Source of the DNA: Gemmatimonadota bacterium
GTDB taxonomy: Bacteria > Gemmatimonadota > Gemmatimonadetes > Palauibacterales > Palauibacteraceae
NCBI GenBank assembly: GCA_029861425.1
Contig: JAOTZH010000006.1
Coordinates: forward strand, 1-45,097
DNA length: 45,097 nt
Reading direction: 5' to 3'
The notes under the pieces: model-generated
Databases searched by the model: none
What the model was told of the DNA's origin: nothing
The model's input: the letters and a program-made list of their open reading frames with translations, nothing else
Shown: in pieces, positions 1-45,097 of the stretch
How positions within the stretch are numbered: position 1 is the first letter of the stretch
Layout: each line of letters begins with the position of its first letter
Position numbers and translations under genes: made by a program

Positions 1-945
1 CTGGTTAGGGGCGTCCTGTTTCATGCCCTCGAGAGGGCCATGGGGGACACGACGAGCGCCAAGCCGCACCTCGGCGACGTCGAGGGAGAGTTCGACGCGC
101 TCACCGGCGTCGAGGCGCTGTCCGGCGTTTCGCTCGTCGACCAGCAGCCGATCGGACGGACGCCCCGGTCCAACCCCGCCACCTACATCGGTGCGTTCAA
201 GGAGATGCGCACGGTGTTCGCCGGCCTGCCGGAGTCGAAGGCCAGGGGATATTCGGCGGGGTACTTCTCGTTCAACAGGGCCGGCGGACGGTGCGAGCGC
301 TGCAAGGGGGCCGGGTACGAGACCGTCGAGATGGTCTTCCTCGCCGACGTGACGGTCCCCTGCGAGGAATGCCTCGGGGCCAGGTATCGCAAGGAGGTGC
401 TCGAGATCGAATACCGTGGTCACTCGATCAACGACGTGCTCGATCTTACGGTGGACCAGGCGATCCGGTTCTTCATCCGCCAGGATCGCCTCGGCGAGAC
501 GCTCTGGAACCTGCAGCGGGTCGGGCTCGGATACCTGCGGCTCGGGCAGCCCGCGACGACGCTATCGGGTGGCGAGGCTCAGCGGCTGAAAGTGGCTCGC
601 GAGCTCGCGCGGCGCGGCAAGCGACGTCGCGCGGGCAGACCGAGGATGTACATCCTCGACGAGCCCACGGTGGGACTGGGCGTCGGCGAGGTGAAGACGC
701 TGACGAGTGTGCTCCGTCAACTCGTGGATGACGGCCATTCGGTCGTAGTGGTCGAGCACAACCTCGATGTGATCGCGGCCGCCGACTGGGTCATCGACAT
801 GGGGCCCGGCGCCGCCGCGGAGGGAGGACGGGTCGTCGTCCAGGGCCCACCGGCCGACGTGGCTGATTCCCCGGATTCCCGCACCGGCGAGCACCTTCGA
901 CGCCGCGTCGCGCACCCCGGCGGGGCCGTGTCGGCCGGCGGGTGA
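1..945 (+). CDS. uvrA: UvrA, excinuclease ABC subunit A (3' part)
   Basis: DNA-damage recognition ATPase of nucleotide excision repair, cut by the window edge: 314 C-terminal residues of a protein usually about 940 long. The first visible codons (LVRGVL) fall just after the second Walker A. Seen: the QQPIGRTPRSNPATY segment, a zinc-finger Cys quartet (C98, C101, C121, C124 counted from the edge), ABC signature LSGGEAQRLK, Walker B YILDEPT and H-loop VVVEHNLDV. The D-loop reads TVGLGVGEV where UvrA normally has TTGLHFxDI, so the usual His is Gly. A basic insert (GKRRRAGRPR) precedes Walker B. The stop overlaps the next start by 4 nt (GTGA). Confidence 0.96.
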   Translation: MVRGVLFHALERAMGDTTSAKPHLGDVEGEFDALTGVEALSGVSLVDQQPIGRTPRSNPATYIGAFKEMRTVFAGLPESKARGYSAGYFSFNRAGGRCERCKGAGYETVEMVFLADVTVPCEECLGARYRKEVLEIEYRGHSINDVLDLTVDQAIRFFIRQDRLGETLWNLQRVGLGYLRLGQPATTLSGGEAQRLKVARELARRGKRRRAGRPRMYILDEPTVGLGVGEVKTLTSVLRQLVDDGHSVVVVEHNLDVIAAADWVIDMGPGAAAEGGRVVVQGPPADVADSPDSRTGEHLRRRVAHPGGAVSAGG

Positions 946-1985
946 TATCCCCCCCCATCCCGCGGGTGTCGATTCTCCTGCCGTGTCGAGATGTCGAGCC
1001 GTATCTGGACGAGTGCATCCGCAGTCTCGAGGCACAGACCGAATCCCGCTATGAGGTGCTGGTGGTCGATGACGGGTCGACCGATGGAACCCGCGATCGA
1101 CTCGTCGAATGGGTCGAATCGGACCCTCGGGTACGTCCGGTTCAGCCCGAGCGGAAGGGGATCGTACCGGCCCTGAACGCGATGGCGGAGTGGGCGCGGG
1201 CTCCCGTGGTGGCCAGGATGGACGGAGACGACGCTGCGCGGCCGAATCGACTGTCCGCACAGCTCGCGCTGCTCGATGAGCATCCGGACGTCGCCGCCTG
1301 CGGGACCGGCGTGCGGTACTTTCCTCGAGAAGCCCTGCGATCCGGGTACCGCCGATACGAGACGTGGCTGAACGGGCTCAGGAGCCCCGAGCAGCTCTCG
1401 CGCGACGTCTTCGTCGAGTGCCCGATCGCTCACCCGACGTTGATGATCCGTCGCGACATACTGAAGGCTCTGGGCGGGTACAGAGATCTCGACGGGCCCG
1501 AGGACTACGACCTGGTATTGCGGGTCGCGGCCGCGGGGTATGGGCTCGCGAACGTGCCGCGGGTGCTACACGACTGGCGGTTGGGGTCCCACCGGCATTC
1601 GGAGCGGTCGAGCCGGTACTCCGCGGCTGCCTTTCGGAGGCTCAAGATCGACCACCTTCGCGGCCCTCTCGGCTCGGCGATGGTCGGGAGGCCGGTCGTG
1701 ATCTGGGGGGCCGGAAAGGTAGGGAAGGCCTTCGCCCGGGAGTGGATCGGGTCGGGTGGTCCGGCTCTGGAGGCGTTCGTCGATCTGGACCCCCGAAAGA
1801 TCGGACAGGAAATCCACGGCGCCCCGGTCATCAGCCCGGCGGGCCTGGCGAAGACGTTCGTCGGACGCGACGAGCGTCCGTACGTCCTGGTCGCGGTGGG
1901 CTCGCCGGGGGCACGGGAGGAGATCCGCGCGGCGCTCGCCGAGATGGGCGCCGAGGAGCCCGCGGACAGCCGGGCGATGGCCTGA
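942..1985 (+). CDS. GT2-family glycosyltransferase with C-terminal nucleotide-binding-like domain
   Basis: Cytosolic glycosyltransferase of 347 aa starting at GTG 942, overlapping the uvrA stop. The N-terminal GT-A fold is clear: VSILLPCRDVE near the start, VVDDGSTDGT (nucleotide binding), a DXD-type metal site in ARMDGDD, and the acceptor/base region GPEDYDLVLR around residue 186. From about residue 247 a separate module begins with VVIWGAGKVGKAF, a glycine-rich Rossmann-like loop followed by FVDLDPRKIG, resembling the N-terminal domain of PglD-type sugar acyltransferases. Sugar donor and acceptor cannot be read from sequence. No other glycan genes flank it, so it may be a stand-alone decorating enzyme. 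Confidence 0.9.
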   Translation: MISPPIPRVSILLPCRDVEPYLDECIRSLEAQTESRYEVLVVDDGSTDGTRDRLVEWVESDPRVRPVQPERKGIVPALNAMAEWARAPVVARMDGDDAARPNRLSAQLALLDEHPDVAACGTGVRYFPREALRSGYRRYETWLNGLRSPEQLSRDVFVECPIAHPTLMIRRDILKALGGYRDLDGPEDYDLVLRVAAAGYGLANVPRVLHDWRLGSHRHSERSSRYSAAAFRRLKIDHLRGPLGSAMVGRPVVIWGAGKVGKAFAREWIGSGGPALEAFVDLDPRKIGQEIHGAPVISPAGLAKTFVGRDERPYVLVAVGSPGAREEIRAALAEMGAEEPADSRAMA

Positions 1986-2184
1986 AACCGCGGTTCAGAC
2001 CTCCCTCGCGAGGACTCTCCGAAAGGGCCCGAAAAAGGTCGCGAAGACGACCCCGAAACCGTAGATTGTGCAGTCCCTCCAAACGGGACGCGGAGCGGCG
2101 GAAAACGGGTTGACGGGTGGCCGCCTCGATGTTGTGAAAGCGCCCGTAATTCAAGCAAAAACCGACGGTTACTGACGGGAGTCC

Positions 2185-4698
2185 ATGGAGACCACCGAAG
2201 GCACGGATCGCGTCGAACAACGGCTTCTCGAAGACGAGATGCGCGACTCGTTCATCGACTATTCGATGAGCGTCATCGTACAGCGCGCATTGCCCGATGT
2301 AAGGGACGGTCTCAAGCCCGTCCACCGACGCATCCTTTACGCCATGCACGAGGCCGGACTCACCCCGACGCGACCGTTCCGGAAGAGCGCCACCGTCGTC
2401 GGCGACGTGATCGGCAAGTACCACCCGCACGGAGATGGCGCGGTCTACGACTCGCTCGTGCGGATGGCTCAGGACTTCTCTCTCAGGTATCCCCTCGTGC
2501 AGGGGCAGGGAAACTTCGGGTCGATCGATGGCGATTCGGCGGCGGCCTACCGGTACACGGAGGCCAGGCTCGCTGCCGTCGCGGGCGAAATGCTCACCGA
2601 CATCGACAAGGACACGGTCGACACGCAGGGGAACTTCGACGAGCGGCTCCAGGAGCCCACCGTGCTTCCGTCGACGCTGCCCAATCTGCTGATCAACGGA
2701 TCCTCCGGGATCGCCGTCGGGATGGCGACGAACATCCCGCCGCACAATTTGACCGAGGTCGTGGCCGGGTGCCGCGTGCTCATCGACGATCCGGACGCGA
2801 CCGTCGAAGACCTGATGGAGCACGTTCGCGGCCCGGATTTCCCCACCGGCGGGTTCATCTTCGGATATCAGGGAGTGCGGGAGGCGTACACTCAGGGGCG
2901 CGGTCGCATCGTGATGCGAGCGAAGGCGCACATCGAGGAGAAGCAGCGCGGCGGTGAGCAGATCGTGATCACCGAGATCCCGTTCATGGTCAACAAGACC
3001 AGGATGATCGAGCAGATCGCGCAGCTGGTCCGCGACAAGAAGGTCACGGACATCTCGGATCTACGGGATGAATCGGATCGCGACGGGATTCGGCTCGTGA
3101 TCGAGCTCAAGAGGGACGGCATCCCGCAGATCGTGCTGAATCAGCTGTACAAGCACACCCAGATGCAGTCGACCTTCGGCGTGATCATGCTCGCCCTGGT
3201 CGGAGGCGTGCCGCGGGTCATGGATCTCAAGACGATGCTCGTGCACTTCCTCGACCACCGGCACGAGGTGGTCGAACGTCGGAGCCGCTTCGATCTCACG
3301 GCCGCGAAGGAACGCGAGCACGTTCTCGAGGGGCTCAAGATCGCCGTCGACAACATCGACGAAGTGATCAAGATCATCCGGGGGGCGCCGGACACGGAGG
3401 TCGCGGGTGCGGAGCTTCGGGCCGCGTTCGAGCTGAGCGAGCGACAGGCCGACGCGATCCTCAACATGCGTCTCGCGCGTCTCACCGGGCTCGAGATCGA
3501 GAAGCTCGAGGAAGAGCTGGGGGAGGTCCGCGCTCGGGTGAAGGAGCTCGAGGAGATCCTCGCATCCCGCGAGCGCCGCATGCAGATCGTCGGCGAGGAG
3601 CTCGAGGCCGTCTCGGAGAAGTATGGGGACGCGCGCCGGACCGAGATCGTCGACGTCGTCGCGAACTTCACCGAGGAAGACCTGATCGCCGAGGAGAACA
3701 TGGTGATCACGGTCTCGCACCAGGGGTACATCAAGCGCATACCGCCCGAGGCATATCGCCAGCAGCGTCGGGGTGGGCGTGGAATCGCGGGGATGGGGAC
3801 GAAGGAGGAGGACTGGGTCGAGCATCTGTTCCTCGCGTCGACCCATGACTACCTCATGATCTTTACGCGCGGCGGACAGGTCTACTGGCTCAAGGTCTAT
3901 CAGATTCCGCCGGCGAGTCGCACGGCTCGCGGGAAGCCGATCGTGAACCTCCTCCGGATCGACAAGGATGAGGAGATCGCCTCGATCGTCCGTGTTCGCG
4001 AGTTCTCCCCTGACAAGTCGCTCATCTTCGCCACCCGGGCCGGTCTCGTGAAGAAGACCAGTCTCGCGGAGTACGGAAACGTCCGGTCGACCGGCATCAA
4101 CGCCATCAACATCCGCGAGGGGGATCGTCTCATCGACGTGAAGCTCACGGATGGGACGAACGACGTGTTCCTGGCGACCCGAAACGGTATGTCCATCCGG
4201 TTTGCCGAATCCGATGCACGGGAGATGGGGCGCGCCACTCAGGGCGTTCGCGGGATCAACCTCTCGGAAGGCGATTTCGTAATCGGGATGGTCGTGGTGC
4301 GTCGAGCGGGCTCGCTGCTGACGGCCACGGAGCGCGGGATGGGCAAGCGGAGCGACGTCGACAGCTACCGCTCCCAGCGACGCGGCGGGAAGGGCCTGAT
4401 CAACGTCAAGACGAGCGACAAGACCGGTCTCGTGGTGGCGGTTCGCGAAGTGACGGACGACGATGAGCTCATGCTCGTGACCAGAAACGGCGTGATCAAC
4501 CGTCAACCGGCCGGACAGATCCGCGTGATCGGGCGCAACACCCAGGGTGTGCGGTTGATCACGCTGGATGATGGCGACGAGTTGGTCGACGTGGCCCGAG
4601 TGATCTCCGAGGACGCCGATCCGCTCGACGTCGCGGAGAATGGCGACGCCGAAGAGGCCCGGCCGGCGGACGAGGGGGGTGAGGAGCCCCGGGAGTGA
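2185..4698 (+). CDS. gyrA: DNA gyrase subunit A
   Basis: Type IIA topoisomerase subunit that breaks and rejoins DNA and, with GyrB, introduces negative supercoils; 837 aa, normal length. Seen: the N-terminal cleavage domain with [11 protein letters not shown] and the quinolone-region motif [11 protein letters not shown], catalytic Tyr124 in AYRYTEAR, and a C-terminal wrapping domain with a canonical GyrA box QRRGGRG (527-533) and a second near-identical box QRRGGKG (731-737). The GyrA box argues against ParC. The residue equivalent to E. coli Ser83 is Gly85. It stands alone here, without gyrB. The acidic C-terminal tail ends 4 nt into the next gene. Confidence 0.98.
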
Positions 4699-5687
4699 AT
4701 CCGGATACGCTCGTCACGCTCGACGACGTCCTGAGCGCGCGCGAACGGATCGGCGATGCGGTTCGCGCGACCCCGCTCGTCCCCGCACCCTGGCCGGTCG
4801 CCGACGGTCGGCCCCAGATGGATGCTCCCGATCGGATCTGGCTGAAGTGCGAGAACCTCCAGTGGGTCTCCGCGTTCAAGGCCCGCGGCGCGCATCATTT
4901 CGTCGGCAAGCTTTCGCCGGACCAGCGGGCCACCGGGCTCATCACCTACTCGTCGGGCAATCATGCGCAGGCCGTCGCGTTCACGGCGCGTTCTTTCGGG
5001 GTGTCCGCCCGGATCGTGATGCCTGTCGACGCCCCCATCGTGAAGCGTGAGGCGACTGTCGCGCTGGGTGCCGAAGTCGAGTTCGTCGGCACGACCTCCG
5101 CCGAGAGGAAGGCGCGCGCCGAGGAGATCCTGGCGAACGAAGGCGGAACCATGGTCCCGCCATTCGATGACCCCGACATCATCGCGGGGCAGGGAACCGT
5201 CGGTGTGGAGCTGGTCGAGCAGCTGCGCGACCGGCGCGTCGGAACGGTGTTGGCGCCGATCGGCGGCGGCGGGCTGCTCGCCGGCGTCGCCGCGGCGGTG
5301 CGCGGTCTGGCGCCAGACGCGCGTGTGGTCGGGGTCGAGCCGCAGGGGGCAGCTTCAATGCTGCGATCGATCGAGTCCGGCTCCCCGGTGACGCTGGATC
5401 GGGTGGAGACCGTCGCGGATGGGCTCAAGCCGGTCCGGCCAGGCGATCTGACGTATCGACATGCCCGCGACCTGGTGGACCAGGTAGTGACGGTCGACGA
5501 TGGATCGATCCGCGATGCGGTTCGCTGGTTGTTCGCGAGACGTCTCGTCGTCGAGCCCAGCGGGGCCGCGACAGTGGCGGCGCTCATGGCTGGAGCGGTC
5601 GAAGCGTCCGTCGATGGAGAGACGGTCGCGGTCCTCTCGGGCGGCAACATCGAGCCCTCGCTCCTCATCGAATGGCTCGGCGGCTGA
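4695..5687 (+). CDS. Threonine/serine dehydratase (PLP fold-type II)
   Basis: Pyridoxal-phosphate enzyme of 330 aa that should deaminate L-threonine or L-serine to the 2-oxo acid and ammonia. PLP lysine is K62 in SAFKARGA, the substrate loop is [10 protein letters not shown], and the phosphate-binding glycine loop is GGGGLL at 190-195. There is no C-terminal regulatory ACT-like domain, so it matches the short catabolic (TdcB-like) form or a serine racemase rather than full-length biosynthetic IlvA. Start is GTG 4695, sharing GTGA with the gyrA stop. With tdh-kbl further along, the window encodes two routes of threonine breakdown. Exact substrate is not settled by sequence. Confidence 0.9.
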
Positions 5688-5691
5688 TCCG

Positions 5692-6423
5692 GTGGAAGAC
5701 GTGCTGGCCCTCTTCGACATCGACGGTACGCTCGTCGACACCGCGGGCGCTGGACGAGACGCCATCGAGATCGCGCTCGTGGAGATTTACGGCACCGCAG
5801 GCCCCATCGACGAGCTCTCCTTCGCCGGTCTGACGGATCCGTATATCGCACGGACGCTGATGCAGCACGCCGGGTTGGAAGACCCGGAGATCGAGCTCCG
5901 GTTCGACGCACTGTGGGACTGCTACGAAACGAACCTGTCGGCCATCCTCGCCGAACGCGCTCACCGGGCTCGCGTCCACGCGGGTGTGCTGGCGCTGCTC
6001 GACGCGCTCGCGGTCGCCGGCGTCGCCATCGGACTGGTCACGGGCAACATCGAGCGCGGGGCACAGCACAAGCTCGCCGCATGTGGAATCGCGGACCGGT
6101 TCACCTTCGGTTCGTTCGGGTCGGACGCCGAGAACCGAGACGAGCTGCCGCCGATCGCGATCGATCGTGCGCAGGCGAAGACCGGCCGCGACTTTCACAA
6201 GAGGCGCACCTGGATCATCGGCGACACACCGCGCGACATCCGGTGTGCCCGGGCGGCTGGGATTCGCGCTCTCGCCGTCGGTACCGGCTCGTTCACGGCC
6301 CCGCAGCTACGGAATGCGGGGGCGGACCACGCCCTCGACACACTGGCGGACACGATCGCCGTGATGCGCGTCCTCGGGGACGAGTCGCGCATGGACGCCC
6401 GAGGTGCGAGGTTCGCACCATGA
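5692..6423 (+). CDS. HAD-superfamily phosphatase (phosphoglycolate-phosphatase-like)
   Basis: Haloacid-dehalogenase-fold hydrolase, about 243 aa. Motif I is FDIDGTLVDT with nucleophile D9 and acid/base D11, motif II is GLVTGN, and motif IV is IIGDTPRDIRCARAAG. An alpha-helical cap lies between motifs I and II, as in Gph/PGP-type phosphatases. GTG 5692 lies 4 nt after the dehydratase stop; GTG 5701 has a better ribosome site (GGTGGA) and may be the true start. Either way motif I is intact. Probable substrate is a small phosphorylated metabolite; phosphoglycolate is only a guess by family. The stop overlaps the next ATG (ATGA). Confidence 0.87.
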   Translation: MEDVLALFDIDGTLVDTAGAGRDAIEIALVEIYGTAGPIDELSFAGLTDPYIARTLMQHAGLEDPEIELRFDALWDCYETNLSAILAERAHRARVHAGVLALLDALAVAGVAIGLVTGNIERGAQHKLAACGIADRFTFGSFGSDAENRDELPPIAIDRAQAKTGRDFHKRRTWIIGDTPRDIRCARAAGIRALAVGTGSFTAPQLRNAGADHALDTLADTIAVMRVLGDESRMDARGARFAP

Positions 6424-7913
6424 GGCCGGACGGAGGGGCGGACGGCCGGCAACGAGAGGTTCGCGTGTCCTCTGACCACTTCCAGTCGAGCAGCGCTATC
6501 CGACGTAACGTCGATGGCGAGGCGCGCGCGTTCGTCTTCGACGTGCTCGTGGACGGCAAGCCGGTGCAGCGCGCGACACCGGTCGTCCTCAGCGACGCCG
6601 GTCTCCTCGTCGACGGGGACGAGCTCGCCCTCGACACGGTCTTCTGGGTCTCCAGGCGGGCGGGGCTCATGTTGCTGTTCGGCCGCGAACGCACGCTTGC
6701 GGTGCTCGGCAAGAGCGGAGATCTGGAGGAGTTGGCGCGGGGTGTCGAGCGCGGCAGCGACCGCGCCGCGCAACGCTCGCTCTTGCAGCCGCTCACGCGC
6801 GAGGTGGTCGTCTGCACGGCGGGGACCGCGGTTAGTGGCAACATCGGCGACAGGAAGATCTTCGGGCTCCACCTCGCCGTGTTCACGCAGAGAGGGCTGC
6901 ACCTGTTCGCCGGCTCACGCAGTCATTCGGTCGAATGGCCCGTTGAGACGGTGAGCGAGATCACGTCAGCCCCGGGGACGCACGGCCGCGGGGGCTTGCG
7001 TCTGGTCGGCGAACAGGTGGAGCTGACGCTCAGGTATCTGTTCCCCGAGGAGATTCAGGCGGTCGCGCGGGTCGCGGTCTTGCCGCCCGATCCGGTCGAC
7101 GAGCCCGAGGAAGCCGCGATCGAGATGTTCGCGAAGGGGGAAGTGGCTCCTCCGCCGGAGGCGTCCCTCCCGGAGTTCTCGCTCTCGGCGGAAGCCCTCA
7201 GCGAAGCGTGCGAGACGGCGGCGCGCAGGGTCGACGTGGGCCGGGCGTTGACTGAGCGTCTCGGGCCCGGGTTCTTCGAGCGACATTTCCAGGACCTGGG
7301 TGAGATCGCGCTCGGACCGTTGATGCTGCGGAAGTCGGCGGCCGCGTCCGAGAGAACCCTCGCCCGCGCGGTCGTGGCCCTCGACGCCGAGCAGCTACGT
7401 GACGACGCCGACGCGGCCTTTCGGTCGGCCTCGGACCATCTGTTTCGCGTCTTTCAGACGGTCGTCGAGTCGATTGCGGCCGACCGCCGCATCGATCGCG
7501 AGACCGTCGCGGATGCGCTCGCCACTCCCGATGAGCGAGAGCGTCTGGTCGAGTCTTTCGCACGGAATTCCGAGTTGATGACTGGACCGTTGGAGCGCGT
7601 CCTCGCGCGCCAGCACATGCTCATGCAGCGTCTGCAGGCGGCGGAGCACGCGCCGCCCGAGGCAGAGGATGAGAGCCTCGATGAGGCGGCGGACGAATGG
7701 AAGGGCGAGATTCTCTCGCTGGACCGGGCCTATGGCGAGGCCTGGAGCGATGTGCTCGTGGAGATCGCGGATACCTGGTCGGAACGATTGGTGCCCAGGC
7801 TGCGGCACCTCGCAACGCTGCGCGGGCGTCGTCTGTCCGAAAACACGAGATTGGTGATCCTCGCGGCGGCTACGTTCACCGCCATGGGCGTGCTCGCGTG
7901 GCTGGTTTTCTAG
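6420..7913 (+). CDS. Unknown protein with a single C-terminal membrane anchor
   Basis: Not recognised. 497 aa from ATG 6420, coupled to the HAD gene by ATGA. The first roughly 230 residues look like beta-rich repeats (a GLLVDGDELALDTVFWVSR segment, then RKIFGLHLAVFTQRGLHLFAG), suggestive of tandem PH-like or similar small barrels. Residues about 230-460 are helical and acidic (SRSASDHL-type helices, EAEDESLDEAADEWK). The protein ends in one hydrophobic helix, LVILAAATFTAMGVLAWLVF, at the extreme C-terminus with no signal peptide, the layout of a tail-anchored inner-membrane protein facing the cytoplasm. It sits 48 nt before a DsbA-like gene. Function cannot be assigned. Confidence 0.77.
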   Translation: MRPDGGADGRQREVRVSSDHFQSSSAIRRNVDGEARAFVFDVLVDGKPVQRATPVVLSDAGLLVDGDELALDTVFWVSRRAGLMLLFGRERTLAVLGKSGDLEELARGVERGSDRAAQRSLLQPLTREVVVCTAGTAVSGNIGDRKIFGLHLAVFTQRGLHLFAGSRSHSVEWPVETVSEITSAPGTHGRGGLRLVGEQVELTLRYLFPEEIQAVARVAVLPPDPVDEPEEAAIEMFAKGEVAPPPEASLPEFSLSAEALSEACETAARRVDVGRALTERLGPGFFERHFQDLGEIALGPLMLRKSAAASERTLARAVVALDAEQLRDDADAAFRSASDHLFRVFQTVVESIAADRRIDRETVADALATPDERERLVESFARNSELMTGPLERVLARQHMLMQRLQAAEHAPPEAEDESLDEAADEWKGEILSLDRAYGEAWSDVLVEIADTWSERLVPRLRHLATLRGRRLSENTRLVILAAATFTAMGVLAWLVF

Positions 7914-7961
7914 GGCGGTCGCGAAGACGCGCCGTCGTCTCATTGGAAAAGGACTGATCGC

Positions 7962-8726
7962 TTGGCACAGAAGAAACCACAGAGTGGCGCTCCGAAGAGC
8001 GGTAGCGACAACAAGGTGTTCTACCTGATCGGAGCCGCCATCATCATCGCCGGCATCGGCTGGCTTGTAACGGCGCGTGGCGGCGGGATCGGCTCGACTG
8101 CGGCCCTCCCGACGCCGGCGGAGTTCGAAGGTCTCGCCGCGACCGCGCAGCCGGACAAGAGTGTCGGGATCCCACTTGGCGACCCGAACGCACCCATCGA
8201 GATCATGGAGTTCGCGGACTATTCCTGCCCGCACTGCGCCTCGTTCTCTTCGTTCGCCGGCAAGCTACTGCGGCAGAACTACGTCGAGACCGGCGGAGGT
8301 CCGGTCCGGTGGCTCTCGTTCGACTTCGTACTCGGCGGGTTCCCGAACACGATCCCGGCGTCGATGGCCGCGCGATGCGCGGGCGAGCAGGGCGCGTACT
8401 GGCCATACCACGACATGCTCTTCGCTCGCCAAACCCGCTGGTACACGGCGGCGAACCCGTCCGGCATGCTGGGCGAGATCGCCGAAGACCTGGGGCTGGA
8501 CACCGGCGCCTTTCGGTCGTGCATGTCCGAGGCCCGTTACATCGACGAGATCGCCGCCGCTCGCAAATATGGGGAGTCGATGGGTGTCGGATCGACCCCG
8601 ACGCTGTTCTTGAACGGGCAGCGCCTCAGTCTCGAGGGTGTCGAGCCATACGCGTACATCGAGAGCCTGATCCAGGCAGAGCTGGCCGCTCGGGCCTCCT
8701 CCGGGGCCCCGGAGGGCAGTGAGTGA
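7962..8726 (+). CDS. Membrane-anchored DsbA-family thiol-disulfide protein
   Basis: Thioredoxin-fold oxidoreductase of 254 aa, probably acting on exported proteins. Start is TTG 7962, preceded by AAAAGGA. A positively charged N-terminus is followed by one transmembrane helix (about residues 23-41, FYLIGAAIIIAGIGWLV), then a Thioredoxin_4/DsbA domain with the active site C89-P-H-C92 and the conserved cis-Pro loop VGSTPTLFLNG. Architecture resembles BdbD or other anchored DsbA proteins. The nearby, opposite-strand ccm genes make a role in apocytochrome thiol chemistry possible, but this is inference. A strong hairpin lies downstream. Confidence 0.9.
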   Translation: MAQKKPQSGAPKSGSDNKVFYLIGAAIIIAGIGWLVTARGGGIGSTAALPTPAEFEGLAATAQPDKSVGIPLGDPNAPIEIMEFADYSCPHCASFSSFAGKLLRQNYVETGGGPVRWLSFDFVLGGFPNTIPASMAARCAGEQGAYWPYHDMLFARQTRWYTAANPSGMLGEIAEDLGLDTGAFRSCMSEARYIDEIAAARKYGESMGVGSTPTLFLNGQRLSLEGVEPYAYIESLIQAELAARASSGAPEGSE

Positions 8727-8861
8727 CGGCTTGAAGCGGCGCCGCGGGATCGCTCTCGCCGAATGGAAGGTGGTGCGTGGCGCGTCGGGGCTGGGGGCGG
8801 AGTCGGGGACCGCCCCGGAGGCCGTGGGGTCCGTCTAGCCCTCGATCACGACGTACCAGCA

Positions 8862-8891
8862 AGAAGGGCCGCGATTGCTCGCGGCCCTTCT
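8862..8891. terminator. Hairpin between convergent genes (probable bidirectional terminator)
   Basis: A perfect 13-bp GC-rich stem (8862-8874 with 8879-8891) and TTGC loop sit in the short gap between the DsbA-like gene (+) and the sigma-factor gene (-). Neither side has a long T tract, only short T-containing ends, so termination efficiency is uncertain; position and stem strength favour it. Confidence 0.65.
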
Positions 8892-8943
8892 GCCCTCATC
8901 CCGCTTCGCCTTCGGACGGACCTCCCTCGACCGGGGCGACCCG

Positions 8944-9831
8944 TCAGGCCGACGCCCTCCAGAAGCCCTCGAGCGCCTCGCCGTCGGGTGAGGCGCGGAG
9001 CTTGTCGAAGGCACGGTTTCGAATCTGCCTGATTCGCTCTCGCGTGACTCCGAGGAGCGACCCGATCTCCTCGAGCGTCATTTCCTCGCCGTCGTCCAGC
9101 CCGTAGTAGAGAACGAGGATCTTCCGCTCGCGCTCCGTCAGGTACCGCTCGAACATCTTCTCGAGGAACTCGCGGCGGGCCTGGCCCTCGACGTCCTCTT
9201 CTATGTCCGCATCGTCCATCCCCGCGAAGCGCTCGCCGAAGGAGGCGCTGTCCCGGTCGGACTTGTCGAGCGGGGCGTCCAGGCTGAGCTCGGCGGAGGC
9301 GACGCGCCGGAGGGCCCGCACCGTCTCGACTGGCTCCTCCATCTGGTCGGCGATCTCGCGATCGGTCGGCGATCGACCGAGCTTCTGCGTGAGGGCCGTC
9401 TCCGTCCGTGAGAGCTTGACCAGATTCGAGTTCTGGTTGAGCGGAATCCGCACCGATCGCGTCTGCTCGGCCAGCGCCTGCAGCACGGTCTGTCGGATCC
9501 ACCAGACAGCGTAGGAGATGAACTTCACGCCCTTGTCGGGATCGAACTTCTTGACCGCCTTCAAGAGGCCTTCGTTCCCGATGCAAACGAGCTCGGCGAG
9601 GTTGAGGCCTCGACCTTGATATTTCTTCACGTAGGAGATGACGAACCGGAGATTCGCCGTCACCAGTCGCTCGGCTGCCTGGCGATCACCGGCCCGTGCT
9701 TTCCGTGCGATCTCCCGCTCGGTCGCGGGGTCCTGGATCAGCGGATAGCGTTCAACGTCCTGCAGATACTGATCGAAGGAGTCGAGGGCCCGGGTGTCGA
9801 AGAACATCCGACGGCGTCGAGTCGTAGCCAT
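8944..9831 (-). CDS. RNA polymerase sigma factor, sigma-70 family (short primary type)
   Basis: Promoter-recognition subunit of RNA polymerase, 295 aa from ATG 9831 (an in-frame ATG at 9806 is also possible). It lacks region 1.1 and the large non-conserved insert of E. coli RpoD. Seen: region 1.2 (FDQYLQDVERYPLI), region 2 with NLRFVISYVKKYQGRGL and the -10 recognition helix FISYAVWWIRQ, region 3 (LGRSPTDREIADQM) and region 4 with LTERERKILVLYYGL and the -35 helix GVTRERIRQIRNRAFDKLR. This short form is typical of primary sigma factors in Bacteroidota, Chlorobiota and Gemmatimonadota, so it may be the housekeeping sigma factor; a group 2 factor cannot be excluded. It is last on its strand, downstream of ccmD with a 185-nt gap that can hold its own promoter. 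Confidence 0.93.
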   Translation of the reverse strand: MATTRRRRMFFDTRALDSFDQYLQDVERYPLIQDPATEREIARKARAGDRQAAERLVTANLRFVISYVKKYQGRGLNLAELVCIGNEGLLKAVKKFDPDKGVKFISYAVWWIRQTVLQALAEQTRSVRIPLNQNSNLVKLSRTETALTQKLGRSPTDREIADQMEEPVETVRALRRVASAELSLDAPLDKSDRDSASFGERFAGMDDADIEEDVEGQARREFLEKMFERYLTERERKILVLYYGLDDGEEMTLEEIGSLLGVTRERIRQIRNRAFDKLRASPDGEALEGFWRASA

Positions 9832-10016
9832 ATAGGAATCACATCCAGATGCAGGTGCCTGAGCGGGAGCGCGTCCCGATCGAAAGGCCATTGATACAAA
9901 CTTGACACAGTACGGGTTCCCTGCGTGGTTTGCACGTTTTTCCACAATGCTTCGACGAGGGTAACACGTTGGTTGCCCGCGGGGTTGTCACCGGCGGGCG
10001 CCAACGGGTCCGTGCC

Positions 10017-10127
10017 TCACGGTTCGCGCTCGACGTCCTTTTCGCGCCGCCGGAGATGCAGCAGATAGGCCAGAATCGTGACGAAGGTGATTCCGTATCC
10101 GGCCACGAGAAACCAGGGGTTGTTCAT
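10017..10127 (-). CDS. ccmD: CcmD-like small membrane protein
   Basis: 36-aa single-span protein (MNNPWFLVAGYGITFVT... then RRREKDVEREP). The short N-terminus, one hydrophobic helix and basic C-terminal tail match CcmD, the small heme-exporter subunit that helps release holo-CcmE from CcmABC. The start overlaps the ccmC stop by 4 nt (ATGA), which fixes both the start and the functional link. A much longer in-frame extension to 10370 exists, but it runs inside ccmC and is not credible. Confidence 0.82.
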   Translation of the reverse strand: MNNPWFLVAGYGITFVTILAYLLHLRRREKDVEREP

Positions 10128-10786
10128 GCGAGCTCCTCCGGGCCCCTCAGTTCCAGCTCGAGCTCCCGTTGCGCCAGCCTGTAACGCCGCATGATCAGGT
10201 ACGTGAAAGCGACTGTATAGGCCGCGAAGGCCGATAACATCACGGCTCCGAAGGCGCTGGCCATCGAGCGCGGGGACGACGGCGGCTGGTGGAGGCTCCG
10301 CCACCAGAACACCGACAGGTACACGATCGGCACCTGAACGAACCCGAGAACGCCGATGACCGCCGACCATCGGGCCCTCTGGTCGGGATCATCGCTGATC
10401 CCACGGACGATCAGGTATCCGATGTACACGATCAACAGTATGGCCGTCGTCGTGATGCGTGGATCCCACTCCCACCACACGCCCCAGGTCGGTTTCGCCC
10501 AGATCGATCCGAGGACAAGCGTGAGCGCCGTACACAGCACGCCCACCTCGACTCCCGCGAGCGCCAGGAGATCCCACTTCAGCTTCCTCTGTACGATGTA
10601 GAGGAGGCTCATGAGGAAGACGAGAAAGAACGACAGCATCGCGACCCAGGCGATGGGTACGTGGATGTAGAGAAGCCGCTGGACTTCCCCCTGCAGCCGA
10701 TCCGCCGGGATCAGAAAGAGCCCGACGATCGAGCAGGCGCCCACGGCGACAACGGAGACGATTCCGAGTGTCCTTTGAGCCTTCAA
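10124..10786 (-). CDS. ccmC: Heme exporter/handling protein CcmC
   Basis: Six-span inner-membrane protein, 220 aa, of cytochrome c maturation System I; with CcmE it positions heme for attachment. The diagnostic tryptophan-rich WWD segment is seen as TWGVWWEWDPR, followed by the hydrophobic run TTTAILLIVYIGYLI. Histidines fit the axial-ligand positions (LLYIHVPIAW before the WWD region and SLHQPP after it). The start lies 6 nt after the ccmB stop, and the stop overlaps ccmD. No ccmE, ccmF, ccmG or ccmH is in this window, so the rest of the pathway must be elsewhere. Confidence 0.95.
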   Translation of the reverse strand: MKAQRTLGIVSVVAVGACSIVGLFLIPADRLQGEVQRLLYIHVPIAWVAMLSFFLVFLMSLLYIVQRKLKWDLLALAGVEVGVLCTALTLVLGSIWAKPTWGVWWEWDPRITTTAILLIVYIGYLIVRGISDDPDQRARWSAVIGVLGFVQVPIVYLSVFWWRSLHQPPSSPRSMASAFGAVMLSAFAAYTVAFTYLIMRRYRLAQRELELELRGPEELA

Positions 10787-10792
10787 TGGGTG

Positions 10793-11473
10793 CTATTCCT
10801 CCAGAACCACGGGGAAGATCCACAAACACACGACGAAGAGTATCACGTCATAGGCGGCGAGCAATCGGACCCACCCCGTCAGCCTCGACATCGGGTCGCC
10901 GGCGAGCAGCGCCTCGGTCCCTCCCACGGCTCCCAGGACTACCGGAATCAGCGCCGGGAACAGAAGCAGCGGCAGGAGAAGCTCGCGAGCCCGGGCATGT
11001 ACGGTGAGTGCGGAGAAGAAGGTCCCCGCGACGGAAAAGCCCACGGTCCCGAGCACGGCGATCCCGGCGAGCGCGGGCGCGTGCGGGACGAAGTCGACCT
11101 GGAACAGGATCCCGGCGGCTGGGAAGAGAAGGATTTGCAGGGCGGCGAGCAGCACCAGATTCGCCCCGAGCTTCCCCAGAAAGATCGCCCGGGGGTCCCC
11201 GGGGTAGGCGCGGAGGAGCCGGATGCCACCGGCCAGCTCCTCGGTCTGGAAGGCCCTCCCGAGAGACAGCGTGCCGGTAAAGATGATCGCGACCCAGATC
11301 AGGCCTCCGGACAGCTGACTCAGCAGCGCGGAGTTGGGGCCGATCGCGAAGGAGAAGAGAAAGAGAACGAGCGCGGCGAAGGAGAGCATGGCGCTGAAGC
11401 CCTGTCTCGTGCGTACCTCCGTGAGGAGGTCCTTCCAGAGGATCGCGGTCGACCGTCGACGAAGGTCGCTCAC
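10793..11473 (-). CDS. ccmB: Heme exporter permease CcmB
   Basis: Integral membrane subunit, 226 aa, of the CcmAB ABC complex. Hallmarks seen are an N-terminal AILWKDLLTEVRTRQGF segment (family form: lxkDLrlE.R.r), the conserved TGTLSLGRAFQTEELAGGI block and six predicted membrane helices. It overlaps ccmA by 4 nt and is followed 6 nt later by ccmC, so the four genes should be made from one message. CcmAB uses ATP to free heme-loaded CcmE rather than to export heme itself (family knowledge). Confidence 0.93.
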   Translation of the reverse strand: MSDLRRRSTAILWKDLLTEVRTRQGFSAMLSFAALVLFLFSFAIGPNSALLSQLSGGLIWVAIIFTGTLSLGRAFQTEELAGGIRLLRAYPGDPRAIFLGKLGANLVLLAALQILLFPAAGILFQVDFVPHAPALAGIAVLGTVGFSVAGTFFSALTVHARARELLLPLLLFPALIPVVLGAVGGTEALLAGDPMSRLTGWVRLLAAYDVILFVVCLWIFPVVLEE

Positions 11474-12132
11474 TCGGCCTCCTCGAAGATCCGCCCCGCC
11501 TCGAGCCGGACGCTCCGGTCGGCGTGACGACCGGCTTCCGACAGCCTGTGCGAGGCGATCAGAACCGTGGCTCCCCTGGCACGCCAGAGGCCGATCGTGT
11601 CCTGGACGAGAGTTACCCCCTCCTCGTCGAGGCTCGTGAACGGCTCGTCGAGCAGAACGACATCCGGTTGTCCGAGACCCAGGCGCGCCAGCTCCAGTCG
11701 CTTCCGCATGCCGGTCGAGTAGCTGCGGGCGACCAGATCCGCTGCGGAACCGAGCCCCACCGCCTCGAGCCGCTCCCGAAGCACCTCACGCTCTGATCGC
11801 GTTCCGAGCATCCTGGCGGCGAAGGTGAGGTTCTCGAGCCCCGTGAGCTCGTCATAGACGTGTCCGCCGGGAGTCATGAGTACCAGTCGGCTTCTGATGT
11901 CATCGGCCTCCTCGGTCACCTCGTGACCGCAGACGACTACCGATCCCGCCGTTGGCCGGAGTAGCGTCGCCAGTACGCGGAGGAGCGTCGTCTTCCCCGT
12001 CCCGTTGGCCCCGAGGAGCGCCACGGTCTCTCCCGAAGCCACCTCGAGGTCCACACCCCGGAGGGCCCAGCGCCTCCCGAATCGTCGGGTCAGCCCGTCG
12101 ACCCTGATGGCGCTCGAGAGCGGCCGGCTCAC
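11470..12132 (-). CDS. ccmA: Heme exporter ATPase CcmA
   Basis: ABC-type ATPase of the CcmABCD complex, 220 aa. Walker A is GANGTGKTTLL, the signature is YSTGMRKRLELAR (a CcmA-like STGMRKR form rather than LSGGQ), Walker B is DVVLLDEPFTSLD and the H-loop is LIASHRLSEA. First gene of the minus-strand ccmABCD group. Its start codon lies only 38 nt from the divergent phosphoglycerate mutase start, so both promoters must overlap each other or the opposite gene. Confidence 0.94.
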   Translation of the reverse strand: MSRPLSSAIRVDGLTRRFGRRWALRGVDLEVASGETVALLGANGTGKTTLLRVLATLLRPTAGSVVVCGHEVTEEADDIRSRLVLMTPGGHVYDELTGLENLTFAARMLGTRSEREVLRERLEAVGLGSAADLVARSYSTGMRKRLELARLGLGQPDVVLLDEPFTSLDEEGVTLVQDTIGLWRARGATVLIASHRLSEAGRHADRSVRLEAGRIFEEAE

Positions 12133-12133
12133 G

Positions 12134-12163
12134 CTGGCACCCCGCAGACCTCCCTCATACGTT
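12134..12163 (+). promoter_or_regulatory. Candidate promoter for apgM (leaderless geometry)
   Basis: CTGGCA (12134-12139) and TACGTT (12158-12163) are 18 nt apart and would start RNA about 7 nt later, at or next to the ATG at 12171. No Shine-Dalgarno sequence is seen before that ATG. Matches to consensus are modest, so this rests mainly on the tiny 38-nt divergent gap. Confidence 0.3.
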
Positions 12164-12170
12164 CTCGCGG

Positions 12171-13376
12171 ATGAAACTCGATCGACTGGGCGCGCTCGCT
12201 CAACCGACCGACCGCAAGGTCCTTCTCTTCGTGCTCGATGGCCTCGGGGGGCTCCCGATGAGGCCAGGCGGACTCACGGCCCTGGAGGCCGCGACGACGC
12301 CACACCTCGACGAACTCGCGCGGGCCGGGACCTGCGGACTTCATGAGCCGGTCGGGCCGGGAATAACGCCCGGCAGCGGCCCGGGTCATCTCGCCCTCTT
12401 CGGCTACGACCCCCTCGTGTACGAGACCGGCCGGGGAGTCCTCGAGGCGCTCGGCATCGAGTTCCCGCTCGAGTCCACCGACATCGCGATCCGCGCGAAC
12501 TTCTGTACCCTGGACGGCTCGGGCCGCGTAAGCGACCGACGGGCCGGGCGAATCTCCACCGAGGAAGCGTTGCCGCTCGCCGAGCGGCTGGACTCGATCG
12601 AGATGGCCGGCGCCTCCTGTTTCGTTCGCCACGTGAGGGAGCACCGGTTCGTGATCGTGATTCGGCCTGACGAGCCCGTGGCCGCGGACGTGGATGACAC
12701 CGACCCCGGACGCACGGGAGAGCCGCCCGTCGACCCGCATCCGCGGAACGAGGCCTCCGCCGTCGCCGCGGACCTGATGCGGAGCTGGCTTGGTCACGCC
12801 GGAGAAGTGCTCGCCGACCAGCCGGTCGCGAACATGGTGCTCCTGCGCGGGGCGTCGAGCCGACCCGCCTGGCCACTCTTCAGGGATGTGTTCGGCATGC
12901 GCGCCTCCGCGACCGCCGCGTACCCCATGTACCGTGGGGTCGCCAGTCTGATCGGCATGCAGGCGACGGCCGTGCCCGACGGTGCCGCGAATCTGGTGCC
13001 GGCGTACCGAGAGCTGGTGACGGACTTCGACTTCTCGTTCCTGCACTTCAAGTCGCCGGACAAGGCGGGCGAGGACGGCGACTTCGATCGAAAGGTGGCC
13101 GTCATCGAGGAAGCCGACGCGATCGTGCCGGAGCTCATGGCGAGCGGCCCCGATGTCACCATCGTCACCGGGGATCACTCGACCCCGGCCCTCCTGAGAA
13201 ACCACAGCTGGCATCCTGTGCCGTTTCTGATCCACGGCGGTCCGGCCCGGGCGGACGCCGCCGATAACTTCGGGGAGACGGCGTGTCGGACCGGTACTCA
13301 TGGCCTGCGCCGGGGCTGCGAGCTGATGCCGCTGGCGACGGCACGCGCGGGCCGATTCGCGAAGTACGGGGCGTAG
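12171..13376 (+). CDS. apgM: 2,3-bisphosphoglycerate-independent phosphoglycerate mutase, archaeal type
   Basis: Interconverts 3- and 2-phosphoglycerate in glycolysis/gluconeogenesis; 401 aa, usual ApgM length. An alkaline-phosphatase-superfamily metal site is visible: FVLDGLGG near the N-terminus, the serine-nucleophile region GPGITPGSGPGHLALFGYD, the DKAGEDGD segment and VTGDHSTP toward the C-terminus. Sequence form is the ApgM family (found in archaea and many bacteria) rather than the longer GpmI. It is divergent from ccmA and convergent with the SPW-protein gene. Confidence 0.93.
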   Translation: MKLDRLGALAQPTDRKVLLFVLDGLGGLPMRPGGLTALEAATTPHLDELARAGTCGLHEPVGPGITPGSGPGHLALFGYDPLVYETGRGVLEALGIEFPLESTDIAIRANFCTLDGSGRVSDRRAGRISTEEALPLAERLDSIEMAGASCFVRHVREHRFVIVIRPDEPVAADVDDTDPGRTGEPPVDPHPRNEASAVAADLMRSWLGHAGEVLADQPVANMVLLRGASSRPAWPLFRDVFGMRASATAAYPMYRGVASLIGMQATAVPDGAANLVPAYRELVTDFDFSFLHFKSPDKAGEDGDFDRKVAVIEEADAIVPELMASGPDVTIVTGDHSTPALLRNHSWHPVPFLIHGGPARADAADNFGETACRTGTHGLRRGCELMPLATARAGRFAKYGA

Positions 13377-13426
13377 AAGGCGTCGGTACGGAGCACCCTC
13401 CCCGCAGTCTTGCTCCACGTGATCGT

Positions 13427-13768
13427 TCAGGCCGTCGAGCGCGCCTCGTCCGCGTACTCGATCCCCGCGCCACCCATCGCCACGCCCGTCCCCACGGTGA
13501 TGATCCCGAATATGAGGTCGTTGAACAGGCCCTGGGCGTTGGAGAGGTACGCGTGAATGAAAGGTGCGAACATCGAGTACGCCCCGATCGCGATCAGGGC
13601 CCATCCACTGAAACGATTGATGCCCAGATTGAACGAGATCGTGACCGCGATGATCGCGCCGCCGAGGACGACGCTATGCCACCAGAGGAACCCGAACGGG
13701 TAGCTCCAGATGAACGGTGCGGCCATGTACCAGAGACCGAGTCCGATCCCAAGAAAACGTGACGCCAT
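13427..13768 (-). CDS. Small SPW-repeat-type membrane protein
   Basis: 113-aa hydrophobic protein with four predicted membrane helices arranged as two similar halves. Each half carries an A-P-F-I motif at a helix end (MAAPFIWSY near residue 14 and MFAPFIHAY near residue 68), the pattern of the SPW repeat family, whose function is unknown. Start is ATG 13768 because it has GAGAGG 7 nt upstream; an upstream in-frame ATG at 13804 lacks one. Tail-to-tail with apgM and divergent from the lipoprotein gene. Confidence 0.83.
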   Translation of the reverse strand: MASRFLGIGLGLWYMAAPFIWSYPFGFLWWHSVVLGGAIIAVTISFNLGINRFSGWALIAIGAYSMFAPFIHAYLSNAQGLFNDLIFGIITVGTGVAMGGAGIEYADEARSTA

Positions 13769-13807
13769 CAGCCTCTCTCGTTTGCTGCGAGCCCACGGGT
13801 CCAATCA

Positions 13808-13842
13808 TCGATCGCGCCTGAGCGATCGAACGCCGATATGAT
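13808..13842 (+). promoter_or_regulatory. Inverted repeat plus -10 element in a divergent gap
   Basis: Perfect 8-bp arms TCGATCGC / GCGATCGA (13808-13815, 13822-13829) with a 6-nt centre are followed by TATGAT (13837-13842), a 5/6 match to a -10 box pointing at the lipoprotein gene. The repeat occupies the place of a -35 element, for which no match is seen. It therefore looks like an operator or activator site. Confidence 0.42.
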
Positions 13843-13893
13843 GCGTGTCGCGCTCGGAGCCCGCAAACGGAGACGAGGGTTTGACGGAGTGAA

Positions 13894-14934
13894 TTGCAAC
13901 TGAGGTTCGCGAAGCCCTCGAGCGTCGTCGCCCTTTCGGTCGTCGCCGTCGCGCTCGCCTCGGGTGGATGTGGGGAGCCCGCGGGCCGGTGGAGCGGCAC
14001 CGACTGGTGGACCATCTATGCGGCGCTTCCGGAGTGGGAGATGACCCCCGTCAGCGCCGGCGCCCTCGACGCGACCACCCAGCCGTTCCCCGGTGCCCGA
14101 CAGGTCGCGGTCTCCTCGAGCGGCCGGATCGCCATCGTGCAGGAGGGGATTCCGGCGGTCTGGGTCTACGATGACCGGGGACGATCGCTCGGGCGGGTCG
14201 GGAGGTCGGAGATCATGGACGTCCGCGGACCGGATCGAACCCGGATATGGGCGGAGCGGGCCGGCTGGTTGTCCGGAGACCGGCTCTGGATCTCCGAGCG
14301 GGGGGGCTCGATCGCGATCTTCAACCGCGAGATGAGCTTCTCGGACGTATGGGACGTGCCGGGCGAGGGGGATCCGCTCGTGATCGTCGAGGGAGCCCGC
14401 GGGATGTCGGCGCTCGTCCTCGGAGCGGGTGACGGCGTACGGACTCTCACCCGCGTGCACCGGGGCGGCGCCGGGGAGGCTCTAGCCGAGCTACCGAACT
14501 CCGATACGCTGGTCGCCTGTCCTGACGGAAGTTGCTTCGTGGTGCTCGAGCTCGCCGCCGACACGCTCGGTCTGAACGTGACGATCGAGACGGACGGAGG
14601 CAGAGGCGCGGGGTTTCGACTGCCTCGCGCGCCGGATGGCGCGCGGCCGCCGCCCGACGGATCTCCCCCCCGTGCCGCGAACCGGATTCTCGTGGACCGG
14701 AACCGACGCACATGGCTTGGTCTCGCGGAGGACGATTCGGGTCGAGCGTACTGGCTGATCCTCGACCCATCGGGAGCCCCGATCGGGCGTTTCGACCTCG
14801 CGAGCGGCCAGGCGGGTCTTCTCGCCGCCGACGGCGTCTTCTGGGCTCGGCGGGAGGCGGACGGGGTGACCTGGTTGCATCGCTACTCGTATCGCCCTCC
14901 TGCCCCCGTCGGACCGACCGCCGGGGGTTCCTAG
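13894..14934 (+). CDS. Probable exported lipoprotein with beta-propeller-like repeats
   Basis: 346 aa. An N-terminal signal segment (FAKPSSVVALSVVAVALASGGCGEP) ends in Cys, suggesting lipid attachment, though SGGC is an imperfect lipobox. The mature part is built of repeated units with aromatic/Asp turns (PAVWVYDDRGRSLGRVG, GSIAIFNREMSF, RTWLGLAEDDSGRAYWLILD), as in 6-bladed beta-propeller proteins; this is fold-level resemblance only. TTG 13894 is the only likely start, because an in-frame stop lies at 13882 and GGAG precedes it. The stop shares CTAG with the convergent copA stop. Function unknown. Confidence 0.8.
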   Translation: MQLRFAKPSSVVALSVVAVALASGGCGEPAGRWSGTDWWTIYAALPEWEMTPVSAGALDATTQPFPGARQVAVSSSGRIAIVQEGIPAVWVYDDRGRSLGRVGRSEIMDVRGPDRTRIWAERAGWLSGDRLWISERGGSIAIFNREMSFSDVWDVPGEGDPLVIVEGARGMSALVLGAGDGVRTLTRVHRGGAGEALAELPNSDTLVACPDGSCFVVLELAADTLGLNVTIETDGGRGAGFRLPRAPDGARPPPDGSPPRAANRILVDRNRRTWLGLAEDDSGRAYWLILDPSGAPIGRFDLASGQAGLLAADGVFWARREADGVTWLHRYSYRPPAPVGPTAGGS

Positions 14935-17234
14935 AGCCGAGTGAAGCGAAGCCTGTTGGCGTTCGCCACCACGGTGACCGAGCTGAGGGCCATCGCCGCT
15001 TCGGCTATCGCCGGGTGTAGAAGCCCAAGAAACGCCACGGGAATCGCGATCACGTTGTAGAAATACGCCCAGAAGAGGTTTTGCTTGATCTTTCGGAACG
15101 TCGCCCGCGCCAGTCTGCGGGCCCGAAGGACGGCGGCGAGGTCCTCGGAGACGAGCGTCACGTCGGCCGCCTCGATCGCGATGTCGGTCCCGGACCCCAC
15201 GGCGAGTCCGACATCGGCGATCTTCAGCGCCGGGGCATCGTTGATTCCGTCTCCGACGAATGCCACCGAAGCGCCGCTGGCCTGGAGGTCCCGGATCGCG
15301 TCGACCTTGTCGGCCGGGAGCATGCGCGCCCGGTAGTCGTCGATCCCGACGGCTTCGGCCACCGCCTTCGCGGTGCTCTCCGTGTCGCCCGTGAGCATGA
15401 TCGTTCTCAGTCCCTGGCCGCGAAGGGCACGTAGCGTCTCGCCCGCGTCGTCCCTCACCGGGTCTGCCATCGCGATAACGCCCAGCACGTGGGTCTCCAG
15501 CGCGACCAGAACAACCGTCCGCCCTCCCGTCTCGAGATCCGTGAGAGCGGTTTCGATCGGACCGATGTCGATGCCGCCCTCGGCCATCAGCTGCCGGTTT
15601 CCGACCCGAACGGTCCCTTCCGCGAGCTCGCCACGAACGCCGCGTCCGACCTCGGCGTGTGCTCCACGGGCCCGCGGAATGACGACCCCGAGCTCATCGG
15701 CGTACGAGACGATGGCCCGCGACAGGGGGTGCTCGGACGTCGCCTCGACGGCGGCGGCCAGACGGAGGACTTCCATCTCGGATGCGTTCCCCACGGGAAG
15801 ATCGCCCGAACCCTCCGCCTGGCCCGTGCGGACGGTCCTTACCTCCACGACCGCAGGGCGACCCCGCGTGAGGGTTCCGGTCTTGTCGAAGACGAGCGTG
15901 TCCGCGGAGTCGAGCGCCTGGATGGCCGCGCCATCACGTACGAGAACACCTCGCGTCGCCCCGAGCCCCGTGCCCACCATGAGCGCAGTCGGAGTCGCGA
16001 GTCCGAGCGCGCACGGGCACGCGATGACCAGCACCGCGACCGCGGCGAAGACGGCCAGGGAACCCCTGCCGAGGTCGTGGTTCACCCACGGAAACAGGCC
16101 GGACGCACGAGCCGCGATGCTGGCGAGCGCATCCGGGAACACGAGCCAGCCGACCAGCGCCAGACTGGCGATGATCACGATGGTCGGAACAAAGATGGCC
16201 GTTACCCGATCGGCGAACTCCTGGATCGGGACCTTGCTGGCCTGCGCCTCTTCCACCTGGCGGATCACACGGGCGAGGAACGTGTCGGCGCCGACACCGG
16301 TCGCCCGCACGCGCAGGACACCCGCGTGGTTCACTGTCGATCCTATGACGGGGTCCCCCGCGGCCCTGTCCACGGGGATCGACTCGCCGGTCGCCAGCGA
16401 CTCGTCGAGCGAACTCCGGCCCTCCACGATCACGCCGTCGGTCGGTATTCTCTCGCCGGGCCGGATCACCATGATGTCATCGAGCCTCACGTCGGCCGTG
16501 GGGACCTCCAGCTCGGCGCCTTCACGCTCGACGCGGGCCGTAGGCGCCTCCAGGGACAACAGCGCCTGGATGGCCGCGCTGGCTCGTCCCCGCGCGCGGA
16601 TCTCGATGAAACGGCCTGTGAGGTGGATCGCCACGATCATGGCGCCGATTCCCGCGTAGTTCATGATCATCGGCGCGACGCCCAGCGCGTGGAGGATGGC
16701 CCAGGCGCCGGTCGCGATCGACACTCCGGCACCCAGCGCAATCAGGACGTCCATGTTCGGGACCCCGCCGCGAGCCGACCGCCAGCCGCCCCTGAACGTC
16801 GCTCGTCCGGGCCCCGCGGCCACAATCAGCGCGAGAAGGGTCATCCCGGCATCGAACGCGACCGCGTTCGGCCAGCGGACCCCGAAGACCATCTCCGGGA
16901 TCATCCAGATCATGATCGGAACGGTGAGCGCCCACGCGAGACGCATCCTGGCGCGTGCCCCATCGAGGGCGGCGTCGGCGCGCTCGAGCCGCTCGCGCTC
17001 GGCACGAAGAGCGTCGCCGGGATCCCGGACGGGCGGCGAGAGCTCGTATCCGGCCGAGGCGACGGCCTCTCGCAGGTCGGAGAAACTCAGGTCGGATTGG
17101 GCGACATCGATGGTGGCGGTCTCCGCCGGGAGGCTCACGACGGCCTCGACGCCCTCGAGCGAGTTCAACTTCCGCTCAACGGCTGATGCGCAGCCGGCGC
17201 AGTGCATCCCGTCGATGCGATATACCTGCTTCAT
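14931..17234 (-). CDS. copA: Copper-exporting P1B-type ATPase CopA
   Basis: Inner-membrane ATP-driven exporter of Cu(I), 767 aa. Seen in order: an N-terminal heavy-metal domain with GMHCAGC (Cys12, Cys15), paired membrane helices, actuator motif TGES, the membrane metal-binding CPC (Cys406, Cys408), phosphorylation site D450 in VFDKTGTLTRG, the HP motif SEHPLSRA, the hinge GDGINDAPA, and final helices with YFYNVIAIPVA and MALSSVTVVANA, typical of the CopA subgroup. Start ATG 17234 has GAGGGG upstream. It lies 27 nt after csoR on the same strand, so it should be induced when CsoR binds copper. Confidence 0.96.
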   Translation of the reverse strand: MKQVYRIDGMHCAGCASAVERKLNSLEGVEAVVSLPAETATIDVAQSDLSFSDLREAVASAGYELSPPVRDPGDALRAERERLERADAALDGARARMRLAWALTVPIMIWMIPEMVFGVRWPNAVAFDAGMTLLALIVAAGPGRATFRGGWRSARGGVPNMDVLIALGAGVSIATGAWAILHALGVAPMIMNYAGIGAMIVAIHLTGRFIEIRARGRASAAIQALLSLEAPTARVEREGAELEVPTADVRLDDIMVIRPGERIPTDGVIVEGRSSLDESLATGESIPVDRAAGDPVIGSTVNHAGVLRVRATGVGADTFLARVIRQVEEAQASKVPIQEFADRVTAIFVPTIVIIASLALVGWLVFPDALASIAARASGLFPWVNHDLGRGSLAVFAAVAVLVIACPCALGLATPTALMVGTGLGATRGVLVRDGAAIQALDSADTLVFDKTGTLTRGRPAVVEVRTVRTGQAEGSGDLPVGNASEMEVLRLAAAVEATSEHPLSRAIVSYADELGVVIPRARGAHAEVGRGVRGELAEGTVRVGNRQLMAEGGIDIGPIETALTDLETGGRTVVLVALETHVLGVIAMADPVRDDAGETLRALRGQGLRTIMLTGDTESTAKAVAEAVGIDDYRARMLPADKVDAIRDLQASGASVAFVGDGINDAPALKIADVGLAVGSGTDIAIEAADVTLVSEDLAAVLRARRLARATFRKIKQNLFWAYFYNVIAIPVAFLGLLHPAIAEAAMALSSVTVVANANRLRFTRL

Positions 17235-17261
17235 GAGCTCATCCCCTCTGAGTGCCGATCG

Positions 17262-17555
17262 CTAGCGCACGAATCGGTGGAATAGATCGACGATCTCCTT
17301 GCGGACCTGATCGGCGGTCTCACCGCCCTCGGCGATCGCGCTTGTGGCGCAGCGCTCGAGATGGCTGGTGAGCAGTTCTTTCTCGGCGGACCGCAGGGCG
17401 GAGTGCACCGCCGCAAATTGATTGAGGATGTCCGGGCAGTATCGGTCGTCCTCGACCATGCGTGTGATGCCCTCCACCTGGCCGCGGATACGGGCCAGTC
17501 GCCGCGTAAGATCACCGCGCGTGGACGCGGGAATGCCCGCTGCGTGCGTTTTCAT
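17262..17555 (-). CDS. csoR: CsoR-family copper-sensing repressor
   Basis: Four-helix dimeric repressor of 97 aa. The Cu(I) ligand trio of CsoR is present: Cys40 (DRYCPDIL), His65 and Cys69 (TSHLERC). The helix RRLARIRGQVEGITRMVEDD is the family signature. ATG 17555 is preferred over the upstream in-frame ATG 17615, because a perfect TATAAT lies across 17614-17619 and would place the RNA start downstream of that ATG. First gene of the csoR-copA pair, probably repressing its own promoter. The Cys/His/Cys set fits copper rather than formaldehyde (FrmR) or nickel (RcnR) sensing, by family knowledge. Confidence 0.93.
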   Translation of the reverse strand: MKTHAAGIPASTRGDLTRRLARIRGQVEGITRMVEDDRYCPDILNQFAAVHSALRSAEKELLTSHLERCATSAIAEGGETADQVRKEIVDLFHRFVR

Positions 17556-17613
17556 GAAGCCTGTCTCGTCGACTCGGGTTCCATCCGTCCGGATCCGTTT
17601 GGACGTGCTCGAC

Positions 17614-17642
17614 ATTATACTATACCCCGGTAGGGTATACAA
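17614..17642 (-). promoter_or_regulatory. csoR-copA promoter with embedded CsoR operator
   Basis: On the minus strand TTGTAT (17642-17637), a 17-nt spacer and perfect TATAAT (17619-17614) form a sigma-70-type promoter. The spacer is filled by an inverted repeat TATACCC-N5-GGGTATA (17621-17639), matching the GTA/TAC-flanked G-tract form of CsoR operators. Repressor binding there would block polymerase directly. The same AT-rich core could also influence the divergent PspA-like gene at 17703. Confidence 0.8.
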
Positions 17643-17702
17643 TGGGTACGTCCGGTGGATCCTCGCTGGACGGAACGGCCGCTCCGTGCCTAGAATCCCG
17701 GC

Positions 17703-18374
17703 ATGTTCAAACGAATCAAACGCATGGTCGATCAGGCGCTCGATCACCTCGAGTCGAAGATTGACGATGTCTCGGACGACGACGTAGACCAGCTCATTCG
17801 CGCGATGCGCGACGAGCTCGTCGAGACGAAGACCCGAATCCCGGAGCTCGAGACGCTGATGACGTCGCAGCTCAAGCAGGCGGATCGGGAGAAATCGGAG
17901 GCGGCCGCTTGCGATCGACGAGCCGCGCAGGCCGCCGAGATCGCCGACGCAGAGACGCAGGAGGTCGCGGAGCGCTTCGCCGCGCAGCACCGCCAGCGGC
18001 TCGAGGTCCTTGTCATGAAGGCCGAGACCACCCGTCAGGAGATCTTGCAACATCGCGATGAAGTCGAGCAGATGACGGAGCAGCTGAAGGAAGCGATGGC
18101 TCGACGCGACTCGATCGGAATCCAGCAGCGGCGGGCGAAGGCCATCGAGAACAAGACGTCGCGCTTCGATTCCGTCGATGCGTTCGATCGAATGGCAGAC
18201 AAGATGGAAGGCGCCGGCGATATCGATGAGGCGGCCCGCGAGCTCGACCTGGAGCTCGATCCGCTCTCCGAGCCGGCGCCGCGCCGGGACTACGCGGTCG
18301 AGAAGGAGCTCCGTGAGTCCCGCGCCGAGGACATGCTGGAGGAGTTGAAGCGGCGAATGGGCGTCGACGAGTGA
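17703..18374 (+). CDS. PspA/IM30-like coiled-coil protein
   Basis: 223-aa, highly charged, almost entirely helical protein. The start MFKRIKRMVDQALDHLESKIDD, the R-A-M-R-D-E-L-V-E-T block, long central coiled coil (about 50-150) and C-terminal RFDSVDAFDRMADKMEGAG segment follow the PspA/IM30 (ESCRT-III-like) pattern of membrane-maintenance proteins. The match is by pattern, not strong identity. It would act at the cytoplasmic face of the inner membrane. GTGA overlap couples it to a sodium/solute symporter, an unusual partner, and its promoter must lie in the csoR operator region or just downstream. Confidence 0.75.
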   Translation: MFKRIKRMVDQALDHLESKIDDVSDDDVDQLIRAMRDELVETKTRIPELETLMTSQLKQADREKSEAAACDRRAAQAAEIADAETQEVAERFAAQHRQRLEVLVMKAETTRQEILQHRDEVEQMTEQLKEAMARRDSIGIQQRRAKAIENKTSRFDSVDAFDRMADKMEGAGDIDEAARELDLELDPLSEPAPRRDYAVEKELRESRAEDMLEELKRRMGVDE

Positions 18375-19876
18375 GCCCGCTCGTCGCCGCGGTCGTGCTC
18401 TACCCGCTCGTTTTGATCGGGGTGGGGATCTGGCGCTCGCGGTCCGTGAAGAGCCACGAGGACTTCATGGTCGCGGGCCGATCGGTGCCGGTGGTGATGC
18501 TCGTCGGCACCCTGGTGTGCACGTGGATCGGGTCCGGTTCGCTCTTCGGCGGGGCGGGTCTGGCCTTCGACACCGGGATCGCCGAGCTCTGGTTCTCTTC
18601 CGGCGCGTGGATCGGGTTGATCGTGGCGTTCTATCTCGCCCCCCGGGTTCGAAGCATCGCCAAGTACACGGTCCCGGATCTGCTCGAGCAGCGATACAAC
18701 GCGACCGCCCGCGTCCTGGGCACGATCGCGATCATCCTCGCCTACGTGACGATTGCGGCGTACCAGTTCCGCGGCGGGGGCTGGATCCTGATGATCGTCA
18801 CGGACGGCGCGATCTCCGCGGAGATGGGGATGCTCATCACCTGTGCGACGATCGTGCTGTTCACCGCGCTCGCCGGGATGGTCTCGATCGTCACGGTGGA
18901 CATCTTCAACGGGATCATCATCACGCTGGGCGTGCTCTTCGCACTGCCCTACATGGTGTTCGCGAACGGCGGCATCGGCGCCATCACCGATGCGCTTCCG
19001 GCTGGCCATACCTCGGCTCTCGGCGGGCACAACGTGCTCTGGGTGCTCGGAGTGGCGCTCCCGACCTTCCTGCTGATTCTGGGGGAGAGCGGGATGTATC
19101 AGAAGTTCTTCTCCGCCAAGGATTCGTCCGCGGCGAAGAAGGCGGTAGTGGGAATGCTCGGAGGCATCATCATCATCGAGGTGGCGATCGCGCTCCTCGG
19201 CGTCGTCGGGCGGGCGGTATACCCCGAGCTCGCGACCGCGACCTTCGCCGGCGGGCGGGGCGCAGGAGAGACGATCGTTCTCCACATCGCCCGCAACGGT
19301 CTCCCCGTCCTCGGAGGGATGGTCCTTCTTTCGTCCGCGATCGCGATCGTCCTGTCGACAGGCAACACGTTTCTGCTGGTGCCTTCGACGAACGTCAGTC
19401 GCGACATCTACGAGCGTTTCATCAACCCGGATGCGCCGGACCGATCGAAGCTCAATGTACAGCGCGCCTTCGTGGTGGTTTTCGGGGCGCTCGGTCTCGT
19501 CGTGCTGACGCAGTTCGACAGCGTTCTCGCCATGGCGCTCTATGCCTACTCGCTGGTGGGCGCGAGCCTGACGCCGGCTTTGCTGGCCGCGTTCCTGTGG
19601 AAGCGAGTGACCCCACAGGGGGGAGTGGCATGCATCGCTGGCGGCCTCGGAACGATCGTCGGAGTGAAGATCCTCGCCTCGCTGGGAGTGAACTTCGCCA
19701 TGTCGATCGGAGGCACCGTCTTCGACTTCTCGTCCTCCGATTACATCGTGATCCCCGGGGTGCTCGCCTCGGTCAGCCTGCTCCTGATCGTGAGCCTGCT
19801 GACACCGGCCTCGCCCGAAGAAAAGTGGGCGCCGTTCTTCCAGAGCTCGTCGCAGTCGGCGGCGGAGGGCGGATAG
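18371..19876 (+). CDS. Sodium:solute symporter (SSS family)
   Basis: Inner-membrane Na+-coupled transporter, 501 aa, 12-13 predicted helices. The N-terminal SHEDFMVAGRSVP motif, TWIGSGSLFGGAG (unwound first core helix), YTVPDLLEQRYN and the later NVSRDIYERFINP loop are typical of SSS proteins (PutP/PanF/SGLT-like). Substrate cannot be deduced. Start GTG 18371 overlaps the PspA-like stop. The C-terminus is short and polar (SSSQSAAEGG). Confidence 0.92.
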   Translation: MSPLVAAVVLYPLVLIGVGIWRSRSVKSHEDFMVAGRSVPVVMLVGTLVCTWIGSGSLFGGAGLAFDTGIAELWFSSGAWIGLIVAFYLAPRVRSIAKYTVPDLLEQRYNATARVLGTIAIILAYVTIAAYQFRGGGWILMIVTDGAISAEMGMLITCATIVLFTALAGMVSIVTVDIFNGIIITLGVLFALPYMVFANGGIGAITDALPAGHTSALGGHNVLWVLGVALPTFLLILGESGMYQKFFSAKDSSAAKKAVVGMLGGIIIIEVAIALLGVVGRAVYPELATATFAGGRGAGETIVLHIARNGLPVLGGMVLLSSAIAIVLSTGNTFLLVPSTNVSRDIYERFINPDAPDRSKLNVQRAFVVVFGALGLVVLTQFDSVLAMALYAYSLVGASLTPALLAAFLWKRVTPQGGVACIAGGLGTIVGVKILASLGVNFAMSIGGTVFDFSSSDYIVIPGVLASVSLLLIVSLLTPASPEEKWAPFFQSSSQSAAEGG

Positions 19877-19921
19877 GATCCGGGGAGACGCAAAGGACCG
19901 GCGGGATCGTCCGACGACCCG

Positions 19922-20572
19922 TCAGTTCCAGAGCGATCTGGCCAGCCCCGTCCGGAAGCTCGTCCCCGGCGCGTAGTACCCGCCCCAGAACGCCGCGACG
20001 AACCGCTGGCCCCGATCGGTCTGGTCAAGGAGCAGCCCGGTTTCACCGACACCGCGGTACGTGGTTCGAAGCTCCCCGTCGCGCATGTGGTACGTCAGCC
20101 GGTCACCCTTCTTGATCCCGCGAATCTCCAGGAAGCCGAACCAATCGCGCAGACCCGAAGTCACTTCCGCGAACGTCGCCGAATCGACCCACCCGGCGTC
20201 CACCGCTTTCCCCAGATCCTCGTCGACGCCGTCCAGGAACTGGTCGAGCCTGATGCTCCGCAGAAAGTCGATCCTCGCGATGGCCTCGTCGGCTTCGAGC
20301 ACCGTCGTGGCGACAGAATCGTCCGCCTCCCTCCCGTAGCGGGGCCGCTCGGCCACGAGCTTCGAGAGGGCCATTCCGGTCGGGCCATCGACTCGGACCG
20401 TGAGATGGAGCACATCGACCTTCAGGATCGTCTTCTCGAGCTTGAAGGACATCGTCGACCCATGACTGTCCGACAGGTCACTCAGCTCGGGCCCGGGACC
20501 AGGGGTCTGCGCGACGAGCCCGGACGAGAACGCCGCGAGCAGGACGGCGAAGAGCCAGGTCCACCTATTCAT
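19922..20572 (-). CDS. Exported chalcone-isomerase-like-fold protein
   Basis: 216 aa with a signal peptide (RWTWLFAVLLAAFSSGLVAQ). The body resembles bacterial chalcone isomerase-like (Chalcone_3) proteins: an alpha-helical ARIDFLRSIRLDQFLDGVDEDLG stretch, then GDRLTYHMRDGELRTTYRG, GLLLDQTDRGQRFVAAFWGGYYAP and a final TGLARSLW helix. These bacterial members are thought to bind lipids or small ligands and are not flavonoid enzymes. Start ATG 20572 lies inside the last codons of the upstream gene (8-nt overlap) with GGATCGGG just before it, so translation is probably coupled. Confidence 0.75.
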   Translation of the reverse strand: MNRWTWLFAVLLAAFSSGLVAQTPGPGPELSDLSDSHGSTMSFKLEKTILKVDVLHLTVRVDGPTGMALSKLVAERPRYGREADDSVATTVLEADEAIARIDFLRSIRLDQFLDGVDEDLGKAVDAGWVDSATFAEVTSGLRDWFGFLEIRGIKKGDRLTYHMRDGELRTTYRGVGETGLLLDQTDRGQRFVAAFWGGYYAPGTSFRTGLARSLWN

Positions 20573-22124
20573 CCCGATCCAACCTCGCGACCACATCGCG
20601 CCCTTTGATCTGCTTGCCGTTCAGACTTCTGACGACATCCTCGACGATCATCGAGTCTATGTCGATAAGGGCGAACTTCTGGCGAATCTCGATCTTTCCG
20701 ATCTGTCCGCCGGCGGCGCCGGTCTCGCCCGTAATCGCCCCCACGAAGTCGCCGGGTGCCGCCCCGTCCTGACGCCCTACGTTCACGAAGATCTTGCTCC
20801 AGGCCGGCCGGGTCGCCCGCTGGGCCTCGACGGCCCCGGGGGCCCGCGCCTTCGGGCGATCCGACGGTGATCGCGTCGCCGACGGGGCGGCGGTCTCCGA
20901 CGCGCCTTCGACCCGTGGTCGTACTTCGGTCTCGCGGAGGAGACTCGCCAGCGCCGCGCTCACGCGAGCGTAGCCGTGCTCCTCGATCAGCGGCTCGATG
21001 AGAAGCGACGCGCTCGCGAGATCACGCTCGTCCATCGCGGTCGAGATCCGTGCGCGGAAGCTGCCGATCTCATCGAAATGATGAGCGGTGGAATCCGGAA
21101 GCGGTCGAGCGGGCCACCCGGCACGCTCGGCCAGAATCTCGAGCTGGCGCACGTGTCGGGGCGCGACAATCGCCGCTCTCAGCCGGGCGTCCCCGAGCGC
21201 CCCGGTGAACTCGTCGCCGGTCCACGGCAGGCCGAACACCACATTGGCACCGCCCCCGCCAACCGTCTCCGTGCCGAGCTGAAGAACGGCGATGCCCTCG
21301 TCCGTCGGCCCTCCGGTCGTCGCGAAGCCTTCGATCGCCAGGGCGGCTCGCACGCCATCCGCCGAGCCCTCGCCGTCGCACCATACCGTGACGCTCTCGA
21401 TCGAGTCGTCGCCGGCCCAGCCGTGCAACATCTCAACAAGCCGTCGGAGCCGGGCGTCGTGACTCTCCGCCGTGGCGTGCCGCAGCGGTGGCCCCGTCCG
21501 ACCGGCTTTGTCGTCGATGTCCGTGTTCATGAGCTCCGGCGGCCAGCGTCGAGCTCGCGGCAGGAGTCTCTCGACGAGCTTGTCGAAATCGCGATCGCGC
21601 CGGTGCGTGACCGCGATCCGTCGCACCTCGTCACCGAGGGTCTGAAGCAACGCGTCGACCGCGGCCCATTCGTCCTGCAGGGCCGCGACATCGTCGAGGG
21701 CTAGCAAGCGGATTGCATCGACCGAGACGTCGCCGGATCGGATATCGGCGAGAAGCCGGGCCGGCGTGGCGATGACCATCGCACGCTCCGAGATGGGGAC
21801 GCCGGAGGCGGCACGGTCCGCGCTCCACAGCACCGTCTCCCAGCCCAGTTTCGATCCGTAGCGCTCGATCGACCGCGCGAGCCTGCGAGCCCGGTCGGGC
21901 GTCGCGACGAGCACGAGCCCACGGGCCCGCTCCTCACCGAGATCACGGATTCCGGCCGCACAGTAGAGCCGGCACAGTCGCGCTCCCTCCGCCGCGAGGA
22001 GCGCCATGTGATGGCCGCGCTCGATCGCGGGAGCGAGTGCCTCGACGGCCTCGGGAATCCGTTCCTCCGGTGAACGGGCCTCGATCAACCGCTGGATGGT
22101 CTCGAACTGTGTGACATCCGACAT
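20565..22124 (-). CDS. DEAD-box-derived RNA-binding protein with degenerate ATPase motifs (DbpA-like C-terminus)
   Basis: 519 aa. The layout follows a DEAD-box RNA helicase: motif Ia-like LVLVATPDRARRLA, Ib-like MVIATPARLLADI, a RecA-like second half, and a C-terminal DbpA-type RNA-binding domain (KIFVNVGRQDGAAPGDFVGAI to IKGRDVVARL). The catalytic motifs are gone: the Walker A position reads LLAAEGARLCRLY with no GKT, DEAD is replaced by LALDDVAAL, and SAT and HRxGR equivalents are not seen. A low-complexity linker (about 415-440) joins the halves. Probably an RNA-binding protein, perhaps in ribosome assembly, without helicase activity; that role is inference. Confidence 0.82.
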   Translation of the reverse strand: MSDVTQFETIQRLIEARSPEERIPEAVEALAPAIERGHHMALLAAEGARLCRLYCAAGIRDLGEERARGLVLVATPDRARRLARSIERYGSKLGWETVLWSADRAASGVPISERAMVIATPARLLADIRSGDVSVDAIRLLALDDVAALQDEWAAVDALLQTLGDEVRRIAVTHRRDRDFDKLVERLLPRARRWPPELMNTDIDDKAGRTGPPLRHATAESHDARLRRLVEMLHGWAGDDSIESVTVWCDGEGSADGVRAALAIEGFATTGGPTDEGIAVLQLGTETVGGGGANVVFGLPWTGDEFTGALGDARLRAAIVAPRHVRQLEILAERAGWPARPLPDSTAHHFDEIGSFRARISTAMDERDLASASLLIEPLIEEHGYARVSAALASLLRETEVRPRVEGASETAAPSATRSPSDRPKARAPGAVEAQRATRPAWSKIFVNVGRQDGAAPGDFVGAITGETGAAGGQIGKIEIRQKFALIDIDSMIVEDVVRSLNGKQIKGRDVVARLDRDE

Positions 22125-22190
22125 CTAGGAGTCCGCATCGTATCGTCGATTCAAATCGGCCCCGAGGTGTCCCCGGCAGCCTGCGGCATG

Positions 22191-22253
22191 ACGGTTACCC
22201 CCCTCACGGCGTGCCGTCAAACGTTGACGTCCCGGTCGCCGCGCTCCTAACCT
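22191..22253. promoter_or_regulatory. Face-to-face divergent promoter candidates
   Basis: CGTCAA-ACG-TTGACG (22215-22229) gives a TTGACG -35 on each strand. On the plus strand TAACCT follows after 18 nt (22248-22253). On the minus strand TAACCG follows after 17 nt (22197-22192). The -35 boxes are good (5/6) but the -10 boxes are weak. They would serve the AGCS symporter and the degenerate helicase gene. Confidence 0.38.
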
Positions 22254-22350
22254 GACGCCCGCCCGGATCTCCTGCCGCGACAGGGGTAGAGCCCGTCGCT
22301 CCGCCATCTCGGGCCCCCTCGAAACACAACCCTGGAGGCGTCGAAGCCCC

Positions 22351-23739
22351 GTGATCGAGATCCTGACCGGAATCCAGAGCACGGTGTGGGGCGTCCCCCT
22401 GATCCTGCTGCTCCTCCTCACGGGACTGAACTACACCATTCTCCTGCGTGGGCTCCAGTTCCGGCGGCTCGCCCGAGGCCTGTGGCTCGCGTTCGTGCGC
22501 CGGAAGGAAGAGGGCGGGGAGCGAGAGGGCGACGTCTCCCACTATCAGGCCTTGATGACCGCGCTCGCGGCGACCGTCGGGATCGGGAACATCGTCGGTG
22601 TCGCGACCGCCCTGTCGGCCGGCGGCCCCGGGGCCTTGTTCTGGATGTGGGTGGCCGGCTTGCTCGGCATGGCGACGAAATACGCCGAGGCCGTGCTCGG
22701 CGTTCGGTTTCGCGAGACCGACCAACGGGGCGAAAAGGCCGGAGGCCCCATGTACTATCTCGAGTACGGCCTCGGGGGCGGTCGACTCGGGAAGGCCCTC
22801 GCCGTCTCGTTCGCCGCGTTCGCGACCGCGGCGTCGTTCGGGATCGGAAACGCGGTGCAGTCCCAGGCGGTGGCGGCGGCTCTGAACGACTCGTTCGGCG
22901 TTCCCGAGTGGCTGGTGGGCATCCTCGTCGCGGCGGCCGTCGCGGCGGTTATCATCGGCGGCATTCGTTCCATCGGGCGGTTCGCAGGCGTGTTCGTGCC
23001 ATCGATGATCATCCTCTATCTGCTCGGGTCTGGTCTGCTGCTGATCCTCAACGCCGAGAACGTTCCGGCCGCGGTCGGTCTCGTGTTCGACCACGCGTTC
23101 GGTACTCGTGCGGCCGCAGGTGGGGCGCTCGGATTCACCGTCGTTCAGGCGATGCGATTCGGGGTCGCGCGCGGGATCTTCTCGAACCAGTCGGGCCTCG
23201 GCACCGGCGGAATCGCCGCCGCGGCCGCGCAGACGAAGGAGCCCGTGCATCAGGCTCTGGTCTCGATGTCCGGGACGTTCATCGACACGATCGTCGTCTC
23301 GACGTTCACGGGTCTCGCGATCCTCTCGACCGGAGCCTTCGAGTCGGGGCGGGACGGCGCGAACATGACGCAGCTCGCCTTCGAGACCGGACTCCCCGGG
23401 GAGATCGGGGGCGTGTTCGTCGCGATCGCGCTCACGTTGTTCGCGTTCAGCACGATTATCGGCTGGTCCTATTACGGAGAGCGGAGCCTCGGATATCTCG
23501 CCGGCGGCCGCGCCACCCACGTGTATCGGCTGGCGTTCGTGCTCGTCGTGGGGTTCTCGGCGGTCGTCGACCTCGACGTGGTGTGGCTCGTCTCGGATAT
23601 CCTCAACGCCCTCATGGCCGCGCCGAACCTGCTGGGGCTGCTCTTACTGTCGGGAATCGTGAGGCGGGAGACCCGGCTCTACTTCGCGAAGCAGAAGCAG
23701 TCCGGTTTCGGGCAGAAGCGGGAGTCTCAGCCGCGATAG
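22351..23739 (+). CDS. Sodium:alanine symporter (AGCS family)
   Basis: Na+-coupled amino-acid carrier, 462 aa, about 11 membrane helices. Family hallmarks are seen: an N-terminal VPLILLLLLTGLNYTILLRGLQ stretch, the ALAATVGIGNIVGVATAL sodium-site block, GGPGALFWMWVAGLLGMATKYAE, GGPMYYLEYGLG, and RGIFSNQSGLGTGGIAAAAA. Likely substrate is alanine or glycine. Start GTG 22351 has GGAGG at 22334-22338, 12 nt upstream, a little far. The last 13 nt overlap the convergent small gene on the minus strand. Confidence 0.94.
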   Translation: MIEILTGIQSTVWGVPLILLLLLTGLNYTILLRGLQFRRLARGLWLAFVRRKEEGGEREGDVSHYQALMTALAATVGIGNIVGVATALSAGGPGALFWMWVAGLLGMATKYAEAVLGVRFRETDQRGEKAGGPMYYLEYGLGGGRLGKALAVSFAAFATAASFGIGNAVQSQAVAAALNDSFGVPEWLVGILVAAAVAAVIIGGIRSIGRFAGVFVPSMIILYLLGSGLLLILNAENVPAAVGLVFDHAFGTRAAAGGALGFTVVQAMRFGVARGIFSNQSGLGTGGIAAAAAQTKEPVHQALVSMSGTFIDTIVVSTFTGLAILSTGAFESGRDGANMTQLAFETGLPGEIGGVFVAIALTLFAFSTIIGWSYYGERSLGYLAGGRATHVYRLAFVLVVGFSAVVDLDVVWLVSDILNALMAAPNLLGLLLLSGIVRRETRLYFAKQKQSGFGQKRESQPR

Positions 23740-24011
23740 CGTGGGTGGTGCCCCAGGTCGTAGGCCCGGATGGATAGCACTCCGTTCTGACGGACTCCGA
23801 CCTGCTCGAGCGAGCGCGACTCGTCCACGATCTCCCGCTCTTCGTATTCCGTGTAGAAGTCCGACGGATCATCCCGCGTTCGCTGGAGCATCTCTCGGAT
23901 TCCGACCGCCTTCGCCTCCGAGATGCTAACGCCCGCCGGCAGCTCGACGACGTGCTCGAGCCAGCGATCCGGCATGATCATGCGCACGGTGATCTTTTCC
24001 GTGGCGGTCAT
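23727..24011 (-). CDS. Small unknown protein, possibly beta-grasp (ubiquitin-like) fold
   Basis: 94 aa, not recognised. It alternates strands around one helix: KITVRMIMPD, HVVELPAGVSISEAKAVGIREML, then SRSLEQVGVRQNGVLSIRAYDLG. The end (S-L-x-x-x-G-V-x-x-N-G-V-L-S-I-R) is the kind of pattern seen at the C-terminus of ubiquitin-like beta-grasp domains, but there is no Gly-Gly tail (it ends HHPRYRG). Second gene of a two-gene minus-strand unit, 17 nt after its partner. Fold assignment is a guess. Confidence 0.7.
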   Translation of the reverse strand: MTATEKITVRMIMPDRWLEHVVELPAGVSISEAKAVGIREMLQRTRDDPSDFYTEYEEREIVDESRSLEQVGVRQNGVLSIRAYDLGHHPRYRG

Positions 24012-24028
24012 CTCGTCTCCCGGCCCGA

Positions 24029-24289
24029 TCAGTGGTTCCGAAGTGTGTAGAGGAAGCGCTTCGACAGGTCGGTCACGTCCAGTCCGACGACGCGATCCGT
24101 CTCGACATGGACGTTGGTGTGACCGCCGTGACGATCGACGGAGAACCTCGCGAGTCCGATCTCGCCAGCGAACGTGATCGAGCTCGCATCCTCTTCGTGG
24201 ATCGCGAGCGTCGAGTGCTCGTCGAAGAACTTCTTCGCCCGATCGAGGACGTCTTCGGGGGAGACTTCGGTGATCGTGATGTAGCGCAT
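24029..24289 (-). CDS. Small unknown alpha/beta protein
   Basis: 86 aa, not recognised. Begins MRYITITEVSPEDVLDRAKKFFDEH and continues as beta strands (SSITFAGEIGLARFSVD, TNVHVETDRVVGLDV), ending DLSKRFLYTLRNH. No signal peptide, no cysteine and no obvious catalytic motif. Start ATG 24289 has GGAG 4 nt upstream; in-frame extension to 24406 is possible but has no ribosome site. It leads the two-gene unit with the 94-aa gene and is divergent from the aminotransferase gene. Confidence 0.7.
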   Translation of the reverse strand: MRYITITEVSPEDVLDRAKKFFDEHSTLAIHEEDASSITFAGEIGLARFSVDRHGGHTNVHVETDRVVGLDVTDLSKRFLYTLRNH

Positions 24290-24489
24290 GTCGCTCCAGA
24301 AAACCCGGCCAAATACGAATCGGGGCGGAAGATCATCCCGGTGGTGCGAACCGTCAACCTCGAACGCCGTTTTACGGTGGCCTCGCCGGCCTCGTAGAGA
24401 TACCATCCGCGCCTTGCATCCGTGCTCTCGGACGCGGTCCGATGCGCGGTCATGGCGCGAGTCCCCGCAGAAAGCGAATAGACGAAGCG

Positions 24490-25593
24490 ATGTCCGATCT
24501 CACACCGTTCGGGAAGTACTTCCTGCCCGGTCCTACGGAGGTCCCGCACGACGTGCTGCGGGCCATGGTCAGGCCCGTGATGGGCCACCGGAGCTCCGAG
24601 GTCAGCGAGCTCATGGGAGAGATGCAGGGCCGGCTCTCGAAGTTGTTCGTCACCGAGCGCCCGGTGCTCGTGTCGACGTCCTCCGCCACCGGCATGATGG
24701 AGGCGGCGATCACCAACCTCACGCGGAAGCGCGTTCTGTGTCTCTCGTGCGGAGCGTTCAGCCACCGGTTCTACGACATCGCGCAGGCCACCGGCCGCGG
24801 CGCCGACGTGTTGCAGGCCGAGTGGGGCCAACCGAACCGGCCGGAAGCCCTCCGTGAGGCGCTCGCGTCGGCCGCGGGGACCTACGATCTGGTGACGGTG
24901 GTCCACTCCGAGAGCTCGACCGGGGTCCTGAATCCCCTCGCGGATCTCGCCGCGGTCGCGCACGAGTTCGACGATGTCCTGATCGCCGTCGATACCGTAT
25001 CGTCGCTCGCCGGCGCGCCCGTGCTCACCGACGAGTGGGCCCTCGACTTCGTCCTGACGGGCTCGCAGAAGGCGCTCGCCATTCCTCCGGGGCTGGCCTT
25101 CGCGGCGGCTTCCGAGCGCGCCATGGATCGTGCGCGCGAGGTCGAGAATCGTGGGTTCTATTTCGACCTGTTGAAGTTCGAGAAGAACCTCACCGAACGC
25201 CGGCAGACCCCCAACACTCCGGCCGTGTCTCTCCTCTTCGCACTGGACCACCAGTTGCGCAGCCTGCTCGCGGAGGGGCTCGAGGCCCGGTGGGCGAGGC
25301 ACGCGGCGATGGCCGAGCGCACCTACCGCTGGGTCGACGAGTTGGCCGGGCGGACGGGCGAGGACTATCGCGTGCTCGCGCCAGAGGGCTACCGGTCACC
25401 CTGCGTGACCTCCATCATGGTTCCGGAGGGTCGGACCGGTCCCGAGGTAATGGGGGCAGCCGCTCGGCACGGATTCACGATCGCGACCGGATACGGGAAG
25501 CTGAAAGAGACGTCGTTCCGTATCGGGCACATGGGCGAACACACGCTCGCGGAGCTCGAAGAACTGCTGCAAGCGCTGGACGGAGAACTGTGA
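24490..25593 (+). CDS. serC: Class V aminotransferase, probable phosphoserine aminotransferase
   Basis: PLP enzyme, 367 aa. LPGPTEVPHDVLRAM near the N-terminus and the PLP lysine K194 in TGSQKALAIPPG define the class V serine-glyoxylate/alanine-glyoxylate/SerC-like group. Direct coupling (GTGA) to serA points to 3-phosphohydroxypyruvate transamination in serine synthesis; by sequence alone an alanine- or serine-glyoxylate role is equally possible. ATG 24490 is chosen because the family pattern starts just after it; an in-frame ATG at 24442 would add 16 untypical residues. Confidence 0.9.
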   Translation: MSDLTPFGKYFLPGPTEVPHDVLRAMVRPVMGHRSSEVSELMGEMQGRLSKLFVTERPVLVSTSSATGMMEAAITNLTRKRVLCLSCGAFSHRFYDIAQATGRGADVLQAEWGQPNRPEALREALASAAGTYDLVTVVHSESSTGVLNPLADLAAVAHEFDDVLIAVDTVSSLAGAPVLTDEWALDFVLTGSQKALAIPPGLAFAAASERAMDRAREVENRGFYFDLLKFEKNLTERRQTPNTPAVSLLFALDHQLRSLLAEGLEARWARHAAMAERTYRWVDELAGRTGEDYRVLAPEGYRSPCVTSIMVPEGRTGPEVMGAAARHGFTIATGYGKLKETSFRIGHMGEHTLAELEELLQALDGEL

Positions 25594-27212
25594 GCAGAGG
25601 AACCGCTGCGCCGGGCGGGAAACGGCTGATCATCGCCGACCCGCTTCGACCCGAAGGCATCGAGGTCCTGAGTGCCGCCACCGGTCTCGAAGTCGAGGAC
25701 CACACCGAGGATGACCGTGAGACGCTGAGCGGAGCGCTCGCCGGCGCCTCGGGGCTCATCGTTCGAAGCCGGACCAAGGTCGACGCGGAGCTCATGGAGC
25801 GCTCCGATTCGCTCGAGGTCATCGGTCGCGCGGGCGTCGGTGTCGACAACATCGATATGGAGGCCGCAACCCGGCGCGGGATCGCCGTGCTGAATGCGCC
25901 GGCCGCAAACACGTTCTCCACGGCCGAACTGGCCTTCGCTCTGCTTCTCGCCGCGGCCCGGCACGTGACGGCGGCGGATGCCAGCATCCGCGCCGGCGAG
26001 TGGAAGCGGAAGGCGATGGCGGGCACACAGCTGCTGGGCAAGACGATCGGCGTCGTTGGTGCCGGGAGGATCGGGGCCGAAGTGATTCGGCGCGCGAGGG
26101 CGTTCGGGATGCACGTCGTAGCGTACGATCCGTACGTGCCGGCGGACCGGGCGAACGAGCTCGGGTTGTCGCTGGTGACGTTCAAGAAGCTGCTCGAGAG
26201 CGCCGACATCGTCACCCTCCACGTGCCGCTGACCGGCGAGAATCGCGGGCTGATCGGGGCCGACGAGATCTCGCGAATGCGGGATGGAGCGATCCTCATC
26301 AACGCTGCCCGCGGCGGTCTGGTCGACGAAGCGGCCCTGGCTGCCGCCCTCGTGTCCGGGAAGCTCAGGGGAGCGGGGCTGGACGTGTTCGAGCGCGAGC
26401 CGCTGCCGGCGGACTCGCCTCTTCGGGAGGCCCCGAATCTCGTGTTCACGCCGCACATCGGTGCGTCGACCAGCGAGGCTCAGGCGGAGGTCTCACGACA
26501 GATCGCGGTGGCGGTCCGCGACGCCTTGCTCTCAGCCAACTACCAGACGGCACTCAACGCCCCGTTCGAGGAGGGCGAACGCGGCCGGATCGCGCCGGTG
26601 ATGGAGCTCGGACGTCGACTGGGAATCCTGCTCGGGCAGCTCGACGACGGTCGCTGCCAGCGGATCGAGGTGGAGTATGCGGGGACGATCCCCGGAGTGC
26701 TCAGACCCCTGGCGGCCGCCGCGCTCGAGGGCTTCCTCACGCGACAGGTCGAGCCGCCGCTGAACGTGGTGAACGCCCTTTCGATCGCCGGCGAGCGAGG
26801 AATCGAGGTCGCGCGCGTCAGAACCGGTGTCGTGAGGGACTACACCAACCACGTGCTGCTGCGCGCGACGCACGGCGCGGGGGAGGATGAGCTGATCGTC
26901 TCCGGAGCCCTGCTTGGAGAGGGCGAGCATACCCGGATCGTCCGGATCGATGACTTCCACGTGAACACCGAGCCGACGGGGACGCTCCTGCTGGTCCAGA
27001 ACCGGGACATCCCCGGCGTGATCGGGGAGGTGGGCACTTTGCTCGGAGCCGCCGGCGTGAACATCGGCCAGTATCACCAGGCCCGGACCGCGGTGGGAGG
27101 ATCGGCGCTCGGCGTCGTTACGATCGATGGCGCGGTCCCGGGGGCGGTTCTCGACGAGATTTGCTCGATCGACGCGGTGACAGAGGTCCGTCAGGTGATC
27201 TTCGACGCCTAA
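25590..27212 (+). CDS. serA: D-3-phosphoglycerate dehydrogenase, type I with ACT domain
   Basis: First committed enzyme of serine synthesis: oxidises 3-phosphoglycerate to 3-phosphohydroxypyruvate with NAD+. 540 aa from GTG 25590. Seen: the split substrate domain, NAD-binding GVVGAGRIGAEV, an Asp for the NAD ribose (AYDPYVP), catalytic Arg in NAARGGLVDE, and the acid/His pair ending in FTPHIGAST. Then come the intervening (ASB) domain typical of the long mycobacterial/Bacillus form and a C-terminal ACT domain (GTLLLVQNRDIPGVIGEVGTLLG) that usually senses serine. The stop overlaps the convergent BtuF-like gene by 4 nt. Confidence 0.96.
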   Translation: MSRGTAAPGGKRLIIADPLRPEGIEVLSAATGLEVEDHTEDDRETLSGALAGASGLIVRSRTKVDAELMERSDSLEVIGRAGVGVDNIDMEAATRRGIAVLNAPAANTFSTAELAFALLLAAARHVTAADASIRAGEWKRKAMAGTQLLGKTIGVVGAGRIGAEVIRRARAFGMHVVAYDPYVPADRANELGLSLVTFKKLLESADIVTLHVPLTGENRGLIGADEISRMRDGAILINAARGGLVDEAALAAALVSGKLRGAGLDVFEREPLPADSPLREAPNLVFTPHIGASTSEAQAEVSRQIAVAVRDALLSANYQTALNAPFEEGERGRIAPVMELGRRLGILLGQLDDGRCQRIEVEYAGTIPGVLRPLAAAALEGFLTRQVEPPLNVVNALSIAGERGIEVARVRTGVVRDYTNHVLLRATHGAGEDELIVSGALLGEGEHTRIVRIDDFHVNTEPTGTLLLVQNRDIPGVIGEVGTLLGAAGVNIGQYHQARTAVGGSALGVVTIDGAVPGAVLDEICSIDAVTEVRQVIFDA

Positions 27213-28138
27213 CGGGCTTCCCTTCGGTCCGGCCACTCCCGGGCTTTGTCCGGCCCCGGTGGCGAGAGTCGACCCGGGTGCAGGAGTCCCGCGAGGATCT
27301 CGACGCCGGTCACGAACCTCGGACCCGAGCGGTTGAAGTAGGCCGACGCGTCGACGACCCACGCTCGACGGTCGGCGATCGCTCGCGGCGCCAGTTCCGC
27401 GAGGCGAGGCGCATGGGCGTCCGCGTCTGCCCGGGCGGCGTCGACGCCGTATCCGCAAGGCATGATCACGAGGGCGTCGGCGTCGAGTCCCACCAGGTCC
27501 TCCCACTCCACCTGCGCGGAGGGTTGGCCCGCGTCCCCCATCAGGTTCAGCCCGCCCGCGCGCTCGATCATCTCGGGGACCCAGTGACCGGGAGTGAACG
27601 GGGGATCCAGCCACTCGATCGCGAGGACGCGCGGCCGTGTCGCACCGGCGACCGAAGTTTTGACCGCTTCGAGCCGCGACCGCAGACTCGCGACCGACCT
27701 GCGAGCAGACTCGCGTGCTGCCGTCGCCTCGCCGACCTGAACGATCGAAGACAGGATGTCGTCGATCGTGTGAGCGTCGAGCGAGACGATGTCCGCCGTG
27801 AGGCCACGCTCCTCCAGCGTTCGTTCCACCCCGCCGGTGGGCACCGCGCAGACTTCACAAACGGCCTGTGTCAGGATGACATCGGGATCGAGTCGTTCGA
27901 GGAGGTCGCCGTCGATCGCGTAGACGCTCCCGTGCTCGAGCATGGCCGTCCGCACCGCCCGGTCGATTTCGCCGCTGGTGAGACCCTCGGGGTCGAACCG
28001 TGGTCGGCTGACGCGCGGTAGGTCGAGGAGAGCGTGGGGGTAGTCGCATTCGTGGGAAATCGCGACCAGTCGGTCGCCAAGGCCGAGCTCGTCGACGATC
28101 TCCGTGCCCGAGGCGAGAAGCGAGACGATCCGGGTCAA
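27209..28138 (-). CDS. BtuF-like cobalamin/metal-complex-binding protein without a signal peptide
   Basis: 309 aa, a two-lobed periplasmic-binding-type fold (MTRIVSLLASGTEIVDELGLGDRLVAISHECDYP; EWLDPPFTPGHWVPEMIERAGG; VEWEDLVGLDADALVIMPCG). It resembles BtuF and relatives annotated as cobalamin-binding proteins. It starts directly with the fold: no signal peptide or lipobox, so it should be cytosolic. Cysteines stand at 31 and in a C94-E-V-C97 pair. Start is TTG 28138, coupled to the moeZ-like stop by TTGA. No BtuC/BtuD transporter genes are near, so a role other than uptake is likely, but unknown. Confidence 0.85.
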   Translation of the reverse strand: MTRIVSLLASGTEIVDELGLGDRLVAISHECDYPHALLDLPRVSRPRFDPEGLTSGEIDRAVRTAMLEHGSVYAIDGDLLERLDPDVILTQAVCEVCAVPTGGVERTLEERGLTADIVSLDAHTIDDILSSIVQVGEATAARESARRSVASLRSRLEAVKTSVAGATRPRVLAIEWLDPPFTPGHWVPEMIERAGGLNLMGDAGQPSAQVEWEDLVGLDADALVIMPCGYGVDAARADADAHAPRLAELAPRAIADRRAWVVDASAYFNRSGPRFVTGVEILAGLLHPGRLSPPGPDKAREWPDRREAR

Positions 28139-29364
28139 TAGACCGGCATGTCCGGATCGTACGCCTCGGCCCAGGCCAGGATGCCGCCCGTGAGGTTCAC
28201 TGCGTCTTCGTACCCCAGCGAGCGAAGATAGGCGACCGCGTTGACGCCACGGGGGCCGGAGCGGCAGTGGATGATGATCGGTCGGTCTCGATCGAGCTCA
28301 TCGAGCGTTTCGGGCAGGGTCTGTAGAGGCACCAGGCGCGCTCCCTGCGGTTCCAGATTGCAGATCTGCCACTCGTAGTCTTCTCGCACGTCGATCAGCT
28401 GGAAGCTCTCGTCGCTCTCGATCCGGCGCTTGAGCTCCGCGACGTCGATTTCGGGGCCCACGACCTCCTCCGATTCGTCTGCGCCGGCCTCGGCCGGCTG
28501 GTGGCCGCAAAACTGCTCGTAGTCGATGAGCGCGGTCACGGTCGGGTTGTCCCCGCACACGGGGCATTCCGGATCCCGCGAGATGTTCAGGGTGCGAAAA
28601 TCCATCCGCAAGGCGTCGACCAACAGAAGGCGGCCTGAGAGGGATTCGCCGACTCCGAGCAGCCACTTGATGGCTTCCGCGGCCTGGATCGTCCCGACGA
28701 TCCCTGGGAGCACGCCGAGCACGCCCGCCTCGGCGCAACTGGGGACGAGGCCGGGAGGAGGCGGTTCCCTGAACAGACAGCGGTAGCAGGGCCCCCCGGG
28801 GACGGCGAACAGGGACGCCTGCCCCTCGAACCGGAGGATGGCTCCGTATGCGAACGGGATCCCGAGTAGGACGCAGGCATCGTTCACGAGGTAGCGAGTG
28901 GGGAAGTTGTCGGAACCGTCGACGACAATTTCCCACCCTTCGAGGATCTCAAGAGCGTTTCCGGAGTCGAGCCGCGTCTCGAACGTCACCACGTCGACGT
29001 GCGGGTTCACGGCCGAGAGTCGGGCTCTCGCCGATTCGAGCTTGGACCCGCCCACGGACGCGGTGTCGTGCAGGATCTGTCGCTGGAGATTGGAGAGCTC
29101 GACGGTGTCGTGGTCGACGAGGCCGATGCGCCCGACCCCGGCAGCGGCCAGATACATAGCCGCCGGTGAGCCGAGTCCCCCCGCACCGACGAGGAGCACG
29201 CTCGAGCCGGCTAGCCGGCTCTGACCCTCCGGTCCCACCTCCGGAATGCTGAGGTGTCGACCGTAGCGCTGAATCTCATCCGGGGAGAGAGGGCGCTCGC
29301 GCGCGGCAGCGGCAGCGCCCCCTGGCTCGGCTTGCCCGGACCCGCCCGCGCCTGCAACCGTCAC
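28135..29364 (-). CDS. moeZ: MoeZ-like adenylyltransferase/sulfurtransferase (MoeB plus rhodanese)
   Basis: 409 aa in two domains. Residues about 30-280 are an E1-like adenylating domain: VLLVGAGGLGSPAAMYLA (ATP loop), GLVDHDTVELSNLQRQILH, the zinc cysteines CYRC and CPVC. From about 305 a rhodanese domain (FQLIDVREDYEWQICN) has its active Cys367 in HCRSGPRG. Such proteins activate a -GG carrier by adenylation, then deliver sulfur to form a thiocarboxylate. A MoaD/CysO-like gene lies 5 nt upstream and is the probable partner. Start GTG 29364. It may serve molybdopterin, cysteine synthesis, or both. Confidence 0.93.
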   Translation of the reverse strand: MTVAGAGGSGQAEPGGAAAAARERPLSPDEIQRYGRHLSIPEVGPEGQSRLAGSSVLLVGAGGLGSPAAMYLAAAGVGRIGLVDHDTVELSNLQRQILHDTASVGGSKLESARARLSAVNPHVDVVTFETRLDSGNALEILEGWEIVVDGSDNFPTRYLVNDACVLLGIPFAYGAILRFEGQASLFAVPGGPCYRCLFREPPPPGLVPSCAEAGVLGVLPGIVGTIQAAEAIKWLLGVGESLSGRLLLVDALRMDFRTLNISRDPECPVCGDNPTVTALIDYEQFCGHQPAEAGADESEEVVGPEIDVAELKRRIESDESFQLIDVREDYEWQICNLEPQGARLVPLQTLPETLDELDRDRPIIIHCRSGPRGVNAVAYLRSLGYEDAVNLTGGILAWAEAYDPDMPVY

Positions 29365-29369
29365 GGTGA

Positions 29370-29642
29370 TCAGCCGCCGGCAATCGACGGGACGATTCGC
29401 AGCTCGTCGCCGTCTGTCAGAGCGTCCTCGCCCTCCGCGCGCACCTGCCGGGCCCCGAGGAACAGGTGAACGTGCGGGCGCAACTCGCCGGAGGGATCGA
29501 ACACCAGCCGTTCCAGATCCGGGTGGCGGGCCGCTAGCCGGGAAAGCGCCGTGGACACCGATGTCGCCTCTACGGAGACCGTGGAGGCTCCAGCGGCGCG
29601 ATCGCTGAGGGCGGCGGGAAGCCGGATCTGGATGGTCGGCAT
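29370..29642 (-). CDS. MoaD/ThiS/CysO-family sulfur carrier protein
   Basis: 90-aa beta-grasp protein ending in SIAGG, the Gly-Gly tail that is adenylated and thiocarboxylated. The stretch GELRPHVHLFLGARQVRAEG...DGDELRIVPSIAGG is closer to the CysO pattern (V-x-V/I-x-x-x-x-x-D-V-R ... DGD-x-V-x-I-x-P-A-x-A-G-G) than to E. coli MoaD. Immediately precedes the MoeZ-like activator. In mycobacteria CysO-SH supplies sulfur to O-phosphoserine via CysM, then Mec releases cysteine; neither CysM nor Mec is in this window. A molybdopterin role remains possible. Confidence 0.88.
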   Translation of the reverse strand: MPTIQIRLPAALSDRAAGASTVSVEATSVSTALSRLAARHPDLERLVFDPSGELRPHVHLFLGARQVRAEGEDALTDGDELRIVPSIAGG

Positions 29643-29677
29643 GAGCGTCCTACTCCGGAGCGTCGAATTCGATCGGA

Positions 29678-30388
29678 TCAAGCCGGGCGCGCGACCGACG
29701 CCTGAAGGGTCTCGAAGTTCGCGCGGATTCCCGGCTCCCACCGAAACACCGACGAACCGGCCACGAACACGGAGGCCCCCGCGGCCGCGGCGATCGGGGC
29801 GGTCTTCGGCCCGATGCCGCCATCGACCTGGACGGGAATGTCGGGCAGCCCCCGGTCGGCGACCATTCGCCTGATCGTCTCCACCTTCGGAATGGCCTCG
29901 GCAATGAACTTCTGACCGCCGAACCCCGGGTTCACCGTCATCACGAGGATCAGGTCGACGTAGCCGAGGACTTCGGATATCGCCTCCGCGGGCGTTGCGG
30001 GGTTCAGGGCGACCCCGGCGTAGCACCCCACCTCACGGATCCGGTGCAGATCCCCGTGAAGGTGCGTGGATGCCTCAACGTGAATCGTGATCAGATCGGC
30101 CCCCGCCTGCGCGAACGGGTCGATGAACGCCTCGGGGTTCGAGATCATCAGATGGACGTCGAGGAATGTGTCGGTGACCTCTCGCAGCGACTCCAGTACG
30201 GGCAGTCCGATGCTGATGTTCGGCACGTAGTGACCGTCCATCACGTCGACCTGGAACCACTCGGCGCCCGCATCCTCCGCCTCCCGGACCTCCGCCCCGA
30301 GCCTCGCGTAGTCCGCCGCGAGGACCGAGGGTGCGATCACCATGCCGCCCGGCATCGGGACGGCGTCACGCAGCTTATTGTCGGTCAC
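29678..30388 (-). CDS. rpe: Ribulose-phosphate 3-epimerase
   Basis: Interconverts ribulose-5-phosphate and xylulose-5-phosphate in the pentose phosphate pathway. 236 aa, a TIM barrel. Seen: IAPSVLAADYARLG (start of strand 1), the metal-binding FQVDVMDGHYVPN and DVHLMISNP, catalytic-loop VNPGFGGQKF, and QVDGGIGPKT with the phosphate site at the end (FVAGSSVF). Start GTG 30388, 55 nt after kbl and 35 nt before the sulfur-carrier gene. Confidence 0.96.
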   Translation of the reverse strand: MTDNKLRDAVPMPGGMVIAPSVLAADYARLGAEVREAEDAGAEWFQVDVMDGHYVPNISIGLPVLESLREVTDTFLDVHLMISNPEAFIDPFAQAGADLITIHVEASTHLHGDLHRIREVGCYAGVALNPATPAEAISEVLGYVDLILVMTVNPGFGGQKFIAEAIPKVETIRRMVADRGLPDIPVQVDGGIGPKTAPIAAAAGASVFVAGSSVFRWEPGIRANFETLQASVARPA

Positions 30389-30443
30389 CTGTTGTGTCCT
30401 CCAGACCCGGTTCCGAGTTGAACCCCCCCGGGTCGTTGGTTCG

Positions 30444-31670
30444 TCAGATTATCCCGAGCCGCGAGCCGACCGAGCGCAGAGCCGCGAGCGCCGTGTCGAG
30501 ATGCTCACGGTCGTGGCCGGCCGATATCTGGCAGCGGATTCTGGCCTCGCCCCGGGGGACGACCGGATAGCCGAACCCGATCACGAACACCCCTTCGTCG
30601 AGCAGCTGCTTGCTGAGATTGATCGCGTCCGCGGTCTCTCCGATGATAACGGGCACGATCGGAGTCCCACCGGGAATGGGCTTGTAACCCATCTCGATGA
30701 GGTTGTCGCGGAAGTGCTCGGTGTTCTCGCGCAGCCTGGCGATCAGCTCGGGGTGCGTTTCGAGGTGATCGATCGCGGCGAGCGCGCCGCAGGCCGAGTG
30801 CGCGGGTACGGCATTCGTGAAGAGCTGTGTCCGGGAGTTCTGGATCAGGTAGTCGATCACGGCCCGCGAGCTCGCGGTGAACCCCCCCGCCATCCCGCCA
30901 AGCGCCTTCCCGAGCGTAGACGTGATGATGTCGATCTCGCCGTGCATGCCGAAATGCTCGGGTGTTCCGCGTCCCGTGTCCCCGAGCACGCCCGTCGCGT
31001 GCGAGTCGTCGATCGCCATGATCGCGTCATGACGGTCGCACAGCTCGCGAATCTCGGGGAGCGGGGCGATCTCGCCCTCCATCGAAAACACGCCGTCGGT
31101 GATCACGAGACGGTGGCGCGCGTCGCGCGAGGCTTCGAGCGCCTCCTTCAGCGAGTCCATGTCCATGTGCTCATAGATCTTCCGCTGCGACCTGGAGAGC
31201 CGCATGCCGTCGATGATGCACGCGTGATTCAGCCGGTCCGAGATGATCACGTCCTCCGGCCCGAGGAGGGGGGCGAAGAGCCCCTCGGCCGCGTTCCAGG
31301 CCGACGTGTACGTGAGGGAGGCCGGAAGCTCGAGAAAGTCGGCGATCCGGGACTCGAGCTCGCGGTGGATGTCGAACGTGCCACAGATGAACCTCACGGA
31401 GGCGGTGCCGGCGCCGTAGCGGTCGGTGCCGTCCTTGATGGCTTTCATAACGTCCGGATTGTCCGCGAGGCCGAGGTAGTTGTTCGAACAGAGGTTGATC
31501 GTCTGGCCGTATCCCTCGATGTCGACAACGGCGGACTGGCGTCCCATGAGGTAGAGGAGCTCCTTGAAGACGCCACCCTCACGCATCTCCTCGAGCTCGG
31601 CGCGAAGGCGTGTCTCGAGGCCGCGGTTCACGCTCAGGGTCGCGACGTCACTCTCGTCGTACAGGGTCAT
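30444..31670 (-). CDS. kbl: Glycine C-acetyltransferase (2-amino-3-ketobutyrate CoA ligase)
   Basis: PLP-dependent enzyme that splits 2-amino-3-oxobutyrate with CoA into glycine and acetyl-CoA; 408 aa. NLCSNNYLGLADNPDV, GAGTASVRFICGTFDIHRELE, DDSHATGVLG and the PLP lysine K255 in TSTLGKALGG are typical of Kbl within the alpha-oxoamine synthases (AONS, BioF). The presence of tdh in the same run supports Kbl over BioF. It lies 15 nt after a small lipoprotein gene that separates it from tdh. Confidence 0.95.
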   Translation of the reverse strand: MTLYDESDVATLSVNRGLETRLRAELEEMREGGVFKELLYLMGRQSAVVDIEGYGQTINLCSNNYLGLADNPDVMKAIKDGTDRYGAGTASVRFICGTFDIHRELESRIADFLELPASLTYTSAWNAAEGLFAPLLGPEDVIISDRLNHACIIDGMRLSRSQRKIYEHMDMDSLKEALEASRDARHRLVITDGVFSMEGEIAPLPEIRELCDRHDAIMAIDDSHATGVLGDTGRGTPEHFGMHGEIDIITSTLGKALGGMAGGFTASSRAVIDYLIQNSRTQLFTNAVPAHSACGALAAIDHLETHPELIARLRENTEHFRDNLIEMGYKPIPGGTPIVPVIIGETADAINLSKQLLDEGVFVIGFGYPVVPRGEARIRCQISAGHDREHLDTALAALRSVGSRLGII

Positions 31671-31685
31671 GTCGTTCTTTCGTTC

Positions 31686-32366
31686 TCAGCGCGGTGAATC
31701 GGGGGAACCGTACCAGTCGGACGCGTCCCGGTCGGTCACCCAGGCCGTATCGAGTCGAATCCTAGGGCGAGACCCCCAGCTTCCGCAGGAGGCGAATCCG
31801 CGCAGGACCCCTCGAACGTGGACGATCCTGTCCGACCCGGCGACCGCACGCACGTCGGGGGGCGTCCCGGAAAGGGAGAAAAGGCGCTGGTTTCCGACCC
31901 AGCCCGGGCCGAAGAGGATGCAACCGGCGATCTCTCGCAGCGTCCCGTCTCCCCGGACGTAGATCGCCGAGAACGGTCCGGAGTCGGTCGCCACCATGGT
32001 CCCGAATTCTCGCCCGTCATCCGAGCGGACGGTGTAGGTGCCGGGTCGATCGATGATCACGGGTCGCGCCTCGTAGAAGCTTATCCTCTGGTTCGCGCAC
32101 ACGGCCTCGAAGGTGCTGCGGCGTGCCCCGACCGTAATGTCGTCCAGTCCCGTTTCGATCGTCGCGGTATCGAGCCGTCCGCAGGCCGTGGGCGAGATCG
32201 GTCCCGCGAACTCGAACAGAAACGTCGAGCCGACCTGGACGCTCTCCGGGAAAGCCGCCCAGGCGACCACTCCAGGGCCCGGCGTCGGCTCGCCGGTTCG
32301 CCAGCAAGCCGAGCAGACCCAGGCCGCCACAACCGCGGCGGCGAGCGTGGGAGGACGAAGACGCAC
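31686..32366 (-). CDS. Probable exported or lipid-anchored protein of unknown function
   Basis: 226 aa from GTG 32366, overlapping nothing essential but starting 9 nt downstream of the tdh stop. N-terminal RLRPPTLAAAVVAAWVCSAC looks like a signal segment ending at Cys; CSAC is a poor lipobox. The rest is beta-rich (GSTFLFEFAGPIS, RPGTYTVRSDDGREFGTMV, FSAIYVRGDGTLREIAGC) with several cysteines. No family recognised. It is curious between tdh and kbl, two steps of one pathway, and may only share their transcript. No clear Shine-Dalgarno sequence is seen, so the start is uncertain. Confidence 0.65.
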   Translation of the reverse strand: MRLRPPTLAAAVVAAWVCSACWRTGEPTPGPGVVAWAAFPESVQVGSTFLFEFAGPISPTACGRLDTATIETGLDDITVGARRSTFEAVCANQRISFYEARPVIIDRPGTYTVRSDDGREFGTMVATDSGPFSAIYVRGDGTLREIAGCILFGPGWVGNQRLFSLSGTPPDVRAVAGSDRIVHVRGVLRGFASCGSWGSRPRIRLDTAWVTDRDASDWYGSPDSPR

Positions 32367-32374
32367 CGTCGCGA

Positions 32375-33406
<1,032 letters not shown>

Positions 33407-33463
33407 CGCGAGACGGCGTGCTCCACGGGAACAGGGCTGGAATGAACGGGCGCGTAATCTGCC

Positions 33464-33511
33464 GGGGCCGGTGAAGGCTGGGCAAGCGGGGCCGGTGGAG
33501 GCTGGGCAAGC
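33464..33511. repeat. Two tandem 24-bp repeats upstream of tdh
   Basis: Positions 33464-33487 and 33488-33511 are the same 24-bp unit with one mismatch (A versus G in the GTGRAGG part). They lie in the 219-nt gap between tdh (-) and the TonB-like gene (+), about 58-105 nt before the tdh start. Could be a chance duplication or a pair of binding sites. Confidence 0.6.
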
Positions 33512-33625
33512 ACCGCGAGCGACCGGCCAGTCGAGGGAACTCGCAGGGTACACGTTTCGTAGGAACCACTGATGGGGAGGGGAAGCGGGCACCGCGCTTT
33601 GGATGGCGTGGAGACCGAGAGGACG

Positions 33626-34306
33626 ATGGAGAAGAGCGACGACTCCAGACGGTCCGCGCGAGCGGTGCCGTCGGTGCGACACGCCCGAGAGGCCCGCGCT
33701 GCCTGGTGGGCCGGTCTCGCGGCGTCGCTCGTCGTGCACGTTTTGATCTTTGTCCTGTGGCGGGGCCAGATCCCGTTTCCGATCGAGCAGGTGGAGGGCG
33801 CGAGAGCGGCCACACCGGTCGGGGGAGGCGGTGCACTCCAGGCCATGCATGCCAGCCTTCCGGCCGTCCGCGAGATCCCTCCGCCGGCCCGTCCGGTGCT
33901 GGCCATCGAGACGCCCGACGTCGAGATCCGCGATGTCGAGGTGTCGCTTCCCGGGCCGGACCTCGCGCCTGCGGGTCCCATCGGGAACCTCCCGGGCATC
34001 GGAGGGGGGTCGGGTGAGGGCGACGGGGGGGACGGCTCCGGCGAGGAGGACTACGTCTCTCCGATGCCTCGTTCGATCCTCCCCCACTGGGACCCGCCCA
34101 ACTCCGTGAGGGGCATGGAGGTCACCGTGCGGATCCACGTCGACGCATCGGGCCGCCCGACCGGCGAGGTCGTGCTGGATCCGCCGACTCCCGATCGCGG
34201 GTTCAACCGCGAGATCGAAGAGCGGGTCAGGCGGATGGAGTATCGGCCGGCCTCGCGGAACGGACAGCCTGTCGACGGGTGGGCCGAGATCACCTTCATC
34301 TTCTGA
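33626..34306 (+). CDS. TonB-like protein (energy transducer C-terminal domain)
   Basis: 226 aa. A cytoplasmic basic N-terminus is followed by one membrane helix (WWAGLAASLVVHVLIFVLW), a periplasmic linker and a C-terminal TonB-type domain (HWDPPNSVRGMEVTVRIHVDASGRPTGEVVLDPPTPDRGFNREIEERVRRMEYRPA). TonB couples the proton gradient to outer-membrane receptors, but no ExbB, ExbD or receptor is here. The linker is Gly/Asp/Glu-rich rather than Pro/Lys-rich. ATG 33626 has GAGAGG close by; in-frame ATG 33572 would add 18 residues. It precedes a ComEA-like gene, so an envelope or DNA-uptake role is conceivable. Confidence 0.85.
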   Translation: MEKSDDSRRSARAVPSVRHAREARAAWWAGLAASLVVHVLIFVLWRGQIPFPIEQVEGARAATPVGGGGALQAMHASLPAVREIPPPARPVLAIETPDVEIRDVEVSLPGPDLAPAGPIGNLPGIGGGSGEGDGGDGSGEEDYVSPMPRSILPHWDPPNSVRGMEVTVRIHVDASGRPTGEVVLDPPTPDRGFNREIEERVRRMEYRPASRNGQPVDGWAEITFIF

Positions 34307-34386
34307 AGGGCGACGCCCTCCGTCCGTTGAAGACCGGTTGACCTCGCCGGGCACACTGGGACGAACCGTCTCGGGGAGGTGTGTCC

Positions 34387-35049
34387 GTGCTGGACCTGAA
34401 TCGCTCTGAGCGCCGCGCCCTCTCCGCGGCGGTTTTTCTCGTCGGACTCGCAGCGCTGTCGCGCGCCGCCTGGGCGCCTTCGTCGACCGATGTCCAGTGG
34501 AAAAGTGTCGACCCGCTCGGAGCCGGCGGCTCGCCGCGTGACGAGGTGGCGACCGCTCTCGCCCGTGAGGCCCGGGCGCAGACGCCCTTGGAGCCCGGCG
34601 AGACGATCGACCTCGCGACTGCTCCCCCCGAGGAGCTTCGGAGGCTTCCGGGAGTCGGCCCCAACCTGGCCCGGGAGATCGAGCGCGAGCGAGCAGCCCG
34701 GCCGTTTCGGACCGTGGAGGATCTGGAACGCGTCCCGGGTATCGGCCCGACCACCCTGGCGCGCCTGCGGGATCGCGTTCGGGTACCCGGGGTCGCGGCT
34801 TTGAAGGCGCCCGCCCTTCCGGGCGAACGGCCGGCCGGGGGATCGTGCGGAGCCGATCTGGTCGACGTGAACACGGCCCCGGCGAATGTCCTCGAGACTC
34901 TCCCGGGCGTCGGCCCCGCCCTGGCCGGACGGATCCTCGAGCACCGTTCCAGGCACGATCCGTTTCGATCGGCGATGGATCTGGAAGCGGTCAGCGGCAT
35001 CGGCCCGTCCCTAACCTCACGCCTCGCGTCTCTGGTCTGCACGCGGTGA
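34387..35049 (+). CDS. ComEA-like protein with two helix-hairpin-helix domains
   Basis: 220 aa. An N-terminal membrane segment (SAAVFLVGLAALSRAAW) anchors or exports a region with two separate ComEA-type double HhH units: IDLATAPPEELRRLPGVGPNLAREI...VEDLERVPGIGPTTLARL and VDVNTAPANVLETLPGVGPALAGRI...AMDLEAVSGIGPSLTSRL. ComEA binds incoming DNA during natural transformation together with type IV pilus proteins, so its place just before pilB-pilT-pilC is meaningful. GTG 34387 is preferred over GTG 34381: GGGGAGG ends 7 nt before it but only 1 nt before the other. A duplicated ComEA unit is less common than one. Confidence 0.88.
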   Translation: MLDLNRSERRALSAAVFLVGLAALSRAAWAPSSTDVQWKSVDPLGAGGSPRDEVATALAREARAQTPLEPGETIDLATAPPEELRRLPGVGPNLAREIERERAARPFRTVEDLERVPGIGPTTLARLRDRVRVPGVAALKAPALPGERPAGGSCGADLVDVNTAPANVLETLPGVGPALAGRILEHRSRHDPFRSAMDLEAVSGIGPSLTSRLASLVCTR

Positions 35050-35157
35050 TTGGCGAGCGAGCTGGCGAGGGAAGGCATGCTTCTTGACCTCGGAAGCTCC
35101 TAACTCAAGCGATTTGCGCGATGTACGAGCGCCGGGATGGGGCACCCAGGGGAGACG

Positions 35158-36921
35158 ATGACCCCGGAAACCGACACGGTACAGGAACAACACGTCACCT
35201 TCGACGCAGACGAGCTGACGACCGGGGAACGCCGGGTCGTCCAGCGGCTGCTGTCAGATGGGCTGATCGCACCGGCCGATCTGGAGAAGGCCCGCGTGGA
35301 GCAGCGCGAATCTGGCATGCGCCTCGGGTATTGCCTGGTGCATCTGGATCTGATTGCCGAGAACGATCTGACTCGCATCGCCGGGCAGGAACACCGGGTC
35401 CCGGCGATCGATCTGAGACAGGTCAAGGTCGATCCCAAGATCCTCACGCTCGTTCCGGCGGATTTTGCAACCAAGCACCTCGTTTTGCCCCTTCGCCGTC
35501 TCGGACGGACACTTACGGTCGCGATGGCGGAGCCGACCGATCTCAACATCGTCGATGACCTGAAGTTCATCACGAGGTTTGACATCGAGCCCGTCGTGGC
35601 CGGCGAATACACCTTGCGGCAGTACCTGGACAAGGCATACGAGTCCGCCACGGGGCAGCTGGGCGAACTCCTCTCCGAGCTCGAAGCGGAAGACATCGAG
35701 CTACTCGAGGACGAGTCCGAGCAAGACTACTCCGACGCAGCATTGCGGGCGCAGGTCGACGAAGCCCCCGTCGTCAAGCTGATCAACGGGATCCTGAGCG
35801 ATGCGGTTCGACGCGGCGCCTCGGATATCCACGTCGAACCCTACGAGCGCGAGCTTCGCGTCCGCTATCGAGTCGATGGTGCCCTGCAGGAGATCATGCA
35901 GCCGCCCATGCGGATGACGGCGGCCCTGACGTCGCGCTTGAAGATCATCGCCGATCTGAACATCGCGGAGAGACGGGTCCCGCAGGACGGCCGTATCAAG
36001 ATGAAGATCGGCCAGCGCGTCATCGACTTCCGTGTTTCGACGCTCCCCACGCTGTTCGGCGAGAAGATCGTTCTCCGTATCCTCGATCGCGGGAACCTCG
36101 CGCTCGATCTGGAGGCGTTCGGCATGGAGGAGCGCGCGGAGCGTGCGTTCCTCGACGCGATCGCCAACCCCTACGGCATGGTCCTCGTGACCGGCCCGAC
36201 CGGATCCGGTAAGACGACGACCCTGTACAGCGCGATGAGCCGGATCAACACCGACGAGGTCAACATCATGACCGCGGAGGATCCGGTCGAGTACAACCTG
36301 CGTGGGATCAACCAGGTCCAGGTGCGGCCCGACATCGGGCTGACGTTCGCGTCGGCCCTGAGGGCGTTCCTGCGTCAGGATCCGAACATCATCATGGTCG
36401 GTGAGATCCGGGACCTCGAGACGGGCGGCATCGCCGTGAAGGCGTCGCTCACGGGTCACCTCGTGCTCTCGACCCTCCACACGAACGACGCCGCTGCGAC
36501 GATTACTCGAATGATCGACATGGGGGTCGAGGCGTTCAACGTCGCGGCCGCGGTCACCGTCATTACGGCCCAGCGACTCGTTCGACGCATCTGTCCGAAC
36601 TGCAAGGTGGAAGCGAACTACCTCCCCGAGATGATCCGGGCCGCGGGCATCTCCGACCCGGAGCTGCCGGAGTACACCCTGTATCGGGGCGAAGGTTGCG
36701 ACTCCTGCGGCGGCTCGGGATACGCCGGCCGGCAGGGGCTCTACGAAGTCCTGCCCATGACCCACGAGCTGCGTCGGATGGTGCTCAGGGGTGCCTCGTC
36801 AGACGAATTGAAGGAGCAGGCGGTCGATGAAGGCATGATCACGCTGCGGCAGGACGGGATGCTGAAGGTGAAGCGCGGAATCACGACGCTTGACGAAGTG
36901 CTCAAGGAAACCGCGGCCTAG
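35158..36921 (+). CDS. pilB: Type IV pilus extension ATPase PilB
   Basis: Cytoplasmic hexameric motor that powers pilin polymerisation; 587 aa. N-terminal MshEN-type region (VQRLLSDGLIAPADLEKARVEQ...), then the ATPase: Walker A GPTGSGKTTTL (K352), Asp box MTAEDPVEYNLRGINQVQV, Walker B IIMVGEIRDLET, His box LVLSTLHTNDA, and a four-cysteine zinc motif (CPNC ... CDSC), which distinguishes PilB/GspE from PilT. ATG 35158 has AGGGGAG just upstream; ATG 35137 is an alternative. A type II secretion GspE is the main other option, but adjacent pilT and pilin favour pili. Confidence 0.94.
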   Translation: MTPETDTVQEQHVTFDADELTTGERRVVQRLLSDGLIAPADLEKARVEQRESGMRLGYCLVHLDLIAENDLTRIAGQEHRVPAIDLRQVKVDPKILTLVPADFATKHLVLPLRRLGRTLTVAMAEPTDLNIVDDLKFITRFDIEPVVAGEYTLRQYLDKAYESATGQLGELLSELEAEDIELLEDESEQDYSDAALRAQVDEAPVVKLINGILSDAVRRGASDIHVEPYERELRVRYRVDGALQEIMQPPMRMTAALTSRLKIIADLNIAERRVPQDGRIKMKIGQRVIDFRVSTLPTLFGEKIVLRILDRGNLALDLEAFGMEERAERAFLDAIANPYGMVLVTGPTGSGKTTTLYSAMSRINTDEVNIMTAEDPVEYNLRGINQVQVRPDIGLTFASALRAFLRQDPNIIMVGEIRDLETGGIAVKASLTGHLVLSTLHTNDAAATITRMIDMGVEAFNVAAAVTVITAQRLVRRICPNCKVEANYLPEMIRAAGISDPELPEYTLYRGEGCDSCGGSGYAGRQGLYEVLPMTHELRRMVLRGASSDELKEQAVDEGMITLRQDGMLKVKRGITTLDEVLKETAA

Positions 36922-36941
36922 GGGAGCGGAAGAACCCAACG

Positions 36942-38042
36942 ATGGAACAGACGACGAACACTCAGGTTTCGCTGCGCGCTCTGCTGGATGAAATGATGAA
37001 GCGCTCGGCCTCCGACCTTCACCTGACGGTCGGGGAGCGTCCGAAGCTTCGGATCGACGGCCAGTTGATCGACGCGGCGATCGACACGGTCCTCAAGCCC
37101 AAGGACACGATGGCGCTCGCCTATTCCGTCCTCACGGAGCAGCAGAAGAAGCGCTTCGAGCAGGAAGACGAGCTCGACTTCAGCTTCTCGATCGAGAACG
37201 TGTCGCGATTCAGAGCGAACATGTTCAAGCAGCGGGGAAGCATCGGCTGCGCGATCAGAATGATCCCCTTCGAGATCAAGAGCTTCACCGACCTCGGCGT
37301 CCCGCCGATCATCTCGAAGCTGGCCGAAAAGCCGAGAGGACTGGTGTTGCTCACCGGGCCGACCGGTTCCGGTAAGTCGACTACGCTCGCTTCGATGGTC
37401 GACAAGATCAACACCGAGCGCGCGGCGCATATCATGACGATCGAGGACCCGATCGAGTTCGTGCATTTTCACAAGAAGTGCGTCGTCAACCAGCGCGAAG
37501 TCGGAAGCGATACGCGGAGCTTCCCGACCGCGCTCAAGTACGTCCTTCGTCAGGACCCGGACGTGATCCTGGTCGGTGAGATGCGCGACCTGGAGACGAT
37601 CCAGGCCGCATTGACCATCGCCGAGACCGGCCACCTCGCGCTGGCGACGCTACACACGAACTCGGCCGCAGAGTCGATCAACCGCGTGATCGACGTGTTC
37701 CCCGCTCACCAGCAGGAGCAGGTGCGGGCTCAGCTCGCGTTCGTACTGGAGGGCGTGGTCACGCAGACCCTCCTGCCCAGGGCAAGTGGCCGGGGCCGGG
37801 TCGTCGCGTGCGAGGTGCTCGTCGCGACACCCGCGATTCGAGCGCTGATCCGTGAGGAAAAGGTCCATCAGATCTACTCGGCGATGCAGGCCGGTAAGAA
37901 GTTCGGCATGCAGACCCTGAACGACGCGCTCTATCAGCTCTACGTCCAGCGACAGGTCACGCTGGAGGAGTGCCTGCGGGTCAGCGGGGACCAGACGGAG
38001 CTGAAGCGCATGGTCGGTGCTCCGGTCGAGGCCGCCGGATAG
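36942..38042 (+). CDS. pilT: Type IV pilus retraction ATPase PilT
   Basis: Motor for pilus disassembly and twitching; 366 aa. N-terminal MMKRSASDLHLTVGERPKLRIDG, Walker A GPTGSGKSTTLAS (K145), Asp box MTIEDPIEFVHFHK, Walker B VILVGEMRDLET, His box LALATLHTNSAAE, and the PilT-specific C-terminal AIRALIREEK (family AIRNLIRE) are present. No zinc cysteines. It starts 20 nt after pilB and is followed by a small AACCGG/CCGGTT hairpin (38085-38100) and a 293-nt gap before pilC. Confidence 0.95.
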   Translation: MEQTTNTQVSLRALLDEMMKRSASDLHLTVGERPKLRIDGQLIDAAIDTVLKPKDTMALAYSVLTEQQKKRFEQEDELDFSFSIENVSRFRANMFKQRGSIGCAIRMIPFEIKSFTDLGVPPIISKLAEKPRGLVLLTGPTGSGKSTTLASMVDKINTERAAHIMTIEDPIEFVHFHKKCVVNQREVGSDTRSFPTALKYVLRQDPDVILVGEMRDLETIQAALTIAETGHLALATLHTNSAAESINRVIDVFPAHQQEQVRAQLAFVLEGVVTQTLLPRASGRGRVVACEVLVATPAIRALIREEKVHQIYSAMQAGKKFGMQTLNDALYQLYVQRQVTLEECLRVSGDQTELKRMVGAPVEAAG

Positions 38043-38160
38043 TCGGATGCTCGTCCGCCGGCCCGACTCGCGTTTCGCCACGCGAACCGGCTCTCCGGTT
38101 GGTAGCGGGCACGGCCGCTAGGAACGGTAAAACGCTGTAAATAAACGAGTTACACGCCTG

Positions 38161-38181
38161 CATCCCCCGAGGACGGGGATG
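38161..38181 (+). other. Inverted repeat abutting the pilC sigma-54 box
   Basis: Perfect 7-bp arms CATCCCC / GGGGATG (38161-38167, 38175-38181) with a 7-nt centre. The right arm runs into the first G of the -24 element. It could be a protein-binding site or a hairpin in read-through RNA from pilT. Confidence 0.5.
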
Positions 38182-38196
38182 GGCACCGCGCTTGCA
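38181..38196 (+). promoter_or_regulatory. Sigma-54 (-24/-12) promoter for pilC
   Basis: GGGCACCGCGCTTGCA matches the consensus TGGCACR-N4-TTGCW at nearly all fixed positions: GG at 38182-38183 and GC at 38194-38195 are exactly 10 nt apart, with CAC and TT also in place. RNA would start near 38207, leaving a leader of about 130 nt. PilR, a sigma-54 activator, is encoded 4 kb downstream. Confidence 0.72.
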
Positions 38197-38308
38197 AACG
38201 AAAAGGTTGGATTCCCTTGGGAAACCGACGACATGTAGACCGGCCGCCGGCGGTCGACGGGGTGGATGATGTGGGGGCTGGCGGTCGGTCTCTTTTTCTC
38301 GTGACAAG

Positions 38309-38327
38309 CAGGATCCTGATCCTGGAG
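38309..38327 (+). promoter_or_regulatory. Ribosome-site-overlapping inverted repeat before pilC
   Basis: CAGGATC-CT-GATCCTG (38309-38324) is a perfect inverted repeat whose right arm takes the first G of the GGAG ribosome site (38324-38327) for pilC. If it folds in RNA it could reduce initiation; the 2-nt centre means the terminal pair must open to form a loop. Confidence 0.4.
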
Positions 38328-38335
38328 AACACCTG

Positions 38336-39535
38336 ATGCCTGTTTGGACCTACAGCGCACGTTCGGTCGGCGGCGAGATTCGCCGCTCGGAGGTGGACCT
38401 CCCGTCCAAGGACCACGTGATCGCCTATCTGCGCAAGCAGAAGCTGATCCCGGTCTCGGTTCGTGAGAAGCCGAAGGACATCTCGCTCGGTCAGCGGAAA
38501 CGGGTGAAAGCCCGTGACCTCGTCATCTTCACGCGTCAGTTCTCAACCATGATCAACGCGGGTCTGCCGCTCGTTCAGGCTCTGGACATCCTCGCGCGTC
38601 AGACCGAGAACGCGATGCTGAAGAAAGCGGTCGGCGACGTGGTGTACGACGTCGAGGCGGGGAACACCCTCGCGGACGCGCTGAAGCAGCACCCGAAGGT
38701 ATTCTCCTCGCTCTACACCAACATGGTCTCGGCGGGAGAGTCGGGTGGGCTGCTCGATACGATCCTCATGCGTCTCGCCACCTTCCTGGAGAAGTCTGAG
38801 CAGCTCCAGCGCAAGGTGAAGGGGGCCATGATCTATCCGGGCGTCGTGCTGAGCGTTGCCGTCCTCGCGATTGCGATTCTGCTGCTGTTCGTCATCCCGG
38901 TCTTCGAAACCGTCTTCGCCAGCTTCGGCCAGACGTTGCCACTGCCGACGCGGATCGTCATCGGGCTCTCAAACGCACTCGAGTCCTACTGGTGGATGAT
39001 CCTGCTCGGGATGGTGGTCGCGGGCTTCGGCTTCAAGCGTTGGATCAGTACGCGCAACGGTCGGCTGCAATTCGACCGAATGTTGCTGCGAATGCCGATC
39101 CTCGGATCCCTGGTGCGCAAGGCCGCAATCTCGCGGTTCACCCGTACGCTCGGCACCATGCTGTCCTCCGGTGTGACGATTCTCGATGGACTCGAGATCA
39201 CGGCGCGGACGGCCGGAAACCGCGTCATCCACGACGCCGTCATGCAGAGCCGAACGGCAATCGCTGGTGGTAAGTCGATCGCGGAGCCGCTCAAGGAAAG
39301 TGAAGTGTTCCCGCCCATGGTCACTCAGATGATCCACGTGGGTGAGGAGACCGGTGACCTCGACGGAATGCTCTCGAAGATCGCCGACTTCTACGACGAC
39401 GAGGTCGACGTGGCGGTCGAAAACCTGCTCAAGGTGCTCGAGCCCGCGTTGATCGTGGTCCTCGGTACGATCGTCGGCGGAATGATCGTCGCCATGTACC
39501 TGCCCATCTTCGGCCTGGTAAACGCCATTCAATAA
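38336..39535 (+). CDS. pilC: Type IV pilus inner-membrane platform protein PilC
   Basis: GspF/PilC-family membrane protein, 399 aa, linking the PilB/PilT motors to the growing pilus. Two homologous helical domains are seen: FTRQFSTMINAGLPLVQALDILARQTEN...VYDVEAGNTLADALKQHPKVFSSLYTNMVSAGESGG and RFTRTLGTMLSSGVTILDGLEITARTAGN...MIHVGEETGDLDGML, each followed by membrane helices. GGAG lies 8 nt before ATG 38336. Read from its own sigma-54-type promoter rather than only from pilBT. A clear terminator hairpin follows. Confidence 0.95.
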   Translation: MPVWTYSARSVGGEIRRSEVDLPSKDHVIAYLRKQKLIPVSVREKPKDISLGQRKRVKARDLVIFTRQFSTMINAGLPLVQALDILARQTENAMLKKAVGDVVYDVEAGNTLADALKQHPKVFSSLYTNMVSAGESGGLLDTILMRLATFLEKSEQLQRKVKGAMIYPGVVLSVAVLAIAILLLFVIPVFETVFASFGQTLPLPTRIVIGLSNALESYWWMILLGMVVAGFGFKRWISTRNGRLQFDRMLLRMPILGSLVRKAAISRFTRTLGTMLSSGVTILDGLEITARTAGNRVIHDAVMQSRTAIAGGKSIAEPLKESEVFPPMVTQMIHVGEETGDLDGMLSKIADFYDDEVDVAVENLLKVLEPALIVVLGTIVGGMIVAMYLPIFGLVNAIQ

Positions 39536-39564
39536 AAACACAATGGGGCGGAACCGAGGCCGTA

Positions 39565-39598
39565 AAACGGCGGGGTCGCTCAGGCGGTCCCGCCGTTT
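39565..39598 (+). terminator. Terminator downstream of pilC
   Basis: A 10-bp perfect stem AAACGGCGGG / CCCGCCGTTT (39565-39574, 39589-39598) with a 14-nt loop sits 30 nt after the pilC stop. Its 3' side ends in TTT and continues CTTC, giving a short U-rich end. Confidence 0.75.
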
Positions 39599-39727
39599 CT
39601 TCATCTGCTTTCCCGCCTCACGACGGCCCCTGTCTGGGGAGTCAGCCGTCATTGGCCCCGCGAGCCGATCGCCTCAGGCGTTTTCAAGAGATCACTGGCA
39701 GGCTGCGATGGATGCCCGTGGTCGCCG

Positions 39728-39902
39728 CCCCACACCTCTCTTCGGCCGACCGAGCAAGTCGTTGATTCGGGACAGGTTGTGTGCGGTGGGCCCGAAGGGC
39801 CACCACTTGCGCAGCAACGACGGACGGTCGTGTGGGGTCGCCCGGATCCGCGATTCAGATCCGGGGCGAACCAAACAGATGTACGGTTGGGTCCGTGGGT
39901 TC
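39728..39902 (+). ncRNA. Candidate structured RNA (nested rod plus two stem-loops)
   Basis: Three paired blocks nest around one apical hairpin: CCCCACA/TGTGGGG (39728-39734 with 39831-39837), CGACCG/CGGTCG (39747-39752 with 39825-39830) and GTCGTTG/CAACGAC (39758-39764 with 39815-39821). They enclose GGTGGGCCC-GAA-GGGCCACC (39785-39804). Two more stem-loops follow: CCCGGATC/GATCCGGG (39841-39865) and GAACC/GGTTC (39868-39902). No known RNA family was recognised. It could be a small RNA or a leader for the pilSR group; the strand is inferred from its neighbours. Confidence 0.35.
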
Positions 39903-39982
39903 TTCGGGCGCCCCCGCGATCGTTCCTTCCTCTCCCGGTCCATCGGTTTGCCAGACACGGCGTACCGCGCTAACTCACCGGC

Positions 39983-40420
39983 GTGACCGAGCGGCAAGCG
40001 GACGGGCCCGATCTCGGGCAGATGCTGGGTATGGGGGGTGACGACGTGCGTGCGCGGTTGGGAGACCCGGAGTCCGAAGGGACGATCGGTCGGGATACCT
40101 GGCTGGTCTATTCCGAAGGAAACACCCGCATTCGGCTGAGGCTCTCCCCCCGGACCGCGGACGCCGATCCGACGCTGCGTTCGTGGACCTGCGAGCTGTC
40201 CGGGTTGGTCCACGATCTCCCTTCCGTCGCTGAGGGCCTGCGCATCCGCCTCGGGGGTCCTGTCGACAGTCCTCCCGAGGCCGAGGGACGGTTGCTGCGG
40301 TGCGAGGTCGTCGGCGAGCTGACGAAGGCGTCCCTCACCGCCACGCTCCGAGAGGGACGGATCGCCTCGGTCACCGTCTTCGACGAGGCGCCCGACTGGT
40401 TGCCGGAGGACACCCGATGA
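39983..40420 (+). CDS. Small unknown protein coupled to pilS
   Basis: 145 aa, no signal peptide, no membrane helix, not recognised. The N-terminal LGQMLGMGGDDVRARLGDPES followed by DTWLVYSEGNTRIRLRL recalls the G-x-s-x-x-x-V-x-x-x-L-G-x-P plus Y-pattern of SmpA/OmlA-like small folds, but it has no lipobox and the link is weak. Start GTG 39983 follows the structured gap. The stop overlaps the pilS start by ATGA, so it is made with the histidine kinase and may act in the same signalling step. Confidence 0.72.
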   Translation: MTERQADGPDLGQMLGMGGDDVRARLGDPESEGTIGRDTWLVYSEGNTRIRLRLSPRTADADPTLRSWTCELSGLVHDLPSVAEGLRIRLGGPVDSPPEAEGRLLRCEVVGELTKASLTATLREGRIASVTVFDEAPDWLPEDTR

Positions 40421-41376
40421 GCGGGGACGATCGCGCGGCGGACCGCTACGACGTGCGCCGGGTTCTCTACTATGTATACGCGGGCCGGATGGTGGTGGCG
40501 CTTTCGGTCTACGGCGCAGCCCTCCTCATCGGCGAAGACTGGCTCTATCGACCGGTGGGGTTCACGGTCGTCAGTGTCCAGGCCCTGGCAGTCGCGGTGC
40601 TTCTGTCTGCCGCGCTCGTCACCGCATGGGGCTACTGGTACAGCCACCAGCGTTCCGGGACGCCGGGCACGCGCTTTCTGCAGGCCCAGGCCGGCTTCGA
40701 CGTGCTCCTCGTCACCGGTGCCGTGCTCCTGACGGGGGGGAGCCAGAGTGTCTTCCCGCCGCTCCTCTATATCGCGCTGGTGTCGGGCTACGCTGTCATC
40801 ACGCCGCTCGGCACGGGCGCCCTCATCGCGGCGGGGTGTGCCGTCAGCTATCTGACGGTGATCGCTATCGTCCACCCGTCGCAGATGGGGCCGGGTGTCT
40901 TCCTCCAGACGGCGATCTTCGCCGCCGTCGCCGTCGTGTCCGGAGTCGTGGGCGGCCGGCTACGCCAGATGGGCAGCCGGCTCTCCAGCGTGGAGGGAGA
41001 GCTCGACCGGCTTCGCGTGGGGACGTCGGATATCCTTCGGACGATCGACGCGGCGGTCATCACCGTAGACGAGGAGGGGCGAGCGGTCTATCTAAACCCG
41101 GCGGCCGCCCGGATCCTGGAAATCGACGTCGACGAGTGGGCGGGGCAGCCCATCGTCGAACACCTGGAAGCTCGCACGCCCGGCATCGCGGAGATCCTCA
41201 CCGAAACGCTCGATTGCGACCAACCGATTCGCGGCCGCGAGATCGAGCTCGTGAGCGACGAGCCCGGCGCGCTGCCCTCTCGGTCACGACCGCGGTTCTC
41301 GAGCGGGAAGGGGAGCCCACGCTCGCGACGGTCGTGCTGCAGGATCTGCGGCTCTCCAGGCAGCTCGAGGAGTTGA
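40417..41376 (+). CDS. pilS: PilS sensor histidine kinase, N-terminal part (frame broken near 41275)
   Basis: Sensor half of a PilS-type kinase. About 280 residues are genuine before the frame breaks: six hydrophobic helices (VVALSVYGAALLIG through FLQTAIFAAVAVVSGVVGG), a short linker, then a PAS domain (ILRTIDAAVITVDEEGRAVYLNPAAARIL). After EPGALP near 41275 the frame reads Ser/Arg-rich nonsense to a stop at 41376, while the family sequence continues in the -1 frame (LSVTTAVLEREGEP). A single missing base explains this: real mutation, sequencing error or, less likely, programmed frameshift. Start ATG 40417. Confidence 0.85.
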   Translation: MSGDDRAADRYDVRRVLYYVYAGRMVVALSVYGAALLIGEDWLYRPVGFTVVSVQALAVAVLLSAALVTAWGYWYSHQRSGTPGTRFLQAQAGFDVLLVTGAVLLTGGSQSVFPPLLYIALVSGYAVITPLGTGALIAAGCAVSYLTVIAIVHPSQMGPGVFLQTAIFAAVAVVSGVVGGRLRQMGSRLSSVEGELDRLRVGTSDILRTIDAAVITVDEEGRAVYLNPAAARILEIDVDEWAGQPIVEHLEARTPGIAEILTETLDCDQPIRGREIELVSDEPGALPSRSRPRFSSGKGSPRSRRSCCRICGSPGSSRS

Positions 41377-42224
41377 ACATCCGGGCCAACAGGCTCGGCG
41401 TCGTCGCCGAGCTCTCAGCCTCCCTGGCCCACGAGATCAAGAACCCGCTTGCGTCGATCCGTAGCGCCGTCGAGCAGATCGGCGACCCCGAATCGGAACC
41501 CGCGGATCGCGAGACCCTGACTCGACTCGTGATCCGCGAGGCCGATCGGCTCTCGAGGTTGCTGGGCGAGTTCAACGATTTCGCGCGGGTAAACGTGGCG
41601 GAGCGCAAGCCGATCGATCTCAGGCGCGTCGTGCGTGAAGCCGTCGAGATGGTGGCACAGCGGCCGGAGGCACACGATCGCGCGAGATTCGACGTCGAGA
41701 TCGACGATGGGCTTGACGATCTCTGGGGAGATCCGGACCTTGTTCACAGGACGCTGACCAACCTCATGCTGAACGCGGTTCAGGTCAGTGACCAGGAATC
41801 GTCCGTCACGGTGCGGATCATCGCGGATGCGCTAAGTCCGGATGTCGCGCCTGTGGGGATCGGGGCGTGGATGCCAGTACGGGTCCGCGTGATCGATGAC
41901 GGACCGGGGATTCAGCCCGAGGACCTGGGCCGAATCTTCGACCCCTTCTACACGCGGCGTCAGGGGGGAAGTGGGATGGGGTTGGCGATTGCGCACCGCG
42001 CGATTCAGGCTCATGGCGGAGCCCTGCTCGTGAGTTCCACTCCCGGAAACGGGGCGACCTTCGTCGTCATCCTGCCCAGACGAGAGCCAAAAGCGCGAAA
42101 AAGCTTCGAGTCAGCGGGCGGAGAGGATCGTCTGGTCGAGCGCGACCCGGGCGGCCTCGCACCTCGGACCGCCCACCCGGACGAGTCGGCGGCGCTCGAC
42201 GGGATGGCAGACCGGCTCGCATGA
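41277..42224 (+). CDS. pilS: PilS sensor histidine kinase, C-terminal kinase part (second frame)
   Basis: Continuation of pilS in the frame one base back. It carries the whole kinase core: dimerisation/phospho-acceptor helix with His in SLAHEIKNPLASIRSAVEQI (codon at 41430), the N box TLTNLMLNAVQ, G1 box DDGPGIQPED, F box IFDPFYTRR and G2 box GSGMGLAIAHRAIQAHGG. It should phosphorylate PilR, encoded 108 nt downstream. The listed start is where the reading resumes, not a start codon; the first good in-frame starts lie further in. If the frameshift is real the kinase would be inactive unless the frames are joined. Confidence 0.85.
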   Translation, partial: LSVTTAVLEREGEPTLATVVLQDLRLSRQLEELNIRANRLGVVAELSASLAHEIKNPLASIRSAVEQIGDPESEPADRETLTRLVIREADRLSRLLGEFNDFARVNVAERKPIDLRRVVREAVEMVAQRPEAHDRARFDVEIDDGLDDLWGDPDLVHRTLTNLMLNAVQVSDQESSVTVRIIADALSPDVAPVGIGAWMPVRVRVIDDGPGIQPEDLGRIFDPFYTRRQGGSGMGLAIAHRAIQAHGGALLVSSTPGNGATFVVILPRREPKARKSFESAGGEDRLVERDPGGLAPRTAHPDESAALDGMADRLA

Positions 42225-42332
42225 CCGATGGGACCGCGGCTCCCCAGGGGGACGCGTGAAACGATAGCGCAGTCTCGACAGGGATGGCGGTGTGGCGGCC
42301 CCGCGGGGCCAACGGGAGGAGTTCCGAGAGAC

Positions 42333-43700
42333 ATGAGCACCAAGCCGAAGGTATTGGTCATCGATGATGAACAAAGCATCATCGAGACGCTTAGCGTTCT
42401 CCTGAAGAAGGAAGGGTTCGACGTTCTGGCCGCGCTTTCGGGCACCGAGGGGATCGAGCGTTTCGGAGAGCAGAAGCCCGATCTCGTTCTCACGGACGTC
42501 CGGATGCCCAAGGTGTCGGGTGTCGATGTGCTCGAGGCCATCCGCGAGCGCGACCCGACGACCCCGGTCGTGCTGATGACCGCGCAGGCGTCGCTGCAGT
42601 CCGCTATCCGTGCGGTCAATCTCGGCGCTACGCACTACGTGCAGAAGCCGTTCTCCAACGAGGAACTGGTCACCATTCTCCGCCGGTCGCTCGACATCGG
42701 GCGGGTGGAACGCGAAAACGTCCAGCTCAAGAAGGAGATCAAGAAGACGCGGCAGAAGGGGATGGTGCACCCGATCGGAACCAGTCACGAGTTTCGGAAG
42801 GCGCTCGAGTTGGCCGAATCGGTCGCGGCCAGCGACTCCACGATCCTCGTGCGGGGCGAGAGCGGGTCGGGTAAGGAGGTCTTCGCCCGATACATCCACG
42901 AGCTCTCGACGCGCGCGGATCGGAACTTCCTCTCGCTCAACTGTGCGGCGCTGCCCGAGGGACTGCTCGAATCCGAGCTCTTCGGACACGTTAAGGGATC
43001 GTTCACGGGTGCAGTGCGCGACAAGGAAGGGCTCTTCGTCGCGGCTTCGGGCGGGAGCTTCTTCCTCGACGAGGTCGGCGAAATGGTGCCGTCCACGCAG
43101 GTGAAGCTCCTCAGGGTCCTGCAGCAGCGAGAAGTCATCCCCGTCGGGGCCACGAAGCCCCTTCAGGTCGATGTCCGGCTGATCGCGGCGACGAATCGTG
43201 ATCTGGAGCGCGACATCGAACAGGGTCGCTTCCGGAGCGACCTGTACTACCGCCTGAACGTCATTTCGGTCGAGCTTCCGCCACTTCGGGCGCGGCTGGA
43301 TGATATCCCGTTGCTCGCAGACCACTTCTTGTCACGGGAAGCGGAGAGAGCGGGGGAAAAGACGAAGAAGATCGCCGACGATGCCATGGGGATCCTGCAG
43401 GAATACGAGTGGCCCGGCAACGTGCGCGAGCTCGAGAACGTAGTCGAGCGGGCCGTCGTTCTTACGAACGGGACGACGATCAGGGAGGACTCACTGCCCC
43501 CGCGTCTGCGGGAGCAGCCCGAGCAGCCGTTGATCCAGGAAGCGCCGCCGGCGAATCCGACGCTCGAGGTGATCGAGCGGGCGTACATCGAGCACGTCCT
43601 GCGAGCCGAGGCGGGCAACAAGAGCCGGGCGGCCGAGGTCCTGGGGATCGATCCCAGCACGCTCTATCGGAAGATCAAGAGGTATCAGCTGGACGTCTGA
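42333..43700 (+). CDS. pilR: PilR, NtrC-family sigma-54-dependent response regulator
   Basis: Activates sigma-54 promoters of pilus genes when phosphorylated; 455 aa. The receiver domain has the acidic pocket DDE (11-13), phospho-acceptor D55 (LTDVRMP) and Lys in YVQKPF. The AAA+ domain has Walker A GESGSGKE, the sigma-54-contact loop GSFTGA (222-227), Walker B GGSFFLDEVGEM and arginine region FRSDLYYRLNV. The C-terminus is a Fis-type helix-turn-helix (NKSRAAEVLGIDPSTLYRKIKRY). ATG 42333 is the start of the receiver fold; an upstream in-frame ATG at 42228 adds 35 unconvincing residues. The pilin gene it probably controls follows. Confidence 0.95.
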   Translation: MSTKPKVLVIDDEQSIIETLSVLLKKEGFDVLAALSGTEGIERFGEQKPDLVLTDVRMPKVSGVDVLEAIRERDPTTPVVLMTAQASLQSAIRAVNLGATHYVQKPFSNEELVTILRRSLDIGRVERENVQLKKEIKKTRQKGMVHPIGTSHEFRKALELAESVAASDSTILVRGESGSGKEVFARYIHELSTRADRNFLSLNCAALPEGLLESELFGHVKGSFTGAVRDKEGLFVAASGGSFFLDEVGEMVPSTQVKLLRVLQQREVIPVGATKPLQVDVRLIAATNRDLERDIEQGRFRSDLYYRLNVISVELPPLRARLDDIPLLADHFLSREAERAGEKTKKIADDAMGILQEYEWPGNVRELENVVERAVVLTNGTTIREDSLPPRLREQPEQPLIQEAPPANPTLEVIERAYIEHVLRAEAGNKSRAAEVLGIDPSTLYRKIKRYQLDV

Positions 43701-43794
43701 TTCCGCAGTCGACGGAGGCGGGCGCCGGGCACCCCAGGCGTCATTTGTTTTGCGTCGCAGGCCTGGCACCCGCTCGTGCATAGTGCAATGCCCA

Positions 43795-43812
43795 CCCCCC
43801 CACACGGGGGGG
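43795..43812 (+). terminator. GC stem-loop downstream of pilR
   Basis: Seven C (43795-43801), loop ACAC, seven G (43806-43812): a perfect stem about 95 nt after the pilR stop, with no T tract after it. It could weaken read-through into pilA or protect the pilR message. Confidence 0.4.
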
Positions 43813-43878
43813 CATCGCAGCAGACGAGAACCCCGTAACTCCTCGCTTTCCAAACAACTACGGGTCCCGGGCCCGGGC

Positions 43879-43893
43879 GGGCATACGCGTTGC
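43879..43893 (+). promoter_or_regulatory. Sigma-54 (-24/-12) promoter for pilA
   Basis: GGGCATACGCGTTGC has GG at 43880-43881 and GC at 43892-43893, exactly 10 nt apart, with CA after GG and TT before GC as in TGGCACR-N4-TTGC. RNA would start near 43905, about 80 nt before the pilin ATG. A 12-bp palindrome CCCGGGCCCGGG (43866-43877) sits directly upstream. Confidence 0.7.
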
Positions 43894-43985
43894 CCTTCCA
43901 ACCCCATGCGTGAGGCGGAGTCGGTTGGAGACTCCGATGCTCGGATTCGCCCCGGGTATCAACCAAATGTAAAGCGAGGAGCAAC

Positions 43986-44399
43986 ATGCTGCGCAACTCA
44001 AAGGGTTTCACTCTGATCGAGCTGCTGATCGTCGTTGTGATTATCGGCATTCTCGCCGCGATCGCGATTCCGCAGTTCGCGAGCACCAAGGAGAAGGCTT
44101 TCGACGCCGCCGCGAAGAGCGATCTTCGTAATCTCATGACGTCCGAAGAGGCCTACTTCAGCGACTTCCAGGCGTACACCGACGCGACCGTATCGGCGGG
44201 TAGCACGGCGGACCTGGATGGTGACGGTAACGATGACTTCTCGGCCAGCCAGAGCGTGGCGCTTGCTTCGACCGCGTACACGGATGGCTACCAGATCACG
44301 GCTCAGCACACGAGTTCGGCCAAGACCTGGTGCGTGAATTCGTCCGCTACCAACGCGGCCGGCGCGATCGGTCAGATCGTCAGCGGCGCGAGCTGTTGA
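43986..44399 (+). CDS. pilA: Type IV pilin PilA
   Basis: Major or minor pilin, 137 aa. A short type III signal MLRNSKG is cut by prepilin peptidase after Gly7, giving a mature FTLIELLIVVVIIGILAAIA helix with the conserved Glu at +5. The globular part ends with Cys116 and Cys137, which can form the C-terminal disulfide loop of pilins. The Asp-rich DLDGDGNDD stretch may bind calcium (guess). GAGGAG lies 6 nt before ATG 43986. Placed after pilSR with its own sigma-54-type promoter and a strong terminator, it looks like the highly expressed pilin. Confidence 0.95.
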   Translation: MLRNSKGFTLIELLIVVVIIGILAAIAIPQFASTKEKAFDAAAKSDLRNLMTSEEAYFSDFQAYTDATVSAGSTADLDGDGNDDFSASQSVALASTAYTDGYQITAQHTSSAKTWCVNSSATNAAGAIGQIVSGASC

Positions 44400-44419
44400 C
44401 GGACGAGGTCTTCGGACCG

Positions 44420-44454
44420 AAAAGGGCGCGGCGTCAGCCGCGCCCTTTTTTTTT
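44420..44454 (+). terminator. Rho-independent terminator after pilA
   Basis: GGGCGCGGC-GTCA-GCCGCGCCC (44424-44445) flanked by AAAA and followed by nine T. It is the only textbook intrinsic terminator in the window, fitting a single highly expressed gene. Confidence 0.95.
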
Positions 44455-44503
44455 GTCCCCGGGCCGGCCAACGTAAGCAGACACACGTGGGGTGGGGGGA
44501 TTG

Positions 44504-45097
44504 GTGAGGGCACGGGAAGTCTTCGAGAAACCAGGGGTCCGAACGACGCTGCCGGCGATCGTGCTGGCACTCGTGGGTGCAACCTACCTCTGGGAGGTCC
44601 TGACCCTCGCGGGGATCCCCGTCGCCCGCGACATGCAGATGTTCTTCGTCCCGCAGAAGTTCCTCCTGGCGGAGGCGCTGAGCGCGGGCCGAATTCCCCT
44701 CTGGACACAGTATATCGGCACGGGGTCCCCCTTCCTCGCCAACGTGCAGTCCGGCGTCTTCTATCCGCCCCACTGGCTCTACGCTGTGCTGCCGTTCTAC
44801 GCCGCGTTCAATCTGTTGATCGTCCTTCACTTCGTGCTCGGCGGCTGGTTCGCCTATCTGCTATGCCGGCGTCTCGGGATGCGACCCGCCGCCGCCTACA
44901 TCGGGGCGGCCGGCTGGATGTTCGGTGGCTATTTCGCGTCTCTGCTGAACCTTGTCAACGCCCTCCAGGGGGCGACGTGGGCGCCGGGGCTCGCCTGGGC
45001 CGCGCTTCGCCTGCTCGATCACCGTTCGCACCGCTCGGCGGCCATCCTGGTCCTGATCGCCACGTGTGCCATCGTCGCGGGCGAGCCGCAGTCCTTC
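44504..45097 (+). CDS. YfhO-like polytopic membrane protein (5' part)
   Basis: Open to the window edge, 198 codons visible from GTG 44504 (TTG 44501 is the alternative); GGGGGGA precedes. An N-terminal helix (LPAIVLALVGATYLWEVLTLAG) is followed by a loop ARDMQMFFVPQKFLLAEALSAGRIPLWTQYIGTGSPFLANVQSGVFYPPHWLY. That loop is characteristic of YfhO-type multi-span proteins, relatives of GT-C glycosyltransferases, with further helices after it. The D-M-Q-M-F-F and P-L-W-x-x-Y-x-G-x-P-F blocks are the usual landmarks. Substrate unknown. No signature of the pilus system, so it likely belongs to the next transcription unit. Confidence 0.85.
   Translation, partial: MRAREVFEKPGVRTTLPAIVLALVGATYLWEVLTLAGIPVARDMQMFFVPQKFLLAEALSAGRIPLWTQYIGTGSPFLANVQSGVFYPPHWLYAVLPFYAAFNLLIVLHFVLGGWFAYLLCRRLGMRPAAAYIGAAGWMFGGYFASLLNLVNALQGATWAPGLAWAALRLLDHRSHRSAAILVLIATCAIVAGEPQSF

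Follow-up and report, generated by a model that had tools for sequence, protein, structure and literature searches.

A candidate family of DEAD-box-derived pseudohelicases with a DbpA RNA-binding domain in the Gemmatimonadota

E. coli DbpA is an active helicase that has no dimerization domain, and the yeast pseudohelicase Utp25/Def is eukaryotic and has no DbpA domain. Among characterised DbpA-domain proteins, DbpA, CsdA and YxiN take part in maturation of the 50S subunit. Several of these domains recognise helix 92, but not all: CsdA is one of the helicases with no binding to helix 92 (PMC8190605), and the site read by Hera is another one (PMC3695512). Pseudohelicases are a short list: a 2022 study (PMC9539457) counted only two proposed cases, D. 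radiodurans PriA and, second, Utp25. Like the protein described here, Utp25/Def has a DEAD-box fold with lost motifs, Utp25 being kept for small-subunit assembly (PMC9539457), and its origin is presumed to be independent of that of the Gemmatimonadota family. The PriA pseudohelicase is also bacterial, with phylum-restricted motif loss and with nucleic-acid binding shown biochemically to be kept (PMC4504706), but it is a DNA replication-restart factor, unlike the DEAD-box-derived RNA protein considered below.

The window, i.e. the whole 45,097-nucleotide stretch of a Gemmatimonadota contig that was analysed, carries on its minus strand a gene which we regard as probably encoding a vertically inherited pseudohelicase that would work as an ATP-independent 23S rRNA factor. 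The gene is an unbroken ORF of 519 codons from ATG to stop, with GC by codon position of the coding type (0.73/0.52/0.81), intact as the first-pass annotation had it. Its features and those of its divergent neighbour are as follows.

20565-22124, minus strand: pseudohelicase gene, whole; 519 aa, DEAD-box-derived, with a C-terminal DbpA RNA-binding domain (ORF, Pfam, orthologues, AlphaFold2, Foldseek)
21510-22052, minus strand: RecA-like lobe 1, degenerate; residues 25-205 (AlphaFold2, alignments, hhalign to intact DeaD)
21972-21995, minus strand: motif I (P-loop) relict AAEGARLC, Lys-Thr lost; residues 44-51 (alignment)
21684-21701, minus strand: motif II relict ALDDVA in place of [LIV][LIV]DEAD; residues 142-147 (alignment)
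21090-21485, minus strand: RecA-like lobe 2, shortened, without the QxxR strand-helix unit and motifs V and VI; residues 214-345 (alignment, AlphaFold2, hhalign)
20922-21089, minus strand: helical domain, probably homologous to the DeaD dimerization domain; residues 346-401 (PF25399, three helices in the model)
20805-20921, minus strand: linker, low-confidence and poorly conserved; residues 402-440 (pLDDT <50 at 402-439)
20568-20804, minus strand: DbpA RNA-binding domain (RBD), the best conserved part; residues 441-519 (PF03880, identity, dN/dS)
22351-23739, plus strand: sodium:alanine symporter, divergent neighbour, common to seven other loci examined

The only Pfam match above cut-off is the DbpA RBD itself (PF03880, residues 445-514, E=5.7e-21), and a PDB sequence search likewise matched DbpA through the C-terminus, so that the proposed DbpA-type C-terminal domain is indeed a good one. 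The DeaD dimerization domain (PF25399, residues 355-398, E=0.0023) falls below the Pfam cut-off, and weak matches to it at E≤0.01 were found in 17 of 48 relatives; neither a DEAD nor a Helicase_C match was obtained for the window protein. In an alignment with the intact DEAD proteins encoded by its own genome, the protein lacks all four of the active DEAD-box motifs (AxTGxGKT, DEAD, SAT and HRxGR), as had been noted from the sequence: motif I has changed from AxTGTGKT to AAEGARLC, motif II from DEAD to LDDVA and motif III from SAT to THR, the QxxR helix is deleted, and motif V and HRxGR (motif VI) are absent. Recognisable relics persist at motif Ia (PTREL to ATPDR) and motif Ib (TPGR to TPAR). 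From these missing residues it follows, almost certainly, that the protein would no longer hydrolyse ATP or unwind RNA. PF03880 matches the RBD in all 48 aligned members. In YxiN and Hera the key guanine is held by an Ile-Gly-x-Ile backbone site (PMC3695512); its glycine is invariant here (G476 in 48/48), and positions 475 and 478 are Ile or Val.

Intact DeaD/CsdA-type helicases of the Gemmatimonadota and of actinobacteria have the same order of parts (RecA1, RecA2, dimerization-like domain, DbpA RBD), with the P-loop, DEAD, SAT, QxxR helix, motif V and HRxGR that the window protein lacks. The hhalign profile comparison between the family and the intact DeaD helicases of Gemmatimonadota gave a collinear alignment of 535 columns (E=4.3e-62), in which the dimerization-like domain, sub-threshold in Pfam, lined up with that of DeaD; homology of the two-lobe layout to DEAD-box helicases is thus far beyond chance. 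An AlphaFold2 model built on 48 orthologues (pLDDT 84.6) shows two lobes of alpha/beta type followed by a domain of three helices, a linker without order and, last, the RBD. When this model was compared with the PDB using Foldseek, the first eight matches were full-length E. coli DbpA (best 7pli, E=1.3e-19; see also 7pmq), which is the best fold match and shares the RBD family. Whole-chain TM-scores against solved structures were low (0.30-0.42) because domain placement in the model, which is not to be trusted, differs from that in the structures. A separate model of a more divergent member from family f7 (pLDDT 86.3) again had full-length DbpA as its best PDB match. Neither the alignment nor the predicted secondary structure of lobe 2 contains the QxxR strand-helix unit. 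The comparison with DbpA therefore bears out the two-lobe layout, RecA lobes included, and in the predicted models the helicase fold is retained despite the loss of motifs.

Relatives were sought by contig scanning, in which a single-protein query gave no confirmed relatives and an alignment query recovered 80 loci. Amongst these, the relatives scoring above 400 bits are from Gemmatimonadota or an uncultured bacterium and all lack DEAD and HRxGR, and GKT, DEAD or both are retained in the matches from Actinomycetota, Planctomycetota and Bacillota; the exception amongst the non-Gemmatimonadota matches examined is L139, a low-scoring 269-aa fragment from an uncultured bacterium that allows no judgement. 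Those relatives from GTDB contigs that carry a name are Gemmatimonadota MAGs. The gene is present in 32 of 34 same-family relatives searched and in most of the families examined in the class (f1, the family of the window, f2, f3, f5, f6, f7, f8 and f10), and was not found in f4 in the wider-class survey. One genome of the same genus, G013, has no pseudohelicase gene though 93% complete and, at 2.5 Mb, is smaller than most of the genus, possibly a recent gene loss. Orthology of the loci is supported by neighbouring genes shared between families, namely the sodium:alanine symporter, a sodium:solute symporter, a PspA-like gene and a P-type ATPase, with an HU-like gene as an additional shared neighbour in other families.

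Two further observations concern the surroundings of the gene in the window. A 224-aa ORF on the same strand (19922-20596, minus strand) shares 32 bases with the 3' end of the pseudohelicase gene; it had no Pfam match and no relative at the other loci examined. At 14931-18053 (minus strand) a P-type metal ATPase adjoins a CsoR-type metal-sensitive repressor domain, the ORF of which is 263 aa as called and probably has its true start further in, since the domain match is confined to residues 181-257.

The suggestion that the window protein is a paralogue of an intact DbpA fared less well, as the window genome (assembly about 90% complete) contains no other PF03880 protein, and no second, intact DbpA was found; its DEAD matches include two intact RhlE-type helicases. 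Being the only DbpA-domain protein found in its genome, the window protein cannot depend on an intact DeaD. We scored intact DeaD, as full-length matches with E below 1e-180, in 197 genomes of the class and found it in 65 (36 in f7, 11 in f6, 10/10 in f8, six in f5 and two in f3), with none in the 22 genomes of f1 or the four of its sister family f2. In f7 and f8 the pseudohelicase and intact DeaD coexist. The main rival to an ATP-independent rRNA factor is a cofactor or regulator of an active DEAD-box helicase, either DeaD in genomes that have it or RhlE in the rest; the protein would pair with that helicase through its dimerization-like domain or RecA surface and target or restrain it. Conservation of the dimerization-like domain and the co-occurrence in f7 and f8 speak for such pairing, as does an intact DEAD-box helicase gene (423-445 aa) lying within a few genes in three f6 genomes (L154, L155 and L161), and Utp25 (PMC9539457) and D. 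radiodurans PriA (PMC4504706) have been proposed or shown to be helicase partners or cofactors. However, the gene persists in f1 and f2, where intact DeaD was not detected, and DeaD is therefore not an obligate partner; we consider this explanation unlikely, though it ranks ahead of the other alternatives.

In a tree that combined 41 degenerate sequences with 24 intact DbpA-domain and two RhlE-type ones, all the degenerate sequences fell in one clade (SH-aLRT 100). The clade was recovered with the motif columns removed, which rules out convergent independent losses of the catalytic glutamate, and with the dimerization-like domain and RBD alone (SH-aLRT 99). Its stem is long (1.05), so that the exact sister group is unsure, and families within it mostly group as in the taxonomy. 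The loss of motifs, the P-loop apart, is thereby shown to have a single origin, in the ancestor of the Gemmatimonadota class, and a vertically inherited DEAD-box pseudohelicase is the best reading of the gene. Judged by architecture (dimerization-like domain plus RBD) and by the tree, the ancestral protein appears to have been a DeaD/CsdA-type helicase and not DbpA itself, as the first-pass annotation would have had it. Motifs II, III, V and VI are missing from every one of the 41 degenerate sequences, as is the QxxR helix; the expected sharing of motif loss by orthologues was thus found across the class, and the change is not merely local decay. Separately, two f7 members of the clade, L189 and L191, show no DbpA domain in translation and carry long Arg/Gly-rich C-terminal tails, so the RBD is not indispensable everywhere.

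The P-loop has a different history. A GSGKT-type P-loop is still found in f2 (L044, L045 and L046) and f8 (L039), and its Lys-Thr has gone from the window protein and its family. State changes on the tree numbered one for the glutamate and four for the P-loop and, as the latter survives only in a few outer lineages, the catalytic glutamate was lost once and the P-loop later, several times; motifs II, III, V and VI were lost first. These P-loops are what would recommend an ATP-sensing RNA-binding switch, in which ATP is bound but not hydrolysed while the two lobes alternate between open and closed states on the RNA. Such a switch is very unlikely, since the Lys-Thr is lost in the window protein and its own family and since closure needs motifs V and VI and the QxxR helix, which have disappeared from every lineage.

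Selection was assessed as dN/dS between close relatives within the genus, the window sequence itself being too distant (~45% identity to its nearest relatives). Values were about 0.02-0.08 for the RBD, about 0.2-0.4 for RecA1, 0.2-0.8 for RecA2 and at least 0.4 in most pairs for the linker, and mean pairwise identity over the family was 0.54 for the RBD, 0.40 for the dimerization-like domain and 0.34 and 0.28 for the two lobes. Purifying selection is therefore extreme on the RBD and moderate on the RecA lobes, a pattern consistent with the earlier proposal that the gene is kept for binding rather than unwinding. Class-wide conservation and dN/dS together rule out local decay or a pseudogene. 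That the gene is slowly decaying with no role beyond residual RNA binding, as the fast evolution of lobe 2 (0.2-0.8 in several pairs) and the loss in G013 might hint, is barely credible given a reading frame that is unbroken in almost all genomes from most of the class, a single ancient origin, lobes under purifying selection and a confident predicted fold.

An ATP-independent 23S rRNA factor is favoured by the 50S role of DbpA-domain helicases taken with the presence of the Ile-Gly-x-Ile site. On this proposal a DeaD/CsdA-type gene would have lost its catalytic glutamate, arginine finger and RNA-gripping lobe-2 parts once in the class ancestor, followed by later, repeated loss of the P-loop. 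The protein would now occupy 23S rRNA that is still immature, serving without ATP as a placeholder or chaperone, and be displaced as 50S assembly proceeds, with an active RhlE-type helicase possibly doing the remodelling. RNA would very likely be bound through the DbpA domain. On balance we lean towards 23S rRNA near helix 92, during 50S assembly, as the target, although CsdA and Hera show that having the domain does not by itself reveal what is bound. No LSU (23S) rRNA gene, and hence no helix 92, was found in the window assembly. More tentatively, the dimerization-like domain and RecA lobes may act as a scaffold, keeping a further protein or another copy of this one in place at the site.

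In the usage of PMC9539457, the family combines loss of the sequence motifs with a fold that is retained in predicted models. We found no description of a Gemmatimonadota pseudohelicase family in the open-access literature searched, though absence there is no proof. As a pseudoenzyme the protein belongs to a known kind, but the family and its setting are new; it is probably a motor-less helper in ribosome building. It may be the first bacterial DEAD-box pseudohelicase family, class-wide and ancient: a factor for 23S rRNA assembly that works without ATP and that, in some families, is still present where all DbpA-domain helicases have gone. For bacteria, a pseudohelicase of DEAD-box descent that spans a whole class and carries an identifiable rRNA-binding domain would supply the RNA equivalent of the DNA case, PriA. 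Intermediates that are still extant, with the P-loop kept and the glutamate gone, reveal in what order the parts were lost, and comparing families that have an intact DeaD paralogue with those that lack one makes the contribution of the ATPase to 50S assembly directly testable. If the proposal is true, a site normally served by an ATP-driven enzyme would, in some families, be handled without a motor.
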